Positions 1 to 64,000 of a DNA stretch of 64,000 bases are shown here, piece after piece. Source of the stretch: Desulfobacteraceae bacterium Eth-SRB1 (GTDB lineage: Bacteria; Desulfobacterota; Desulfobacteria; Desulfobacterales; ETH-SRB1); contig RPGP01000029.1 in assembly GCA_004193555.1 (NCBI GenBank), forward strand, positions 452,976 to 516,975, read 5' to 3'. Under the pieces are notes generated by a model. That model was not told the DNA's origin, did not search any database, and worked only from the letters and a program-made list of their open reading frames with translations. Each line of letters begins with the position of its first letter. Position 1 is the first letter of the stretch. Made by a program: the position numbers and the translations under genes.

Positions 1-461
1 GCTACAGTGCCAAACTCAATAGCAGCCATCTTCTCTTTAAATGTTTTACCAGTAGACCTTTTATCAGCTTCTTTTCCGTCATTACCTTTATCCACGACAT
101 CAATGCCAACGTCATTAAACATTATTAAGGCTTCATCAATTTGATCCGATGAAAATATATCATCATTTAATACTTCGTTAATTTCGTCATAAGTTAAATA
201 ACCTTTCTTTTTCCCCTTTAAAATCAGACCATTTAATATCTTCTTACTGACTTTTGACGCACGTTTCTGTTTTACTGCAGGCTTATCCACCGACGCTTTC
301 CTCCCGGCCTTTGACGCACGTTTCTGTTTTACTGCAGGCTTATTCACCGACGCTTTCCTCCCGGCTTTTGACGCACGTTTCTGCTTTACTGCAGGCTTAT
401 CCACCGACGCTTTCCTCCCGGCTTTAACTGCGCCTAGATTTGCATCTGATTTTTTTGTCAT
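1..461 (-). CDS. rpoD: RNA polymerase primary sigma factor RpoD, N-terminal part (cut by window edge)
   Basis: The 153 codons present read ATG ACA AAA AAA TCA and continue off the left edge. From about residue 70 the protein matches sigma-70 region 1.1: an LKGKKKGYLTYDEINEVL helix followed by SSDQIDEALIMFNDVGIDVVD. Region 1.1 is the autoinhibitory domain of housekeeping sigma factors. Residues 13-69 are three 19-residue Lys/Ala/Arg-rich repeats that are not part of the family core. A GGAGGAG ribosome site precedes the ATG by 7 bases. The gene lies 75 bases after dnaG in the same direction, the classical dnaG-rpoD arrangement, so both are probably transcribed from the dnaG promoter. Identification rests on region 1.1 and context, since regions 2-4 are outside the window. 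Confidence 0.9.
   Translation of the reverse strand, partial: MTKKSDANLGAVKAGRKASVDKPAVKQKRASKAGRKASVNKPAVKQKRASKAGRKASVDKPAVKQKRASKVSKKILNGLILKGKKKGYLTYDEINEVLNDDIFSSDQIDEALIMFNDVGIDVVDKGNDGKEADKRSTGKTFKEKMAAIEFGTV
255..425 (-). repeat. Three tandem 57-bp in-frame repeats in rpoD
   Basis: Three almost identical 57-bp units (369-425, 312-368, 255-311) each encode 19 residues beginning KAGRKASV and ending KQKRAS. The copies differ only at a few bases (one Asp to Asn change and silent changes), which points to recent tandem duplication or ongoing homogenisation. Each unit is strongly basic and could form a disordered nucleic-acid-binding tail. Confidence 0.9.
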
Positions 462-536
462 AAATTTACTCCTCCAACAGACTCCCGGTTATCTATTTTG
501 TTTCTTTATAATGTTGAGCAATTTTTGGGCCGCTTC

Positions 537-2387
537 TCACGCTTTTGCAGTAGAATCAGAATTTTCAGACAAGCTCCCGGCCTGAATCTGCTTTTTTCTC
601 AACAGTTGCAAAACCAGTTCATAGTCATTATGCTTTTCAGCCGCCTTTATTTCCTGTAATAAAGTCTTTTCACGACGATTTCTACTTGACTCAAATTGCG
701 CAATACGCTTTAAACACTTATCACGATCCCACAACTCATCTTCCATTGATAGAGATGCTACAATGTTGCTTTTTTCTATGTCGTCAATCATAGATATAAT
801 CTCAGCAACCCCTCTGTCCAAAAAATCCTTGCGGTTTAAAATAAACAGTCCAATCGATTTCAATATATCATCCTCGAAAAGATCGAGTATATTGCGATCC
901 CCTATTTCAGACAATATTTGTGGGAATTGAAGCATCATTGCAATTATCTGTCTCTCCATCCAGTTTTCTCTTGTTTGAAGCCAATTCCCATTAACCATGT
1001 TCGTTGCATATGAATCATAAGAATCTCGTGCATAAACATGGTTTTGTTTTTGCATCACTCTGCCTTGTGTATTTTTCCCCCTGGAGACTTCTCTAACCTT
1101 TTCCAGAATCGCTGCTTCATCAATACCAACACACTCTGCAAGATTCTTGACATACAATGATCTCGCTACATTATCCTTAATAGCAGCCAAAGATTCTTTC
1201 ATGTCCGAAATAATATGAATTTTACCTTCCGTTGAAAGGCCGTGCTTTTTTACAGCAGAGTCTATAAGAAAAGAAATGACCCCTTTTGCTTTACTCACTG
1301 TATTTACAAAGGATTCAGAACCAAACTCAAAAAGATATGAATCCGGATCATACCCGGAAGGCAATACGACAATTCCTGCATCTGCATATCCTTTGTCAAA
1401 CACGTCTATGCTTCGCCGTGCAGCCTTTATTCCCGCTGTGTCTGAATCATAAACAAGAATAATCCTGCCTGACTTGCCGACAAATCCTTTAAGAATACGC
1501 ACATGTTCAGGAGTCAGCGCAGTTCCGAGAGTTGCAACGGAATTTTGTATGCCATGCTGATGAAGCGCTAAAAGATCAAAATACCCTTCCGCAACATAAA
1601 CCGATTCACTCTCTCTGCATTTCCCTTTTGATAGATGCAGGCCATAGAGTAAACGACTCTTGTTATAAAGAGGCGTCTCAGGAGAATTAAGGTATTTTGG
1701 CATGGAATCATCCATGACACGTCCGCCAAATCCAACAACCTGCATTGCAATATCAAAAATTGGAAATATGATGCGGCCCCTGAAACGATCATAATAACCA
1801 TCTTTGTTTTTTCTTTTAATAATCAAACCGGATTTTTCAATAAGTCCTTGCGGTACTTTTTTCTTTGAAAAATAATTTGCCAGCTTATCCCAGGCTTCCG
1901 GTGAATATCCAAGATGAAATCTATCAATTATCTCTTTTGTCATCCCCCGTTTAATCAGATACTCCATTGCCTTTTTGCCGGAAACGCTGTCATGAAGGGC
2001 ATGGCTGAAAAAATCCATCGCCTGCCTGTTTACTGCAAGCAGGCTCTCCCTTTCATCGATCCGCTTTCTTTGCTCCGATGACATGGTTTGAGTTGGAATC
2101 TCAATACCGTATCGTGTGGCCAGCGCTTTAGCTGCTTCAGGAAATGAAAGACCGTTCTGCTTCATTATAAAAGTAAAAACATTTCCTCCGGTCCCACACC
2201 CAAAACAATGGAAAATCTGTTTGTCTGGACTTACAGTAAAGGAAGGCGTCTTTTCCGAATGGAACGGACAAAGTCCAAGGTAATTCTTACCCGACTTTTT
2301 AAGCATCACTACTTCTGAAATAATACTAACAATATCGGCTGCATTTTTTATATCTGCAATTATATCTTCGGGAATAAAAACCGCCAA
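537..2387 (-). CDS. dnaG: DNA primase DnaG
   Basis: 616 residues. Makes RNA primers for DNA replication and interacts with the replicative helicase through its C-terminus. The N-terminal CHC2 zinc-binding domain is intact (C40, H43, C61, C64; CPFHSEKTPSF). The primase core and TOPRIM fold follow, with VAEGYFDLLALHQ near residue 265 carrying the metal-binding Glu and LVYDSDTAG near 310 carrying the Asp-x-Asp pair. The last ~150 residues are the variable helicase-binding region. Translation most likely begins at TTG (2387-2385), because an in-frame GGAGG site lies 9 bases upstream and the MAVFIPED start is typical. First gene of the dnaG-rpoD operon. Confidence 0.97.
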   Translation of the reverse strand: MAVFIPEDIIADIKNAADIVSIISEVVMLKKSGKNYLGLCPFHSEKTPSFTVSPDKQIFHCFGCGTGGNVFTFIMKQNGLSFPEAAKALATRYGIEIPTQTMSSEQRKRIDERESLLAVNRQAMDFFSHALHDSVSGKKAMEYLIKRGMTKEIIDRFHLGYSPEAWDKLANYFSKKKVPQGLIEKSGLIIKRKNKDGYYDRFRGRIIFPIFDIAMQVVGFGGRVMDDSMPKYLNSPETPLYNKSRLLYGLHLSKGKCRESESVYVAEGYFDLLALHQHGIQNSVATLGTALTPEHVRILKGFVGKSGRIILVYDSDTAGIKAARRSIDVFDKGYADAGIVVLPSGYDPDSYLFEFGSESFVNTVSKAKGVISFLIDSAVKKHGLSTEGKIHIISDMKESLAAIKDNVARSLYVKNLAECVGIDEAAILEKVREVSRGKNTQGRVMQKQNHVYARDSYDSYATNMVNGNWLQTRENWMERQIIAMMLQFPQILSEIGDRNILDLFEDDILKSIGLFILNRKDFLDRGVAEIISMIDDIEKSNIVASLSMEDELWDRDKCLKRIAQFESSRNRREKTLLQEIKAAEKHNDYELVLQLLRKKQIQAGSLSENSDSTAKA

Positions 2388-2798
2388 GAAACTTATCCTC
2401 CATTGCTGGAATATGAAAGACTACTTGTATACTGGCAATAACGGAAGGTTCTTAAATGGGATGAAATATAATAATAAATAACTCCATTAATGATTATATT
2501 AAACTTATAATCTAATTATATATTATACTTATGTCAAGAACAATTTATATTAAAATGATATGCTTATACGGGGAATGCGCTTGCTTTTGCAGTTTAAAGG
2601 AAAGTCAGCCACTAAGGCATAAAAGGACTTTAATTTTAAAATGTTATCAAAAAAAGAAGCAAAAAGTTGTAGATACGGCATATACTGTACATTAAGAGAG
2701 ACCTTTGAATTTTGCCAGAAATAGTCCAAATTTTGCAAAGCTCTCATTAAGAATTATATTATTATCTTGGTGTCTTAGAGCCTTGGTGAACTACTCCC
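2388..2798. other. Gene-free gap between dnaG and hisA with a short family-A element
   Basis: This 411-base stretch holds the dnaG leader and promoter and, at 2698-2747, a short inverted-repeat copy of family A (GAGACCTTTGAATTTTGCC at one end, TTTTGCAAAGCTCTC at the other). The 65-codon reading frame over it is an accident of this repeat. Nothing else is recognisable. Confidence 0.6.
2509..2537 (-). promoter_or_regulatory. Putative sigma-70 promoter of dnaG-rpoD
   Basis: On the minus strand TTGACA (2537-2532) is followed after 17 bases by TAGATT (2514-2509) in a very AT-rich stretch. The -35 hexamer is perfect; the -10 matches 4 of 6. Alternative -10-like TATAAT strings lie closer but at poor spacing. 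The leader would be about 115 bases. Confidence 0.45.
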
Positions 2799-3524
2799 TT
2801 ATTTTTTTGAGACCTTAATTGCCTCTTTAAGGTTCAGTGTTCCGCTGTATAATGCTCTGCCGGTAATAACCCCTATTACTCCTGCCTCTTTCAGGGGTAA
2901 TAAATTCTTTATATCCTCAATTGTTGAAACACCGCCCGAAGCAATTACAGGTATAGATACAGCCTCCGCAAGACGTCTTGTTTCGACAATATTCGGTCCT
3001 GACTGCATCCCATCCCTGTGGATATCGGTAAAATTTATCGCTGTAACGCCGCAATCTTCAAACTTTCTTGCCAGATCAACGGCCTTAATTCGAGTTGTTT
3101 GGGTCCACCCCTCTATTGCCACAAATCCGTTGCGCGCATCTATTCCAACAACTATCTGATCCGGAAATTCTTTGCAGGCATCCTTTACAAGCTGCGGGTT
3201 GTTTATTGCTTCTGTTCCAATAATGATCCTTGTTATTCCTATCCCGATATACGCTTTAATAGTATCCATATTCCGGATTCCGCCACCTAACTGAACAGGC
3301 ACATGAATACTTTCAACAATGCTTTTAATAGAATCTAAATTCTGCGGGTATTTTTCAAACGCTCCATCCAGATCGATTACATGGATTATTTCCGCTCCAT
3401 CCTCCTGCCATCTTTTTGCCATCGCAGCAGGATCGTTGGAAAAAATCGTTTCCGAATCCATGCGCCCCTGAAAGAGCCGCACACATCTGCCATTTTTTAT
3501 ATCGACTGCCGGTATAATAATCAT
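2799..3524 (-). CDS. hisA: Phosphoribosylformimino-AICAR ribotide isomerase HisA
   Basis: 241 residues, the normal size. Catalyses the Amadori-type isomerisation that is the fourth step of histidine biosynthesis. A (beta/alpha)8 barrel with catalytic acids D8 (IIIPAVDIKNG) and D129 (VVGIDARNG) and phosphate-binding loops VQLGGGIR near 78-84 and VIASGGVS in the C-terminal half. Bacterial PriA-type bifunctionality is not indicated. A GGAG site precedes the ATG. hisB lies upstream on the same strand with one lipoprotein gene in between, so the his genes are only loosely clustered here; hisF, hisH and the others are not in the window. Confidence 0.95.
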   Translation of the reverse strand: MIIIPAVDIKNGRCVRLFQGRMDSETIFSNDPAAMAKRWQEDGAEIIHVIDLDGAFEKYPQNLDSIKSIVESIHVPVQLGGGIRNMDTIKAYIGIGITRIIIGTEAINNPQLVKDACKEFPDQIVVGIDARNGFVAIEGWTQTTRIKAVDLARKFEDCGVTAINFTDIHRDGMQSGPNIVETRRLAEAVSIPVIASGGVSTIEDIKNLLPLKEAGVIGVITGRALYSGTLNLKEAIKVSKK

Positions 3525-3792
3525 GTTTGAGCTTAACTCCGCAATTGTAACATTTTAGTTTTTTGAAAAAAATCTGACAGGATAACAGGATAAACAATAT
3601 TTTATTTAAAGTGCACAAGCAAAGCCAACTCTCATTGTAGCTAGCCAGTAAATCATAAAATATAATCACAACATAAAAAAGGTGTGTATCAAGGTATAAG
3701 AATTTAGATTTGGATTAACAAGAGAAGTTTCAATAATTTAAATTCTGAATATCTTGTAAATCCTGTTCAAAAAAATAATACTTAATTGAACG

Positions 3793-4488
3793 TTAATGAC
3801 TTGTAATTGCAGGAAATTTTTGTAGCATCTTTTCAAGACCGGAGAAAGTTATCTCCTCGGCAGTAATCCATGTTCCTCTTCTTTTTATAAATGTGCCTAA
3901 TTGCAATAAATTATCACTTAAGGGTTGCTGTGTTTCATCTAAATGACCGGTCCACATAATACGGCCATTCGCCACATTAACAAGATGAACATCAAAAGCA
4001 ACGGATGCGGGTGAATCAACGGAATACCTGGTTCCTATCCGTTCTCTGAAACGATAAACATAACCCGCTAATACCGCATCAGCGCCAAGAGCGCTCCCTG
4101 TCTCGACTATCAGGCTGCGTTCAGACAACCCCCCGGATAATAGTTTTGACCAAACCCCCTGTCCCTTGCTCAAAGGTATCAGTTCAATATAGTCACGATC
4201 TGAAAGCAAAGAAACCAGACGCTTCGTCAAAAGAGTATCGGCGCCTTCAGCCACCTCCCCAGTCACAAAAACATTGCCGCATAAAGGACACCTCAGACTG
4301 ACATTTTCTCCATAAATCGCCGACATATCTTTAAACGGCAAAATCAGAAGTTTGCCATTAGTTGAAGGCTGGTCTGCTGTTTCAGGAACAGGCGCGCCTG
4401 ATTTACATGCAAATAATAATGAGGTTACAATAAAAAGGCCAATATAAAACAAGATGGCCTTCAAAAATCCTTCTTTTAATTTTTGCAT
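3793..4488 (-). CDS. Putative lipoprotein with CPLCG motif (CsgG/TolB-N-like fold)
   Basis: 231 residues from ATG 4488, which has a GGGGAT ribosome site; a longer GTG start at 4518 lacks one. A hydrophobic N-terminus ends in the lipobox LLFAC (Cys 28), so it is probably a lipidated envelope protein. The mature part contains LLILPFKDMS, the alternation typical of CsgG/GNA1162/TolB-N-type lipoproteins, a CPLCG pair of cysteines that is not usual for those families, and LGADAVLAGYVYRFRER followed by VNVANGRIMWTGH. Its function is unknown; assembly or export of an envelope component is only a guess from fold resemblance. It sits between hisB and hisA but has no obvious link to histidine synthesis. 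Confidence 0.7.
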   Translation of the reverse strand: MQKLKEGFLKAILFYIGLFIVTSLLFACKSGAPVPETADQPSTNGKLLILPFKDMSAIYGENVSLRCPLCGNVFVTGEVAEGADTLLTKRLVSLLSDRDYIELIPLSKGQGVWSKLLSGGLSERSLIVETGSALGADAVLAGYVYRFRERIGTRYSVDSPASVAFDVHLVNVANGRIMWTGHLDETQQPLSDNLLQLGTFIKRRGTWITAEEITFSGLEKMLQKFPAITSH

Positions 4489-4549
4489 ATTGTAAATCCC
4501 CTTTATGTAACCGTTCACGGTTCACAGTTTACAGTTGATCAAGACATAA

Positions 4550-4844
4550 CTCAAGTTTCGCACCCTTAATTTCTATCAATGTCAAGACGGTAAGGGTTGA
4601 AAATAACATTTTTACAGCGAATTCATTTGCTTATATCTTGTAAACAGCACCCTGTGCGACATACATTACGATCAGGCGCAAAGGAGATATAACATATTGA
4701 ATTTAACAACGTATTAAGCATCAATTTTATACTTAATTGATTGGCGCCGTTGTTAAAACCACAGGTAATATGTTTCGCTTTAAAATTTATTTTTAGCCCT
4801 TACCGTCTAACGCTTCGGCTAAATTAAAGGGTGCGAAACTTGAG
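4550..4844. repeat. Family B inverted-repeat element, long copy
   Basis: Starts CTCAAGTTTCGCACCC and ends GGGTGCGAAACTTGAG, with imperfect terminal inverted repeats of about 50 bases that include the GACGGTAAGGG block. The 190-base centre encodes nothing. A second, short copy lies at 37831-37905. A further short inverted repeat (CCGTTCACGG and CCGTGAACCG) flanks the element outside. Looks like a non-autonomous, MITE-like element. Confidence 0.7.
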
Positions 4845-4907
4845 ACATAAAAAGCAAGAAGCAAAAGGTTCAATTGTGGGAACCGACAACCGTGAACCGT
4901 TGCCTTT

Positions 4908-5498
4908 TTATAATGAGCCTTTGGTTGAGTGAACACTTGTTATACGTTCATCAAAAGAAGCAGCCTGATCCAATGCCCTTCCAAAAGCCTTGAAAATCGA
5001 TTCAATAACATGGTGCTCATTTTCACCGTAAAACACATTTATATGCAGATTCATTCCGCTCCTGTTTGCAAATGCTCTGAAAAACTCCTTTGCAAGATAA
5101 ATATCAAAAGAGCCTCCCCTGCTGTTCGTAATATCCGGAATATTGTAAACCAGAAAAGGGCGATTTGACAGATCGATTGTAACAAAGGTCAGGGCATCAT
5201 CCATTGGTATAACTGCATGGCCGTATCGAATTATACCTTTCCTGTCACCAAGAGCTTTATTAAATGCTTCACCTAACACAAGGCCGATGTCCTCAACTGT
5301 ATGGTGAAAATCGACATCCAGATCTCCTTTGGCGGCTAAAGACAGGTCAAAAAAACCGTGAACGGCAAAGAGGGTAAGCATATGATCAAAAAACGGGATG
5401 CCTGAAGATATCTTGTGCTTGCCTTTACCGTTTATATTCAATTCAACACCTATATTTGTTTCTTTTGTCTTTCGCTCAATTTTAGCTATACGTTTCAT
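4908..5498 (-). CDS. hisB: Imidazoleglycerol-phosphate dehydratase HisB
   Basis: 196 residues, the monofunctional bacterial form. Dehydrates imidazole glycerol phosphate to imidazole acetol phosphate in histidine synthesis. Signature metal-binding blocks are present: DVDFHHTVEDIGLVLG in the first half and FYGENEHHVIESIFKAFGRAL in the second, plus FFDHML near the N-terminus. ATG 5498 is preferred because GAGGG lies 5 bases upstream; a GTG at 5510 is the only alternative. Confidence 0.96.
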   Translation of the reverse strand: MKRIAKIERKTKETNIGVELNINGKGKHKISSGIPFFDHMLTLFAVHGFFDLSLAAKGDLDVDFHHTVEDIGLVLGEAFNKALGDRKGIIRYGHAVIPMDDALTFVTIDLSNRPFLVYNIPDITNSRGGSFDIYLAKEFFRAFANRSGMNLHINVFYGENEHHVIESIFKAFGRALDQAASFDERITSVHSTKGSL

Positions 5499-5669
5499 AT
5501 CTGCCCTCACATCCGAGACATTTAATAAAAAATACCAATATTTGATGGTTTGGTAAAAAGTCTAACAAACACTTTTTATGGAATGTGTTAAGTATTAAGT
5601 GTTAAGAACTTGATAAAACAGATAATTGCTTTAACTTAACACCTAACACTTGAATAACATGTTAAAATG

Positions 5670-5745
5670 TGGTGGAGATGAGGGGGATCGAACCCCTGAC
5701 CTCGGCATTGCGAACGCCGCGCTCTCCCATCTGAGCTACATCCCC
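5670..5745 (-). tRNA. tRNA-Ala (CGC)
   Basis: A 76-base cloverleaf with acceptor GGGGATG pairing to CATCTCC, a D-arm with GCTC/GAGC, anticodon stem CGGCG/TGCCG with loop TTCGCAA (anticodon CGC), and T-arm GTTCGATCC. The 3' CCA is encoded in the DNA. It stands alone between hisB and the YcaO gene. Confidence 0.95.
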
Positions 5746-5866
5746 ACAAGAATGTATTATTTTTATATCAAAATGTTAAGTAGTGGTCAATTTAAAATAA
5801 GTTTTAAATTTCAGCTTAACGTGATACATAAAAATAAATTATGAAAAAGGAGCTATAACATAATTA

Positions 5867-7597
5867 ATGACCGGCAAAATCATATTAAAAGATGCATTTA
5901 AAGGCTTTACTCTTGATCAGGATAAAATAGTATCACCTGAAGAAACTGTAAAGTGTTTTAAGAACAAATTGAAAAATCTTGACCTCGATATTCTCGAATA
6001 TACTAAAAGAATTGACAATGGAAGACTGGATATTCCGGTATATTTCAGCAACTGCGGCAAGGATGCTGTGTCGATCATGGGGACAAAAAAACAAATGGGC
6101 AAAGGCGCAACCCCGCATCAGGCAGAAGCGAGCGCTGTAATGGAATTAGCGGAAAGATTTAGTTTTTATAGTTTTCGCAATAATCCGGATAACTTTATTA
6201 TTGAAAAATATCGCAACCTCAAAAATAAAGCCATCCCGTTTGAGATGATCGCCAGGTCGGTTCATGATTATTCAAAAGAACTGGCAACAACCAGAAAAAT
6301 ATTTGAAAATATACCCTTAAAATGGACAAAAGCATATAATCTGACACAGGATAAAGAGATCCTTATTCCGTTTGACTGGTTTTTCACGATCAACGAATTT
6401 AATGGGGCATCTGTCGGTAACTGTGCTGAAGAAGCCTTAATACAGGGGATATGCGAAGTCGTAGAAAGACACACATCATCAATAATAAGTCAAAACAGGC
6501 TCAAGGTACCGACAATTAATGCTGATTCAGCGACGGAACCGCTTGTTGTTGAAATGATACAAAAATATATAAATTCCGGAATAAAACTGTATATTTCTGA
6601 CTTTACCATGAACATGGGCATTCCAACAGTCGGCATTTTAGCCTATGACCCGTCAACATTCCCGGAAAAAAGCGAAATCGTCTGGACAGCGGGAACGACT
6701 CCGGATCCTCAAAAAGCTTTAAGCCGCGCCCTTGCTGAAACAGCTCAGCTTGCCGGTGATTTCAATACCTGTTCCAACTATGTGGCAAGCGGTCTCCCCA
6801 AGTTTAAAAAAATCAAGGAAACCGAATTTGTAATCAACCCTGAAAGTAAAATCAACATTTCAGATCTCCCTGACATTTCAAATGAAAATATTAAAATTGA
6901 AATTCAAAACTGCATATCAGCGCTTTCAAAAAATGGCATGGATGTAATCGTGGTGAACACAACGCACCCTTTACTTGAAATGCCCGCATTCTACACAATT
7001 ATACCCGGCACACATTTCAGGGAACGCTCCCTTGGAACCAGTGTCGGCATGTTTTCAGCCAAGATTATATCTAAAAACACAAACCCTGACAAAGCCATTG
7101 GTGAACTAAAAAAGATCGAAAACATGCTCCCTGGAAAATACTACATAAAATTTTATATCGGCTTACGTTATCTGTCCATGGAGGATCCAAAAAGAGCTCT
7201 CAGCTATTTTAACCAGTCCATTGACCTCGGCCCTTCAACACAGGATATTGCAAGCATCTATTCCTATATGGGTGTCTGTCTTAAAGATATGGGAGAGTAC
7301 AGTAAAGCCCTTAAGGTATTAAATAAAGGGAAAAAGTCCGATAGCGAGAGAACCGATATATATAACCTGATGGGATTTTGTCATTTCGCTCTCAAAGAAC
7401 ACGAAATGGCAATAGATTGTTTTAAAAAAGCGCTTCAGCTTGATCCTGGCTCGGCAATTGATTATGCAAATATCGCATCAAATTATAGGGATATCGGGGA
7501 AAAAGATAAAGCTATCCAATATTACGAAATAGCCTTATCAATAGATTCTTCAATAGATTTTGCAAGAATTAATCTGGAGAAACTGCGGAAAACATAA
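5867..7597 (+). CDS. YcaO-domain protein with C-terminal TPR repeats
   Basis: 576 residues. The N-terminal ~410 residues are a YcaO domain: GKGATPHQAEASAVMELAERF and GNCAEEALIQGICEVVERH carry the Glu-rich ATP/Mg-binding pattern, and IVWTAGTTPDPQKALSRAL follows. About four TPR units fill residues 420-570 (for example YSYMGVCLKDMGEYSKAL and YNLMGFCHFALKEHEMAI). YcaO enzymes use ATP to activate backbone amides; E. coli YcaO affects methylthiolation of ribosomal protein S12, whereas RiPP YcaOs make azolines or thioamides. No radical SAM, dehydrogenase or TfuA gene lies next to it, so a RiPP pathway is not supported, but a small cysteine-rich ORF follows 140 bases later. TPRs probably bind the substrate or partner. 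Confidence 0.88.
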   Translation: MTGKIILKDAFKGFTLDQDKIVSPEETVKCFKNKLKNLDLDILEYTKRIDNGRLDIPVYFSNCGKDAVSIMGTKKQMGKGATPHQAEASAVMELAERFSFYSFRNNPDNFIIEKYRNLKNKAIPFEMIARSVHDYSKELATTRKIFENIPLKWTKAYNLTQDKEILIPFDWFFTINEFNGASVGNCAEEALIQGICEVVERHTSSIISQNRLKVPTINADSATEPLVVEMIQKYINSGIKLYISDFTMNMGIPTVGILAYDPSTFPEKSEIVWTAGTTPDPQKALSRALAETAQLAGDFNTCSNYVASGLPKFKKIKETEFVINPESKINISDLPDISNENIKIEIQNCISALSKNGMDVIVVNTTHPLLEMPAFYTIIPGTHFRERSLGTSVGMFSAKIISKNTNPDKAIGELKKIENMLPGKYYIKFYIGLRYLSMEDPKRALSYFNQSIDLGPSTQDIASIYSYMGVCLKDMGEYSKALKVLNKGKKSDSERTDIYNLMGFCHFALKEHEMAIDCFKKALQLDPGSAIDYANIASNYRDIGEKDKAIQYYEIALSIDSSIDFARINLEKLRKT

Positions 7598-7737
7598 TCC
7601 CAAAGCATTGCTATAGGCTTTATGCACATCCTCACTAATAATAGTCTTAATGCCTTGTATAATTTAATATTTTATGTTATAGAAATAACCGTTATCAGAA
7701 ATCATCTTCTAAACAAAAAAATCAAGGACAATTATTT

Positions 7738-7908
7738 ATGTCGGAAAAAAATCCTGAATGCCCTTTATATAATCCTTTAAATTGTAAAGAGTATTACAAT
7801 CCAAAACTGTGTGCATTTGTCAGAAAAGACAAGGTATGTCTTAAAAAAAAGAAGCCAAAACCGAAAAAGGCAAAGAAAAAAGAAATAGGCAACCACGATG
7901 AGACCTAA
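7738..7908 (+). CDS. Small four-cysteine, Lys-rich protein
   Basis: 56 residues, with AAGGA upstream of the ATG. Four Cys are spaced almost evenly (C8, C16, C25, C34), inside ECPLYNPLNCKEYYNPKLCA and FVRKDKVCLKKKK, followed by a very basic tail. No secretion signal. The regular Cys spacing and its place after the YcaO gene on the same strand argue that it is a real gene, perhaps a metal-binding or nucleic-acid-binding peptide. I do not recognise the family. It could equally be an independent conserved small protein. Confidence 0.6.
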   Translation: MSEKNPECPLYNPLNCKEYYNPKLCAFVRKDKVCLKKKKPKPKKAKKKEIGNHDET

Positions 7909-7929
7909 CCAATCACAAAAAAACAGTCA

Positions 7930-8499
7930 TCATGCATGACCCGCTGTATCCGAAAGCAGAGCCGGATCTATCCCTATCTTTTTCACAGCCTCTCCCCATC
8001 GTGTCTCAACAGGTATTTCAAAAATTATCTTTTCTGAAACAGGGCATGTCAGCCAGATATTTTCCTTTATCTCAAATTCCAGTTGATCTTTATCCCAGCC
8101 GGCACAACCAAGCGATACTATAAAGGATTCCGGCCCATCCCCCATAGCTATTGCTTCTACAATATCTTTGCTGTTGCTCAACGCAAGAAACTGATTAACC
8201 ACCAGGCAGCTTTCCCATTGAAATGGAGGGCCGTGCAGAACAAAAATTTCGTTTATGTGGACAGGACCGCCAATATAAATTGGTATGGATTTAACAGCGG
8301 GGATATACTTTATTTCAAGCTCGTCAAATATATTGTTTGCAAATATGGAAGGATGAGTACGGTTTATAATAATACCAACAGCGCCTTCTTCAGTATGCTC
8401 GGAAATACAGGTGACTGTCTGGAAAAAGTTCGGATCTGTCATGCCCGGCATGGCAATAAGAAACTGCCCTTTTAAAAAAACCTGATAATTATCTTCCAT
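7930..8499 (-). CDS. YqgE/AlgH family protein (DUF179)
   Basis: 189 residues from ATG 8499, chosen because GGAGG lies 5 bases upstream; this also matches the ~187-residue family length. Typical YqgE features are FLIAMPGMTDPNFFQTV near the start, EGAVGIIINR, PIYIGGPV, FIVSLGCAGWDKDQLEFEI and a C-terminal NIWLTCP block. The biochemical role of the family is unsettled; AlgH was reported as an alginate regulator in Pseudomonas. The gene converges on the small Cys protein, with 21 bases between the stop codons. Confidence 0.93.
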   Translation of the reverse strand: MEDNYQVFLKGQFLIAMPGMTDPNFFQTVTCISEHTEEGAVGIIINRTHPSIFANNIFDELEIKYIPAVKSIPIYIGGPVHINEIFVLHGPPFQWESCLVVNQFLALSNSKDIVEAIAMGDGPESFIVSLGCAGWDKDQLEFEIKENIWLTCPVSEKIIFEIPVETRWGEAVKKIGIDPALLSDTAGHA

Positions 8500-8852
8500 A
8501 ATCTCCTCCACCCGGGCTTGATGGCTCAACCCGCTTACAATCCATAATGCTCACTTTATGATAATATAAAATATATATATATCAGATTTTACAAACATCG
8601 GCAACATTACAATTTACACCAAAAATCCACATCCTAATTTATTGATGGCGTCGTAAAAAATCATGATTGTAAACTTTCACCGAGAACTGCTGAGTTCGCT
8701 AAATTGATATTGACAAATTTATGCCCAGTTAATACAAAATTAGTTTTATATTTTGCCAGGACCGTATGTAATTATATATAGCTTATTCCCCTCTCCCCTT
8801 GCGGGAGAGAGTCTTAGGTAAGGGTCATGGTGAGGGGAAATATCAAAAAAAC
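8500..8852. other. Gene-free gap with a GC-rich hairpin repeat
   Basis: About 350 bases between the divergent yqgE and ptsN-like genes. Near 8788-8841 lies a common type of dispersed hairpin (CCCCTCTCCCCTTGCGGGAG, then a GGTGAGGGG block) immediately upstream of the ptsN-like ATG. A TGGCGTCGTAAAAAATCATG string at 8646 recurs in fragments elsewhere. Promoters must lie here, but none is convincing. Confidence 0.45.
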
Positions 8853-9530
8853 ATGAAATTAACCATTAGCGATGCTGCAAAATTACTTGCAATACCTGAT
8901 GCAACCATCAAACGCTGGATCCAGCAGGGCAAAATCCCTGTCATGGAAGATCGAAATAGATATTTTTTTATAAAGGAAGATATAGAAAAGTGGGCACTTA
9001 ACCATAATATTTTTTTGCACACGCATTTTCAGAAAAACATTTCAGAAAATTCTCAATCAGAGCATAGCCTTCTTAAAGCTATGAAACAAGGAGGCATTTT
9101 CTTCGATGTTCATGGAGACAGCGTAGCAGATGTTTTGAAAAAAGCCGTTTCCCTTTCACCCATTCCTTTTGATGTTGACAAGAATCTCCTTCTTGACCTG
9201 TTACTCCAGCGTGAAAAGCTTGCGTCAACAGGAATCGGCTCAGGAATATCTATTCCGCATCCGCGTTATCCGATAGGAAATCTTGCAGATGGCGCAATTA
9301 TTACAACCTGTTTTACTGAAAATAAAATCGACTTTAAGGCAATTGACGGGGCGCCTGTCTTTGTTGTTTTCTTGATATTGAGCCCCTCAACCGACATACA
9401 TCTTAAATTTTTATCCAGGCTGAGTTATTGCCTGCGGGACAATTCATTTATATCTTTACTCGAACAACACGCTGAACCAAAATATCTTTTCAATAAGGTG
9501 GAAAAAATCGAAAAATCCTTTGATGGGTGA
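8853..9530 (+). CDS. HTH (excisionase-type) plus PTS EIIA (PtsN-like) protein
   Basis: 225 residues from ATG 8853, where the HTH begins; a longer in-frame start at 8799 falls within repeat DNA. Residues 1-50 are a MerR/excisionase-like DNA-binding helix pair (SDAAKLLAIPDATIKRWIQQ, then YFFIKEDIEKW). Residues ~80-220 are an EIIA-Ntr domain with the phosphorylatable His in GIGSGISIPHPR. PtsN proteins relay phosphotransfer signals to K+ and N regulation rather than moving sugar. Here a DNA-binding domain is added, and the next gene is a ClC channel, so it may couple phosphorylation state to transcription or to ion transport. No EI or HPr gene is nearby. Confidence 0.82.
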   Translation: MKLTISDAAKLLAIPDATIKRWIQQGKIPVMEDRNRYFFIKEDIEKWALNHNIFLHTHFQKNISENSQSEHSLLKAMKQGGIFFDVHGDSVADVLKKAVSLSPIPFDVDKNLLLDLLLQREKLASTGIGSGISIPHPRYPIGNLADGAIITTCFTENKIDFKAIDGAPVFVVFLILSPSTDIHLKFLSRLSYCLRDNSFISLLEQHAEPKYLFNKVEKIEKSFDG

Positions 9531-9584
9531 GCGGCAAAACATGCTGAGACTCCCCAATAATGATGCCACCTTTCAGATCATACT

Positions 9585-11279
9585 ATGCGTCATTTTCTCC
9601 TTCATCTTGATGAGCGTTTGCAGCTAATAATTATTGCTACTCTGGTAGGCATATTTGGAGCAGTGGGCTCTGTTGCCCTGAATCGATCTCTTGCAATAGT
9701 TTCAGGCTGGTTGCATACCCTGCACGGTCACTGGTACGTCTTTTTGTTTCCTGCCTGCGGCGCAATTACAGCATCAATTTTTTTAAACCAGATTACAAAA
9801 GACGTCGGAGGACATGGTGTTCCTGAGGTAATCTACAGTATATCGAAAAGAGGGGGGCTATTACGTCTCCGCTCGACCTATTCGCATCTTGTTTCTTGCC
9901 TCTTAACCATTGCCAGTGGCGGCTCTGCGGGTCCTGAAGCCCCTGTGGTTGTCAGCGGATCCAGCATAGGCTCAAACATCGCCAGTTTTTTCAGGCTTAA
10001 AGATCGCCAGCGTATAGTGCTTGTTGGATGCGGCGCTGCTGCGGCTATAGCAGCTATCTTTAATGCCCCTGTTGCCGGCATTGCTTTCGCGATTGAAGCT
10101 ATTCTCGGTGAATGGACCCTGATAAATGTAATTCCCATAGCTGTTTCCTCTGTGGTAGGCACAGAGATAAGTCGCTTGCTGCAGGGAAATCAAATACCCT
10201 TCCAGAACAGACTATTTACCATTGCGGTTCCGGACTTAATTGCCTGCCTGGGACTGGCAGTTTTTACTGCGTTTGGATCGATTGCTTTAATGCGCATGCT
10301 CAGGTTTATCGAAGGCAGATCAAAAGCTCTTATTCCCTACGAGTGGATAAGGGCAGGCGCTGGAGGCCTGTCGGTCGGTATCATTGCCCTGCTTCTTCCG
10401 CAAGTTCTTGGAGAAGGCTATGAAATTATCAGAACAATTATTGAGCGACGCTTTCCCCCCGGTATATATATCATCGGGCTGATTATTGTCGCAAAGATTA
10501 TGGCTACTTCCCTGACTATAGGAAGCGGTCGTTCCGGCGGACTTTTTGCGCCCTGCCTCGTCATAGGCAGTTTTATCGGTTTGTTTTACCAGAGATGTCT
10601 TGTCGAACTGCTGCCTTCTGTTTCATGGGCTGGAGAAAGTTATTTTGCCCTCCTGGGAATGGCCGGCCTGATAAGCAGTGTCATGCAGGCCCCCATGACC
10701 GGTATTTTTCTGATTGTTGAGATAACAGGCAGCTACCATGTCCTTATTTCCGTAGTTTTACTCTCTGTTATCAGCGCCACACTTAGTCATTATTTTGAGC
10801 CGTCTTCCGTCTATCACCAGGAACTTATTGCGCGTGGTGGTTTGGCCAGGCCGCACACTGACAAACGCATACTATCAGAATTAAATATTATGGAGCTTCT
10901 GGAAAAGGACTGCCACATTGTTTATCCTGAGATGTTTCTGAAAGATCTGGTCTCAGTCGTCAAGCAGACAAACCGAAACTATTTCCCTGTAGAAAACTCA
11001 AAAACAGGCGAGTTTCTCGGAATGATTCACCTTGATAACGTACGATCTTATCTATTCGACCCTGTTCTCTACAACTCAGTTCTTGTAGAAGAACTTATGA
11101 ATACTAAAGTCGCTATCATATCTTTGGATGATAACCTTTCCGATGTTTTCGATCTTTTTGACAGGACCCATTCTTTTAGTCTGCCGGTGGTCCAAGATAA
11201 AAAATTTCTTGGACTGATTTCAAAAGCAACTATTCTTGATCATTATCGAAAAGAATTAATGGTTCAGGAAGAAATTTAA
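9585..11279 (+). CDS. ClC-type chloride channel/transporter with CBS pair
   Basis: 564 residues: a ~430-residue multi-span ClC core and two C-terminal CBS domains (about 435-560). Selectivity-filter regions are visible as DVGGHGVPEVI (GSGIP position), SGGSAGPEAPVVVSG (GREGP position) and SGRSGGLFAPCLVIG (GxFxP position). In the second motif the gating glutamate of antiporters such as E. coli ClcA is replaced by alanine (GSAGP), with a Glu two positions later. That suggests passive or differently gated anion movement. The CBS pair usually senses adenine nucleotides. It probably forms an operon with the ptsN-like gene 54 bases upstream. Confidence 0.93.
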   Translation: MRHFLLHLDERLQLIIIATLVGIFGAVGSVALNRSLAIVSGWLHTLHGHWYVFLFPACGAITASIFLNQITKDVGGHGVPEVIYSISKRGGLLRLRSTYSHLVSCLLTIASGGSAGPEAPVVVSGSSIGSNIASFFRLKDRQRIVLVGCGAAAAIAAIFNAPVAGIAFAIEAILGEWTLINVIPIAVSSVVGTEISRLLQGNQIPFQNRLFTIAVPDLIACLGLAVFTAFGSIALMRMLRFIEGRSKALIPYEWIRAGAGGLSVGIIALLLPQVLGEGYEIIRTIIERRFPPGIYIIGLIIVAKIMATSLTIGSGRSGGLFAPCLVIGSFIGLFYQRCLVELLPSVSWAGESYFALLGMAGLISSVMQAPMTGIFLIVEITGSYHVLISVVLLSVISATLSHYFEPSSVYHQELIARGGLARPHTDKRILSELNIMELLEKDCHIVYPEMFLKDLVSVVKQTNRNYFPVENSKTGEFLGMIHLDNVRSYLFDPVLYNSVLVEELMNTKVAIISLDDNLSDVFDLFDRTHSFSLPVVQDKKFLGLISKATILDHYRKELMVQEEI

Positions 11280-11285
11280 CATAGG

Positions 11286-11428
11286 AAGACCTTTGAAAAA
11301 TGTTCAATTTTGTTCGAGTACAAGAAAGGCTCAAATTTCAACCACAGGAATACATTGAGTATTTCGAGGATTGAAATTTGAGACTGACGCAGTAATCGGG
11401 CAAAAGGGGACGTTTTGCAAAGGTCTCA
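11286..11428. repeat. Family A inverted-repeat element
   Basis: Begins AGACCTTTGAAAAATG and ends TTTTGCAAAGGTCTC, giving imperfect terminal inverted repeats. An inner inverted pair (CTCAAATTTCAACC and GGATTGAAATTTGAG) frames ACAGGAATACATTGAGTATT. A longer, closely similar copy is at 16658-16862. It lies between the ClC and Usp genes and ends 2 bases before the Usp ribosome site. Confidence 0.8.
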
Positions 11429-11443
11429 TTGGAGGACATACTA

Positions 11444-12268
11444 ATGAACAACCGGATACTGCATGTTTTTCGAAACACCCCTTTTGGACGTGAAACGCTT
11501 TTGCAATCAATCTATTTTGCTAAAAAAACCAAAAGCCAGCTTAAAGTCTATATCCCGGAACATCGTCAATTTTTAATGTATTTTCAGAATATGGTTGTGA
11601 CAATTGATCTTGACAACAGCTTTCTAAGATCCCCAAAAACAGCTCAGCAACACGCAAAGGAAATTATTAAATCAGAGGGCTTAGAGCCGGGATTTCTTCA
11701 GCCAAAGGAATTTACCGCCTCAACGCTTCCGGATATCCCGACACATTTCAGGTTTATGTGCTGCCCTCGAAGCGTTAGTGATCTTTCAACAAAAATAGGC
11801 CTGGGTTATATCGGCCCCAAGGTCCGAAATATTATAAAAAGCGCGAGTTTCCCAGTGTTTATCCCCACTCCTGTTTATAAAAAGTGGAAAAGCATTACAG
11901 TTTTTTTCGGTGGTTCAAAAAACGCAGTTAAAGCCTTCCGGCTTGGAATACAAATTATGGAGTCTTCCGGATGTCCTGTTCGGCTATTTACCCAGGCGAA
12001 GAAAAAACCGCAAAAACATTACCAGCAGATACTGGAAGATAACGATCTGTTTAATAAAATAGATAAAAATAAAATAGAATGGCTGTTTTTTGAAAAAGGT
12101 GAATTCCGGGAAAATCTTTATTCTATTCCCCATGACAGCCTGATAATTATTGGAGCGTATGGCCATGGTCTGGTCAAAGAACTGCTCTTTGGAAGCATGA
12201 TGGAGGAAGTCCAAACCATACTTCCGAATAATATGCTCATTGTGGGGCCAAATTACACAGTCTCATGA
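11444..12268 (+). CDS. UspA-like universal stress family protein
   Basis: 274 residues from ATG 11444, with GGAGGA 7 bases upstream. The layout suggests tandem alpha/beta Usp-type halves: MNNRILHVFRNTPFGRETLL at the start, and a second half with SITVFFGGSKNAVKAFRLGI and a C-terminal LIIIGAYGHGLVKELLFGS, which is the G-2x-G-9x-G-like nucleotide-binding signature of Usp proteins. Function is probably stress or signal adaptation. Downstream of the ptsN-like and ClC genes on the same strand; a family A repeat separates it from the channel gene, so it may have its own transcript. Confidence 0.75.
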   Translation: MNNRILHVFRNTPFGRETLLQSIYFAKKTKSQLKVYIPEHRQFLMYFQNMVVTIDLDNSFLRSPKTAQQHAKEIIKSEGLEPGFLQPKEFTASTLPDIPTHFRFMCCPRSVSDLSTKIGLGYIGPKVRNIIKSASFPVFIPTPVYKKWKSITVFFGGSKNAVKAFRLGIQIMESSGCPVRLFTQAKKKPQKHYQQILEDNDLFNKIDKNKIEWLFFEKGEFRENLYSIPHDSLIIIGAYGHGLVKELLFGSMMEEVQTILPNNMLIVGPNYTVS

Positions 12269-12428
12269 GTCAATGTCATTAACTTAAGAAAACTCGAAGG
12301 TCCTCACAGTGATATTTTTTACCACGAAGAACACGAAGACAAACTAAGGTAAGGTCTGCTTTTGACCCTTGTAGAATCTATTGTCTTCCGATAATTTATG
12401 CTATTCACAAGTAGTAATAATGCGCTCG

Positions 12429-12965
12429 CTATTGCGGTTCAATTTGGATAGACTCTAAATAACTTTTTACACCGCCGGCAGAAAAGTTAAAAACCTTTGA
12501 TCCGGCTAACATAATATGCGCATTATTCTTATTTTCACAAAGTTCCGCAAATTTCGGGCCGATTGCCAACAGAGGATCAGGACCGTCAGTAATAGAATTT
12601 AACGCATTTAAATATGTCTCTAATCGTTCTTTCAAAGTATTAAAGTAGTCAACCTTACTTGTAGATGAAGACGAGAGCGTTGAAATGCTCTGAGAAAAAC
12701 TTTGGACAGCATTCCAGAATGATTCTGACAATTCTTTCTTTAGAGAACTTTTATCCAGAAAAAATGGAATGCTCCATCCAACAGCCAGAATTTTTAATAA
12801 TTGAATTTCGTATTCCATTGAAACGCGGTTAATTTTTATATCTTCGGGTAAATTTTGCAGAATCAGCTTGATATCTGAACGATCGATTGCAAAGTCAAAC
12901 AGGTCTTCGCTTGCTTTTTCAATACTGATTTTTTTTAAAGAAGATTCATTCATTATATTTTTCAT
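12429..12965 (-). CDS. Hypothetical protein
   Basis: 178 residues, no recognised family. Mostly helical with a low-complexity Ser/Thr stretch (SISTLSSSSTSK) near residue 95 and an aliphatic segment LLKILAVGWSIPFFL near 57-71 that is too short and polar at its ends for a sure membrane span. The C-terminal half contains NNAHIMLAGSKVFNF. No signal peptide. It stands alone between two plus-strand genes. Coding status is supported by length and composition, not by homology. Confidence 0.6.
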   Translation of the reverse strand: MKNIMNESSLKKISIEKASEDLFDFAIDRSDIKLILQNLPEDIKINRVSMEYEIQLLKILAVGWSIPFFLDKSSLKKELSESFWNAVQSFSQSISTLSSSSTSKVDYFNTLKERLETYLNALNSITDGPDPLLAIGPKFAELCENKNNAHIMLAGSKVFNFSAGGVKSYLESIQIEPQ

Positions 12966-13149
12966 GTTTTTCTCTTAAACCTGGCGCGGCCTCTTCAATT
13001 GTGTAATAAATATTTTTAAATTCGCTAACAGAAAAGCAGGCAAGTGTCAAGGAGCTGCCAAATTTGATTTTTTTGTAGAATTGCAACTTTTCAGCCACTA
13101 AAAAACTGTGAACCGAGAACCGTGAACGCTTACAACAATTTTATATATC

Positions 13150-14493
13150 ATGAGTTCTAAAATAAAAAATATTGCCGGGATGAGAAAAGATGCTGAAGAA
13201 ATTTTTTACTCAGGTCTGCGTGCTGTTGAGCCTGGCGCTGCTGTAAAGAAATATTGCAGGCGTGAAAACAACCACCTTTTTATCGGTGATTTGCGTTACG
13301 ATCTTTCTGAATATAAAAACATCTTTGTAATCGGGGCTGGAAAAGCAACAGCTCCAATGGCCGCAGAGATAGAAAATATTCTTGGGGACAGGATTACAAA
13401 AGGCATCATCAATGTCAAATACGGACATACAAGCAAACTCGGTCGAATCAAACTGATAGAAGCAGGACACCCTGTTCCGGATAAAAACGGGCAACAGGGC
13501 GCCGAAGCTGTTATTGATCTTGTAAATAATGCAGGCGAGGAGGATCTGGTTTTATGCCTTATTTCAGGAGGCGGCTCCGCCCTGCTTCCCGTCCCCTTCC
13601 CTGGCCTCACATTAAAAGACAAACAGGATACAATAAAAATACTTCTTTCCTGCGGAGCGGCTATACACGAAATCAATGCATTAAGAAAGCATATTTCCAT
13701 GATAAAAGGAGGAAGACTGGCTCAGGCTGCCCACCCTGCTTCGCTCGTATCACTGATATTTTCAGACGTTGTTGGAGACAATCTGGACGTGATTGCGTCA
13801 GGGCCTACTGTGCCGGATTCAAGCAGTTTTGGCGATTGCATGACCATTATTGACAAATACGATATCCGGGAAAAACTGCCAAAATCTGTTGTAAAACATA
13901 TAAAGAACGGAATTTCAGGTATGGTTCCGGAAACACCGGAGACAGGCGATCCGGCTTTTGATAAAACACATAATTTAATTATAGGCAGCAATATTGAAGC
14001 CATATTAGAGGCAAGCAAAAAAGCGCGGGAACTCGGGTATAACGCCATGATCCTCTCTTCCATGATCGAAGGCGACACAACCCATGTGGCGCACGTTCAC
14101 AGCGCCATAGCGAGAGAAATCATTCAAACCGGCAATCCAATCCCCTCGCCTGCCTGCATCCTTTCCGGCGGGGAAACTACTGTAACTATCAAGGGGAAAG
14201 GGCTTGGGGGAAGAAATCAGGAATTTGCGCTGGCCGCTGCAATGGATATTGCCGGGGCGGAAAATATTGTTATTCTGAGCGGAGGCACAGACGGCACAGA
14301 CGGACCCACAGATGCCGCGGGGGCAATAGCTGATACAAATACTTTATCAAGAGCCATAACCATGGGGCTTAATCCCGGCCATTTTCTGACAGACAACGAC
14401 TCTTATCATTTTTTTCAAAAACTTGGAGACCTGCTGATAACCGGCCCGACAAACACAAATGTTATGGATTTGCGGATACTGCTCGTGACGTGA
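13150..14493 (+). CDS. Glycerate 2-kinase / MOFRL family protein (GckA/TtuD-like)
   Basis: 447 residues. Two-domain MOFRL-type layout: an N-terminal DUF4147 Rossmann-like domain (IFVIGAGKATAPMAAEIE, then LCLISGGGSALLPVPFPGLT and ALRKHISMIKGGRLA) and a C-terminal MOFRL domain (CILSGGETTVTIKGKGLGGR, NQEFALAAAM, LSGGTDGTDGPTDAAGA). The family phosphorylates glycerate to 2-phosphoglycerate using ATP, linking C2/serine metabolism to glycolysis; some members are annotated as hydroxypyruvate reductase. The final codons and the TGA stop lie at the left edge of a family C repeat, so the C-terminus may have been set by that element. Confidence 0.92.
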   Translation: MSSKIKNIAGMRKDAEEIFYSGLRAVEPGAAVKKYCRRENNHLFIGDLRYDLSEYKNIFVIGAGKATAPMAAEIENILGDRITKGIINVKYGHTSKLGRIKLIEAGHPVPDKNGQQGAEAVIDLVNNAGEEDLVLCLISGGGSALLPVPFPGLTLKDKQDTIKILLSCGAAIHEINALRKHISMIKGGRLAQAAHPASLVSLIFSDVVGDNLDVIASGPTVPDSSSFGDCMTIIDKYDIREKLPKSVVKHIKNGISGMVPETPETGDPAFDKTHNLIIGSNIEAILEASKKARELGYNAMILSSMIEGDTTHVAHVHSAIAREIIQTGNPIPSPACILSGGETTVTIKGKGLGGRNQEFALAAAMDIAGAENIVILSGGTDGTDGPTDAAGAIADTNTLSRAITMGLNPGHFLTDNDSYHFFQKLGDLLITGPTNTNVMDLRILLVT

Positions 14494-14732
14494 CTACTCA
14501 CGTAGTCAGGCTGAAGCTGTTTAGACTGAAGGCTGAAGGGGTCAGAAGAGCAGGCTTGCCGTACTTTGGCGGAAATACCCCGCCATCGCTCTCGCCCAAA
14601 AAAACAGTCAACACAGTTCGAGCTTTCTCTCAGGCGAGGCGGGCGGGTCTGATTTTTGTATCAAACATGGCTTCAAAATGCGCTTTTTCCTAACAGCCTA
14701 ACAGCCTTCAGCCTATATACCTGAGTAGTTAC
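14490..14732. repeat. Family C inverted-repeat element, copy 1
   Basis: Begins GTGACTACTCACGTAGTCAG and ends ACCTGAGTAGTTAC; the left arm also carries GGCTGAAGCTGTTTAGACTG and the right arm CAGCCTTCAGCC. The interior shares GGGGTCAGAAGAGCA, GGCGAGGCGGGCGGGTCTGA and ATGGCTTCAAAATGCGC with the copies at 58690-58890 and 33233-33397. It occupies the whole gap between the convergent glycerate kinase and tonB genes. Confidence 0.85.
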
Positions 14733-14739
14733 CTCATAA

Positions 14740-15411
14740 CTACTTCAACTCAAAACGAACCGGAATTCTAACCCACATATCGAGCTTCTTATCCCCTTTT
14801 ATTCCCGGTTCAAACAGCCACCCCCTTACAGAAGCCATTGCCTTTTTGTCTAAAATTGAATGGCCGCTGGATGTAAATAGCCGGAGATCGCCTACCCTTC
14901 CATTTTGATCAACCAGAACTTCAAGAACCACAGTGCCCTGATAACCTCTTTTTCTTGCCAGCCTTGGGTATTCCGGAGGCGGATTTATTTTGTATAACGG
15001 CACCGCCTCTCTCACAACAGGCGTTTTCTTCTCGATATCAACAGCTACCGCAACATCAATATCTGCTTTTTGATCTGCTTTCTGGTATGTTGAATCCGGG
15101 CTCTGATAAACAATTTCTTCTGAAGGTTCAGATTCTTCAAAGATCACCTTTTCCGGCTTAACAGGAGCGCTGACCATCTTTTTGGATATGAGCGGCTTTT
15201 TCTGCGCTTTTGGAATTAAAACACTCTTCGCTGGAAACTTTTTTACAACCGGTTTCGGCTGTATTGCCTGCGGCTGAAGATATGTTAGCGTCATGGTAAC
15301 AGCAGTGGTCTCCGGCCTGTATACATTCTTCTTAAGCCGGTCAAACTCTATTCCCAAAAGCAAACCATGCATCCCAATTGCCAGCAATGCGGCAAATATT
15401 ATTGCCCTCAC
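14740..15411 (-). CDS. tonB: TonB energy-transducing protein
   Basis: 223 residues. One N-terminal membrane anchor (IIFAALLAIGMHGLLLGIEF), then a Pro/Lys/Glu-rich periplasmic spacer, then the C-terminal TonB fold with PPEYPRLARKRGYQGTVVLE, VLVDQNGRV and SGHSILDKKAMASVRGW. TonB passes proton-motive energy from ExbB-ExbD to outer-membrane receptors. Third gene of exbB-exbD-tonB, 2 bases after exbD. No TonB-dependent receptor is encoded in the window. Confidence 0.93.
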   Translation of the reverse strand: MRAIIFAALLAIGMHGLLLGIEFDRLKKNVYRPETTAVTMTLTYLQPQAIQPKPVVKKFPAKSVLIPKAQKKPLISKKMVSAPVKPEKVIFEESEPSEEIVYQSPDSTYQKADQKADIDVAVAVDIEKKTPVVREAVPLYKINPPPEYPRLARKRGYQGTVVLEVLVDQNGRVGDLRLFTSSGHSILDKKAMASVRGWLFEPGIKGDKKLDMWVRIPVRFELK

Positions 15412-15413
15412 AG

Positions 15414-15818
15414 TTAATTGTCCGCCTCTGCCTGGAGAGAAATTTTAGTTATGCCGACAGTTCTAATACAATCCATGACCTTAAAAAGCTTCTGATATGA
15501 CAGATCACGATCTGCAAAAAGAAGGACGCCCGCCCCATCATCCTCCTTAATTGCTCTCTTTAAATCTTCTGTCAATCCATCCAGAGTGGTCGGTTTTTTG
15601 TCGATAAAAACCGTGCCGTCTGTTTTAACCGTTACAGACAAAACCGTTGTTTTATCGATCTTTGCGGTGGAAGATGAAGGAAGGATAACAGGCAAACCGC
15701 GATGCACGGCCATAGAAAGCATTGCATATATAAAAAAAACCAGCACCAGAAAAACAATATCGATAAGGGGAAGCATCTCAATGCGAGCCTTTCTGTTTGT
15801 TTGAGGGCTGAGCTTCAT
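15414..15818 (-). CDS. exbD: ExbD/TolR-type proton channel subunit
   Basis: 134 residues. One N-terminal span containing the essential Asp (MLPLIDIVFLVLVFFIYAML), followed by a periplasmic ExbD/TolR domain (VKTDGTVFIDKK, GVLLFADRDLSYQKLFKVMD). With ExbB it forms the proton-driven motor that energises TonB. Its start overlaps the exbB stop by 4 bases (ATGA), so the two are translationally coupled. Confidence 0.93.
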   Translation of the reverse strand: MKLSPQTNRKARIEMLPLIDIVFLVLVFFIYAMLSMAVHRGLPVILPSSSTAKIDKTTVLSVTVKTDGTVFIDKKPTTLDGLTEDLKRAIKEDDGAGVLLFADRDLSYQKLFKVMDCIRTVGITKISLQAEADN

Positions 15819-16447
15819 TTTAAATTCCCTTTTTGTGTAGCTGAACCCTGCGCCAGCTTTTCATAGACAATCTCCAGGCTGGTGGCGTATTTTTCTATGG
15901 AAAGAACTGCATTCTCAACCCGCGAATTAAAGTAATTGTATGGAAAAACCGAAAGAATAGCGATGCCAAGCCCTGTTGCCGTAGTAATCAGGGCCTGTGC
16001 TATTCCTGCTGTAACAGCTTCAGGATGTTCGATGCCGGTTGTACCTAACACATCAAAGGACGTAATAATCCCAAGTACCGTACCGAAAATCCCAAGCAGG
16101 GGTGTCACAGTAATCATAGTATCTATCGCCCCCATATACCTGCGCATCCGTTTGATCTCTTCGGCGCCTGCCGATTCCATAGCTCTGGTCATGGAAAATT
16201 CACGATGCAGAATACCAGCTATAAGGATCCTTATAATATAGTCTTTTGAACCTGCTGTTTTTTCTCTAACCGACTCCCAATCCCCTGTCCTGCAAAGTTC
16301 AAGAACTTCATCAACAAGAGAGTGATTGCGCTGCATATTCACTCTGGCCCAGAAGATTATCCTTTCTATAATAACGGTCATCACAATAACGGAACAGGCC
16401 AGAAGCGGATACATGACCGGTCCGCCGCTTTTAAATATCTCCAGCAT
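15815..16447 (-). CDS. exbB: ExbB/TolQ/MotA-type proton channel subunit
   Basis: 210 residues from ATG 16447, next to a GGAGAG ribosome site; a TTG at 16462 is less likely. Three spans: SGGPVMYPLLACSVIVMTVI near the start, and the paired helices around IDTMITVTPLLGIFGTVLGI and GIAQALITTATGLGIAILSV, the typical ExbB core. First gene of the exbB-exbD-tonB operon. Confidence 0.93.
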   Translation of the reverse strand: MLEIFKSGGPVMYPLLACSVIVMTVIIERIIFWARVNMQRNHSLVDEVLELCRTGDWESVREKTAGSKDYIIRILIAGILHREFSMTRAMESAGAEEIKRMRRYMGAIDTMITVTPLLGIFGTVLGIITSFDVLGTTGIEHPEAVTAGIAQALITTATGLGIAILSVFPYNYFNSRVENAVLSIEKYATSLEIVYEKLAQGSATQKGNLK

Positions 16448-16657
16448 TATCTCTCCAATCAATAGAATTCAGAGTTCTGGGTTCTGGCCCATGAACGCTA
16501 AGTTATTTTAAAATATTGGATTTCGAACACATAATAAAATCAGCAAGCCATATTGTTATATAACCTACTGATAATTGTATTTACCGGCGTCCTCAAGAAG
16601 ACTTGTCCGCAGTAGTGCATTTCTGCCTCAGATAATAATATATTATAAATACATAGT

Positions 16658-16862
16658 GAGACCTTTGAAAAATGTTCAATTTTGTTCGAGTACAAGAAAA
16701 GCGACCAAATTTTAAATCAGGTTCAACCACAGGAATACATTGAGTATTTCGAGGATTGACCCATTTTATTAAGAACGGGTGAGCCTGACACCAGTACCAT
16801 CTGCTGGAGCTACGGGGCAGGCGCAGTAATCGGGCAAAAGGGGGCGTTTTGCAAAGGTCTCA
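16658..16862. repeat. Family A inverted-repeat element, long copy
   Basis: A 205-base copy running from GAGACCTTTGAAAAATG to TTTTGCAAAGGTCTC. It shares ACAGGAATACATTGAGTATT, GCGCAGTAATCGGGCAAAAG and the end arms with the copy at 11286-11428, and contains an extra segment (ACGGGTGAGCCTGACACCAG, CTACGGGGCAGG). The rest of the 16448-16970 gap shows no gene. Confidence 0.8.
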
Positions 16863-16970
16863 TAGTGTTTTATGTTATGACAGCAGTATAACTTATAACA
16901 ATATAATACAGCGTTTATTATTGATAATGTCAAGTGTGGAAAGCGGGATGTCCTGAACCAAAACAAATAA

Positions 16971-17005
16971 AAAAGGGCTTAGATTTTTCTAAGTCCTTGA
17001 TTTTT
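16971..17005. terminator. Bidirectional hairpin terminator after the tRNA pair
   Basis: Stem AAGGGCTTAG / CTAAGTCCTT (10 base pairs, one G-T) around an ATTTTT loop, with A/T runs on both sides. On the minus strand it is followed by TTTTTT and stands 2 bases beyond the encoded CCA end of tRNA-Glu, so it ends the tRNA-Lys/tRNA-Glu transcript. It would also work on the plus strand. Confidence 0.85.
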
Positions 17006-17007
17006 TG

Positions 17008-17085
17008 TGGCGTCCCCAAGGGGATTTGAACCCCTGCTGCCGGCGTGAAAGGCCGGTGTCCTGGACCAGGCTAGACGATGGGGAC
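17008..17085 (-). tRNA. tRNA-Glu (TTC)
   Basis: A 78-base cloverleaf including encoded CCA. Acceptor GTCCCCA pairs with TGGGGAC, discriminator G, anticodon stem CCGGC/GCCGG with loop CTTTCAC (anticodon TTC), T-arm GTTCAAATC. Co-transcribed with tRNA-Lys, 7 bases away. Confidence 0.96.
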
Positions 17086-17092
17086 GCATATA

Positions 17093-17168
17093 TGGTGGGC
17101 CGTGCGCGACTCGAACGCGCGACTCTCTGCTTAAAAGGCAGATACTCTACCAACTGAGTTAACGGCCC
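17093..17168 (-). tRNA. tRNA-Lys (TTT)
   Basis: A 76-base cloverleaf including encoded CCA. Acceptor GGGCCGT pairs with ACGGCCC, anticodon stem TCTGC/GCAGA with loop CTTTTAA (anticodon TTT), T-arm GTTCGAGTC. First of a two-tRNA minus-strand unit. Confidence 0.96.
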
Positions 17169-17225
17169 AAAAAAAGAAACTGGTATTAAAGCATATATTT
17201 TAGCCCTGTCAACAAAAATATTCTG

Positions 17226-18674
17226 TTATTTTCGCCAGAATTCGGGCACAAGAAGAATTATTACCGTATAAATTTCGAGCCTCCCTAAAAGCATGCACCA
17301 TATAAGCAGCCATTTGCCAAGGCAGGGTATCTGTGCATAGGTTTCAACCGGCCCTACAAGTCCAAAGCCCGGGCCTATGTTCCCGATTGTGGCTGCAACA
17401 GCTCCAAAGGATGTCACAAAATCTACTCCCGTTCCGGCGAGCAGGATAGCGCAAAAAGCAAAAATGCTCATATAAAGCGCAAGAAAGCCCAGGATGCTTC
17501 TCATAATATCATCAGATACAGGTTTGCCACCGATTTTTATTTGTTTGACTGCATGGGGATGAATAAGGGCAAACAGTTCTTTGTAGCAGAATTTAAAACA
17601 AAGCATGACCCGGATGCATTTCATACCTCCGCCTGTCGAACCTGCTGATGCCCCCATAAACATACAGAACAAAAGGATAAGCTGGGACATGGCAGGCCAT
17701 TTTTCATAGTCGGCAGTGGCAAAGCCCGTTGTTGTTATAATTGAAACTACCTGAAAAGCGCCAAATCTCAGCGCCTGGCCTATTTTTTCATATATAGAAC
17801 CATAAATATTAAAAGAAACAACAATAACCAGCAGAAAAACAACACCTAAAAAAAAACGGCACTCTGTATCACGCCAGAAAGCAAGCGGCTTTCCCCTGAG
17901 CATCTGGTAATGGAGAGAAAAATTTATGCCTGCAAGCAGCATAAAAACAATAATTACAATATCAAAATATACGCTGTTGAAATGAGCGATTGAAGCATTT
18001 TTTGTTGAAAATCCCCCTGTGGGCATTGTTGTGAAAGTGTGACACAGGGCTTCATAAAAATCCATCCCTCCTATTAATAAAAGAATTACCTCTGCCGCAG
18101 AAATGAGCGCATAAACTTTCCATAACATCATTGCCGTATCCCTTATGCGCGGCTTGAGTTTATCAGGAACAGGGCTGGGCACCTCTGCCTTGAAAAGCTG
18201 CATGCCTCCAACGCCTAAAAACGGCAAAATCGCGACCGACAGGACTATGATACCCATCCCGCCAAGCCACTGGATAAAGCTTCGCCAGAAAAGAAGCCCT
18301 TTTGATACCCCCTCTATATTAGTTAAAACCGATGCCCCGGTTGTGGTGAATCCTGAAACAGACTCAAAAAAAGCATCTACAAAGGTGCTGAATTCACTAC
18401 CAAGATAAAAAGGTAAAGCGCCGAACAGCCCTACGGCCGTCCAGCTAACAGCCACGATTGCTATGCCTTCCCGCTGGCTGATGGATTCCGCTTTCGCGCG
18501 CCTGAAACAGAGGTAGAGTAATATACCGGAAATTATCGTAATCCCCATTGACTTTAAAATGGGGAACACGCTTTGATCCTTATAATAAAGACCGATCAAC
18601 AGAGGGAATATCATGGTTAATCCAAAAAAAAGGATCAGAATTCCAACGATATTCAGAATATAACGCCAGCGCAT
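17226..18674 (-). CDS. trkH: Trk potassium uptake protein TrkH
   Basis: 482 residues, multi-span. The four pore-loop repeats carry filter-like segments: SVSGFTTTGASVLTN, FTTMPTGGFSTKN, VVSIITTTGFATADY and AATIGNIGPGFGLVG. It is the K+-conducting subunit, gated by the cytosolic TrkA ring. ATG 18674 overlaps the trkA stop by one base, so the two are coupled. Confidence 0.96.
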   Translation of the reverse strand: MRWRYILNIVGILILFFGLTMIFPLLIGLYYKDQSVFPILKSMGITIISGILLYLCFRRAKAESISQREGIAIVAVSWTAVGLFGALPFYLGSEFSTFVDAFFESVSGFTTTGASVLTNIEGVSKGLLFWRSFIQWLGGMGIIVLSVAILPFLGVGGMQLFKAEVPSPVPDKLKPRIRDTAMMLWKVYALISAAEVILLLIGGMDFYEALCHTFTTMPTGGFSTKNASIAHFNSVYFDIVIIVFMLLAGINFSLHYQMLRGKPLAFWRDTECRFFLGVVFLLVIVVSFNIYGSIYEKIGQALRFGAFQVVSIITTTGFATADYEKWPAMSQLILLFCMFMGASAGSTGGGMKCIRVMLCFKFCYKELFALIHPHAVKQIKIGGKPVSDDIMRSILGFLALYMSIFAFCAILLAGTGVDFVTSFGAVAATIGNIGPGFGLVGPVETYAQIPCLGKWLLIWCMLLGRLEIYTVIILLVPEFWRK

Positions 18675-20038
18675 TAAAAATACTCCAGTTTCACCATAAG
18701 GATCTTTTCAACCTTGGGGATGGCCTGTCTTCTTGCAAATATTATGATTCTGTCTCCCGGGTTGATTACGCTGTCACCGGAAGGGATAATCATATTCTCA
18801 TCATGTATAATGCCGGCTACTATCGCCCCTTTTGGAAATGATACATCCTTTAACGGCCTGCCCACGATATCCGAAGTTTCAAGTGCCTCAGCCTCCATAA
18901 ATTCAGCCTGTTCTCCTTTAATCGATATTGATGAAAGAACCTTGCCACGGCGTATGTGCTGTAAAATCGTGTTTATAGCCGAAAGCCTCGGGCTGACAAC
19001 CTGTTCGATGCCGATTGTTGACATCAACGGAAAGTAATTGAATTTACTGATTTTTGTTATTGTTTTTTTCGCCCCCATCTGTTTTGCGAGAAGTGAAACT
19101 AAAATATTTATCTCCTCATCGTTCGTAAGTGTTATAACAACGTCAATATCCTGGATATTTTCCTCATTAAGAAGACTCTGGTTAGAACCATCTCCTTGCA
19201 GAACGACAGCCTTGTCCAGCAGTCCGGCAAGTTCAGTGCACCGGCCCGGTTTTTTTTCAATTATCTTTGTATGGATAGATTTATCCTCCAACAGCTTTGC
19301 CAGCCTTAACCCAATGCGGCCTCCTCCAATAATAAGAGCACGGCGCACAGGTTCTGAATGTTTATCAAAAACAGCGAGGGTAGCTATCAGTTTTTCCTCT
19401 TCACTGATAAAATATATGAGATCATCAGCCTTCAGCCTGTCAGTTCCCCCTGGAATAATCAGTTTTTCATCACGGATAACCGCGACAATAAGAGGCCTTT
19501 CTGTTTCTGAGATTTGGGAAAGATCGGAAAGACGGATGCCGACAAGCCGAGCTTTTTCGTCTAAACGCACTCCTACAAATTTGATATTGCTATCTGCGAA
19601 CTTTCCAACATCTACTACACCGGGAGTGTTCATAAGTCTGTAAATTGTTTTTACAACTTCGATTTCAGGGTTGATTAATGTGTCGATGTTAGGCGCATTA
19701 TCACGAAAATTATCATGATATTGATCAAAGTCAGCATCACGCAACCGTATAATCTTTTTTGTTGATGGAGAGATAAGGTTTGCGACAAGACATGCAACCA
19801 GGTTTGTTTCATCGCTGTTTGTCACCGCAAGGAGTATCTCGGCCTCTTTGATGCCGGCCTGCTCTAATGATACAGGACTGCTTCCAGATCCACATACAAC
19901 CTGAACATCAAGATTTTCAGACACACGACGGATGGCTTCAGGGTCATTGTCAACTATAACCACATCTTTATTTTCAAGTACCAGACGGCTCGCTATATGA
20001 AAACCGACTTCACCTGAACCAACTATTATGACTCTCAA
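18674..20038 (-). CDS. trkA: Trk potassium uptake regulator TrkA
   Basis: 454 residues: two RCK units, each a Rossmann NAD-binding domain (VIIVGSGEVGFHIASRL at the N-terminus, ALIIGGGRIGLRLAKLLED near 230) followed by a TrkA-C domain. NAD(H)/ATP binding here gates TrkH. The start is a TTG at 20038 with a GGGAG site upstream. First gene of trkA-trkH. Confidence 0.95.
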   Translation of the reverse strand: MRVIIVGSGEVGFHIASRLVLENKDVVIVDNDPEAIRRVSENLDVQVVCGSGSSPVSLEQAGIKEAEILLAVTNSDETNLVACLVANLISPSTKKIIRLRDADFDQYHDNFRDNAPNIDTLINPEIEVVKTIYRLMNTPGVVDVGKFADSNIKFVGVRLDEKARLVGIRLSDLSQISETERPLIVAVIRDEKLIIPGGTDRLKADDLIYFISEEEKLIATLAVFDKHSEPVRRALIIGGGRIGLRLAKLLEDKSIHTKIIEKKPGRCTELAGLLDKAVVLQGDGSNQSLLNEENIQDIDVVITLTNDEEINILVSLLAKQMGAKKTITKISKFNYFPLMSTIGIEQVVSPRLSAINTILQHIRRGKVLSSISIKGEQAEFMEAEALETSDIVGRPLKDVSFPKGAIVAGIIHDENMIIPSGDSVINPGDRIIIFARRQAIPKVEKILMVKLEYF

Positions 20039-20060
20039 TTAGTAAGCTCCCTTTTGGATT

Positions 20061-20215
20061 TATGATTGATGATTGATGATTGATGATTGTTTGGTATGTG
20101 AAAGTCTATATCTTTCAATCAATCCGATCTCCGACATCTGACATCCCGCTTCAGCGGGACTGAAAGCCGCTCCTACTCGACCAATTCCCCAATCGACAAT
20201 CATCAATCATCAATC
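20061..20215. repeat. ATTGATG short tandem repeats as an inverted pair
   Basis: At 20061-20090 the 7-mer TGATTGA repeats about four times. Its reverse complement (CAATCATCAATCATCAATC) lies at 20196-20214, so the gap between trkA and ecfT can fold into a long hairpin. Inside is a perfect short hairpin ATCCCGCTTCAGCGGGA. No gene. Confidence 0.6.
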
Positions 20216-20227
20216 CAAGGTCAATCC

Positions 20228-21004
20228 TTAATACAGACATCCAAACATGTCAATTGCTGACAGCAGAACGCACAGGCAGAGGACTAAAAAAAGGGCTATC
20301 CAGTCGTTTCTGGTCGCATAAAGTTCTATATTTACACGTTTTTCTGTATAGCACCTTGCTTCCATGGCAACAGCAAGCTTGTCAGCGCTTTCAAAGGTTC
20401 GACGGACAAGAGGAACCGCCAGCTTCATTAATCGATAGACCGGGTTTTTCCTGTTTTCCACTCCCCGCGCCCGCTGCGCATCGGAAGTCTCTTTTGCCTG
20501 TTCAAAAATAACAGGAATAAAACGGATAATCAAACTCATCATAGTTGCAACCCTTTTTCCCGGAATAAACGGAAAAGGGCTCAAAAACCACTCAACCGCG
20601 GCCCTGATCTCTGACAGTCTTGTGGTTGAAACAAATAATAATCCAACCAATACAATCAACAACAACCGCCAGCAAACAAGTATCCCATCATACATGCCCT
20701 CCCGGGTAATATCTATACCCATAAATTCAATTAATGGGGTGCCGGAAGTGCATAGCGCCCGGGCAGCAAATACAAAGATAAGGAAAATAAAAAAATAACG
20801 AAGCTCCTTTAGGATGGATTTTAAAGGGAAATGAATAATTAATATAGCTGAGAAAAGCGCAAAAGATAACACAGAAAGGGACATAAAATATGCCTTCATG
20901 CCCGCAAGGCTGATAACAGCAATAAATACAAGTTTAAATCGAACATCCTGCTGATGGAGGACAGAAGCCCCCGGACGATAACTAAAAGGTGTCAGTTCAG
21001 CCAT
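20228..21004 (-). CDS. ECF transporter transmembrane protein EcfT (BioN-like)
   Basis: 258 residues with about five spans. The CbiQ/EcfT coupling region is visible near residues 165-190: ETSDAQRARGVE, which contains the A-R-G motif that docks on the ATPase pair, then a second A-R motif in VAMEARCY. In ECF transporters this subunit links ATP hydrolysis to toppling of the S-component. It overlaps the ecfA-type gene by 13 bases and, with bioY close by, most likely serves biotin uptake. Confidence 0.92.
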   Translation of the reverse strand: MAELTPFSYRPGASVLHQQDVRFKLVFIAVISLAGMKAYFMSLSVLSFALFSAILIIHFPLKSILKELRYFFIFLIFVFAARALCTSGTPLIEFMGIDITREGMYDGILVCWRLLLIVLVGLLFVSTTRLSEIRAAVEWFLSPFPFIPGKRVATMMSLIIRFIPVIFEQAKETSDAQRARGVENRKNPVYRLMKLAVPLVRRTFESADKLAVAMEARCYTEKRVNIELYATRNDWIALFLVLCLCVLLSAIDMFGCLY

Positions 21005-21741
21005 GAGTCAATCTTCATCCCAAGACGTGAAGCGCACGGCTCTCTTACGCCAAAAGCCTCAACTTTCATAATAATATCTTCAGGCAACCCGTCCATCACA
21101 ACCCTGCCGTCCTCCATTATAAGCAGACGATCAGCAAGCGCTATAACCTTTTCCAGATCGTGTGTTGCAACAAGTATTGTATGCCCTGCATTATGCAGGC
21201 TGAGGACCTGATTTAAAACCTGTTTCGTCCCAGGGTAATCAAGATTTGAAAACGGTTCGTCAAAAACAATAACCCTTGGCTTCATGGCAAGGATACCTGC
21301 CACCGCAAGTCTTCTCTTCTCTCCGCCGGAAAGCAAATAAGGCCTTTGATCGGCAAAAGCTTCCAGATTCACAGCTCTCAAAGCTTCAGACACACGTCTT
21401 TTTACCTCGGATTTATCCAGGCAAAGGTTTTCCGGGCCGAACGCCACATCATCATACACTGTTTCACCAACTATCTGGCTGTCGGAATCCTGAAACACCA
21501 TACCCACAATCTGCCTTGCTCTTACAATGTTCTCTGATACCGGAACCCCTGCAATCCTGACCATTCCTGTATCAGGCAAAAGAAGCCCGTTTAAATGCCG
21601 CAAAAAAGTTGTCTTGCCGGAACCGTTGCGGCCCGCAATCACAACAAACTCGCCTTCCCGGATCGTAAGATTGATACGGTCTATACCGAGAGCGCCGTCT
21701 GAAAAGCGATGGCTGATATTTTCAATTTCAAGAATATTCAT
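20992..21741 (-). CDS. ECF transporter ATP-binding protein (BioM-like)
   Basis: 249 residues. ABC ATPase with Walker A GRNGSGKTT, Q-loop VGMVFQDSDSQIVGETVYDD (the EcfA/CbiO-type Q-loop), signature LSGGEKRRLAVAGIL, Walker B VIVFDEPFSNLD and H-loop VATHDLE. Only one ATPase is encoded, so it probably works as a homodimer, as in BioMNY. Neighbours are ecfT (overlapping) and bioY upstream. Confidence 0.94.
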   Translation of the reverse strand: MNILEIENISHRFSDGALGIDRINLTIREGEFVVIAGRNGSGKTTFLRHLNGLLLPDTGMVRIAGVPVSENIVRARQIVGMVFQDSDSQIVGETVYDDVAFGPENLCLDKSEVKRRVSEALRAVNLEAFADQRPYLLSGGEKRRLAVAGILAMKPRVIVFDEPFSNLDYPGTKQVLNQVLSLHNAGHTILVATHDLEKVIALADRLLIMEDGRVVMDGLPEDIIMKVEAFGVREPCASRLGMKIDSWLN

Positions 21742-21859
21742 TTTTCGTAATAACTTTTTTTTGACAGGATTTACGGGATATTCAGGATAATAATCATAAA
21801 CTTAAATTATAAAACTCATTTTTTTGAGTTTGTAAATTTCTGATGAAACAAAATCTTGT

Positions 21860-22426
21860 TTATCCTGTTATCCTGTCAGAATCTTTTAAGTTTGCATTTT
21901 TTCTTATTATTGGCCGCAAGGTCTTTGCAATCGGCACGGCCGCGGCAATCTTCAGCGCATCACCTGGAATAAAAGGAAACACCCCCACTGTTAGTGAGTT
22001 AGACCAGGTCATACCTGTTAATACCTTAAGCCAGGCAACGCCCAATACATATACGATTATTGAACCGCAACACATTGCGATCACGTTAAAAACAGCTTTC
22101 CGCCCGGTTTTTTCCGATATAACTCCGATAATATATACAGCCGGCAAATATCCTATAAGATATCCTCCGGTAGGCCCGATTATACGACCCAATCCTCCTG
22201 TGCCGCCGGAGAATACGGGAAACCCGCAGGCTCCGGCTAAAAGATATATTGCGACACTTGCAAAGCCCCACCTGCTCCCCAATAAAAGACCTGTCAGAAG
22301 TATAAAAAAATTCTGTAGTACAATGGGAACCGGACCTATGGGTATTGATAAATATGCGCCTGCTGCGGTTAAAGCTGCAAGAAGCGAGGCATATGCGGTC
22401 ATATGGATTTGTGTTGATGAATTCAT
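21860..22426 (-). CDS. bioY: Biotin transporter S-component BioY
   Basis: 188 residues from ATG 22426. Six-span BioY: ASLLAALTAAGAYLSIPIGP and PIVLQNFFILLTGLLLGSRWG are characteristic, followed by PVFSGGTGGLGRIIGPTGGY. It binds biotin outside and delivers it with EcfA/EcfT. An upstream in-frame ATG at 22507 would add 27 residues, but those codons are inside a dispersed repeat (copy at 35839-35896), so I reject it. The last eight residues, KDSDRITG, and the stop are likewise encoded by a repeat found again at 3574-3595. Confidence 0.93.
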   Translation of the reverse strand: MNSSTQIHMTAYASLLAALTAAGAYLSIPIGPVPIVLQNFFILLTGLLLGSRWGFASVAIYLLAGACGFPVFSGGTGGLGRIIGPTGGYLIGYLPAVYIIGVISEKTGRKAVFNVIAMCCGSIIVYVLGVAWLKVLTGMTWSNSLTVGVFPFIPGDALKIAAAVPIAKTLRPIIRKNANLKDSDRITG

Positions 22427-22445
22427 TTTTAATATTTTATGCTTG

Positions 22446-22702
22446 AAACTATTCAGCCACAGATTTACACAGATGAACGCAGATAGGTTTAAATACAAAG
22501 AAACCACAGTACATTAAGAATTGTATAATCCTGGTGACTTTATGAGACCTTTGAATTTTACCCAAAATAGCCTAAATGGTCATTCCCGTTTTTTTTTCGG
22601 GAATGACACGAAGAGGGCATCTTTTCAAAGGTGTCTCTGTAAACTATTACAATAAAAGAAATATCAGTGATGATCAGCGTAGATCTGTGGCTGAATAGTT
22701 AC
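22446..22702. repeat. Family F element with a nested family A copy
   Basis: AACTATTCAGCCACAGATTT at 22447 and the reverse complement ATCTGTGGCTGAATAGTT at 22683 form terminal inverted repeats. Between them lies a family A copy (GAGACCTTTGAATTTTACCC at 22543 to CTTTTCAAAGGTGTCTC at 22621-22637), which itself encloses a perfect hairpin GTCATTCCCG-T9-CGGGAATGAC at 22579-22607. A second family F arm is at 35839-35896. Confidence 0.7.
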
Positions 22703-22725
22703 TTGTGCGTTTGGTGATATTATTC

Positions 22726-23646
22726 CTATATATGGAAACAATCACCATATAGCACCTTTTTCGTTGATCCGTCAGCTAATTCCAATATCAGGGCGCCGTT
22801 TTCATCCATGTCAATGGCGATCCCTTCTAATATCTCACGAACTGTTACAATTTTAACATATCGATTAAGAGTAACCGTATGTTTTTTCCATTCCCGGATT
22901 ATATTATCCAGCGCCTTGCCGTTAATACAGTTTTCGAAATTATCCAGAAAAGCTGAAAGCAGCCTTTTCCTTGATATTTCGCTTCCTGATAACTGCTTTA
23001 ACGAAACCGCCTTTGGTTCGTCATCCGTGGGATCATTATTGACATTTATCCCAAGGCCTACATTAATAAAGGAAACAATATCCGCCTCTGCTTCTATTTC
23101 AGAAAGTATTCCTGATACCTTCCTGCCGTCAACCAGGATATCGTTTGGCCACTTGACCCTGGCATCGATATCAAACATATTATTTAAGGTTTGGGCAAGA
23201 ATAAGGGAAGCCGCAAAATTCACCCTTAAACTTAAAACAGGAGATATTTGCGGCCTGAGTATAATGGTAAAGTATAGCCCCCCTTGTGAAGAAAGCCATA
23301 ACCTTTTTAAACGCCCCCTGCCCCTGTTTTGACATCCTGCAATTACTACAGTAAAATGAGGACAACCCTTCCTTGCAAGATCCCTGGCAATATCCATTGT
23401 TGAAGTAACTTCAGGGAAAAAATGAATTTTTTTTTCTCTGGCCGGAAATTCCCAGGGAAAAAGAGCGTCAGGAGAGCTTATAAGCTGATATCCTTTAGAT
23501 GATGCATCAATATTATAACCAGATTCCTGGAGCTTCCGCAGGTGCTTCCAGATAGAAACCCTTGAAATACCCAGTTCAGAGCTGATCGCTTCACCTGAAA
23601 TAACCCCCTGCCCTGCTTTTAATATTTTAAGTATCTTACCTTTCAT
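22726..23646 (-). CDS. birA: Bifunctional biotin-protein ligase / biotin operon repressor BirA
   Basis: 306 residues. N-terminal winged HTH (EAISSELGISRVSIWKHLRK), then the ligase core with the biotinyl-AMP loop NRGRGRLKRLWLSS, KWPNDILVDGRKVSGILSE and NVGLGINVN, and a C-terminal SH3-like domain. It charges carboxylases with biotin, and the HTH suggests it also represses biotin genes. First gene of the unit leading into the BioY-EcfA-EcfT genes, separated from bioY by nested repeats. Confidence 0.95.
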   Translation of the reverse strand: MKGKILKILKAGQGVISGEAISSELGISRVSIWKHLRKLQESGYNIDASSKGYQLISSPDALFPWEFPAREKKIHFFPEVTSTMDIARDLARKGCPHFTVVIAGCQNRGRGRLKRLWLSSQGGLYFTIILRPQISPVLSLRVNFAASLILAQTLNNMFDIDARVKWPNDILVDGRKVSGILSEIEAEADIVSFINVGLGINVNNDPTDDEPKAVSLKQLSGSEISRKRLLSAFLDNFENCINGKALDNIIREWKKHTVTLNRYVKIVTVREILEGIAIDMDENGALILELADGSTKKVLYGDCFHI

Positions 23647-23660
23647 TTATTATGTCCTGA

Positions 23661-23957
23661 AAAACCTGGTCCTTTGGGCCAGGTCAGAGATAGATGGCTT
23701 TGCCTTGAATTTTTGTGTCTAAAATCACAAATTACAAGCGCCAAATCTCAAATAAATCTCAAATTCCAATATTCAATGACCAAAACCCTCCAGGACTACG
23801 CTATGGCGTGGTTTGGATTTTCGAATTTCGGTCATTGGAAATTGTTTGTAATTTGCAATTTGATATTTGGGATTTCGATAAATCAATGAACTGCCAACAA
23901 AGCAAATCCCCTCTGGGGTTAGCCAAAGCCTGGTCCTTTGGGCCAGGATTCTTTACT
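23661..23957. repeat. Family E compound element, copy 1
   Basis: Both ends carry the hairpin CCTGGTCCTTTGGGCCAGG. The left end continues TCAGAGATAGATGGCTTTGCC; the right end is preceded by CAAAGCAAATCCCCTCTGGGG and TTAGCCAAAG. The centre is a different, imperfect inverted repeat (TTCCAATATTCAATGACC against GGTCATTGGAAATTG). Copy 2 is at 62961-63275. It ends up upstream of hsp20. Confidence 0.75.
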
Positions 23958-24153
23958 TTCCGGTCGATAAATCATTCTCGTTAGCCTGATAGTTTGTCAA
24001 GGTTAACGAAGTGGGTATTATTTGTCAATCCTGTTTATACTAAATTGAGCGATCGGCCATTATCTTTTAGCTATTAGTCAAACCATATCAATCGCTGGTA
24101 ACCACCTGAAATAATAAGAGCTAACCACTAAACGCTAAGAGCTAATCGCTTAT

Positions 24154-24181
24154 CTTGGTTTATAACTATGAAACCCCATAA
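24154..24181 (+). promoter_or_regulatory. Candidate heat-shock (sigma-32-like) promoter of hsp20
   Basis: CTTGGTT (24154-24160), 13 bases, then CCCCATAA (24174-24181). The -10 element fits the sigma-32 consensus CCCCATNT well; the -35 matches only the CTTG part of CTTGAAA. The leader would be about 175 bases. A sigma-70-like pair, TTGACA (24225) and TAAATT (24247), lies nearer the gene. The rest of 23958-24363 is AT-rich, with short CTAAGAGCTAA-like repeats and no gene. Confidence 0.35.
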
Positions 24182-24363
24182 TTGATGCTTTGACATCTTG
24201 TAACCGTTACGAAATCTTTTTTGCTTGACAGAACATTTTGCATGATTAAATTTTGAACAGGAGCAAAGGCAAAAAGTTTAACGCTGTGATATTATATCAT
24301 ATAATGCCACAGAACATCTTCTGCCATCTGTAATTAAAAAAATTATTTAAAGGAGGTAATATT

Positions 24364-24813
24364 ATGACTATTGTAAGATGGGACCCTTTTAGAAATGTAT
24401 CAACTTTACAGGATCGTATAAACCGTATGTTTGATGAAGCATTTACGCGTTCAAAAAAGTTTGATGATGATGCGAGTATGGGAGCATGGAGGCCGGACGT
24501 AGACATCTATGATACTGACGATGCTCTAATTGTTAAAGCAGAGCTGGCCGGAGTGCCCAAAGAAAATGTTACTGTTGATGTTAAGGACAACATATTGACA
24601 ATCAAGGGGGAAAGATCTGTTGATAATGAGGTTAAGGAAGAAAATTACTATAGAAGGGAAAGAAGTTTTGGTTCATTTCAAAGATCCTTTACGCTTCCGG
24701 CAGCGATAAATCCAGATGATATTAAAGCCGTTTATAAAGACGGTATCCTTGAAATAGAAATTCCAAAGCCGGAAGAAAAGAAACCAAAACAGGTGGCCAT
24801 AGATGTAAAATAA
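24364..24813 (+). CDS. Small heat shock protein, Hsp20 family
   Basis: 149 residues. Starts with the usual bacterial sHsp opening VRWDPFRNVSTLQDRINRMF, followed by an alpha-crystallin domain from about residue 42 (PDVDIYDTDDALIVKAELAG, VDVKDNILTIKGER, SFTLPAAINPDDIKAVYKDG, LEIEIPK) and a short C-terminal tail. It is an ATP-independent holdase chaperone forming large oligomers. A strong AAAGGAGG site precedes the ATG. Confidence 0.97.
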   Translation: MTIVRWDPFRNVSTLQDRINRMFDEAFTRSKKFDDDASMGAWRPDVDIYDTDDALIVKAELAGVPKENVTVDVKDNILTIKGERSVDNEVKEENYYRRERSFGSFQRSFTLPAAINPDDIKAVYKDGILEIEIPKPEEKKPKQVAIDVK

Positions 24814-24876
24814 TTTTTTGTAAAAGCCCGCCACAGAATGGCACGGAGTTTCACTGAAAATTGCAACCCAAGTTGA

Positions 24877-25018
24877 GTGATTTTTGGGGAAGAAATGTGC
24901 TGAGATCTTGATGCATAAGGATTTGCGAAAACCGCAGGTCCGCCTGAGGCGGATCGAGGTTTTTCGCGAATCCTTAATGCGCAAAAAATCGGTGCAGATC
25001 GAGCCAAAAATCGCTTAA
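24877..25018. repeat. Long imperfect inverted repeat
   Basis: The arms GATTTTTGGG ... GCATAAGGATTTGCGAAAACC and GGTTTTTCGCGAATCCTTAATGCGC ... CCAAAAATCGC pair over about 60 bases each around a GTCCGCCTGAGGCGGA core. It fills the gap between hsp20 and the next gene. It could act as a transcript barrier or be a mobile remnant. Confidence 0.6.
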
Positions 25019-25044
25019 TTTAGGTGTACCAATGAGGAAAATGC

Positions 25045-26658
25045 ATGAATAAATTGTCTGTAAGGACCTGCGTATCAACTTCTGGTGAATTTGTTTACGG
25101 CATTCACAAACCCGATTACACAGTTGTTAATCTGAGGGAAAAAAATCACCTGACAACGCTTGGACATATTAACGGCAAAACCGCTGTTGACAACAAAATT
25201 AACTTTCCAGCAAATGATGTAACAATTGATAATGCAGACTGGGTATTCGAGATCTCCAACCCGTTTCCTTTTATGGGCGCAACTTTTATATTAAAGTCAA
25301 GCGCCGACAAAAGAATAGAAAATGCGAATTCTTTTGATATTATTAACAAATATAAATCTTCAAAATTAAAAGCCCGCATAAATAAGCTCGAAGGCAATGA
25401 CCCGCTGACCATATCATTGGGCAAAACATCCACGGACGCAGATTTGCTTATCGAGTTAGCCAAAAAGTCATGCCTGTTTGAGTTTGATCCACACACAGGA
25501 GAGCCTGCCGGTATTCAATATGAAAAAACAAAAAATGGGGGAATTCGACATATAATTAAAAACCACCATTTGTTTGAAATCGTATCCAACAATCCTTTTT
25601 TACCTGATACTTATAAGCAGGCAATGGCGCTTATCCCCGGCATCCAGGGCCATAATAAAATTGTGGGAGAGTATAAAAAGCCTGCCGGCACTCACATCTG
25701 GGAATATCTGAGAGAAAACAGTTATATCCCATGGGGACATTATGCGGCAAACATGGCGCATGATTCCATCAGGTATAAAATCGAAGCGCTTAAGAAAGAG
25801 GATTTGATCGGTCTCAGGCATTTATACTACCAGAGGGTTTACACACAGATCGCCCGGAGTCTTGGCATTTCCGTTCCCGCAAAAAAACGTACTCTCACAG
25901 AAGAAGAGTTAGAATCTTTGCGGATATATCTTCTTAAAACCATAAAACATCATGAAGAAGATAAAAACAATTTGCCTTTTAACGCATCAATGTGGGGATG
26001 GAATTTCGGATTTGATCTATCTCCTTCAGGATATCGTCTCAATGCATCTCACCAGCAAATACACCAGCAATTTGCCCTAATACCCAAATATACCCCTGGT
26101 TTTATAAATGGAAAAAATAATGAAAGCCACACTTTATTTCCAACCTATACTCAAGGAGATGATGTAGCTCGCTTCTGCCGCAGGTTCACAAATAGTACAG
26201 GTAAACACTTCTTTAAAACATACATTAATGCTATAAAAAATAACAGGAGAATGGATGGTAGAGAAGACAAGGCAAAAAGCCTTATTTTCTATCAAAACGA
26301 AAACGTTATAGCTTTTGTACCCAAAGCCCAACGCTCTCAAGGAGAAGTACAGATTATGGTTACAGCAAAGTGCGGCAATATTCTTGATACAGATTTTAGA
26401 GTGAGGAGGTCTCTCGACACGGCTATTTTGACAACTGTAAGGATGCTGGAGAAATTGGGTGTGGAAATGATGATTTGCTACGAAACATCCAAGAGATTTG
26501 ACAATCCGGACAATGACCAGCGGCTTATGTACACTTTTATTCCCCGTCATCCTAAATCGCCGGGAACTTACAGTCAGTGGCTATATCGCTGGATTATCGG
26601 GCATTATCCCGAAGACTTCGCCCATGCCTGTAGTAAGGCTGTTAATCAGGAATCTTGA
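25045..26658 (+). CDS. Unrecognised 537-residue protein (possible HIT/GalT-like fold)
   Basis: 537 residues, soluble, no signal peptide. I do not recognise the family with certainty. Residues ~335-360 read NASMWGWNFGFDLSPSGYRL then NASHQQIHQQFALIP; the Q-x-H-x-Q string after N-x-S resembles the H-x-H-x-Q active site of GalT-type nucleotidyltransferases of the HIT superfamily, with the first His replaced. Further conserved-looking stretches are LIFYQNENVIAFVPKAQRSQ and a C-terminal FIPRHPKSPGTYSQW. A nucleotidyltransferase or phosphorylase role is a hypothesis only. Its stop overlaps the start of a small membrane protein gene (TGATG), so the two are coupled. Confidence 0.6.
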   Translation: MNKLSVRTCVSTSGEFVYGIHKPDYTVVNLREKNHLTTLGHINGKTAVDNKINFPANDVTIDNADWVFEISNPFPFMGATFILKSSADKRIENANSFDIINKYKSSKLKARINKLEGNDPLTISLGKTSTDADLLIELAKKSCLFEFDPHTGEPAGIQYEKTKNGGIRHIIKNHHLFEIVSNNPFLPDTYKQAMALIPGIQGHNKIVGEYKKPAGTHIWEYLRENSYIPWGHYAANMAHDSIRYKIEALKKEDLIGLRHLYYQRVYTQIARSLGISVPAKKRTLTEEELESLRIYLLKTIKHHEEDKNNLPFNASMWGWNFGFDLSPSGYRLNASHQQIHQQFALIPKYTPGFINGKNNESHTLFPTYTQGDDVARFCRRFTNSTGKHFFKTYINAIKNNRRMDGREDKAKSLIFYQNENVIAFVPKAQRSQGEVQIMVTAKCGNILDTDFRVRRSLDTAILTTVRMLEKLGVEMMICYETSKRFDNPDNDQRLMYTFIPRHPKSPGTYSQWLYRWIIGHYPEDFAHACSKAVNQES

Positions 26659-27101
26659 TGTTTTTAAATAGAATAAAACCGGCTGTTCCCAAATATTTGC
26701 TTATTGCGGTTGCCGGTTTGATGTGGAGCACAGTAGGTCTGATGCTTTGCAGTATGGCTTATTACTGGCTTAAAGTCGATTGGCTGACTGCTTTACCTTT
26801 GGAGTTGTTTGGCGTTATTTTGTCTTTGGCGGCATATCAATTCGGATTTTCCGGAATAGCTAAAAAAAACATCGATCGTATTTGTCTGCTCCCTGAAAAA
26901 GAATGTATTTTTGCATTTCAAACATGGAAAAGTTATCTAATCATCGTTGTCATGATTACACTTGGAATAATTCTGCGGCATTCTCCAATTCCCAAGCGCT
27001 ACCTGGCAATTGTATATACGACTATAGGTGGAGCGCTTCTGCTGTCAAGTTTACACTATTACAAAAAACTCCGGCAATTACTGATTCTAAAAAAAACCTG
27101 A
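26658..27101 (+). CDS. Small four-span membrane protein
   Basis: 147 residues from ATG 26658 (a TTG one codon earlier is possible). Four predicted spans: YLLIAVAGLMWSTVGLMLCS, then LPLELFGVILSLAAYQFGF, SYLIIVVMITLGIILRH and YLAIVYTTIGGALLLSSLHY, with a basic C-terminus. Translationally coupled to the preceding 537-residue protein by a TGATG overlap. No family recognised; it may anchor or partner that protein. Confidence 0.7.
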   Translation: MFLNRIKPAVPKYLLIAVAGLMWSTVGLMLCSMAYYWLKVDWLTALPLELFGVILSLAAYQFGFSGIAKKNIDRICLLPEKECIFAFQTWKSYLIIVVMITLGIILRHSPIPKRYLAIVYTTIGGALLLSSLHYYKKLRQLLILKKT

Positions 27102-27193
27102 ACCGTTAGGGTTCGCTCAAAAATGATATTAATCTGAAAAGGTTTCTCGCTTTGCTCGAAATGACAAGTTTAGAAGACTTTTTTACGACGCCA

Positions 27194-28597
27194 TCATAAT
27201 TTATCCAACAATCTTTCATGTATATTATCAAACCCTCCGTTTGACATGATCAGGATAACATCGCCCGGCCTTGCCTCTTTGGCCAGAAAATCAATAATCG
27301 ATTCTGTTTCCGGAAAAAAGTGTGCGTTCTTTCCGCTATTATTCAGGTCATCCACAAGCTTTTCAGATGAAAAACGGTCTAAAAGAGGGATCTTTTCAAG
27401 CAGAGGCGGCTTGCGGATACATATGATATCCGCATGATCAAATGAAAGCGGATAGACAGCCTGAAACACCTTGCGCATGCTGGAGTTTGTCCGCGGTTCA
27501 AAAACAGCAATAAGACGCCCCTTTGGATAAAAAGGTTTAACAGCCCTGATTGTCTCCCTCACAGCGGTTGGATGGTGGGCAAAATCATCCATGACCGTAA
27601 TCCCTCTTTTACTGCCACGCACCTCCTGCCGCCTTTTTATTCCTTGAAATGTTTCAAGCGCCCCTGAAATCACTTCGGCAGGTATCATCAAAGAATCGGC
27701 AATTGCTATTGCCGATAACGCATTCAGAATGTTGTGCTCTCCCATAAGCTCTGTTTTAAAAGTTCCAAAGGGAATACCATGTTTAACAATCTCAACAACA
27801 GACCGTGGCGAATTAATGGAAACAGAGCTAAGACGCCAGTCTGATCCTGTATCTTTACCGTATTTTTCAACACGGCATTGTCTGCCGCGAACCAGCCCTT
27901 CAACATTACTGTCACCATCAAAAGCAAACAGGATGCTTTTTTCGGAAATACCCGACACAAAAACATCAAAAACACGTTTTACATGATCAATATCCTTGAA
28001 TATATCGGCGTGATCAAACTCAACGCTTGTAAGCGCCGCCCTGTAAGGATTATAATGTAAAAACTTTGCCCCTTTATCAAAAAATGCAGTGTCATACTCA
28101 TCCCCCTCGATCACAATGAAGCCCCCTTTGCCGATACGGTAGTTGCTATCAAAGTTTTTTAAAATACCGCCGATAATAAAGGATGGATCAAGGCCTGCCT
28201 CATAAAGGATCCATGTCAGGATGGAAGATGTTGTAGTTTTACCGTGAGTGCCTGTTATAACAATCTGTTTTTTATCACCGGCAATAAATCTATTGATTGC
28301 CTGAGGCATGGAACAAAAGTTAAGACCCATACTGCGCATTTTGACAACTTCCGGATTGTCCTTTGTCACAGCATTTCCAACAACAACGAGATCCGGGGAG
28401 TAGGATACATTATCTTCAGTAAAACCTTCGGCAACTTTAATGCCTTTGCGAAAAAGAAAATCGCTCATGGGGGGATATATTTTTTGATCAGAGCCTGTGA
28501 CTTCAAAACCGATATCTTTGAGCATGCAGGCAAGAGCGCCCATGCCTGTGCCGCATATTGCAGTAAGGTGGATTTTTTTTGTATTGTCAGGAATCAT
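27194..28597 (-). CDS. mpl: Mpl, murein peptide ligase (UDP-MurNAc:L-Ala-gamma-D-Glu-mDAP ligase)
   Basis: 467 residues from ATG 28597; in-frame ATGs at 28615 and 28645 are possible and none has a clear ribosome site, but the family starts directly at KKIHLTAICGTGMGALACML. Mur-ligase P-loop ITGTHGKTTTSS, catalytic IVIEGDEYDTAFFDKGAKF, and ALTSVEFDHADIF, which is typical of Mpl rather than MurC. It reattaches tripeptide recovered from cell-wall turnover to UDP-MurNAc. Confidence 0.9.
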   Translation of the reverse strand: MIPDNTKKIHLTAICGTGMGALACMLKDIGFEVTGSDQKIYPPMSDFLFRKGIKVAEGFTEDNVSYSPDLVVVGNAVTKDNPEVVKMRSMGLNFCSMPQAINRFIAGDKKQIVITGTHGKTTTSSILTWILYEAGLDPSFIIGGILKNFDSNYRIGKGGFIVIEGDEYDTAFFDKGAKFLHYNPYRAALTSVEFDHADIFKDIDHVKRVFDVFVSGISEKSILFAFDGDSNVEGLVRGRQCRVEKYGKDTGSDWRLSSVSINSPRSVVEIVKHGIPFGTFKTELMGEHNILNALSAIAIADSLMIPAEVISGALETFQGIKRRQEVRGSKRGITVMDDFAHHPTAVRETIRAVKPFYPKGRLIAVFEPRTNSSMRKVFQAVYPLSFDHADIICIRKPPLLEKIPLLDRFSSEKLVDDLNNSGKNAHFFPETESIIDFLAKEARPGDVILIMSNGGFDNIHERLLDKL

Positions 28598-28765
28598 GTT
28601 CTGTTTCAAATCCATTAGTTGTAACAATTGAAACGATTTTAACATGTTAGCGTTTGAGTTTTTATTTAAATATTATATAACTGTTCAGGCTTCGGTTGCA
28701 AGCACAAGATAAAAAGGTCTTGCAAATTAGCGTAAAAAGATTAGAAAATAGAATACGATTTTCCG

Positions 28766-28820
28766 GACCTACGGGACAGGCGCAGTAATCGGGCAAAAGG
28801 GGACGTTTTGCAGGTCTCAT
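28766..28820. repeat. Family A element, partial copy
   Basis: Contains only the right part of family A: ACCTACGGGACAGGCGCAGT, then AATCGGGCAAAAGGGGACG and TTTTGCAGGTCTC. It ends 13 bases before the trmO start. Confidence 0.7.
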
Positions 28821-28833
28821 ATGGAGCAGCTTT

Positions 28834-29358
28834 ATGTACATAGACATGAATAAAATTGAATACAGACAGATAGGAATAATTCATTCACCATTTAAAACGG
28901 CTGAAGGAACCCCAATACAGCCTACGGGAGCTGTTGGAATTAAAGGAACGGTAGAGGTTTTTCCTGAATACGCTGAAGGGCTTGAAGACCTTGATGGATT
29001 TTCACATATCATTCTTCTTTATCATTGCCATTTATCTAAAAATTTTTCTCTAAAGGTCAGGCCGTTTTTGGACAATAATTCCCGTGGAGTTTTTTCAACA
29101 AGAGCTCCATCCAGGCCTAATCCTATCGGTATGTCTTGTGTGCGACTTGCAAAAATAGATAAAGAAATTCTTTATGTACAGGATGTCGATATGCTGGACA
29201 GCACTCCTCTTCTGGATATAAAACCTTATATCTCTAAGTTTGATATACGGCAGGTCAATAGAGAAGGATGGATCGAAAACAGAATTGACAAAATTAAAAA
29301 GGCTCAAGACGACGGAAGGTTTGCAAAATTATTAAATGGTGATCAAGAATCAAGTTGA
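28834..29358 (+). CDS. TrmO/TsaA-type tRNA t6A37 methyltransferase
   Basis: 174 residues. UPF0066/TsaA-family beta-barrel: IGIIHSPFKTAEGTPIQP at the start, LEDLDGFSHIILLYHCH, then GVFSTRAPSRPNPIGMSCVR, which is the family signature, and LDSTPLLDIKPYISKFD. E. coli TrmO uses SAM to N6-methylate t6A37 in tRNA-Thr. GGAG lies 8 bases before the ATG. The last 9 bases overlap the end of the convergent ABC-F gene. Confidence 0.9.
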   Translation: MYIDMNKIEYRQIGIIHSPFKTAEGTPIQPTGAVGIKGTVEVFPEYAEGLEDLDGFSHIILLYHCHLSKNFSLKVRPFLDNNSRGVFSTRAPSRPNPIGMSCVRLAKIDKEILYVQDVDMLDSTPLLDIKPYISKFDIRQVNREGWIENRIDKIKKAQDDGRFAKLLNGDQESS

Positions 29359-31212
29359 TCCTGTACCTAACTTCTCAAGTTTTTCTTCAAACTCAGCCGA
29401 TTGTTTGTCTAACTTGTCTGTAATCTCCTCGAGTTTATCAAACAGACTGTCGATTGTAATCCGGCAACTGTAAATCAACTGTGAAAGCTCGCCTATTTTT
29501 GAGCCATCCTGTTGATGTGATGCTTCCTGTATTGCTTTATTGAATTCATCAAGTTTTTTCTCGTGCAAGTCAATATTATTTTCTATCACGGCAATACGCT
29601 GCTCAAGAGGCTTTATGATTTTCCCACGCATGTTAATAATTTCGGAACGCCTGCGCCGCAATTCTTTTTTGTTTAGCTTTGAATTGAGATTTTTTCCATT
29701 GTCATTTTTCAGAGAAGCGGTTTCAGATTCATCTTCCCAGCCTTTTCCGTCAAGAAAGCGCTGGTAGTTCCCATCAAACACAGATATGCGGTCGTTCTGG
29801 AAAACGATAAGCCGCTTTGCAAGGGCGTGTATAAACATCTCATTATGGGTAACCATGATTACAGCGCCATCGAAATTGTCGATTGCGGCAAGAAACGCAT
29901 CGCTTGATTCCATATCAAGATGGTTGGTAGGCTCATCTAAAAGAAGAAGGTTTACCGGCGCGACAAGGAGTTTCCCTAACATCACCCTGCTTTTTTCTCC
30001 GCCCGAAAGCACACTTATTTTTTTCAGCGCGTCGTCGCCTCCGAACATCATGGCTCCGCATACGTTTCTAACAAGCTGCCTGTCAACATTTGAACCTGAA
30101 TAGAGGATTTCATCTTCCACTGTTCTTGAATCGACAAGAGTTTTGATATTGGTTTGTTCAAAAAATCCCGTGGTCACGTTCGGATTAAAGCTGATCTTGC
30201 CGTTTTGGGGATTAAGCACTCCTGCCAGGAGCTTTAGCAGAGTTGTTTTGCCTTTGCCGTTTTTTCCTACCACGCATACACGATCACCGGCTGAAATGGT
30301 TATGTTAAAATTTTCAATAACCGGTTTTTTAAAATCATAAGAAAAGGAAAGGTTTTGTGCGCTCATAACCTGTTTTCCGGGAAAAGGGCTGTAGCAAAAA
30401 GAAAAATCGAGAGTTTTAATCTTTTCAAGCTTTTCCTTCTTTTCCATCCTGGCAATGGTCTTAATCCTGGACTGCACGAGATTGGCAAGCCTTGCCTTGG
30501 CTCTGAAACGGGTTACAAACTGCTTGATTTCCTTTCGACGTTGCTCATCTTTTATGCGGGTCTTTTCGTATATTTCTTCTTCCTGAGCCATCTGATTATA
30601 AAACTTTCCGGTATTACCTGCGATTTTGCGAATCTTTTTGCGATTTATTCCGATAATGTGAGTTACGAGCTTATCCATAAAACTTCTATTATGTGTGATG
30701 AGCATTACTTCGTGCGGCCAGTTCAAAAGAAAACGTTCAATCCAGCGGATAGAACTTATATCGAGGTAATTGGTCGGTTCATCAAGAAGGAGCAAGTCCG
30801 GATCGGAAGAAAGCGCCTTGGCAAGATTCAGGCGCACCTGGAATCCACCTGAAAATTCTAACGGATGCCGCTTAAAATCTTCTTTGGAAAACCCCAGGCC
30901 TGCAAGTATTTTTTCCACCTTCCAGTAGTGGTCGCGCTCATCTTCGCAAAGACCGGTCATGCATTCTTTAAGCGCTGTGTCCTGAGTAAAGTTAAGCTCC
31001 TGACGAACATAGCTTATCCGATAATTTTTAGGGATCTTAATAGAACCTGAGTCGGGCAGTTCCTCACCTGCGATGAGCTTAAAAAGGGTTGTCTTTCCAT
31101 GGCCGTTCCGGCCAACAAGACCTAACCGCTCCCGTGGATTGAGCATAAAGGTTATGCCTTCAAAAAGTGTATGCTCTCCAAAGCTTTTTGTAAGATTTTC
31201 TATGTTGATCAT
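29350..31212 (-). CDS. ABC-F family ATPase (Uup/YheS type)
   Basis: 620 residues. Two ABC domains without membrane spans: Walker A GRNGHGKTT (~40) and GKNGKGKTT (~320), signatures FSGGFQVRLNLAKAL and LSGGEKSRVMLGKLL, Walker B LLLLDEPTNYLD and LLLLDEPTNHLD, joined by the charged ABC-F linker (IYEKTRIKDEQRRKEIKQFV). The C-terminal ~90 residues form a coiled coil, as in Uup/YheS-type members. ABC-F proteins act on stalled ribosomes. It converges on and overlaps trmO. Confidence 0.94.
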   Translation of the reverse strand: MINIENLTKSFGEHTLFEGITFMLNPRERLGLVGRNGHGKTTLFKLIAGEELPDSGSIKIPKNYRISYVRQELNFTQDTALKECMTGLCEDERDHYWKVEKILAGLGFSKEDFKRHPLEFSGGFQVRLNLAKALSSDPDLLLLDEPTNYLDISSIRWIERFLLNWPHEVMLITHNRSFMDKLVTHIIGINRKKIRKIAGNTGKFYNQMAQEEEIYEKTRIKDEQRRKEIKQFVTRFRAKARLANLVQSRIKTIARMEKKEKLEKIKTLDFSFCYSPFPGKQVMSAQNLSFSYDFKKPVIENFNITISAGDRVCVVGKNGKGKTTLLKLLAGVLNPQNGKISFNPNVTTGFFEQTNIKTLVDSRTVEDEILYSGSNVDRQLVRNVCGAMMFGGDDALKKISVLSGGEKSRVMLGKLLVAPVNLLLLDEPTNHLDMESSDAFLAAIDNFDGAVIMVTHNEMFIHALAKRLIVFQNDRISVFDGNYQRFLDGKGWEDESETASLKNDNGKNLNSKLNKKELRRRRSEIINMRGKIIKPLEQRIAVIENNIDLHEKKLDEFNKAIQEASHQQDGSKIGELSQLIYSCRITIDSLFDKLEEITDKLDKQSAEFEEKLEKLGTGST

Positions 31213-31252
31213 AAGATATGGTAAAACATCTTCATTACTACCCCATAATTCC

Positions 31253-31281
31253 TTGACTCAAAATATCGATCATGGGATTAT
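31253..31281 (+). promoter_or_regulatory. Candidate promoter of the malic enzyme gene
   Basis: TTGACT (31253-31258), 17 bases, GATTAT (31276-31281). Five of six and four of six matches to the sigma-70 consensus with ideal spacing, 133 bases before the ATG at 31414. Confidence 0.4.
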
Positions 31282-31413
31282 TCAATTTAGTTAAAAGTGG
31301 TCTGGTTATTGTTGAATAAACACAGGAAATACGTCTTCATTTTTGACATATGCTGAATGTAAATGCAAGACCCCCCTTAAATAATTGAAGCTGTAAAAAA
31401 GGAGCTTTGGAGC

Positions 31414-32793
31414 ATGAAAAAAGAAATTGAAAAGTACGATTTTAAGCTTATAAAAAGAATCAGAATCAGAATTCATGATGTGCCGGGTGCATTTGGCAGA
31501 GTTGCCATGGAACTGGGAAGGTATGGCGCAATGTTGGGGGATATAACAAAAGTATACCTGACCTCTCAACATATTACCAGGGACCTTATTATGTATTTTG
31601 ACAATCAGAAACAATTTGAAAAAACCAAGGCCGCACTGGAAAAAATTAAAAGATGCAAAATACTTTCCATTGAAGATGAAGTCCTTAATATTCACAGGGG
31701 TGGTAAAATAGAGGTAACCCCAACAGTGAAAGTAGACAGCCTCAGTAAGTTGCGAATGATATACACACCTGGGGTTGCGCAGGTCTGTGATTATATTATC
31801 AAAAACCCGGAGAAAGTGCAAGATTTTACGTCGATCGGTAATTCCGTGTGCATTGCCACAAACGGGTCCGCTATTCTGGGTTTGGGCGATATCGGAGTAC
31901 ATGCAGGCATGCCGGTTATGGAGGGCAAATCGGTGCTCCTCCATGAAATGGCAGCGGTAAGTTGCATCCCTATCCTAATTGACAGTGATGATACCGATCG
32001 GATCGTCGATACTCTTGAAGCGATATCAAAAACATTCAGCATGATCATGATTGAAGACATGAAGGCGCCGTTATGCTTCGAGGTTGAGGAAATGCTGCAG
32101 GAAAGGTTGCCGATACCTGTATTTCATGACGATCAACATGGCACGGCAACCGTTATCCTGGCAGTATTAATCATTGCATTACATATGCTAAGCAGGGAAA
32201 AAAATAAAGTCAGCATAGTCATCAATGGCGCTGGTGCAGCAGGCCTCGCTACGTGCAGGATGTTGCTGGAATATGGATTTAAAAACATCGTTGTTTGTGA
32301 TTCGGCGGGAGCTATCCATAAAAAGAGAAAAGAAAGAATGAATGCATATAAAGAGGGTATTGCAAAAGTTACAAATAAAAATATGGAAAAAGGCTCTCTG
32401 AAAACAATCATAAAAAACAAGGATATATTTATCGGCGTTTCGGCATCAAATCTGGTTTCAAAAAGTATGGTGAGCAGTATGAATAAAAATCCGATTGTGC
32501 TGGCTCTTGCGAATCCGATACCTGAAATAATGCCGCAGGATGCACGGGACGCCGGAGCGGCATTTGCCAAAGATGGAAGAACGGTGAATAATTGTCTCGT
32601 ATTCCCCGGGCTTGTGAGAGGAACCCTTGACGCCCGCGTTTCTAAAATCACCTATCCGATGAAGTTTGCGGCGGCTGAAGCAATTGCGGGTCTGGCCAGG
32701 AAACATGAGGGTGTGCCCAATTTTATGAGCCTCAGTGTTCATAAAAAAGTGGCAGAAAAAGTTAAAGAGGCTGCTTTGAAGCAAAACAGGTAA
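31414..32793 (+). CDS. NAD(P)-dependent malic enzyme with N-terminal ACT domain
   Basis: 459 residues. An ACT-type regulatory domain (IRIRIHDVPGAFGRVAMELG, residues ~15-90) precedes the malic-enzyme core: the Tyr-bearing LRMIYTPGVAQV, GLGDIGVHAGMPVMEGKSVL with the catalytic Lys, PVFHDDQHGTA with metal-binding acids, and INGAGAAGLATCRMLLEYG for the dinucleotide. It decarboxylates malate to pyruvate. The ACT domain suggests amino-acid or metabolite control. GGAG ribosome site upstream. Confidence 0.94.
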   Translation: MKKEIEKYDFKLIKRIRIRIHDVPGAFGRVAMELGRYGAMLGDITKVYLTSQHITRDLIMYFDNQKQFEKTKAALEKIKRCKILSIEDEVLNIHRGGKIEVTPTVKVDSLSKLRMIYTPGVAQVCDYIIKNPEKVQDFTSIGNSVCIATNGSAILGLGDIGVHAGMPVMEGKSVLLHEMAAVSCIPILIDSDDTDRIVDTLEAISKTFSMIMIEDMKAPLCFEVEEMLQERLPIPVFHDDQHGTATVILAVLIIALHMLSREKNKVSIVINGAGAAGLATCRMLLEYGFKNIVVCDSAGAIHKKRKERMNAYKEGIAKVTNKNMEKGSLKTIIKNKDIFIGVSASNLVSKSMVSSMNKNPIVLALANPIPEIMPQDARDAGAAFAKDGRTVNNCLVFPGLVRGTLDARVSKITYPMKFAAAEAIAGLARKHEGVPNFMSLSVHKKVAEKVKEAALKQNR

Positions 32794-32798
32794 ATCAA

Positions 32799-33212
32799 TT
32801 ATTTCTGTTTTTTTGCTGTTTCTGTCTTTAGTTTCTTTTCCAGTTCCGCGAAAAGATTTTTTTGCTTTTCCGCCTGATCTACTTGGAATGACTTAATTTT
32901 TTGAGAAATTTTATTTTGGTTTTCCTGAAATTTTTTAATCTCTTTTTCGAACCTGCTTTCTTTTACGCCTTTTGAAATTTCTTCTATTGCCAAATGATTT
33001 TTTATGTAAAGGCTGGTTCCGTAGGCTCCTTCAACAATATCAATTATTCCCATTTCGGCGAGTTTGTTGCATATTAGATTGCCCTGTTCCAGAGAACAGG
33101 ATATAATCCGGCATACATTTTCAATAGAAGGCGCTGCCTGATCCTTGTATTCAAGTATTCTTATTGCTGAGACAAAAAGATGTGCTTTGGAATAAAAGTC
33201 TATGTGCTGCAT
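32799..33212 (-). CDS. Small winged-helix plus coiled-coil protein
   Basis: 137 residues. Residues ~10-70 look like a winged-helix/MarR-like fold (AAPSIENVCRIISCSLEQGN, LICNKLAEMGIIDIVEG). The C-terminal half is a Lys/Glu/Gln-rich coiled coil (FEKEIKKFQENQNKISQKIK). No family name recognised. It converges on the malic enzyme gene with 5 bases between the stops. A DNA-binding role is plausible but not shown. Confidence 0.7.
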   Translation of the reverse strand: MQHIDFYSKAHLFVSAIRILEYKDQAAPSIENVCRIISCSLEQGNLICNKLAEMGIIDIVEGAYGTSLYIKNHLAIEEISKGVKESRFEKEIKKFQENQNKISQKIKSFQVDQAEKQKNLFAELEKKLKTETAKKQK

Positions 33213-33232
33213 GGCAACCAGATAAGAAAATC

Positions 33233-33397
33233 GTAACTACTCAGGTAGATAGGCTGAAGACTGTTAGGAAAAAGTGCATTTTGAAGCCATGTTTGGTGCA
33301 AGAATCAGATATTTCCGCCGAAGTACGGCAATCGTACTCTTTTGACCCCTTCAGCCTTCAGTCTAAACAGCTTCAGCCTGACTACGTGAGTAGTCAC
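33233..33397. repeat. Family C element, copy 2 (inverted orientation)
   Basis: Runs GTAACTACTCAGGTAGATAG to TACGTGAGTAGTCAC, the reverse orientation of the copies at 14490 and 58690. It lacks the GGCGAGGCGGGCGGGTCTGA segment, so it is an internally shortened version. Confidence 0.85.
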
Positions 33398-33419
33398 AAA
33401 AAATCAATGACTCTGATTC

Positions 33420-33448
33420 TTGACATAATAGTTCAGGCAGAGTATCAT
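33420..33448 (+). promoter_or_regulatory. Promoter of eno
   Basis: TTGACA (33420-33425), exactly 17 bases, TATCAT (33443-33448). A perfect -35 and a 5 of 6 -10. Transcription would begin near 33455, about 105 bases before the eno ATG. It lies just outside the family C element. Confidence 0.7.
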
Positions 33449-33523
33449 TTTTTGATAATTTGTCAAGCTTGGAATTAACGGTATTACTGATTGAATAATT
33501 GTTTAACGTCTTGTTATTACTAA

Positions 33524-34834
<1,311 letters not shown>

Positions 34835-34982
34835 ATCTTAATGAATCCGCAAAAAGTCGATTTTTACCACAGAGCCCACGGAGAGCACAGAAGAAATTGT
34901 GCCATTACAAATAGTTATCTCTGTGTTCTCTGTGGTAAATTGGATTTTTTTTTACGAAACCATCAATATATTTTGTAAAAAT

Positions 34983-35834
34983 TTGATTAATTATCTGAAA
35001 TTATATATTTTTTTACTCTCCTTTGCAATAATCGGATTTTTTTATCTGCCTGCAAATGCATATGTATTACAGGGCCCGCATATCCTGGAATTAATGACAG
35101 GCAAATATGGCAAAGCCAAAACCCTTTTGGTTTCTCAAAGACAGATCTTATATAATAACAGCCCTGAGACAAAGACAGTTGAACTGAACGAAACATTAAG
35201 ATATGTTTTTCCGGAAGAGTTCCGTTCAGATATCCGGTCTGAAAACATTCAAAGGCTTCATGTTATTTCAAAGGCTCAGGCGTTGACGGTGATTGACGGA
35301 AAGATCGCAGCTACCTCTGAATCAATATTTGACCATTATAAGGATATCATTCTCTACCGCTCCCGGGCATTGTTAGAGCATCAACTTTATCTTCTCGGAA
35401 TAGATCTATCTATTACAAGTCTTGGACGATTTCGCGATAAAACCACATATGTATTGGGCGCCCAATATCCGGACGAATCGGTTTCACAGTTATGGCTAAA
35501 TAAAGATACTTTTCGTCCTTTTCGTTTGATTCTATCAGAAAAATCTGACACCGATCATAAAAATTCAATGGAAATCAAATATGATAAGTGGAAGCCCGTT
35601 GAAAATTTCTGGTATCCCATGCATATAGAGTATTATCAAAACAATATTCTGGTGCGTAAAATTATAGTGGATGACATAAAGGTAAACCTGGATTTTTCAA
35701 AGGATCTTTTTGACATTAAACAGTTGCAATCAATCCATCTTCCGGCATCCCGGGATGTTCTGGAAAAACCTGAGTCAGAGGGGTTAAGCGAGATTGATAA
35801 AACTATTGAAAAATTCAAAAAAATATATAGATAA
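34983..35834 (+). CDS. Exported protein, possibly LolA-like
   Basis: About 283 residues from a TTG at 34983. A reading frame back to 34899 exists but is encoded by an inverted repeat (ACCACAGAG ... CTCTGTGGT at 34867-34939), so that extension is unlikely. A signal peptide is clear: YLKLYIFLLSFAIIGFFYLP ending ANA, then YVLQGPHILELM. The mature part resembles outer-membrane lipoprotein-sorting-type folds (SQLWLNKDTFRPFRLIL, MEIKYDKWKPVENFWYPMHI) but lacks a decisive motif. Function unknown; periplasmic location expected. The true start codon is uncertain. Confidence 0.65.
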   Translation: MINYLKLYIFLLSFAIIGFFYLPANAYVLQGPHILELMTGKYGKAKTLLVSQRQILYNNSPETKTVELNETLRYVFPEEFRSDIRSENIQRLHVISKAQALTVIDGKIAATSESIFDHYKDIILYRSRALLEHQLYLLGIDLSITSLGRFRDKTTYVLGAQYPDESVSQLWLNKDTFRPFRLILSEKSDTDHKNSMEIKYDKWKPVENFWYPMHIEYYQNNILVRKIIVDDIKVNLDFSKDLFDIKQLQSIHLPASRDVLEKPESEGLSEIDKTIEKFKKIYR

Positions 35835-35838
35835 TTTG

Positions 35839-36004
35839 CAACTATTCGGCCACAGATTCACACAGATGAACACAGATAGCTTTAAATACAAAGAAATCAA
35901 GATATTATTCTTAGAAGTTTTTATAAAGCTTTTTTTCTCGTTCCCATGCTCCAGCGTGGGAATGCATAGCATATGGCTCGCCGCGTCGAAGCATGGGAAC
36001 CAGC
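35839..36004. repeat. Family F arm plus REP-like hairpin
   Basis: 35839-35896 repeats the arm seen at 22446 (CTATTCGGCCACAGATTCAC, CAGATGAACACAGATAGC). 35938-36004 is a REP-like palindrome, TTCCCATGCTCCAGCGTGGG, then TCGAAGCATGGGAACCAGC; a relative stands at 52345. They fill the gap before pyrG. Confidence 0.65.
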
Positions 36005-36063
36005 AAACGCTAAATGATAAGCAATAATCTGCGGAAATCGGCGTAATCTGCGGATGGGATTGA

Positions 36064-37713
<1,650 letters not shown>

Positions 37714-37830
37714 CCCGGACAAGCCCGCCTCCGGCGGATAATCGAGCTGTTACAGTTTTTATATTCACCGCAGACACAGGGGAACCAAGCTGTCCAATAT
37801 AATATATCTTTTGTAATACTAAAATATTAA

Positions 37831-37905
37831 CTCAAGTTTCGCACCCTTTAATTTAGCCAAAGCGTTAGACGGTAAGGGCTAAAAATCAAGGGTGCGAAAC
37901 TTAAG
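37831..37905. repeat. Family B element, short copy
   Basis: A 75-base near-perfect hairpin: CTCAAGTTTCGCACCCTTTA on one side and AAGGGTGCGAAACTTAAG on the other, with GCGTTAGACGGTAAGGGC between. It has the same ends as 4550-4844 without the long centre. Just upstream at 37725-37738 a CCCGCCTCCGGCGG hairpin may help end pyrG transcription. Confidence 0.8.
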
Positions 37906-37927
37906 ATATTAATTTGGTTAGGTTGTT

Positions 37928-39928
37928 ATGAAAAGTTTATGGAACGATAATGAAGCAAAAAGCTTCTCCGATAATCCATTAGAGCTCAGAGCTTACACCT
38001 CCCGCTTATTGGGCCGGGAACCAGATCTGGTTCTGCATGGCGGAGGCAACACATCCGTAAAGACTAAAATAAAAAACTTCTTCGGCGACATCGAAGAAGC
38101 GCTGTATATAAAAGGAAGCGGCTTGGATCTGAAAACGATTCAGACAGCAGGATTTACTCCTGTCAAGCTGGAAACGCTGAAAAGGATGGCGGAACTTGAG
38201 CGCCTGTCTGATACGGATATGGTACGGCTTCAAAAAACTGCAATGATTGACTCTTTAGCCCCTAATCCTTCTGTAGAAGCCATACTGCACGCCATTATAC
38301 CTTTCAAATATGTCGATCATACCCATGCGGATGCAGTCGTAACAATCACCAATAACGAAAACGGCAAAAGGCTGATTCGAGAAATTTACAAAGACAGGGT
38401 CTTGATTGTGCCTTATGTAATGCCTGGTTTTATCCTGGCAAAGAAAGTTTATGAAATGACCCGCAACATCAACTGGCCTGATGTTGAAGGGATAGTCCTG
38501 ATGAACCATGGCATCTTTACTTTTTCAGACAATGCCATAGCAAGTTATGAACAGATGATCCATCTTGTTTCCCTTTCTGAAAACTATCTTCAGGCAAGTG
38601 GAGCCTTTGACTCTGTTGCCGAGGCAGAAGCCGAAGAAGATCTGCTTGCCCTGGCGAAGATTCGCAAACAGGTTTCGCTAACAAAAGGGTCTGCCATGAT
38701 AGCCAGACTCGATAACAGCCTTGAAGCCTGCGGCTTCGCCAACTTGACTAATATAGATTCGATTGCCACCCGCGGTCCTTTAACTCCTGATCATGCTGTT
38801 CGCACAAAGCAGATACCGGTTGTAATAAAAAAAGAGGTTGAAAAAGCAATAACCGGCTTTTGCTCAGCATACAAAAAGTATTTTCAGCGAAATACCGACT
38901 CGCCGTGCTCGCGCACTGTCGCAGCAGGTGGCCATCTGCTTTGTCCTGATCCGGCCCCGAGGTGGGGAATCTGGCCTCAGCACGGCATAATAGCTTTTGG
39001 CCGGAGTGTTAAGAAAGTAAATATTATCTCCGACATCGCTTTTCATACTATCCGCTCAATCCAGTGGGGTGAGGCCATAGGCGGCTGGGAACCTCTGTCG
39101 GAAAAAGCTGTTTTCGATATGGAATACTGGGAGTTGCAACAAGCCAAACTGCGCAAAGAAGACACAACCCTAATATTACAGGGCAAGACAGCTCTTGTTA
39201 CAGGCGCTGCCAGCGGTATAGGGCTTGCCTGTGCCAAAGCGCTGCATGATCTGGGAGTTGCAGTTGTCGGCATGGATTTAAACCCTGCGATCGCCCGGAT
39301 ATTCAATCAACCGGATCTGATAGGATTGGCCGGCAATATCTCTGATGATAAAGCTGTAAAAAAAGCAGTAGAATTTACTGTTCGCGGTTTTGGCGGCCTC
39401 GACATATTGATAAATAATGCAGGAATATTTACCCACAGCCAAAGAATTGAAGATATGGATTCCGAAACCTGGAATCAAAGCATGGAGATCAATCTGTCGA
39501 GTCACCAGCGATTACTGAAAACATGCATCCCTTATCTCAAACAGGGTATTGATCCGGCCGTAATATTCATCGCTTCAAAAAATGTTCCTGCTCCCGGCCC
39601 CGGCGCTTCCGCCTATTCTGTCGCCAAAGCAGGACTGACCCAGCTCGCCAGGGTAGCTGCGCTGGAATTGGCTGCAGATGGGATTAGAGTCAATGTCATT
39701 CATCCTGATGCCGTGTTTGATACCGGCATATGGACTCAAGAAGTCTTAAAAGAGCGAGCTAAACATTACGGACTTACTGTTGAGGAATATAAAACAAAAA
39801 ATCTTTTGAAAACCGAAGTGACATCCAAAGACGTCGCCGCTCTTGTCTGCTGCATGGCGGGCCCGGCTTTCGCCAAGACAACAGGAGCACAGGTCCCGAT
39901 AGACGGCGGCAACGAAAGAGTAATTTAA
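37928..39928 (+). CDS. Bifunctional class II aldolase / short-chain dehydrogenase
   Basis: 666 residues. The N-terminal ~400 residues are a class II aldolase/adducin domain (LVLHGGGNTSVK, YIKGSGLDLKTI, the metal-binding YVDHTHADAVVTI and LMNHGIFTFSD). The C-terminal ~250 residues are an SDR: TALVTGAASGIGLACAKAL, DILINNAGIF, Tyr-x3-Lys in ASAYSVAKAGL and a C-terminal GAQVPIDGGNERV. This is the RhaD/RhaE-type fusion that oxidises an aldehyde produced by the lyase half. The sugar phosphate is not evident; no kinase or isomerase gene is adjacent. Confidence 0.92.
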   Translation: MKSLWNDNEAKSFSDNPLELRAYTSRLLGREPDLVLHGGGNTSVKTKIKNFFGDIEEALYIKGSGLDLKTIQTAGFTPVKLETLKRMAELERLSDTDMVRLQKTAMIDSLAPNPSVEAILHAIIPFKYVDHTHADAVVTITNNENGKRLIREIYKDRVLIVPYVMPGFILAKKVYEMTRNINWPDVEGIVLMNHGIFTFSDNAIASYEQMIHLVSLSENYLQASGAFDSVAEAEAEEDLLALAKIRKQVSLTKGSAMIARLDNSLEACGFANLTNIDSIATRGPLTPDHAVRTKQIPVVIKKEVEKAITGFCSAYKKYFQRNTDSPCSRTVAAGGHLLCPDPAPRWGIWPQHGIIAFGRSVKKVNIISDIAFHTIRSIQWGEAIGGWEPLSEKAVFDMEYWELQQAKLRKEDTTLILQGKTALVTGAASGIGLACAKALHDLGVAVVGMDLNPAIARIFNQPDLIGLAGNISDDKAVKKAVEFTVRGFGGLDILINNAGIFTHSQRIEDMDSETWNQSMEINLSSHQRLLKTCIPYLKQGIDPAVIFIASKNVPAPGPGASAYSVAKAGLTQLARVAALELAADGIRVNVIHPDAVFDTGIWTQEVLKERAKHYGLTVEEYKTKNLLKTEVTSKDVAALVCCMAGPAFAKTTGAQVPIDGGNERVI

Positions 39929-39988
39929 TCGGGCGTTTTGCAAAGGTCAAACGTAAACTTGGCCCCATTCCTGACGCTGGAATATGAA

Positions 39989-40036
39989 ATGTTTCCCTCT
40001 CTAAATACCGGGCATAACTTAGAGAGGGAGGAACAT
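39989..40036. other. Hairpin between convergent genes
   Basis: ATGTTTCCCTCTCTAA and TTAGAGAGGGAGGAACAT form a 16-base stem around a 14-base loop between the convergent aldolase and Fe-S genes. There is no T run, so terminator function is uncertain. Just before it, 39937-39948 carries a family A end fragment (GTTTTGCAAAGGTC). Confidence 0.45.
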
Positions 40037-40043
40037 TTAACTA

Positions 40044-40607
40044 CTACGAGGCTGTTGGGTTTTGAACGTACAGGATTGATTGCGCACTCATTTTTTTCAG
40101 TATATCCTTACCTTCGTCTTGAGCCCGTTGCCTGAGCACTTCTTTTTCTCCGAAACTGATGGCGTCGGTCATGCATGTCTCAACGCAGACAGGGATTCCT
40201 CCTGCGTGGATCAGGTCAAAGCAAAGATCGCATTTGTGCGCATAATTTTCCTGCTTATTGAATTGAATAACACTGTATGGGCATGCCTCGATACAGTCCT
40301 TTTCGCCGGCGCATTTTTCTTTGTTAATGCGCACAATACCGGTGTCTGGATCCTTGGTAATTGCATCTGCCTTACAGGCTTTTATACATGGCGCATTTTT
40401 ACAATGCTGGCAGGGCATAACCCAGGAGTTAACGGATATTTCAGGATAAACTCCTTCCCGCTTGGATTCCACGCGCAGATAAAACGGAATTTCGTTCGGC
40501 AAGGCCGCTTCATAGTCCACAAGACCGTGAAAATTTCGACAGGCCACAATACATGTTTTGCAGCCGATACATCGCGAAAGATCTATCATTAAACTTAATT
40601 GTTTCAT
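40044..40607 (-). CDS. Four-cluster Fe-S electron-transfer subunit of molybdoenzyme
   Basis: 187 residues from ATG 40607 (AAAGGAG upstream); a longer ORF start is not preferred. DmsB/PhsB/NrfC-type ferredoxin with four [4Fe-4S] motifs: CIGCKTCIVACR, CQHCKNAPCIKACK, CAGEKDCIEACPY and CDLCFDLIHAGGIPVCVETC. No signal peptide. It transfers electrons to or from the catalytic subunit encoded 11 bases upstream. Confidence 0.92.
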   Translation of the reverse strand: MKQLSLMIDLSRCIGCKTCIVACRNFHGLVDYEAALPNEIPFYLRVESKREGVYPEISVNSWVMPCQHCKNAPCIKACKADAITKDPDTGIVRINKEKCAGEKDCIEACPYSVIQFNKQENYAHKCDLCFDLIHAGGIPVCVETCMTDAISFGEKEVLRQRAQDEGKDILKKMSAQSILYVQNPTAS

Positions 40608-40618
40608 GGTTTTCTCCT

Positions 40619-42754
40619 TTATTTTTCGATTCGAACGCGTGTGGAGACATGGGACTCGCCCCCCACAACGTCCTGCCAATCGAGAGTGCTTCCGGAATCC
40701 GGTATCAGGATATTATCGCTCACGCCTTGACCCATAGTTGCAGTTCTCCCGACAGTTGAGCCAAAACCGTGAACTAGTCCAACGCAATCTGGCCTGATAC
40801 GTTCGGTCAATTTTGCCTTGCATTTGATTTGGCCTGTGCGTGAGGACATGGTAACATTATCTCCGTCCTTTATATTCAGCTTCGTGGCTGCGGATTTGTT
40901 AATAAGCACAGGGTTTTCAAAAAAACCGCTTACTGTGTCTCGGAGTTGCGGGTTATTGTGGGTCCATTGGCCGGCACCAGCATGGAAAATAGTACGGTAT
41001 GAAATAAGAATAAACGGATATTTGTCAATGTTTACTTCGTATTCCGGGGCCAAGCCGGGCCGTGGCATGGCTTGGTTAACGCCCTCAAGGTCTTCCCAGT
41101 ACAAATGCAGTTTTCCGCTCGGTGTTCCAAAGCCGCCGTTCTTTTCGTATTTCCTGAACCCCATAGTACGGGGCGACCATAATCCGCCCATGTCTTGAAG
41201 CTTTTTTACTGACAGACCAAGGCCGGCAAGCTGGATGTCGTAGTATTCCACATCGTCTTTGAACGTAAAATATTCCGGGACGAGCCTTTTGCCCAGCTCG
41301 ATGAATATTTCGTTTGAATGACGACACTTTCCAGGCGCTTCAACTACTGGCTGGCGAAGGAGTACACCTTTTCCGAAATTATACCACCATGGCATGTATA
41401 AGAGCTCCCAGCGCTCAAAATACGATTTGTCCGGCAGAACAAGATCGGCATATTTAGATGTTTCTGAAAGCATGATCTCATAACTGACAAGAAGTTCGAG
41501 CTTGTATTCGTCATTGTCATCGACCATACACACTGCATCACGCCACTCCTTATGTCCCATCTCGGTCAAGGCTGGATTAGCTTCTGAATTAATCAGAACT
41601 TTCAGATCGCCGTTTTTAATAGCCTGTGCCTGGTACCAGGTCGGCTCCATGATAAAGGAATAGTTGCTGAAACTCTCCTTATCCTTTCCTGTGCGATGCC
41701 ACCCAAGTTCATTTAAATCAGGCCCAACCGGTACAGGTTCTACCGGTGTCATTGGGGTCAAATCCGGCAAAGGCTGACCACCAGGATTGTCAATATTTCC
41801 TGTCACGGCCAGGAAAATTGTCCACGCGTGGCCAAAGTCCAGGGCCTGGCCAAGCATGATTCCTTTAAAGCTATCCACCCCTACTGAAGGAGCTTTAGCG
41901 CATTCAGTAGCCAGCTTTTTGATGTCCGCGGCAGGGACGTCGCAAATTTTACTCATAGCCTCAGGGGTTTTATCCTCAATATAATTTTTAAGCTTGTTAA
42001 AGTCTCCTTCTCGGACCCATTTATCTATAAATTTTTTGTTGTATAAATCGTTGGCGATAATATGCTGGATCATGCCCAGGAAAAAAGCCGTGTCCCCAGC
42101 GGGCTTGATGGGAATCCACCAGTCGGCCTTGGCCGCATCCGCGGTAAAGATCGGATCCAGTACAACCAGCTTAGCGCCCCTTGCCTTAGCGTCCAAAATA
42201 TGCCCCGGGGCAGACGCGTCATCCAGCCCGCCAAAGGCATGGCGACCGGACATAATCATGATTCCGTCTTTGGGAACGGTGAACCATGCTGGTGGGATAT
42301 GGTGGTTTGGCACACCGCCCATGGTCTTGATGCAGGCAACAATCTTGCCCGAATCGCAGTGTGGGAGGGCCGTATTGATAAAACCGCCGTAAGCATCCAA
42401 AAATCGCCACTTAGGATCGGTGATGGAGTGCGGAAAAAAATTGGCCGTCAGCTTATGCGCTTCGCCCCGATCTTTAAGTGATTTCAATTTATCCGTGATG
42501 ATGTTCAGGGCTTCGTCCCAGGATATGGGTTCAAATTTTCCCTCACCGCGCTTACCTGTTCGTTTCAGTGGCCGGGTCAGGCGGTCCTTATCGTATTCAA
42601 GAGAAATACCGGCCATACCCTTGACGCATGCCTTGCCTCGCGCCTTTGGGTTGCCTCTGATCTCCTTGATGCATCCGTCCTCCAGCCGCACCAGGATGGC
42701 GCATTCTGCTTTGCACTGGTAACAAACTGTTGGTATCCACCCATTTTTTTTCAT
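40619..42754 (-). CDS. Molybdopterin oxidoreductase, DMSO-reductase superfamily (PsrA/PhsA-like)
   Basis: 711 residues from ATG 42754 (GGAGG upstream). The N-terminal [4Fe-4S] motif C11-x2-C14-x3-C18-x24-C43 is intact, followed by the Mo/W-bis-PGD domains (DPIFTADAAKADWWIPIKPA, LINSEANPALTEMG, ADLVLPDKSYFERWELL) and the C-terminal beta domain (GDNVTMSSRTGQIKCKAKLT). The probable metal-ligand region is LPHCDSGKIVACIKTMGG. No Tat signal is present, so it is predicted to be cytosolic, unlike periplasmic polysulfide or thiosulfate reductases. The substrate is unknown. It forms an operon with the FNT channel, a 46-residue membrane protein and the Fe-S subunit. Confidence 0.9.
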   Translation of the reverse strand: MKKNGWIPTVCYQCKAECAILVRLEDGCIKEIRGNPKARGKACVKGMAGISLEYDKDRLTRPLKRTGKRGEGKFEPISWDEALNIITDKLKSLKDRGEAHKLTANFFPHSITDPKWRFLDAYGGFINTALPHCDSGKIVACIKTMGGVPNHHIPPAWFTVPKDGIMIMSGRHAFGGLDDASAPGHILDAKARGAKLVVLDPIFTADAAKADWWIPIKPAGDTAFFLGMIQHIIANDLYNKKFIDKWVREGDFNKLKNYIEDKTPEAMSKICDVPAADIKKLATECAKAPSVGVDSFKGIMLGQALDFGHAWTIFLAVTGNIDNPGGQPLPDLTPMTPVEPVPVGPDLNELGWHRTGKDKESFSNYSFIMEPTWYQAQAIKNGDLKVLINSEANPALTEMGHKEWRDAVCMVDDNDEYKLELLVSYEIMLSETSKYADLVLPDKSYFERWELLYMPWWYNFGKGVLLRQPVVEAPGKCRHSNEIFIELGKRLVPEYFTFKDDVEYYDIQLAGLGLSVKKLQDMGGLWSPRTMGFRKYEKNGGFGTPSGKLHLYWEDLEGVNQAMPRPGLAPEYEVNIDKYPFILISYRTIFHAGAGQWTHNNPQLRDTVSGFFENPVLINKSAATKLNIKDGDNVTMSSRTGQIKCKAKLTERIRPDCVGLVHGFGSTVGRTATMGQGVSDNILIPDSGSTLDWQDVVGGESHVSTRVRIEK

Positions 42755-42822
42755 TTGTTTTTCCTCCATTTCTTTATGTTACAGCCAATAAAAATTTTTT
42801 GTTCAGATAATTGTTCGGAAAA

Positions 42823-42963
42823 TCAATCCAAGTCCAATTCGCCTTTTTTAGCATAGTCCGGATATTTTTTGTGAAATGCTGCAATAATCAGTATAGTAAT
42901 AACCACGAAAACACCAAACAACGTCCAGATAACCGGATTCCAGGGGCTATAGTCAAAATCCAT
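42823..42963 (-). CDS. 46-residue single-span membrane protein
   Basis: Reads MDFDYSPWNPVIWTLFGV, then FVVITILIIAAF, ending HKKYPDYAKKGELDLD. One central span, with an acidic N-terminus and a basic then acidic C-terminus. AAAGGAGATATCT precedes the ATG. It lies 11 bases after the FNT channel gene and 68 before the molybdoenzyme gene, all on one strand, so it is probably part of the same operon and could tether the Fe-S/molybdopterin complex to the membrane or assist the channel. No family recognised. Confidence 0.75.
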   Translation of the reverse strand: MDFDYSPWNPVIWTLFGVFVVITILIIAAFHKKYPDYAKKGELDLD

Positions 42964-42974
42964 AGATATCTCCT

Positions 42975-43856
42975 TTAAAGTTTGATCATAAACTCTTTTT
43001 TGTTTTTGTAAAGACTGGCTACCCTTTTTGGATTGGAAACCAATTGAAAAATAACGCCCACAAAGAAAATTCCTCCGATGAAATTCCCAAGTACGGTGTA
43101 AATCTGATTATGTGCCCACCCGTACTGACCGAACCCCCAGTGGATGATGACAGGAGCGTGGTTTATAATTTTGCCTGCAACCTTGAGGTAAAGGTCCTGC
43201 TGAAATAAAGGCACGGCCAAAAAACCTATGTTTGCTATACAGTGCTCGGTCATTCCGGCTACAAAGGCAAAGGGGCCGTAGGCGGCCATGAATATTTTGG
43301 AAACATCGTCATCGGCCTTGACAAACAAAAATGCGGCTGTTTGAAGTGTCCATGTGCAAATGATGGCCATGACGAAAATTTGCGTAGCTGTTTCCCCTGT
43401 TTTTGCCACCCCGATAGCATGAGCATGCACAAGCCAGGGCAGAGCATGGTACCCTCCGCCCTTACTTAATAACCACATAAAAAACATGCTGCCTATAAAA
43501 TTCCCCGCGTATGCTACAATAATTTCCCAAACAAATTGCATCCATGTAATGCGTTTGTGGAAAACGCCGATGACGCCATAGCCCATATCTGCAGTGACCA
43601 GAGTCATGCCGCTAAACATGATGATTACAAGGGAGAATGCGAAAACAAGCCCCATGAGCAGATTAGCGAACCCTACGGCCATGTTTTCCGGGACCCCTGC
43701 GCTGACCGAAAGGGCAAGCATTGCCCCAAAGCTGACAAACGCGCCGCCGGCGAATGCGGACAAAAAAAACGCAAGCGGCCTGTTCTTCAGCATATCCCAT
43801 TTATAGGCACAGACATCCGCTACTCTGACTACAAGTTCGTCAACACTGGCAGGCAT
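42975..43856 (-). CDS. Formate/nitrite transporter (FNT/FocA family) channel
   Basis: 293 residues with six spans. FNT features: an N-terminal amphipathic segment, FFLSAFAGGAFVSFGAMLAL, the omega-loop region (LVTADMGYGVIGVFHKRITW), WEIIVAYAGNFIGSMFFMWL and the central-His repeat EHCIANIGFLAVPL. Family members pass formate, nitrite or hydrosulfide. First gene of the operon, with AAGGAA before the ATG. The sigma-solute-binding fusion gene lies upstream on the same strand. Confidence 0.93.
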   Translation of the reverse strand: MPASVDELVVRVADVCAYKWDMLKNRPLAFFLSAFAGGAFVSFGAMLALSVSAGVPENMAVGFANLLMGLVFAFSLVIIMFSGMTLVTADMGYGVIGVFHKRITWMQFVWEIIVAYAGNFIGSMFFMWLLSKGGGYHALPWLVHAHAIGVAKTGETATQIFVMAIICTWTLQTAAFLFVKADDDVSKIFMAAYGPFAFVAGMTEHCIANIGFLAVPLFQQDLYLKVAGKIINHAPVIIHWGFGQYGWAHNQIYTVLGNFIGGIFFVGVIFQLVSNPKRVASLYKNKKEFMIKL

Positions 43857-43940
43857 TTATCGATTCCTTTATGCTTTCGGTTCGTATCGTAGATTTCGGC
43901 CTTGTTTTAAATTATATTCAAAGGCCCTTTGTAAATATAG

Positions 43941-43965
43941 AGACCTTGTTCGGGAAAAAGGTTCG
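43941..43965 (-). promoter_or_regulatory. Candidate ECF-sigma promoter of the FNT-molybdoenzyme operon
   Basis: On the minus strand ACCGAACCTTTTTCCCGAAC is followed by AAGGTCTC. CGAAC (43965-43961) and GGTCT (43945-43941), 15 bases apart, resemble the GGAAC / CGTC pattern of ECF promoters. CCGAAC occurs twice, 13 bases apart. The leader would be about 80 bases. The match is weak and there is no second copy in front of the sigma gene. Confidence 0.25.
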
Positions 43966-44000
43966 GTATGCATGAAATAAAAAATTGTTGGACAGGAGAT

Positions 44001-44162
44001 TTAGGGCTCGCTCAAAAATAACTTTACATTTTAAGCGCCGATGCATCCCGCTTGGCTGCGTTGCGAAAGCTCGGAATATGCCTGATATTCCTGCGCTTTC
44101 GCGCCTTGCCGGCCGGGCGCCTCAACACTTAAAATTGCGAACTTATTTTTGAGCGAACCCTT
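44001..44162. repeat. Family D inverted-repeat element, long copy
   Basis: Ends TTAGGGCTCGCTCAAAAATA and TTATTTTTGAGCGAACCC, with inner pairing TTTACATTTTAAG/CTTAAAATTGCGAA and a GC-rich core containing GCTGCGTTGCGAAAGC and GCGCTTTCGCGCC. A short copy is at 57269-57314. It separates the sigma gene from the FNT operon. The rest of the 43857-44190 gap holds the operon leader. Confidence 0.8.
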
Positions 44163-44190
44163 AACCCGGGAAAAATCAGTAGAGTGGCGT

Positions 44191-45585
44191 TTATAAATAA
44201 TTCGTGGACATAAAACTATTCAGGTCACATTCTTTATCGAGTATTTTCGCCTGCAGCGCAAGGGTCATGGATGCCTCGATCCTGTTTCGATCCGGTGCGA
44301 GGTCATGGTAAGTAATGTATCCTTTCCGCAGGACGCCTTCAGCGATGTCGGATGTGATGCCGGTATAACGAGCCTGAATTTTCGCGCTTGCCGCCGGGTG
44401 CTCGGCAATATATTCGCCGGCAGACAAGAGAAGTCTGAGATAGCTGAATAAAAGATCGCCGTGTTTAGCGGAAAAATCCTCCCGCGCCGCGACCACACAA
44501 CAAATGTGGCCTGGATAAAGGTCCTTGGAGCGTACCAGTATTCTGCCTTTCCCCTCGGCAACGGATTTTGTGCCCCAGGGCTCAGAGCAGAAAAATCCAT
44601 CAATTTCCTGTTTCATTAATGAGCCGATGACGTATGAAGGGCTGATATATTTTGCGCGGATGTCTCGGGATGCGCTGAATGGATCGGAGCCGAACAGAGA
44701 ATGCAAAATCATTTGGTGGGTTGAAACAGAGTAAGGCAATCCCATCAGCGCTCCGGCGAGAGAATTTTTGGAGGTTATATGCTTTCGAACTGTAATGGCG
44801 CTTCCGTCGTGATGGCCGTCTAAAACGTACTGGATCCGAATACCGCTGTTTCTCAGAAACATGGCCAGAGGAGCCATAATAAATGCCGCGTCCACGATAC
44901 CGTTTATTAAAGATTTGACCAGACTGGGCCATGACAAAAACTTATGAAGCTGTATTTGGAAATTTTGATTATCATGGCGGTGATGAGAAATCATGGCCAG
45001 CAAGTGGTCTGAGATAGGTAAATATCCGACACTGATGATCCGTTGCCCGCTTTTTTTGAATTCATGTATTATTTTGTCGCGCGCGTCATGCAACCGCCTT
45101 TTAACCGTGCCCAAAGGCACGTTCAAGTCGTTAGCTATGTCTTTATATGAACGCCCGTAAACATACCGCTGAGTACACACCTCACGGTTGATATCCGAAA
45201 GCGAGGCTAAGAATTTTATTACCCTGTCTCTGCTCATGCAACGTGTGCAAATTTCCAATGGGCTGAATGCGTCGGTCGATGTAGGCGCGATCTGGTCTAA
45301 GCTGAGCATGGACTTGTACGGAGCGTTTAACTTAAGTGTCCTATTACAGCATGAATGAAGAATTGTGCGAAACCATGCAGGAAAAGAGGAAAGATCCCGC
45401 AAAGTCGAAAGCTTTAGATATGCCTTTAAAAATGCTTCTTGTACCGTATCCTGAGCAAGACCAGCATCGGGAATTCGCTTTGACGCAATATTGTAAGCCA
45501 TGTTTTGAAAACGCTTTACAATCTCGTTGAAGGCATTTTTATTCCCATTGAGAGTCTTTTTGAGAAACGACTGGTAATCTTTCAT
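44191..45585 (-). CDS. ECF-type sigma factor fused to a NrtA/NasS-like solute-binding domain
   Basis: 464 residues from ATG 45585; TTG 45612 and GTG 45603 are possible. Residues ~17-82 are sigma region 2 (AFNEIVKRFQNMAYNIA, GLAQDTVQEAFLKAYLKL, FPAWFRTILHSCCNR) and ~125-178 region 4 (LASLSDINREVCTQRYVYG, SYKDIANDLNVPLGTVKRRL). From ~182 to the end the protein resembles cytosolic or periplasmic oxyanion-binding proteins NrtA/CmpA/NasS: VGYLPISDHLLAM, GIVDAAFIMAPLAMFL, GSAITVRKHI, then IDGFFCSEPWGTKSVAEGKG. No signal peptide or membrane span, so the binding domain sits in the cytosol. No separate anti-sigma gene is nearby. The adjacent FNT-molybdoenzyme operon is the obvious target. The ligand is unknown; nitrate, nitrite, formate or bicarbonate are candidates by relation. 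Confidence 0.88.
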   Translation of the reverse strand: MKDYQSFLKKTLNGNKNAFNEIVKRFQNMAYNIASKRIPDAGLAQDTVQEAFLKAYLKLSTLRDLSSFPAWFRTILHSCCNRTLKLNAPYKSMLSLDQIAPTSTDAFSPLEICTRCMSRDRVIKFLASLSDINREVCTQRYVYGRSYKDIANDLNVPLGTVKRRLHDARDKIIHEFKKSGQRIISVGYLPISDHLLAMISHHRHDNQNFQIQLHKFLSWPSLVKSLINGIVDAAFIMAPLAMFLRNSGIRIQYVLDGHHDGSAITVRKHITSKNSLAGALMGLPYSVSTHQMILHSLFGSDPFSASRDIRAKYISPSYVIGSLMKQEIDGFFCSEPWGTKSVAEGKGRILVRSKDLYPGHICCVVAAREDFSAKHGDLLFSYLRLLLSAGEYIAEHPAASAKIQARYTGITSDIAEGVLRKGYITYHDLAPDRNRIEASMTLALQAKILDKECDLNSFMSTNYL

Positions 45586-45601
45586 ATCAGAGATAGTATC
45601 C

Positions 45602-45880
45602 ACTACCGACAACCAATCCGACTACTTCCTTTAAGTATTTAATAAATTTTTCTTTATTCTTATAATTAAATGCCAAATCAACATTTACAAGACCGTTTTT
45701 TTAATATAAATAAACCATTAAATGATTATTCTCATCGTGCTTGATTTCATCATATTTTAAAAAAACCTTTTGCCCTTTTGTTTTAAGTTGTAAAAACTCT
45801 ATAGCCCTTCCGTTTGCTTGTTTCTTTTCTTTAACTCCAATAAGCCTAACAAGTAAACCATTATTCAATTTAATTCGTAT
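45602..45880 (-). pseudogene. Remnant of a thermonuclease-like (SNase) gene
   Basis: In one frame RIKLNNGLLVRLIGVKEK, then GRAIEFLQLKTKGQKVFLKY and DEIKHDENNHLMVYLY match the core of staphylococcal-nuclease-like proteins. A TAA at 45703-45701 interrupts it, but the same frame continues KNGLVNVDLAFNYKNKEKFI, the expected next segment. The N-terminal part is missing and replaced by a toxin fragment. So it is a degraded gene, not an intact 111-residue protein. Confidence 0.6.
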
Positions 45881-45915
45881 TCTTTCCAAAAAGAAGGGGA
45901 AGTGAAATGATTCAT
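45865..45915 (-). pseudogene. Truncated RelE/ParE-like toxin remnant
   Basis: Starts at an ATG that overlaps the antitoxin stop (ATGA). The 16 codons MNHFTSPSFWKEYELN look like the N-terminus of a RelE/ParE-type toxin family commonly paired with this kind of antitoxin; a TGA then ends it and sequence of nuclease origin follows. The toxin body has been deleted. Confidence 0.5.
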
Positions 45916-46109
45916 AGCTTTTTAAATTTCCCTTTCTTGAAATTCGATACTGCTCTATTGGCAATGTCATCAAGTTTTCCTGAAGCCACATCTTTCTCAA
46001 ATTGCTTGTCCCATTCCGATGCATCAAACTCTTCAAACCATGATCGAAATTCTTTAAGTTGCACTTTAGGTAATTCAGCTACTTCTTTTTTTATTTGTTG
46101 AACCAACAT
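45912..46109 (-). CDS. Orphan antitoxin-like protein
   Basis: 65 residues: MLVQQIKKEVAELPKVQLKE, then FRSWFEEFDASEWDKQFEKD, VASGKLDDIANRAVSNFKKG, KFKKL. This is the pattern of small antitoxins that precede RelE/ParE-like toxins (a helix, an F-x-x-W-F block, a W-D-K-Q-x-E-x-D block and a basic end). GAGGTG precedes the ATG. The toxin partner is truncated, so this is probably a leftover antitoxin. Confidence 0.6.
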   Translation of the reverse strand: MLVQQIKKEVAELPKVQLKEFRSWFEEFDASEWDKQFEKDVASGKLDDIANRAVSNFKKGKFKKL

Positions 46110-46172
46110 TATAATTTCACCTCACTTTCTTTCTGCCATAATATTATGATGTTAAGGCTTATATTTATTTCG

Positions 46173-46220
46173 GGGCGCAAGTTGGGGACGTCCATTGGGC
46201 GCAAGTTGGGGACGTCCATT
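46173..46220. repeat. Perfect 24-bp tandem duplication
   Basis: GGGCGCAAGTTGGGGACGTC plus CATT occurs twice back to back (46173-46196 and 46197-46220). The unit contains the partial palindrome GGGGACGTCC. It may be a REP-like end sequence of an IS200/Y1-type element; no transposase gene is nearby. Nothing else is seen between the antitoxin and the brnTA region. Confidence 0.7.
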
Positions 46221-46335
46221 GGATTATTGGTTTACTTGCTCCTTAAGATTCAAACCCTGCTTTTCTGCAATTTTCTTTCCTCTCGAAACCGCATAGCTCA
46301 TTGCAGATTAAACTAAATTTATATTTTTTGCCAAC

Positions 46336-46475
46336 CCAATAAATGCAGAACGTCTAAGCTCATCTGGCGACAACACTGCGGAACAAGGCTTTCGGAAACA
46401 CAAACTTGGATGCGGCGCACGGCCTTTCAAGGAGCGCCGAGCTGTTAGCGGTCAGATAGCGCCTTGTTCGGCATT
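46336..46475. repeat. Imperfect palindrome after brnTA (attC-like?)
   Basis: GGAACAAGGCTTTCGG (46378) and GCGCCTTGTTCGGC (46461) are complementary, as are TAAGCTCATCTGGCG (46353) and GGAGCGCCGAGCTGTTAG (46430). The ~140-base structure directly follows, and slightly overlaps, the 3' end of brnA, as an integron cassette attC would. The exact R'/R'' core bases do not fit well. Confidence 0.4.
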
Positions 46476-46694
46476 TCCAGGATGCCACTTCATGTGTAGT
46501 TTTCGGTGATGAACCGCGCAGTCACGAAGATAAAGATTGATCAGGTTCTGATAGGGAACACCTGTTTCCTCCGCCATGGACTTGAAATAGGAAACGGTGT
46601 CACGGTCCAGCCGCATAGTTACCGGTTGTTTTAGATACTTGATGTAAGGATTTTTACGCCCTTTCATTTTGGAGAAATCGTAATGCTCTTTCAT
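46452..46694 (-). CDS. brnA: BrnA-type antitoxin
   Basis: 80 residues. The BrnA/CopG-like C-terminal ribbon-helix-helix is seen in PVTMRLDRDTVSYFKSMAEE, then TGVPYQNLINLYLRDCA. It neutralises BrnT and represses the pair. ATG 46694 overlaps the brnT stop by 4 bases, the reverse of the common antitoxin-first order and characteristic of brnT-brnA. Confidence 0.88.
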   Translation of the reverse strand: MKEHYDFSKMKGRKNPYIKYLKQPVTMRLDRDTVSYFKSMAEETGVPYQNLINLYLRDCAVHHRKLHMKWHPGNAEQGAI

Positions 46695-46984
46695 CGTCTA
46701 TGCCTCCAATAATCATTTTCTTCATCTCCATCCGCCTTCCTGGCCGATATAATTCTAACGACCGTCTCACTTTTTCGGAAACAGTGGCAGACGACGAGAA
46801 TCCGAAGTTTAAAACTCATTCCAAGTAGGATGAAACGGTCTTCATCTTCTGAATGGTCGGGGTCGAAAAATTGTATGGCATTCTCATCGTAAAAGACCGT
46901 GCACGCGTCATCGAAAGAAATGCCATGCTTTTTGATATTAGCCTTTTTCTTCCGACCATCCCATTCAAATCGTAACTCATTCAT
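46691..46984 (-). CDS. brnT: BrnT-type ribonuclease toxin
   Basis: 97 residues. BrnT signature: LRFEWDGRKKKANIKKHGIS with FDDACTVFYDENA, then DRFILLGMSF, LRILVVCHCFR and VVRIISARKAD. A RelE-fold mRNA interferase of type II toxin-antitoxin modules. First gene of brnTA. The module looks intact, unlike the neighbouring antitoxin-nuclease remnant. Confidence 0.92.
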   Translation of the reverse strand: MNELRFEWDGRKKKANIKKHGISFDDACTVFYDENAIQFFDPDHSEDEDRFILLGMSFKLRILVVCHCFRKSETVVRIISARKADGDEENDYWRHRR

Positions 46985-47267
46985 ATGTACATTGTACTTA
47001 TAATAGCGTGTAAGTCAAGATGATATTTTAAATCTCGTATAAGAACTGATTTACAAATGGATGCCCCCAAACTTACACGCCATCTCCTATTTCAAGTTTG
47101 AATGATATCAACAAATTTATTGGTATTTTACCTTTTTTTTGCATTTATTTGATAATACTTGTAAAAAAGTAAAAGAAAAGTTATCTTGCAATTGTATTAG
47201 TAAGTATAAGGTCAAGATTAAAAAACCAATAAGGGAGACCTTTGAAAAATATAAGGAGGGATTTAAT

Positions 47268-47660
47268 ATGAAAAAAATGATTTTTATAAGCCTTGCAATC
47301 TTACTTCTTTGTCCGGTTATGGTCAATGCTGCCGATCTGAAAAAAATGAAAGTTGCAGTTGCGGCCGATAGTAAAACTGCAAAAGCATCTGTAAGCGATA
47401 TGGCTGCTAAATGTCCTTATTATCATATCTTTAATAACAAAGGGGAATTGATTGAGGTTATCGATAACCCTTACAGGGATACAACTGGTGGCGCAGGGCC
47501 TTTAGCGGCAAAATTCCTTGCCCAAAAGGACATAGATATCATAGTTGCAGAATCATTTGGTTCCAAAATGATTGATGCGCTGAGAAATAGCGGCAAAACT
47601 CATTTTGAATTTAAAGGCGGTGTTGATGATGCAATAAAAAGAGTTTTAAAGCTAAATTGA
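47268..47660 (+). CDS. Secreted NifX/NifB-fold (dinitrogenase cofactor-type) protein
   Basis: 130 residues from ATG 47268 (AAGGAGGG upstream). A signal peptide is clear: MKKMIFISLAILLLCPVMVN ending A-A. The mature part is a NifX/NifB-C fold: LKKMKVAVAADSKTAKASVS, then CPYYHIFNNKGELIEVIDNP, TTGGAGPLAAKFLAQKDIDI and IVAESFGSKMIDALRNSGKT. Cytosolic members carry Fe-Mo-type cofactors or metal clusters; a periplasmic version suggests metal handling or sensing outside the cytosol. It precedes an ABC/LolA-like envelope operon by about 100 bases and might belong to it. Confidence 0.85.
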   Translation: MKKMIFISLAILLLCPVMVNAADLKKMKVAVAADSKTAKASVSDMAAKCPYYHIFNNKGELIEVIDNPYRDTTGGAGPLAAKFLAQKDIDIIVAESFGSKMIDALRNSGKTHFEFKGGVDDAIKRVLKLN

Positions 47661-47758
47661 GGTATTCTTTTTTGATTTTTGCGCGATGCAACGGTAGCCT
47701 GATTTATATTTGAGTAACACACCATGATGCGGGAACAAGATCTTTAAAAGGAGGTACC

Positions 47759-48430
47759 ATGTCTTTGGTTCAGATTGATAATGTTTCAAGGATTTACCAG
47801 ACAGGTGAGGTGCAGGTAAAAGCCTTGCAGGATGTAACCCTTTCCATTGATGAAGCATCCTTTGTTACTTTTGTAGGACCTTCAGGCAGCGGAAAAACCA
47901 CTATGTTGAACCTCATCGGATGTCTGGACAAGCCGACAAAGGGAAAGGTATTTATCGGCAAAGAGCAGGTGGATACTTTTGACCGCAGGCAGCGCGCAGC
48001 GTTCAGGGGCTCTACCCTTGGGTTTATTTTTCAGGCATTCAACCTTTTTCAGGTGCTCACCGCCTATGAAAACGTCGAATATCCGCTTGTGATGATAAAA
48101 AATGAATCCATATCAAAACGAAATGGAAAGGTGCTAAAAGTTCTTGAATCAGTAGGGATGCTTGATCAGAAAGATAAATTTCCAGACCAGCTTTCAGGGG
48201 GGCAGAAGCAGCGGGTCGCTGTGGCACGGGCTCTGGTTACACAGCCAAAACTTGTTCTTGCAGACGAGCCTACTGCAAACCTGGACAAAAAATCCGCTGT
48301 AAATGTCATTCGTCTTATGCGCGCCATGCGGGATGAATTCAAAACTACATTCATCTTTTCCACTCATGATCCCGGAGTCATGGAAGAAGCTGAGGTTATT
48401 CATACATTAGAAGACGGAAAACTTGTTTAA
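47759..48430 (+). CDS. ABC transporter ATPase, LolD/MacB type
   Basis: 223 residues. Walker A GPSGSGKTTML, Q-loop LGFIFQAFNLFQVLTAYENV, signature LSGGQKQRVAVARALV, Walker B LVLADEPTANLD and H-loop STHDPGVME. It belongs to the LolD/MacB/FtsE group that powers mechanotransmission-type exporters. GGAGG before the ATG. The FtsX-type permease follows after 18 bases, then a LolA-like protein and a barrel. Confidence 0.93.
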   Translation: MSLVQIDNVSRIYQTGEVQVKALQDVTLSIDEASFVTFVGPSGSGKTTMLNLIGCLDKPTKGKVFIGKEQVDTFDRRQRAAFRGSTLGFIFQAFNLFQVLTAYENVEYPLVMIKNESISKRNGKVLKVLESVGMLDQKDKFPDQLSGGQKQRVAVARALVTQPKLVLADEPTANLDKKSAVNVIRLMRAMRDEFKTTFIFSTHDPGVMEEAEVIHTLEDGKLV

Positions 48431-48448
48431 TAATGAAGGAGAAATGTA

Positions 48449-49702
48449 ATGATTCGAATTTTTAAAATAGCACTGCGAAACCTGATGCGATATAAGCGAA
48501 GGACATTGCTGACCTCCATGCTGATCACATTAGGCCTGTTAATGGTAATACTTTTTTCAGGACTTGCCGGCTCATTTAAAGAAATGATGATCGGCCAGAT
48601 TACCGACTCAAACCTGGCTCACATGCAGATCCATAAAAAGGGTTATGTTTCTTCTATAGATACTTCGCCGCTGAATCTGATCATTAATCAAAAAGGCTAC
48701 AAAACGCTCGAAAAAGTACTCAAAGAGAATCCTGATGTTGAGGCTTATTCACCAAGAATAAAGCTAAGCGCCATGCTTAGCAATTATACAGAAACCACAA
48801 ATGTTCGCTTAAATGCAATTGATCCAAAAACGGAAATCAAAGTTTGCCCCAATGTCAGTGAGCGCATGAAATTCAGTGGCGGCCAAATACCGGATATTCT
48901 GCTCAAACCTGGAGAAATCATTATTCCTGAAAAATTGGCTGCAGGTTTGAAGATTAAAACTGGAGACTCCGTAGTGCTTGTAGCCAACAACAAGGATGGC
49001 TCTGTAAACGGCCTCAATTTCACGGTGGCCGGAATTATAGAAAGCATTTTAGGGCCCCAGGGCAAGGAAGGATATATGCATATAAAGGATGCTCAATCTT
49101 TGCTTCGTATGGGAAAACCGGAAATTATAGAAATTGCTTTGCGGATTAAAGAATTTGATAAGCTTGACGATGTTTATGCAGACCTTGAATCTGCTCTGGC
49201 AAAGTTTAAAAATGAAAAAGGAAAAGCTGTTTTTGAAATACATACATGGGAAAAACTATCCCCCTTTGTCAATATAGCAAATATGATAGACTTAATGACC
49301 ATTTCCATGAAACTTATCATGATTGCTATTGTCCTTATAAGTATTTTAAACGTTATGATGATGTCTGTTTACGAAAGAATCAGAGAAATAGGAACAATGT
49401 CCGCCATTGGAACCGCTCCAGGCAAGATAATGGGACTCTTTCTGGCGGAAGGATTATCCCTTGGGTTTATCAGCGTCCTGACCGGCAATATTATCGGCAT
49501 CTTCGGAATTTATATTTTGAACATTTACAAAATCCGGTATGCTTTTGGCAGACAGGAGAATATTTTGTTGTCTCCGACAATCAGTTTTTCAGAGCTTGCC
49601 TGGGTGTCGGCTATCGTATTGGTAATTTCAGTTTTTGCCACTTTGCAACCCGCATACAAGGCTTCCAGGATGGAACCGGTTGATGCTCTGGGGCATGTCT
49701 AA
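48449..49702 (+). CDS. FtsX/LolC-type ABC permease
   Basis: 417 residues. One N-terminal span (LLTSMLITLGLLMVILFSGL), a ~240-residue periplasmic MacB-PCD-like domain, then three C-terminal spans (MKLIMIAIVLISILNVMMMS, LSLGFISVLTGNIIGIFGIY, LAWVSAIVLVISVFATLQPA) with the conserved YERIREIGTMSAIG coupling loop. The family extracts lipoproteins or exports lipids and peptides. AAGGAG site. Paired with the ATPase upstream. Confidence 0.93.
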   Translation: MIRIFKIALRNLMRYKRRTLLTSMLITLGLLMVILFSGLAGSFKEMMIGQITDSNLAHMQIHKKGYVSSIDTSPLNLIINQKGYKTLEKVLKENPDVEAYSPRIKLSAMLSNYTETTNVRLNAIDPKTEIKVCPNVSERMKFSGGQIPDILLKPGEIIIPEKLAAGLKIKTGDSVVLVANNKDGSVNGLNFTVAGIIESILGPQGKEGYMHIKDAQSLLRMGKPEIIEIALRIKEFDKLDDVYADLESALAKFKNEKGKAVFEIHTWEKLSPFVNIANMIDLMTISMKLIMIAIVLISILNVMMMSVYERIREIGTMSAIGTAPGKIMGLFLAEGLSLGFISVLTGNIIGIFGIYILNIYKIRYAFGRQENILLSPTISFSELAWVSAIVLVISVFATLQPAYKASRMEPVDALGHV

Positions 49703-49820
49703 AAGTACAATTTTGAGTTTTTAACTTTTAATTGTGAATGGAGGAAAAAGTCCGATTTTTAATCCAAAATTCAACATTTAAAATTAACAATTCAAAATTG
49801 CTCTCAAAGTGAGGTGCTGT

Positions 49821-50561
49821 ATGAAAAAAAGAATCTTTATTGTAATTATTTTTTGTCTTTTAACTGCCGTTCCATTAACCTTTGCCATAGACGGCAATGA
49901 GCTGCTGAAACAGGTTGACCGCAACCTTAACCCGGAAAGTTATGAAATGTACAGAAAGCTGATAAATGTTGAACCGGACGGCTCAAAAAAAGAGTTTGTC
50001 ATGTATGCTGTCAAGAAGGGCAAGGAAAAGATGGCATCTGTCTTTCTGTCTCCAGCGAGTGAAAAAGGTAGAAGCACCTTGCGTATCGGGGAAAACATGT
50101 GGCTTTACATCCCTAATGTCGGCAAACCGATACGCATAACCAGTCTTCAGTCCGTGACAGGAGGTGTGTTTAACAATTCGGATATTATGCGCCTTGATTA
50201 CAGTGCGGAATACAACTGTGAAAAGGTAGAAGCGACAGACAAAGGATATATTCTTCATCTTAAAGCAAAGACAAATGCCGTTGCCTATGACAAAGTAAAA
50301 ATGTGGGTTTATGGTAAAAGACTTCTTCCCGACAAAACAGAATGCTTCGCTTCATCGGGAATGCTTATTAAAACTCTATATTATAAAAATGTCAAAGATT
50401 TTGGCGGTAGTATTGTTCGCCCTGCCGTAATCGAGACAGACAGCCCGCTCTATAAAGGGTATAAGTCGATTATGATTTTTGCAAAGGTAAAAGCAAAAGA
50501 TCTGCCTGACGAAGTTTTTACTTTAAATTATATGTCAAAAGTTGAAGGCCTCAGGGAGTAA
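49821..50561 (+). CDS. Periplasmic outer-membrane lipoprotein-sorting (LolA-like) protein
   Basis: 246 residues from ATG 49821 (GAGGTG upstream). Signal peptide KKRIFIVIIFCLLTAVPLTF ending A. The mature part fits the LolA-like beta-cup family of outer membrane lipoprotein-sorting proteins: MYRKLINVEPDGSKKEFVMY, SEKGRSTLRIGENMWLYIPN, VTGGVFNNSDIMRLDYSAEY. It probably ferries a hydrophobic cargo from the FtsX-type permease to the outer membrane. Its stop overlaps the next start by one base. Confidence 0.85.
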   Translation: MKKRIFIVIIFCLLTAVPLTFAIDGNELLKQVDRNLNPESYEMYRKLINVEPDGSKKEFVMYAVKKGKEKMASVFLSPASEKGRSTLRIGENMWLYIPNVGKPIRITSLQSVTGGVFNNSDIMRLDYSAEYNCEKVEATDKGYILHLKAKTNAVAYDKVKMWVYGKRLLPDKTECFASSGMLIKTLYYKNVKDFGGSIVRPAVIETDSPLYKGYKSIMIFAKVKAKDLPDEVFTLNYMSKVEGLRE

Positions 50562-51889
50562 TGAAGTTATCTCTTCGCACATTGTTTTTTTTAATTTTTA
50601 TATATATTTTCATCCCCGGATTAATATATGCAGAGGATAAAAGTTCAGATACGATTGATTTTGACTTTGAAATTCCTGAAGTTGAAAAAAAACCGTATTC
50701 CTTCAATGCCGAATTTAAGATATCAGAAACGATAAAGGGGTTCGATGAGGACAGCCTCCTTTTTAATCAGAAATACCCGAACGGCAGGGATGATGATACC
50801 TTTTTTCAAACTTATTTAAATCTCAAGGTTGAGGGGAGTTACCGGGTTAGTATAGTAAAACTTTACGCCCGCCTTAATGGAGATCTTTATTATAATGATG
50901 ATGAAAACTGGGAAAATGATCTGCGAACGGAAGAGGCTTATTTATCGCTGCTGCCAGGTCCGTCTATAACATTAGACGCCGGCAAAAAAGTCTTAAAGTG
51001 GGGCAAGGGATATGCCTGGAACCCGGCAGCCTTTTTCAGCCGCCCAAAAGACATCGAAGATCCTGATGCAACTTTGGAAGGATATTATGTTGTCACAGGT
51101 GATTTGATAAAAAGTATGGATGGCGTCCTGAAGACCATCGCTTTGACGCCTGTAATTCTTCCGGTATCAAGACATATCAATGATGAATGGGGCACGGAAA
51201 GGGATACTATATGGGGAAGTAAAATCTATTTTTTTGCTTTTGACACAGATTTCGACATTATGTTTCTGGCCGGAGAAGAAGTAGAAGACAGGTTTGGAAT
51301 CGATTTTTCCCAAAACATTTCTGCAAATTTTGAAATACACGGCGAAGCGGCTATTGTTCTGGATTATGTAAAATATATAACCGATCAGCAAGGGAATCTG
51401 ACTGAAAGAAAATATGATGCAATTAATTTTCTTTCAGGCATTCGTTACCTGACAAGCCATGACACAACTTATATTTTTGAATATTACAGAAACGGGCAGG
51501 GTTATACCTCAGATGAAATGGAAGACTACTTTGCCCTTATTGAAGACGGATACCAGAAGTACATCAACAGCCAAAGCATGGCAAAACTTTCTAAAAGCAG
51601 GCAATATGGAAGTCGGTTCTATAATCAACAGACCGCAATGAAAGATTATCTTTATCTGAAAGTGTCGCAAAAAGAGCCCTTTGACATTTTGTATTTTACA
51701 CCTTCTGTTGCCTGTATATACAATATCAATGATAAAAGTGCGTCAATCACACCACAGATTACATACGCTCCCATAACAAACCTTGAATTCGACCTTAAAT
51801 CTACATTTCTTTTAGGAAAAGACCATACTGAATTCGGAGAGAAATTAAACGACTACAAAGTTTATGCATCAGTAAAATACTACTTCTAA
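50561..51889 (+). CDS. Outer-membrane beta-barrel protein
   Basis: 442 residues. Signal peptide LRTLFFLIFIYIFIPGLIYA, then alternating amphipathic strands typical of barrels (FQTYLNLKVEGSYRVSIVKL, EAYLSLLPGPSITLDAGKKV, VYASVKYYF with a terminal Phe). GKKVLKWGKGYAWNPAAFFS resembles DUF1302-like barrels. Coupled to the LolA-like gene (TAATG). Probably the outer-membrane end of the ABC-permease-LolA-like system. Cargo unknown. Confidence 0.8.
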   Translation: MKLSLRTLFFLIFIYIFIPGLIYAEDKSSDTIDFDFEIPEVEKKPYSFNAEFKISETIKGFDEDSLLFNQKYPNGRDDDTFFQTYLNLKVEGSYRVSIVKLYARLNGDLYYNDDENWENDLRTEEAYLSLLPGPSITLDAGKKVLKWGKGYAWNPAAFFSRPKDIEDPDATLEGYYVVTGDLIKSMDGVLKTIALTPVILPVSRHINDEWGTERDTIWGSKIYFFAFDTDFDIMFLAGEEVEDRFGIDFSQNISANFEIHGEAAIVLDYVKYITDQQGNLTERKYDAINFLSGIRYLTSHDTTYIFEYYRNGQGYTSDEMEDYFALIEDGYQKYINSQSMAKLSKSRQYGSRFYNQQTAMKDYLYLKVSQKEPFDILYFTPSVACIYNINDKSASITPQITYAPITNLEFDLKSTFLLGKDHTEFGEKLNDYKVYASVKYYF

Positions 51890-51933
51890 CGACTTCGTAA
51901 AAAGTCAAATTCATCATGTGTTAGGTATTAGGT

Positions 51934-52299
51934 TTAAGCAAATATATTTTCCGGTATGTAAGGATGGGTGCCTTCGATTACCTCTACACCAGCTTTTGCT
52001 TTTATTTTCTTAACTATCGCCTCCTTGTAAGGGCAGTGATCCAGTATGCACGGACCGATATGAACTTTGGTAACATTTTCTTCCATCGGTTTGTTCCAGA
52101 GTTTGATTTGCGCCAGGCGTGTAACAATCGTGGCTCCCGGGCAGTCGCCACAATTTAAAATGCCGATCAGTTCAGCATCCATATCTTTGTAACGGCTGAA
52201 TTCGCCCTCTCTTCGATTAAATCCTACCATACACCTGGAACAGGCTATGCAAACATCATCCATAGCCTTCCTGCAGCCAACTATTAATACTTTTTCCAT
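51934..52299 (-). CDS. CGGC-domain metal-binding protein
   Basis: 121 residues from ATG 52299 (GGAGG upstream). Cys clusters CIACSRC, LNCGDCPGATI and HIGPCILDHCPYKE mark the CGGC domain, a likely metal- or cluster-binding fold widespread in anaerobes. Function unknown. It converges on the outer-membrane barrel gene. The 52300-52471 gap holds a REP-like fragment (TTCCCATGCTCCAGCATAGG). Confidence 0.88.
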   Translation of the reverse strand: MEKVLIVGCRKAMDDVCIACSRCMVGFNRREGEFSRYKDMDAELIGILNCGDCPGATIVTRLAQIKLWNKPMEENVTKVHIGPCILDHCPYKEAIVKKIKAKAGVEVIEGTHPYIPENIFA

Positions 52300-52471
52300 T
52301 TTGTTTAAACCTCCTTTATACGAAATTTTGTTATCTTTCTTTTCTCGTTCCCATGCTCCAGCATAGGAACTATAGCTGAAAACCAAATAATGTTAAAGGC
52401 ACTGATAAAGTCTTTAAGAAAACAAATCCTTGAATCCTTGACCTCTTGAATCCTTGGTCCCTCTTCTCCAA

Positions 52472-53332
52472 CTAAATTGGAGAAGAACCAATATTTATTC
52501 CTTTTAATATAATATCACCTTCTTTGGCGCCAATATCATTTGTAATGACCCTGCACTTTACTGTTAAGAGAAAAAATATGGCGCATCTTTCATTGGAAAG
52601 CGCCTCATAATTTCCCTGGCCCTTACTTATTATGAATTTTGAATTTTTATAAATATTCTTAAATTCTAAGCTGCATGTTTTGAGAACAGTCCCGGGAGCA
52701 TCCGTGCCGGAGGACAATATGGTTGCAACCTTATCGATGCCTGCCTTTACTGCGTCCTCATATGTCGCGTCATTTATAACAGGTGTGTTCCTGACGACAT
52801 ATATGACTGGTTTTTTCATCTCCTCGATTAAAATTCTGTCAAAGACACATTCCCCGGCATTATCCCCAAGATATAAAATTTCATCGGCTTTATCGAGACA
52901 GTCTTTGAATTTATTGTAATCGCATATAGCAAACTCTTTTTTAAGTGTTTTGTCGGTGTCTTTTTCAATATCAAAAGCCCTGCCTGGACCGAAGTCTATT
53001 ACATTGCCGGCAATCGCAATTCTAATCGCCGTCAGAAGCCTGTCATTAGATTTTTTAACATGGCTTTTCAAAGAAGGATATAATGACATGGCCTTTTTTG
53101 TGCTTTTATCCTTTATTTCTCTAAAGGGATCCCAATTCCCCGTAATCTCGCTTACCTTGCGATAGATCAGTCTCCCGCTTTCCGGGGGACTGCTTTCAAG
53201 CGGGATGTCTTTTAGCATCGACCCGACTTCATCTAATACTTCTTTAATTTTCCCTTCATCACCAGTTGCTATTCTTGCCGCCCGGAGCGCTTGATTTAAG
53301 AAACAGGGAAGACAATCAAAATATGTTTTCAT
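52472..53332 (-). CDS. DUF89/ARMT1-type damage-control phosphatase
   Basis: 286 residues from ATG 53332; a TTG at 53359 overlapping the upstream stop is possible. DUF89 features: MKTYFDCLPCFLNQALRAAR at the start, DNAGECVFDRILIEEM carrying the metal-binding Asn/Asp, then VVRNTPVINDATYEDAVKAG and SSGTDAPGTVLKTCS. These metal-dependent phosphatases remove damaged or excess phosphometabolites. It sits 23 bases behind the OYE-type gene and is probably co-transcribed. Confidence 0.9.
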   Translation of the reverse strand: MKTYFDCLPCFLNQALRAARIATGDEGKIKEVLDEVGSMLKDIPLESSPPESGRLIYRKVSEITGNWDPFREIKDKSTKKAMSLYPSLKSHVKKSNDRLLTAIRIAIAGNVIDFGPGRAFDIEKDTDKTLKKEFAICDYNKFKDCLDKADEILYLGDNAGECVFDRILIEEMKKPVIYVVRNTPVINDATYEDAVKAGIDKVATILSSGTDAPGTVLKTCSLEFKNIYKNSKFIISKGQGNYEALSNERCAIFFLLTVKCRVITNDIGAKEGDIILKGINIGSSPI

Positions 53333-53355
53333 TTTTTTAAATTCCGTTATTGCCT

Positions 53356-55269
53356 TCAATACTTGAGGGCAAGATCATAACCTGCATGAACAGCGCTAAA
53401 AATATCATGTACCTCTCCGGCATCTCCAATGACTTCCATCCTGCCAACTGCATTTACGATCTCTTCATCGGGTCCTGCGGCCGATCTCATACCGGACGCC
53501 ATGATAACGCTCTGGAAAGGTTCCAAGGACAGTTTCTCCCCATTCTTTTCCACCTCAACGCTGTCAGCCTTGAACTCCTTAACTGTTGTATTAAGCATTA
53601 TGGTCACCTTTTCCAGTTGCTTAATTCTCATCAAGATCAATTTCTTTGTAATCATTTCCATCAAGCTTCCTATTTGATCAGTAAACTCTATGGCGACTAC
53701 ATCATAACCTTCATTGCCCAACTTTTCAGTAATCTCAATCCCGACCTGACCAACCCCGACGACCAGAACCCTCGGCCCTTTAATCTCCTTTTTTCCCTGA
53801 AAATACTCTATGGATGTCATAACATGCTGATTGTCAAGGTCCTTGATTTCCGGAATATTTTGAACCGCTCCGATTGCCCACACCAAAAGATCCGGCTGAA
53901 CCTCACTCACAAGAGCTGCATCCACAGCCCTGTTCATAAGGATAGAGGTTCCGCTCGCCTTCACAGAGTGTTCAATAGCATCCAGCCCCTGTTTCATTTT
54001 TTCCTTTTTAGGCGCCTGCCAGACGATAGTAAACTGTCCTCCCAGATGATCTGTTTTCTCGGCCAGCGTAACATGGTGACCACGTCTGGTCATATACAGG
54101 GCTGCAGCCATTCCTGCAGGGCCTCCTCCTGCAATCAGTACCTTCATGGGAGTGTCTGTTTGGCCCAAAGGAGGCAGACCGATCTCCGGGTTTAGATTGC
54201 AACCCAGGGGTTCGCCGCTTTTCATGCGATGGAGACATCCCTGTAAGCAATAACCGCAATACATAATATCCTCATCCATCCCTTTTTGCCATTTCTCTAT
54301 CAAATCAGGGTCGGCTATAAGAGGTCTTCCGAGTGCCACAAGATCAGCCAGTCCATCATCCATGACCTTGATTACCTTTTCCTTCCTGCCCATCCTGCCG
54401 GCGACAATCAGGGGAATGGATGTATGATTACGAACCCATGACAATGCATCTATCTGGGGCTTATCCGGGAGACTGGTATGGTGAAAATACCATGGGGGGC
54501 TAAAACAGGCGTTCCCCATGCTCACATGTATAGCGTTGATTCCGCTTTCTTCCGCCAGTTTCAGGAGAAGTAGAAGATCTTCCTCGCTGACGCCAAATTC
54601 GGGAGACATCTCGTTACCTGAGATCCTGAGAATACATGGAAGATCAGGAGCTCCCTGTTTTACTGCCGCAATGGCCTCCCTTGCAAAAAGCAGGCGGTCC
54701 TGGCCATAGCGGTCTTCTCTTTTGTTCAGCTTCCCGTTCAGGAATTGCGAAATGAGATAACCGTGTCCTCCCTGTATTTCTATAACGTCAAACCCTGCTT
54801 TCTGTGCCTTTTCGCCGGCAGATTTGTATCCGCCAAGGATTATCTCAATATCTTCTTCGGTGAGGGCCTCTGAAACGTTGCCCTGCCTGGCGACGCATGT
54901 CATAACAGACGGCGCCTTGGGTTTACCACCAATGATTTTGGGAAGGGCGCCAGCGCCGGCATGATTCAGGTGAAGGCATACGAGGCGACCTTCTCCATGT
55001 ACAACATCGACAATCTTCTTGAGCTCTGTTGCGCTCTCAGAGAGATGGATACAGGGTTGTTTAGGGTGTTCCCTGCCATCAGCAGTAACTGAAACAGGCT
55101 CAATAATAACCAGTCCCGGGCCGTTTTTGGCGATCTGCTGGTAGAAAGTCAACTGGCGGTCTGTCACGGTGCCGTCAGGATTGCCACGGCCTATCTTGAT
55201 CGGGGGAAAGATAAACCGATTTACGAGCTCCAGATTACCTAAGCTAAATGTCTTGAACATTCTTTCCAT
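53356..55269 (-). CDS. NADH:flavin oxidoreductase, OYE/2,4-dienoyl-CoA reductase type
   Basis: 637 residues. An N-terminal TIM barrel binds FMN (FPPIKIGRGNPDG, HLNHAGAG, EIQGGHGYLISQFLNGKLNK, ALGRPLIADPDL). Then a [4Fe-4S] motif, YCGYCLQGCLHRM with a later Cys in GCNLNPEIG, and two Rossmann domains for FAD and NAD(P)H (VLIAGGGPAGMAAALYMTRR, VLVVGVGQVGIEITEKLG). Family members reduce dienoyl-CoA or other enoates. AAAGGAGG lies before the ATG. Probably an operon with DUF89. Confidence 0.93.
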   Translation of the reverse strand: MERMFKTFSLGNLELVNRFIFPPIKIGRGNPDGTVTDRQLTFYQQIAKNGPGLVIIEPVSVTADGREHPKQPCIHLSESATELKKIVDVVHGEGRLVCLHLNHAGAGALPKIIGGKPKAPSVMTCVARQGNVSEALTEEDIEIILGGYKSAGEKAQKAGFDVIEIQGGHGYLISQFLNGKLNKREDRYGQDRLLFAREAIAAVKQGAPDLPCILRISGNEMSPEFGVSEEDLLLLLKLAEESGINAIHVSMGNACFSPPWYFHHTSLPDKPQIDALSWVRNHTSIPLIVAGRMGRKEKVIKVMDDGLADLVALGRPLIADPDLIEKWQKGMDEDIMYCGYCLQGCLHRMKSGEPLGCNLNPEIGLPPLGQTDTPMKVLIAGGGPAGMAAALYMTRRGHHVTLAEKTDHLGGQFTIVWQAPKKEKMKQGLDAIEHSVKASGTSILMNRAVDAALVSEVQPDLLVWAIGAVQNIPEIKDLDNQHVMTSIEYFQGKKEIKGPRVLVVGVGQVGIEITEKLGNEGYDVVAIEFTDQIGSLMEMITKKLILMRIKQLEKVTIMLNTTVKEFKADSVEVEKNGEKLSLEPFQSVIMASGMRSAAGPDEEIVNAVGRMEVIGDAGEVHDIFSAVHAGYDLALKY

Positions 55270-55335
55270 GATATGCCTCCTTTTAAGATTTTTGAATTTT
55301 ATCTCTGCGCATCCACAGATGCCTTGCTTAATTAT

Positions 55336-55968
55336 TTATGGTTTTGTGCCACGTATCACCACAAAAGATCCTTCACCATGACCGGGTTTGACGGGTTCAT
55401 CTCTCATGGTCTCAGTTAAACCCTTAAAGATAGTCTGATTGAAGGTCAAATCTATAAAGCCTGCCTGTTCCATAATTTCGACAAGTTCGTCAACAGAGAA
55501 AAAGGTTGCATCTTTGTAAAACACACTCTCGTTTTTATGATCCAAGTAAGTTTGCCCCACCATGCTGTTGCGATCAACAAAACCGATAATAAGAACCCCC
55601 CCATGGAAAAGAACCCGATGAGCCTCAAGCAAGGCCATGTTAATGTCATCAACAAAGCAAACGGCGGTAACCATCAAAGCAAAATCAAACCGGCAGTCGT
55701 CAAATGGAAGCTTCTCAGCCACCCCATCAAGGACTTTAATTCCTCGCCTTTGAGCAATTGCTTTCATGCGTTTTGAAGGTTCTACACCGATCTTGATTCC
55801 CAATGATTCCGCAAAACGCCCGGTACCCACCCCGATTTCCACGCCGCGTCCTCCAGCTGGCAGCATAGCTTTGACAGCTCGCAATTCTGCTTCATAGACC
55901 CATCGATTTTCTACGAACCACTCGTCATATTTCTCCGCATATTTTTCAAAAGGGGATATTTTTGGCAT
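55336..55968 (-). CDS. Class I SAM-dependent methyltransferase
   Basis: 210 residues. SAM motif I in GVEIGVGTGRFAESLGIKIG, acidic motif II VEPSKRMKAIAQRR, motif III/IV FDFALMVTAVCFVDDINMAL and HRVLFHGGVLIIGF (UbiE/Methyltransf_11 type). The substrate cannot be told. It is 31 bases behind the J-domain gene and on the same strand as the MinD-NifX cluster. Confidence 0.9.
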   Translation of the reverse strand: MPKISPFEKYAEKYDEWFVENRWVYEAELRAVKAMLPAGGRGVEIGVGTGRFAESLGIKIGVEPSKRMKAIAQRRGIKVLDGVAEKLPFDDCRFDFALMVTAVCFVDDINMALLEAHRVLFHGGVLIIGFVDRNSMVGQTYLDHKNESVFYKDATFFSVDELVEIMEQAGFIDLTFNQTIFKGLTETMRDEPVKPGHGEGSFVVIRGTKP

Positions 55969-55999
55969 TGATCAAATCTCTTCTGCCTGGTAAAAAATG

Positions 56000-56335
56000 T
56001 TATTTTCTTTCTGCTGCAGAATTATCACTACTCCATATTTCACTATTTCTAAATCGTTTAGCCCACCATTCCTCAGGTGAAATATATTTTTCCACCTCTT
56101 CTTTCGAAAACGAAAACTTATAGTCGCTGCAATACATCATTATGCAGTCGTAGGCATCTGTAATTTTTCTTATCATTTCTTCATAAATTTCCTTCTTTTC
56201 CCGTGATACGTCCGGGTGCCATTTTTTGAGCAATGCCTTATATTGGCTTTTTATTTCCTCCGTTGTCGCTGACTCAGGGAGATCGAGAATCTCTCTTGCC
56301 CTGGTAATTTCCTCATATTTATTGTAGTTGCTCAT
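56000..56335 (-). CDS. J-domain (DnaJ-like) protein
   Basis: 111 residues. An N-terminal J domain (AREILDLPESATTEEIKSQY, KALLKKWHPDVS with the HPD tripeptide, MIRKITDAYDCIMMY). There is no Gly/Phe or zinc region, so it is a specialised Hsp70 co-chaperone; the C-terminal 35 residues (ISPEEWWAKRFRNSEIW) may bind its client. Located between a methyltransferase gene and an Fe-S MinD ATPase, it may assist cluster assembly. Confidence 0.9.
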   Translation of the reverse strand: MSNYNKYEEITRAREILDLPESATTEEIKSQYKALLKKWHPDVSREKKEIYEEMIRKITDAYDCIMMYCSDYKFSFSKEEVEKYISPEEWWAKRFRNSEIWSSDNSAAERK

Positions 56336-56377
56336 TTAAATTCATCCCGGGATAAGCCAAGAGATATATCAATTACT

Positions 56378-57244
56378 TCAAATATCGAAACGCTGTTTCA
56401 GATTTTCCCATATGTTTTTGACTGCCTCACAACCTTTAGATTGTCCATCAAATTCCACAATGGTCTTACCCTGAACCATTGCCCTGGTAAAGGCATGATC
56501 AAAAGGAACCCTTCCCATCACGGTTATGTTGCTTTTTTTTGCAAAGGCCTCAATATCCTGTGTCATATCCGTGTTAAGATCGAATTTGTTAACACAGACC
56601 ATGGCAGGAATCTTGAAAAAGGCGGCTAATTCGATGACACGCTCCATGTCGTGTCTTCCGGAAACAGTGGGTTCAGCCACGATGAGCACCGCAGTAGCCC
56701 CTCCAAGAGATGCGATGACCGGGCAACCTATGCCCGGAGGTCCATCTGTGAGAAGTAAATTTATATGTCTTTTTTCTGCAAGTTTTCTACCTTCCTGCCG
56801 GATAAGGGCCACCAGCTTGCCGGAATTTTCTTCGGCAATATGGAGCCTGGCATGAGCCATGGGGCCAAAACGGGTCTCGGAAAGATACCACTCTCCGCAT
56901 GTATTCAACGGGAAATCAATGGCTTTTTCAGGACAGAAATAGTAACAAACACCGCAGCCCTCACATTCAATAGAATTTACTACAAAGTCCTCACTAATTG
57001 CGTCCCATTTGCATAAATCCCGGCACAGACCGCATTCGCTGCATTTATCCTGGTTGATAAACGCCGTGTGCCCGGACGTAAAATCATGCTTTTCCTTAAT
57101 TTCAGGTTTTGTGATTAAATGCAGATCGGCCGCGTCCACATCCGCATCACAAAGAACCTTGCTCTTAGCCAATGAAGCAAACGCCGAAATAATGCTGGTC
57201 TTTCCTGTTCCGCCCTTACCACTTATAATAACTATTTCTTTCAT
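56378..57244 (-). CDS. MinD/Mrp-type ATPase with ferredoxin insert
   Basis: 288 residues. Deviant Walker A SGKGGTGKTSIISAFASLAK, then an inserted 2x[4Fe-4S] ferredoxin (CSECGLCRDLCKWDA and CEGCGVCYYFCPEKA), then LLLTDGPPGIGCPVIASLGG. This is the Fe-S MinD type seen in pairs in sulfate reducers and next to the Orp (orange protein) genes of Desulfovibrio. Likely a metal-cluster loading or transfer ATPase. A second copy is at 57771-58610. Confidence 0.93.
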   Translation of the reverse strand: MKEIVIISGKGGTGKTSIISAFASLAKSKVLCDADVDAADLHLITKPEIKEKHDFTSGHTAFINQDKCSECGLCRDLCKWDAISEDFVVNSIECEGCGVCYYFCPEKAIDFPLNTCGEWYLSETRFGPMAHARLHIAEENSGKLVALIRQEGRKLAEKRHINLLLTDGPPGIGCPVIASLGGATAVLIVAEPTVSGRHDMERVIELAAFFKIPAMVCVNKFDLNTDMTQDIEAFAKKSNITVMGRVPFDHAFTRAMVQGKTIVEFDGQSKGCEAVKNIWENLKQRFDI

Positions 57245-57268
57245 AGAAATTATCCTTATATTTTTCTT

Positions 57269-57314
57269 AGGGTTCGCTCAAAAATAAGTTCGCAATTTTA
57301 AGTAGCGAGCCCTT
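57269..57314. repeat. Family D element, short copy
   Basis: TTAGGGTTCGCTCAAAAATA, then AGTTCGCAATTTTAAG and TAGCGAGCCCTTAG. The ends match 44001-44162. It lies just upstream of the first MinD gene. A further fragment (GTTCGCTCAAAAATGA) is at 27112-27127. Confidence 0.75.
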
Positions 57315-57363
57315 AGTTTTTCCATCCAATTCTCGCAACAGCACACGGCTGTTATGATCAAGC

Positions 57364-57582
57364 TCATGAAAAACCGCCTGAGGGTGAACATGAAGATAAT
57401 GGTGCTCTGTTTGCTCCCTTACCGGGACTGCTGGAACTTGTGGAGGAAAATGCAGACATCAGCAAGTCGGATTTTTTGTGACCGCACTTGGGACAAGGCG
57501 CCTGATCTCTGTCACTGGTCTTAAAGCATAAGTGTTCAAAAATATTGCCGCATTTTCTACATTTCAGTTCATAAATCGGCAT
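57364..57582 (-). CDS. FmdB-type zinc ribbon protein
   Basis: 72 residues from ATG 57582 (AAGGAAGGATA upstream). The N-terminal zinc ribbon MPIYELKCRKCGNIFEHLC and APCPKCGHKKSD are typical of FmdB/CxxC-type small proteins, followed by a Ser/Pro/Gly-rich tail. The family was named from a regulator next to formylmethanofuran dehydrogenase; here the role is unknown. It lies between the two Fe-S MinD genes. Confidence 0.85.
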   Translation of the reverse strand: MPIYELKCRKCGNIFEHLCFKTSDRDQAPCPKCGHKKSDLLMSAFSSTSSSSPGKGANRAPLSSCSPSGGFS

Positions 57583-57770
57583 ATTTATATCCTTCCTTGT
57601 AATAGTTCGGCCACCAGGGCGCCAACACACCAAGATTGTAATATAATTCTTTTAAAAATTCATACGTTAGGCATTGAAGGATGTTGCCATTTTTAATTCC
57701 TAAATTCGCAATTCCTCAATTTATCAATCATATCCCTTCTTTGTGTCTTTATGCCTTGGTGGCTGCACTG

Positions 57771-58610
57771 TTACAAAAACACAATTTCTTTAATTTGATG
57801 ATATAATTTCGCGAATTTTTCCTCCCACTCAGGAATTACATCGACAATCATTTCTCCTCTTGAGTAGGCCTCTGCAATCCGTCGGTCAAAAGGAATTTCC
57901 ATCAAAACAGGAATATTTTCCTGCTCAGCATATTTTTTTACCTCATCGTTTCCCATGTCTGACCGGTTGATAACCAGTCCACACGGAATTCCGAGAATAT
58001 TTACAGCGCCTACAGCCAGTTTAAGATCATGCAGACCAAAAGGGGTGGGTTCTGTGACCAGCAAAATAAAATCCGCACCTGTCATGGCAGCAATCACAGG
58101 GCATGAGGTCCCCGGAGGAGCATCAATGATGGTCAATGCGCCAGGCCGGGTATATTCACGTACTTTTTTGATTAAAGGAGGAGACATTGCCTCTCCGACC
58201 CTCAACTTGCCATGCACGAACTCCAGACCATTCCTGTGCCCCTGCTCAATAATACCTAATTCCCTGCCGATTTCGGTAATGGCTTTTTCAGGACACACCT
58301 CAAAGCAGCCGCCGCAACTGTGACACAGCTCATGAAACGGCAATACAGTGTCACCTACAACCACAATGGCCTTGAACTGGCATATTTCCCCACATTTTCC
58401 GCATAAGCTGCACTTCTCCATATCAACCTCGGGAACAGGAGTTGTAATTGTTTTAACCTCTTCAATAACAGGCTGAATAAAAAGATGCGAATTGGGTTCT
58501 TCTACATCGCAGTCCAAAATCTGGACATCGGATTTAAGGGAAACAGCCAGATTGGTGGCTATAGTAGTTTTCCCTGTACCCCCTTTCCCGCTTGCTATGC
58601 TAATAATCAT
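57771..58610 (-). CDS. MinD/Mrp-type ATPase with ferredoxin insert (second copy)
   Basis: 279 residues. Same layout as 56378-57244: SGKGGTGKTTIATNLAVSLK, CSLCGKCGEICQFKA, CHSCGGCFEVCPEKA, then TIIDAPPGTSCPVIAAMTGA and LVTEPTPFGLHDLKLAV. The two proteins clearly differ, so they may form a heterodimer, as proposed for paired Orp-cluster ATPases. It is upstream of the FmdB gene and behind the NifX-type gene at 58887. Confidence 0.93.
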   Translation of the reverse strand: MIISIASGKGGTGKTTIATNLAVSLKSDVQILDCDVEEPNSHLFIQPVIEEVKTITTPVPEVDMEKCSLCGKCGEICQFKAIVVVGDTVLPFHELCHSCGGCFEVCPEKAITEIGRELGIIEQGHRNGLEFVHGKLRVGEAMSPPLIKKVREYTRPGALTIIDAPPGTSCPVIAAMTGADFILLVTEPTPFGLHDLKLAVGAVNILGIPCGLVINRSDMGNDEVKKYAEQENIPVLMEIPFDRRIAEAYSRGEMIVDVIPEWEEKFAKLYHQIKEIVFL

Positions 58611-58689
58611 TATTTATTCCTTATTTTATATTTCTTTCACCACAAAGACGGCAAAAGCCCTATTGGGAAACAGTACACTTGAATGACTG

Positions 58690-58890
58690 CGACTACTCAC
58701 GTAGTCAGACTGAAGCCGTTTAGGCTGAAGGGGTCAGAAGAGCATGATTGCCGTACTTTGACGGAAATGCCTGCACACCATCGCGAGCTCAGGCGAGGCG
58801 GGCGGGTCTGATTCTTGCGTTAAACATGGCTTCAAAATGCGCTTTTCCCTAAAAGCCTTCAGCCTTTAGTCTATCCACCTGAGTAGTTAC
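58690..58890. repeat. Family C element, copy 3
   Basis: CGACTACTCACGTAGTCAGA to CCACCTGAGTAGTTAC, with the same interior blocks as 14490-14732 (GGGGTCAGAAGAGCA, GGCGAGGCGGGCGGGTCTGA, ATGGCTTCAAAATGCGC). Its right end supplies the TAA stop of the NifX-type gene at 58887-59489. It lies between the second MinD gene and that gene. Confidence 0.85.
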
Positions 58891-59489
58891 TTTTTTCCTA
58901 AGGCATTGATGCTTGATTGAAGAATTTCCATCTGCTTACGCAATTCATTTACCTGATCTTTCAGACTCTTTTCTTCTGATAACGCAGTGGATTCGGGCTG
59001 ACCTGAACCGGCCTGTACTGAGGTACCCATTCTACCCCCCATGCCCATTCCGCCACCGCCGCCCATGCCTCTGCCGCCACCGCCACCCATGCCTCTGCCG
59101 CCGCCCATGCCCATTCCACGCCCCGTACCCATGCCAAAATGACTTTCTACATTGGGAGTGCTGGTACCGGCTAAAGCGCCGGATTTATATTGCTCGACAG
59201 CCTGACGCGCCTGTCCGCTCACTCCGGTTATCACCTGTATGTTAGCCGCACCAAAAGTTTGAAACGCGTTGGGGCCGCAGTTTCCGGTCAAAACAGTTGA
59301 TACGCCTTTATCCGCCATAAGCTGGGCAGATTGGATCCCCGCCCCTCCGCCTAAAGCAATATTCGCGTTTTCAAGCGCTTCAAATTCCATGGTATCCGGA
59401 TCGACAATCAGAAAATAGGCGCACCGTCCGAAACGCGCCTCCATCATATCATCAAGTGTGGGGCCTGTAGATGTGACTGCTATTTTCAT
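58887..59489 (-). CDS. NifX/NifB-type protein with Gly/Met-rich linker and coiled-coil tail
   Basis: 200 residues. Residues 1-110 are a NifX/NifB-C fold (MKIAVTSTGPTLDDMMEARF with GRCAYFLIVDPDT, then VLTGNCGPNAFQTFGAANIQ). Residues ~118-155 are almost only Gly, Met and Arg (GRGMGMGGGRGMGGGGGRGM). The end is a short coiled coil (KDQVNELRKQMEILQSSINA). The Met-rich linker could bind soft metals such as Cu or Mo-Cu intermediates. The TAA stop is inside the end of a family C repeat. Confidence 0.88.
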   Translation of the reverse strand: MKIAVTSTGPTLDDMMEARFGRCAYFLIVDPDTMEFEALENANIALGGGAGIQSAQLMADKGVSTVLTGNCGPNAFQTFGAANIQVITGVSGQARQAVEQYKSGALAGTSTPNVESHFGMGTGRGMGMGGGRGMGGGGGRGMGGGGGMGMGGRMGTSVQAGSGQPESTALSEEKSLKDQVNELRKQMEILQSSINALGKK

Positions 59490-59599
59490 ATTACTTACCT
59501 CCTATGTGGTGTTCAGGGTAAAATGCCTAAAGTGAGCTAAAGTGCCTAAAGTTATGGAGCGAAGCGACAACAACATTCGATGTTCATCCCTTCAACGGT

Positions 59600-60547
59600 T
59601 CAAGGTTCAGGGTTTTCCCTGTTTTTAGCTGCATAATACACAGCCGTATTTTTACGTTCCGTGCGGATCTGATCGGTACGCACAAGATTGCCAAGATATT
59701 TTGAGACCTCGTTGAGATGCATACCGAATATGTCCGCAATCTGATCCGCTGTACACGGTCGTCGTTGCAACATGGAAAAAATTGTTTCCTGATTTGCCTG
59801 TATATGGTTTGCATGCTTCGCGCTGAACTCCGCAATAACCTGTGCCGTCGGATGAAACAGATGTATCAGCGCCTCCATACGTTCCCTGGTCAGGGCTGTG
59901 GCAAAATCCTCTGCCGGTGGACGAACAGCCGTATTGAGATGGATGCGGTCCGGACCGATTTCCTCTGCGAGAGCCGCGATTTTGCGGACATCGGCAGGCA
60001 TCGAGTTGATCCCTCCCATCAAAAAGACCTCCATCCACAACTGTCCCTTGAATTGCGCGCGGAAAGCCTTCTGCCCTTCGACAAGATGATCGAACAATAA
60101 CTGTGGATGGGGGCGGTTCACCCATCCATAGGAAGCCTGGTCCCAAGCGCTCAGAGAAACCTTCACAACGTTGGCAAGAGATGCCGCATCACGAACTTCC
60201 TGAAGGTCTAACATCGTACCGTTAGTTAAAAGCGCGGCAGGAATTGTGCTTTTTGAGCATATAAACTCAAGTATTTCCCCGAAGCCGGAATGCAATGTAG
60301 GCTCCCCTGAACCGGAAAGGGTAATGTAGTCTGCCCTGCCATCTGTCTTTAGCCAGTCTTTCAGTTCGGATAATACCATATCTGTCGGGACATATTCCTG
60401 CCTGATCACAGTTCTATTAGTGGTTCGTCCTAACTGGCAAAACACACAATCCAGACTGCATGTCTTATAAGGATTCAGATCAACACCAAGAGAGCGCCCG
60501 AATCGACGGGAAGGCACCGGGCCGAACAAATATTTATAGTCTTTCAT
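59600..60547 (-). CDS. Radical SAM protein with C-terminal winged helix
   Basis: 315 residues. Starts YLFGPVPSRRFGRSLGVDL, then the radical SAM cluster C30-SLD-C34-VF-C37, GSGEPTLHSGFGEIL (glycine-rich SAM site) and PAALLTNGT. Residues ~245-305 form a winged HTH (RRPCTADQIADIFGMHLNEV). The uncharacterised family is widespread in anaerobes next to NifX-type genes. The reaction is unknown; the HTH suggests it also binds nucleic acid or a partner. Confidence 0.9.
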   Translation of the reverse strand: MKDYKYLFGPVPSRRFGRSLGVDLNPYKTCSLDCVFCQLGRTTNRTVIRQEYVPTDMVLSELKDWLKTDGRADYITLSGSGEPTLHSGFGEILEFICSKSTIPAALLTNGTMLDLQEVRDAASLANVVKVSLSAWDQASYGWVNRPHPQLLFDHLVEGQKAFRAQFKGQLWMEVFLMGGINSMPADVRKIAALAEEIGPDRIHLNTAVRPPAEDFATALTRERMEALIHLFHPTAQVIAEFSAKHANHIQANQETIFSMLQRRPCTADQIADIFGMHLNEVSKYLGNLVRTDQIRTERKNTAVYYAAKNRENPEP

Positions 60548-60612
60548 TTATCAGTTTCCTTGCTGAAATTCCTTCTGTCTTTGCTAATACGCGCGCCACG
60601 ACCTTGAACCGG

Positions 60613-60945
60613 TTAATGGTCGCAGACGTTATCGCCGGTAGTAAGAGTATTGTCAATATAGCTCTTAACCAGGTCTTCAGGCTCCAGAGAAGGCGCTCCA
60701 ACAACTACGCTAATATTGTTCTGAGTGAAAAGATCAACCGCTCTCTGTCCCATTCCACCGGCGATAATCACATTTGCGCCCATTTCATGAAGCCATCTCG
60801 GAAGCACCCCGGGCTCGTGCGCAGGAGGAACGAGAATTTCTTTATTCTTGATCTGATCATTTTCAACTTCGATTATTGCAAAGTCCTGACAATGCCCAAA
60901 ATGAGCTGTGAGTTTTCCTCCGGCCAAAGGTATCGCAATCTTCAT
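60613..60945 (-). CDS. NifX/NifB-type protein
   Basis: 110 residues, the bare fold: MKIAIPLAGGKLTAHFGHCQ, with DFAIIEVEN, then EPGVLPRWLHEMGANVIIAG, GMGQRAVDLF and NNISVVVGAP. The HFGHCQ motif puts His and Cys at the metal site. Resembles Orp2-like and MTH1175-type proteins. Downstream of the Mrp ATPase gene on the same strand. Confidence 0.92.
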   Translation of the reverse strand: MKIAIPLAGGKLTAHFGHCQDFAIIEVENDQIKNKEILVPPAHEPGVLPRWLHEMGANVIIAGGMGQRAVDLFTQNNISVVVGAPSLEPEDLVKSYIDNTLTTGDNVCDH

Positions 60946-60960
60946 ATTAATAATCCTCCA

Positions 60961-61047
60961 ATTAAGTGTCAGGTGTTAAGTGTCAGGTGTTAAGATAAAA
61001 GATTTATCATATCAATCTCTTAACACTTAACACCTGACACTTAACAC
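60961..61047. repeat. Inverted repeat of AAGTGTCAGGTGTT units
   Basis: TAAGTGTCAGGTGTTAAGTG with a repeated TCAGGTGTTAAG at 60961-60992 faces CTTAACACTTAACACCTGAC at 61018-61038. A relative (TTAAGTATTAAGTGTTAAG) is at 5589. It can form a long stem between Mrp and NifX genes and may reduce read-through. Next to it, 61073-61107 is a family C fragment (CTAAAAGCCTTCAGCCTTTA, AAGTAGTTAC). Confidence 0.65.
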
Positions 61048-61114
61048 GTTTCGTAAAAAACATTTTTATGACTCTTTTCCCTAAAAGCCTTCAGCCTTTA
61101 AAGTAGTTACGTTT

Positions 61115-61957
61115 TCAGACCAGCTTAGACGTTTTTTCGGCAATATCGGCAAAAGCCTTTGTTACCGAAGAATCTTTATGTTTTTCCTGAAAAGAAACGC
61201 CGGTATCACCACATGACACTACATTAAGATCAAAGGGAATTCTACCAAGAAAGGTTACTCCCATTGCATCGGCTGTTCTTTCCCCGCCGCCGATTCCGAA
61301 CAGATCAATCTTTTCACCGCAATTAGGACATGTAAAACCGCTCATATTCTCTATAAGACCAAAAATTTCCATTTTTACGGTTTTGCAGAAATTGATTGAT
61401 TTCCTGATATCTGCAAGAGCCACCTCCTGTGGTGTAGTGACAATAATTGCCTTTGAATCGGGAATAGTCTGGGCAACGGAAAGGGGTTCATCGCCTGTTC
61501 CGGGAGGAGAATCGATAATCAAAAAATCAAGCTCACCCCATTCAACATCGGCTATAAACTGTCTGATCGCAGAATGTTTGATCGGACCTCTCCATATTAT
61601 CGCATCATCTTTGTTTTGGGTAAGCGATTCCACTGAAACCGCCTGTAGATTTTCAGAAAAGCTCATGGGGGTAAGCTTCTGGTCCTGATTCAGAGTCAGC
61701 ATCCCTTCAAGCCCCAGCATTCTAGGAACATCAGGACCGTGCAGATCAACGTCCATAATCCCAACTTTATAACCTTTGGCGGCAAGGGCTATGGAAAGAT
61801 TAACAGATACACTTGTCTTGCCCACGCCGCCTTTGCCGCTCATGACAATGAGCTTATTTTTTATTTTTTGTAGAGATTTCGTTACATGAGCATCTTGATC
61901 GGATTTTTCTTTTTCCTTTTTAGCCACGCTACAGTTTGCTTTATCATGTGCAATCAT
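61115..61957 (-). CDS. Mrp/NBP35-type Fe-S cluster carrier ATPase
   Basis: 280 residues. Deviant Walker A MSGKGGVGKTSVSVNLSIAL, DVDLHGPDVPRMLGLEG, IIDSPPGTGDEPLSVAQTIP, and the cluster-binding CPNCGEKIDLFG near 225. It carries and transfers Fe-S clusters, or here perhaps Mo/Cu-type clusters given its NifX neighbours. Related in context to DVU2109 of Desulfovibrio, whose neighbour DVU2108 is NifX-type. 10 bases behind the NifX-type gene at 61968. Confidence 0.93.
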   Translation of the reverse strand: MIAHDKANCSVAKKEKEKSDQDAHVTKSLQKIKNKLIVMSGKGGVGKTSVSVNLSIALAAKGYKVGIMDVDLHGPDVPRMLGLEGMLTLNQDQKLTPMSFSENLQAVSVESLTQNKDDAIIWRGPIKHSAIRQFIADVEWGELDFLIIDSPPGTGDEPLSVAQTIPDSKAIIVTTPQEVALADIRKSINFCKTVKMEIFGLIENMSGFTCPNCGEKIDLFGIGGGERTADAMGVTFLGRIPFDLNVVSCGDTGVSFQEKHKDSSVTKAFADIAEKTSKLV

Positions 61958-61967
61958 TATACCTCTC

Positions 61968-62330
61968 CTATACCCAATGACCTTCTACATTAGCGTCATG
62001 GGCGATTTCCAGTTCTCCGTTTTTATATTGTGCAATTGCATCACTAACCAGCCCTTTTGCTCCGACTGCAATTTTTATACCGGCGCTTTGCAATACCTTA
62101 AATGCATTTGGGCCGCAATTGCCTGTAATTATCACATCCGCCTTATTATCGACTACTGTTTTGCCGGCCTGAATTCCCGCGCCATGGGGAAGATCCAGAT
62201 TCTGGCTGTTTTCTACAACATCATATTCCATGGTTTCCGGATCAACTATAATAAAATACGCTGCTCTTCCAAAGCGCGGATCCAGGTCTGATGACAAATC
62301 TTTTCCTGTTGATGTAATCGCCACTTTCAT
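61968..62330 (-). CDS. NifX/NifB-type protein
   Basis: 120 residues: MKVAITSTGKDLSSDLDPRF, with GRAAYFIIVDPET, then NLDLPHGAGIQAGKTVVDNK, ADVIITGNCGPNAFKVL. Closely similar to the N-terminal domain of 58887-59489 but without the Gly/Met tail. Probably a metal-cofactor carrier served by the Mrp ATPase encoded 10 bases downstream. Confidence 0.93.
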   Translation of the reverse strand: MKVAITSTGKDLSSDLDPRFGRAAYFIIVDPETMEYDVVENSQNLDLPHGAGIQAGKTVVDNKADVIITGNCGPNAFKVLQSAGIKIAVGAKGLVSDAIAQYKNGELEIAHDANVEGHWV

Positions 62331-62392
62331 AATTAGTCACTGCCTCCCTGTAAATTTATGGTTTTAAAATTCTGAGTAATATTTTATTATTA

Positions 62393-62809
62393 TTATTTTT
62401 CCCAGACACGTAAATATTTGTCATGATCGCACGACGGACAACGACGTGGCATTCCTGTACCCCGGGGCTCCTCCCACTTTTTATTGCATTTGCAGCACAT
62501 AAATATTCGTTCCTCCTCATTTATTCTGTAATTGCCGCCATCGATATTTATTGCCTTTCCATTAATCAGGGCGTCTGCAATAATTTTTCGTGCCTGCTGG
62601 ACAATCCTGCCAAATGTGGCCCTGGATACTCCCATACGGCATCCAGCCTCTTCATAAGACATGCCGATCAGGTCTGCAAGCCTTATTGATTCACATTCAT
62701 CAACAGTAAGACAGACCTCCTCCAGCTCAATCATGGGAATACCCCTTGGTTTAAAATAGCTTACATCTGGATCAAAATCTACTATACGGTCCTTCCGGGG
62801 TCTAACCAT
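62393..62809 (-). CDS. DUF134-family regulator with zinc ribbon
   Basis: 138 residues from ATG 62809 (GGAG 6 bases upstream); a GTG one codon earlier is possible. An N-terminal DUF134 segment (KPRGIPMIELEEVCLTVDEC), then a sigma-region-4-like HTH (LIGMSYEEAGCRMGVSRATF, GRIVQQARKIIADAL) and a C-terminal zinc ribbon (CCKCNKKWEEP, CPSCDHDKY). The family usually neighbours NifX-type genes and is presumed to control them. It is the first gene of the cluster, behind a good promoter. Confidence 0.92.
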   Translation of the reverse strand: MVRPRKDRIVDFDPDVSYFKPRGIPMIELEEVCLTVDECESIRLADLIGMSYEEAGCRMGVSRATFGRIVQQARKIIADALINGKAINIDGGNYRINEEERIFMCCKCNKKWEEPRGTGMPRRCPSCDHDKYLRVWEK

Positions 62810-62823
62810 CACATCTCCATTAT

Positions 62824-62835
62824 GAGAATATACTC
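62824..62835. promoter_or_regulatory. Candidate operator for the DUF134 regulator
   Basis: GAGAATATACTC is a 10 of 12 palindrome just downstream of the -10 box and near the expected transcription start of the DUF134-NifX-Mrp operon. The position suits autorepression. No second copy was found by eye in front of other genes of the cluster. Confidence 0.3.
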
Positions 62836-62846
62836 AAAACACCTAA

Positions 62847-62875
62847 AAAATAGTTACTACCTTGCATATTGTCAA
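62847..62875 (-). promoter_or_regulatory. Promoter of the DUF134-NifX-Mrp operon
   Basis: Minus-strand TTGACA (62875-62870), exactly 17 bases, TATTTT (62852-62847). Perfect -35, 4 of 6 -10. The start would fall near 62840, giving a leader of about 30 bases. Confidence 0.6.
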
Positions 62876-62960
62876 TAAATAATTTTAATATTTGTAAATA
62901 CATAACCTTTTGTTACGAAATAATATATGATATAGTCAACACATCATATTTATATCAAAT

Positions 62961-63275
62961 AAAACCTGGTCCTTTGGGCCAGGTCAGAGACAGATGGCTC
63001 TGCCGTGTATTTTTTCTCTAAAAAACGAACGTTCAACATCGAACATCCAACGTCCAACGTCGAATTATGGTACGCCTTCGGCGTTTCGATTTAATTAAAA
63101 AAGAAAGAGCGAAGCGACATCCACATTCGATGTTCGATGTTGAGCGTTCGATGTTCGGCGTTCATCTTTTTTCCTGTTTAAGAATTGGAATTTCAATAAG
63201 TCAATGAACGTCTATCAAAGCAAATCCCCTCTGGGGATAACCAAAGCCTGGTCATCTGGGCCAGGATGCTTTACT
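62961..63275. repeat. Family E compound element, copy 2
   Basis: Same outer blocks as 23661-23957: ACCTGGTCCTTTGGGCCAGG with TCAGAGACAGATGGCTCTGC on the left; CAAAGCAAATCCCCTCTGGG, then CCAAAGCCTGGTCATCTGGG on the right. The centre differs: an imperfect inverted repeat of CGTTCAACATCGAACATCC against ATGTTCGATGTTGAGCG. It ends 13 bases before the crotonase ATG. The 62876-63288 gap holds nothing else recognisable. Confidence 0.75.
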
Positions 63276-63288
63276 CAGGAGGTCAAAC

Positions 63289-64000
63289 ATGTCTTTTAAC
63301 ACCATTATTGTAGATAAGGAAAACCATGTTGGAATAATTATCCTTAATCGTCCTGATCAGTTAAATGCATTCAGTTCAGAACTGGCAATTGAATTAAACG
63401 ATGCTTTAAATCAACTGGAAAAAGACAAAAACATTAGAGTTCTTGTCATAAAAGGCGCTGGAAAGTCATTTTGCGTCGGGATAGATGTATCTGAATTTTT
63501 TGACAAATCTCTTCAGGAATATAGAAAATGGATTGGTCTGATGGAGCAGATGGCACATATTATTGCATGCATGAAAAAACCTGTAATCGCCTCTGCCCAT
63601 GGTTATGCTGTAGCAAATGGAGCGGGTATAATCGCCGCCTGTGATCTGGCCGTAGTTGCAGAAGGCACAAAAATCGGCACAACCGCAATAAATGTGGGAC
63701 TTTTTTGTATGGGGCCGGCCGTAGCCCTGTCTCGAATCCTGGGAAGAAAGCGCTGCCTGGAAATGCTGCTTACCGGGGACATGATAGATGCCCGGGTCGC
63801 AGAAGAGTGGGGTCTCGTCAACAAAGTCGTTCCTGCGGAAAAACTCGAAGATGCAACAATGGAGCTTGCAAACAAACTTGCCAAAAAAAGCCCTGTCGCA
63901 CTCCAGATGGGAAAACAGGCATTTTACGGCATGTCGGATATGGAATTCGGAAAAGCAATTGAATATTCCAATGAGATGTTTGCTGCTCTTTGTGTAACCG
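63289..64000 (+). CDS. Crotonase-fold protein, ECHDC3-like (cut by window edge)
   Basis: The first 237 codons are present; the frame runs off the right edge. CAGGAGGT precedes the ATG. Enoyl-CoA hydratase/isomerase fold: VGIIILNRPDQLNAFSSELA, the oxyanion-hole strands KSFCVGIDVSEF and AHGYAVANGAGIIAACDLAV, then INVGLFCMGPAVALSRILG and LEMLLTGDMIDARVAEEWGL. The two catalytic glutamates of crotonase are replaced (Gly in ANGAG, Ala in TTAINVG), as in ECHDC3-type proteins (GVNVGLFC in the human protein). Hydratase activity is therefore doubtful; another acyl-CoA reaction or a binding role is likely. Confidence 0.88.
   Translation, partial: MSFNTIIVDKENHVGIIILNRPDQLNAFSSELAIELNDALNQLEKDKNIRVLVIKGAGKSFCVGIDVSEFFDKSLQEYRKWIGLMEQMAHIIACMKKPVIASAHGYAVANGAGIIAACDLAVVAEGTKIGTTAINVGLFCMGPAVALSRILGRKRCLEMLLTGDMIDARVAEEWGLVNKVVPAEKLEDATMELANKLAKKSPVALQMGKQAFYGMSDMEFGKAIEYSNEMFAALCVT

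Follow-up and report, generated by a model that had tools for sequence, protein, structure and literature searches.

The Locus and the Fusion Gene

The DNA analyzed here is a stretch of 64,000 nucleotides from the genome of Desulfobacteraceae bacterium Eth-SRB1, referred to below as the window. On its minus strand, a detail absent from the original prediction on this DNA, the window carries at 44191..45585 a gene for a protein of 464 amino acids in which an ECF sigma factor is fused to a solute-binding-protein domain, as judged from the open reading frame, Pfam and homologous fusions in other genomes. The frame starts with an ATG at 45585 and its stop codon ends at 44191; an alternative start (TTG) lies 27 nt upstream. 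The fusion is a single copy in its own genome.

Three domains are arranged along the protein. Pfam places sigma region 2 at residues 23-84 (45334..45519, minus strand; PF04542 Sigma70_r2, E 2.1e-9) and sigma region 4 at residues 126-172 (45070..45210, minus strand; PF04545 Sigma70_r4, E 1.8e-10). After a linker of about 10 residues comes an NMT1_2/NrtA-like solute-binding domain occupying residues 181-464 (44194..45045, minus strand), which is delimited by structure matches together with a match to NMT1_2 (PF13379) over residues 181-402 (E 3.5e-26). All three Pfam matches exceed their curated cut-offs, in agreement with the prediction that sigma regions 2 and 4 and a solute-binding domain share one open reading frame. 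The presence of regions 2 and 4 and the absence of region 3 from the Pfam matches are the layout of an ECF sigma factor, and the NCBIfam model sigma70-ECF scores 70.1 bits, above its cut-off of 42.9; the NCBIfam model SsuA_fam spans residues 184-463 with 81.5 bits, below its own cut-off of 163.5. A full-length alignment of 35 loci agrees that an extra C-terminal domain follows sigma-4, and this is not an extension of the SnoaL-like (ECF41) type, for which no Pfam match was found in the fusion at E up to 1.

Since the protein begins with its sigma domain, it has no signal peptide for export. Over 19 residues, its hydropathy peaks at 1.93, at residue 226 within the binding domain; the five values ranking next among the 35 fusions are 1.55-1.75, and an FNT channel taken as a control reaches 2.45; therefore, no clear membrane span is present. 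Both absences had been foreseen from the sequence of the window.

Two further features lie upstream of or near the fusion gene. A BrnT/BrnA-type toxin-antitoxin pair (PF04365, PF14384/PF12441) is encoded upstream of it at 46452-46984 on the minus strand, and a small NifX-type protein (Nitro_FeMo-Co, 8.5e-13), with an export signal apparent by eye, at 47139-47657 on the plus strand.

Distribution of the Fusion

Is the fusion a genuine gene? The genome of the window is a 52-contig draft, in which an assembly chimera or a frameshift might have merged two genes. We regard the probability of such an event as negligible, as full-length fusions 34-50% identical to that of the window are found in 32 other genomes, five of them on single-contig genomes. 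These homologs, together with one on a contig of a viral collection, refute an assembly artefact; the survey proposed along with the original prediction has thus recovered the same fusion elsewhere, and the sequencing error named there as a possible refutation fails.

The 35 loci compared throughout comprise 33 from the 32 other genomes, one from the viral-collection contig and the window itself. Near-copies by branch length (L066/L067 and L077/L106) were kept in the counts, whereas a fragment at a contig start (in genome G495) was left out; loci L003-L009 were taken to be the same as seven of the contigs behind L060-L072 and were counted once. The viral-collection contig (L106/L136; IMGVR_UViG_2503754016_000001) carries a fusion and a molybdoenzyme nearly identical to those of a bacterial genome (G568), and is probably host DNA misfiled as viral.

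Three sets of genomes were screened for the fusion. Of 58 relatives, the window's own genome among them, 2 yielded it; of 395 genomes sampled across the phylum, 4; and of 347 in the order to which genome G267 belongs, 32, one of these being the fragment of G495. In this order the molybdoenzyme described below occurs in 37 genomes, 31 of which have both. The record titles of named fusion-bearing contigs read Pseudodesulfovibrio, Desulfovibrio, Desulfovibrionaceae and Proteobacteria. Within the 58-relative search, the window's own family is represented by 17 genomes, and only that of the window was seen to have the fusion, which suggests that the gene was laterally gained; another member of the family (G005) has the molybdoenzyme without the fusion.

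Fold and Conserved Residues of the Binding Domain

The structure of the whole fusion was predicted with AlphaFold at moderate confidence (pLDDT 71), and that of the binding domain alone with pLDDT 74 and pTM 0.78. Using the whole-protein model, Foldseek found a protein of Staphylococcus aureus, 3un6, at 3.1e-13, as well as TauA, the CmpC regulatory domain, SsuA, NrtA and CmpA; it also matched the sigma factors AlgU and SigW over about 175 columns. The binding-domain model was aligned by VIA-align with Z scores of 24.7 to 3un6, 20.5 to CmpA, 20.1 to the CmpC regulatory domain and 19.5 to NrtA. A profile of nine binding domains searched against the PDB gave 1.3e-37 for 3un6, values near 1e-17 to 1e-18 for the CmpC/NrtC regulatory domains, 5e-11 for TauA and 1e-4 for NrtA. 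These models indicate that residues 181-464 adopt the two-lobed NMT1/NrtA fold, and the structural match on which the original prediction had staked itself is found. Its assignment of the domain to the NrtA/CmpA/NasS group stands as far as the fold goes, with CmpA and NrtA among the matches, and needs amendment in that the nearest solved structure is 3un6, followed by the CmpC/NrtC domain.

Conservation is concentrated in this domain: 45 positions are invariant in the 35 loci, 9 in residues 1-180 and 36 in residues 181-464, where the N-terminal count is lowered by rows that miss the first residues and the contrast persists beyond residue 44. Invariant in 35/35 fusions are D193, H194, W219, H258, H259, G261, S262, S288, T289, H290, C333, P336, W337, H360, C362 and C363, of which D193, H194, W219, H258, H259, S288, T289, H290, H360, C362 and C363 are of a pocket type. 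Such a distribution bears on the reading that the binding-like domain has lost small-ligand binding and acts as an inhibitory or protein-interaction domain moved by a protein or a protease. This reading has precedents, as the extensions of ECF41 and IutY are described as fused anti-sigma parts, that of IutY being released by proteolysis, in the available portions of two reviews (PMC3426412, PMC8999054). The excess of invariant residues in the binding domain over the sigma part argues against it, as does the lack of any conserved partner protein noticed in the gene neighborhoods inspected, where the channel, molybdoenzyme and Fe-S genes described below were the only conserved neighbors seen; we hold it to be improbable.

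How does the pocket compare with those of its relatives? An alignment was made of ten fusions, 3un6 and 16 relatives of periplasmic, cytoplasmic and response-regulator-fused types. Much of the residue signature of the binding domain is common to the fusions and the relatives aligned. Position 259, however, holds H in the sigma fusions, as in 3un6, and R or K in 16/16 relatives, and position 333 is C in the sigma fusions and V in 16/16 relatives and 3un6. The two substitutions imply, at the level of sequence, that the pocket of the sigma fusions differs from those of the relatives, and perhaps that the ligand has changed too.

The nature of these residues raises the alternative that the C-terminal domain gates the sigma factor as a sensor of a metal (zinc or a soft metal) or of a thiol or redox signal (sulfide or polysulfide) rather than of an anion. 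H194, H258, H259, H290, C333, H360, C362 and C363 are all invariant in 35/35 fusions, C333 is specific to the sigma fusions in the alignment above, and the entry for 3un6 is titled "with zinc bound." On the other hand, H290, H360 and the CC pair are present in 14/16 of the relatives aligned and are not special to the sigma fusions. The genes next to the fusion, considered in the following section, bear on this alternative from both sides.

The Adjacent Operon

Downstream of the fusion gene on the same strand lie three genes of a putative target operon. The first encodes an FNT-family channel (formate/nitrite transporter; 42975..43856, minus strand; PF01226, 9.4e-47), for which TIGR00790 is below its cut-off and the best PDB match is NirC (4fc4). 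The second encodes a cytoplasmic PsrA/PhsA-like molybdopterin oxidoreductase (40619..42754, minus strand) with an N-terminal 4Fe-4S motif, an active-site Cys133 in the stretch LPHCDSGK and no signal peptide seen by eye; its nearest relative is PsrA (1.4e-62). The third encodes a DmsB/HydN-like electron-transfer protein with multiple 4Fe-4S clusters (40044..40607, minus strand).

The active-site stretch LPHCDS[AG]K of the molybdoenzyme is invariant in 42/42 readable rows (one of 43 is gapped there), and so is Cys133-Asp134. In formate dehydrogenases, the catalytic Cys or Sec is followed by His. The Cys-Asp pair in place of Cys/Sec-His argues against the operon enzyme being a formate dehydrogenase, and this assignment is disfavored.

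The gene set is conserved. A channel gene lies downstream on the same strand in 35/35 loci, and the molybdoenzyme and Fe-S genes in 34/35, the one locus without them (L084) being one where the contig ends first. That the fusion sits upstream of a channel-molybdoenzyme operon, as noticed in the window, is therefore a general property of these loci. The channel itself is of two unrelated kinds, FNT in 13 loci and HPP in 22, two examples of the latter being checked against Pfam (PF04982); the two were found together in no fetched stretch (tblastn, E 1e-10). It precedes the enzyme gene in 13/13 FNT and 8 HPP loci and follows the Fe-S gene in 13 HPP loci, while L084 cannot be placed. The tree of the 35 fusions calls for at least three switches between FNT and HPP. 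This repeated replacement implies that the sensor follows an anion function and not one protein family.

FNT and HPP are known as transporters of anions, not of metals (PMC7438415), which speaks against a metal or thiol sensor. The PsrA/PhsA-like character of the enzyme counts in favor of that alternative, and taking the conserved residues and the operon together we rate it as unlikely, though the most serious competitor to an anion sensor.

Some operons are extended. A two-part protein of FmdE and MoCF_biosynth is added at the ends of FNT-type operons in three loci (L064, L065 and L068), and one of 552 aa lies at the end of an FNT-type operon at L007:13388-15043; it is perhaps a cofactor-insertion helper for the molybdoenzyme.

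A Predicted Promoter Element Shared by the Fusion Loci

The gap between the fusion gene and the operon contains a shared element, roughly (G/C)(G/C)(T/G)AAC(T/C)TTTT(T)C followed by CTCT or CTC. In the window, it constitutes a predicted target promoter at 43939..43964 on the minus strand, with -35 GAACCTTTTTC and -10 region GTCTCT. This site, about 80 nt before the FNT gene (G000:C29:496914-496939 in genome coordinates), is the single match to a tight promoter pattern in the 3.34 Mb genome, with 0 matches to the reversed control. Between it and the fusion gene lies a palindromic repeat element of about 160 bp (44002..44163, no strand assigned), which is MITE/REP-like, with 33-nt inverted arms that are 82% complementary. 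It has 33 matches in its own genome, some of them the same place on both strands, and 17, the window copy included, are near full length at ≥85% identity.

A strict pattern is matched in 27/35 loci, compared with a mean of 0.06 and a maximum of 1 of 35 in 200 dinucleotide shuffles, and a total of 34 strict matches occur on both strands of the 992 kb made up by these loci and the window. A relaxed pattern is matched in 34/35 loci; in the remaining one (L059), the -35 part is present and the -10 part is not clear. The offset from AAC to CTC/CTCT is 21 nt in 28/34 loci. An AAC-T-rich block followed by CTC/CTCT is seen in 35 loci, with the -10 of L059 unclear and with the patterns themselves built on this block; they were written after the sequences had been viewed and require AAC, so that the constancy of AAC among the matches is built in. 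AAC in the -35 element is described as an ECF signature in the available part of a review (PMC3426412).

The element accompanies the fusion. Nine loci have the molybdoenzyme without the fusion, and in the eight of these sister operons whose upstream region is readable, the element was found in 0/8 before the enzyme gene or the first operon gene. Fisher's test of element against fusion gives 9e-5 for the strict pattern and 6e-8 for the relaxed one, both uncorrected for kinship. A tree of 42 enzymes shows six changes of the fusion label; L126 is left out of this tree and of the promoter count since its contig ends inside the gene, and L084 is not on the tree, having no enzyme. Five independent contrasts on well-supported branches of the enzyme tree have the element accompanying the fusion in 5/5 (sign test, p 0.0625). 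The argument from co-loss is weakened by the position of the promoter next to the fusion gene, where one deletion can remove both.

ECF sigma factors typically activate their own genes through the same type of promoter. This was not seen in the fusion loci: when up to 350 nt preceding the fusion gene were examined, 0/35 loci matched the strict pattern and 2/35 the relaxed one, the latter looking like chance hits. No autoregulation by such a promoter type is thus visible. Judging from these upstream sequences, a different promoter probably drives the fusion gene and control would probably act on the finished protein, as would suit a one-component sensor. The same observation can be read in another way, in which the sigma factor is active as soon as it is produced and regulation lies in the transcription of its gene, with the C-terminal domain storing or buffering a substrate or being a catalytic relic. 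Another promoter must then drive the fusion gene, as the missing autoregulatory motif would have it, and the fold family of the binding domain does include enzymes such as Thi5 and MqnA/D. However, an invariant pocket would be needless in an unregulated fusion, and inspection of L003-L009 by eye brought up no regulator gene conserved upstream; we consider a sigma factor without ligand control very improbable.

The tight pattern was also searched for in 22 genomes, 18 with the fusion and 4 with the enzyme only. Four genomes gave 5 sites in all: 4 of these sites are at the operon promoter, and the fifth lies at another place, in G627, where no clear target was seen by eye in the ORF list; the reversed control gave 1 match, in G755. 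Since 14 of the 18 fusion genomes escaped detection with this pattern, the absence of further sites shows little.

One additional locus (L125; G607:C1:1540500-1555000) contains a second copy of the molybdoenzyme, Fe-S and FmdE genes without the fusion, the channel or the promoter element, and adjoins IS3-type transposase genes, as judged by eye.

A Proposed Model for Ligand-Gated Transcription

The wiring originally proposed, a self-contained sigma factor for the adjacent operon, is well supported by the gene set of the 35 loci, the promoter element and the 0/8 sister operons. We consider it quite likely that the fusion protein is a dedicated, autonomous one-component ligand-gated ECF sigma factor for the channel-molybdoenzyme operon next to it. 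An outline of the process would be as follows: the pair of sigma-2 and sigma-4 would recognize a single promoter lying just downstream of the fusion gene, from which the channel (FNT or HPP), the cytoplasmic Mo/W enzyme and the Fe-S protein would be expressed. The clamshell at the C-terminus, held to sigma region 4 by a very short tether, would sit in the cytoplasm and bind a small molecule, probably the same anion that the channel and the enzyme handle. Without ligand, the clamshell would be expected to hold sigma-4 or sigma-2 inactive, and its closing on the ligand would release the sigma factor, by analogy with the release of NasT from the NrtA-like NasS by nitrate. That the ligand opens the sigma factor, as originally suggested, is plausible in view of the fold and the NasS precedent.

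What might the ligand be? Nitrite transport is discussed for both HPP and FNT in PMC7438415, citing Maeda 2014, and nitrite is therefore the obvious shared substrate. On account of the FNT/HPP exchange together with the NasS precedent, nitrite or nitrate leads the candidates, at somewhat below an even chance; a sulfur oxyanion or some other compound is a possibility to be taken seriously, and formate or bicarbonate a rather doubtful one.

The distribution of NrfA gives no support for nitrite. NrfA (PF02335, E 1e-30 or better) is present in 212 of the 347 genomes of the order of G267 and is not enriched with the fusion (18/32 fusion genomes as compared with 194/315 others, genomes outside the match list being counted as lacking it). 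Among the fusion genomes, it occurs in 1/11 with the FNT-type channel and 16/20 with the HPP type, as well as in G495, where the channel was not seen; this split is confounded by kinship and may reflect either kinship or physiology.

Binding-protein genes related to that of the fusion are found in other surroundings. At L094:6504-9424 and in L095, such a gene with a twin-arginine-like start abuts a gene for a CooS-like CO dehydrogenase, identified by PF03063 (2e-145) in L094 and by like gene order in L095, and both neighborhoods also carry ABC permease and ATPase genes. At L096:3903-6848 and in L092, a related binding protein and an ABC permease are encoded beside a Mrp/Nuo-type membrane subunit, identified as Proton_antipo_M by Pfam in L096 and by eye in L092. 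The CO dehydrogenase and Proton_antipo_M neighbors are hints of C1 or inorganic-carbon ligands in the related branch.

Comparison with Known Systems

Sensing by most ECF sigma factors depends on a partner anti-sigma protein. Fused regulatory domains are nevertheless an accepted kind, according to the available portions of two reviews (PMC3426412, PMC8999054), and the fusion resembles ECF sigma factors with a regulatory C-terminal extension in having a core of sigma-2 and sigma-4 with a fused C-terminal domain in place of an anti-sigma factor. The extensions named in those portions are SnoaL-like, Cys-rich, TPR, WD40, YCII, zinc anti-sigma and membrane types, one of the membrane type carrying a periplasmic carbohydrate-binding domain, whereas the extension in the window is a full solute-binding clamshell of about 280 residues. 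No solute-binding extension is named there ("nmt1" gives 0 matches), in texts that leave the extensions of many groups undescribed, and no published fusion of a sigma factor with an NMT1 or solute-binding domain was found in the literature searched, outside which lies the main ECF classification (Casas-Pastor 2021).

The use of a binding-type protein as a sensor for transcription control has a parallel. NasS is an NrtA-like protein. The NasS-NasT complex dissociates on nitrate or nitrite with apparent constants of 15 and 94 μM, respectively, according to the available part of the report that describes NasS in this sensor role (PMC3795266). NasS is a separate protein that acts on an RNA-binding antiterminator, whereas the domain in the window is fused to a sigma factor.

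Fused NrtA-like domains are also known outside transcription. The regulatory domain of CmpC/NrtC is cytoplasmic and is part of an ABC ATPase subunit. This C-terminal domain (9uak, 9uai, 8wm7) is likewise NrtA-like and is the second-best PDB relative by profile (3e-18), but its fusion partner is an ABC ATPase rather than a protein of transcription. Among solved structures the closest is 3un6 of S. aureus, which shares HH[DE]G, STH, EP and CC with the fusion and differs in being an ABC import component and in lacking D193/H194, C333 and H360; its gene may lie near a formate dehydrogenase gene.

Also comparable are proteins of the window's phylum in which a domain of the same subfamily is joined to a REC domain, some with CheW or SpoIIE: REC-NMT1_2-CheW at L098:3386-5302, REC-NMT1_2 at L102:7247-8620 and REC-NMT1_2-SpoIIE at L105:6396-8801. 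The REC proteins of L098 and L102 lie next to a separate binding protein in which no signal peptide is obvious. Like the fusion, the REC-NMT1_2 proteins are of a signaling type and have no signal peptide; their output is of the chemotaxis or phosphatase type and not a sigma factor, and they have R/K at 259 and V at 333. By their domain composition, they are a second use of the NMT1_2 domain in signaling. It seems fairly probable that the sigma factor is gated directly by a small molecule through its fused clamshell and serves one promoter, and that it comes from a wider cytoplasmic NMT1_2 signaling branch with sigma, REC, REC-CheW and REC-SpoIIE versions.

If this is true, a very versatile bacterial ligand-binding scaffold has been fused straight to a sigma factor and tied to one well-defined promoter, which would make a tractable system for how ligand closure can gate a sigma factor. 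It would also offer a route to naming the substrate of the channel-molybdoenzyme operon in bacteria of the sulfate-reducing type, and possibly an orthogonal ligand-controlled pair of sigma factor and promoter for synthetic biology. Compared with the systems above, what would be new here is a solute-binding domain in the role of a fused regulator on a sigma factor, backed by an unusually clean case of promoter and operon.
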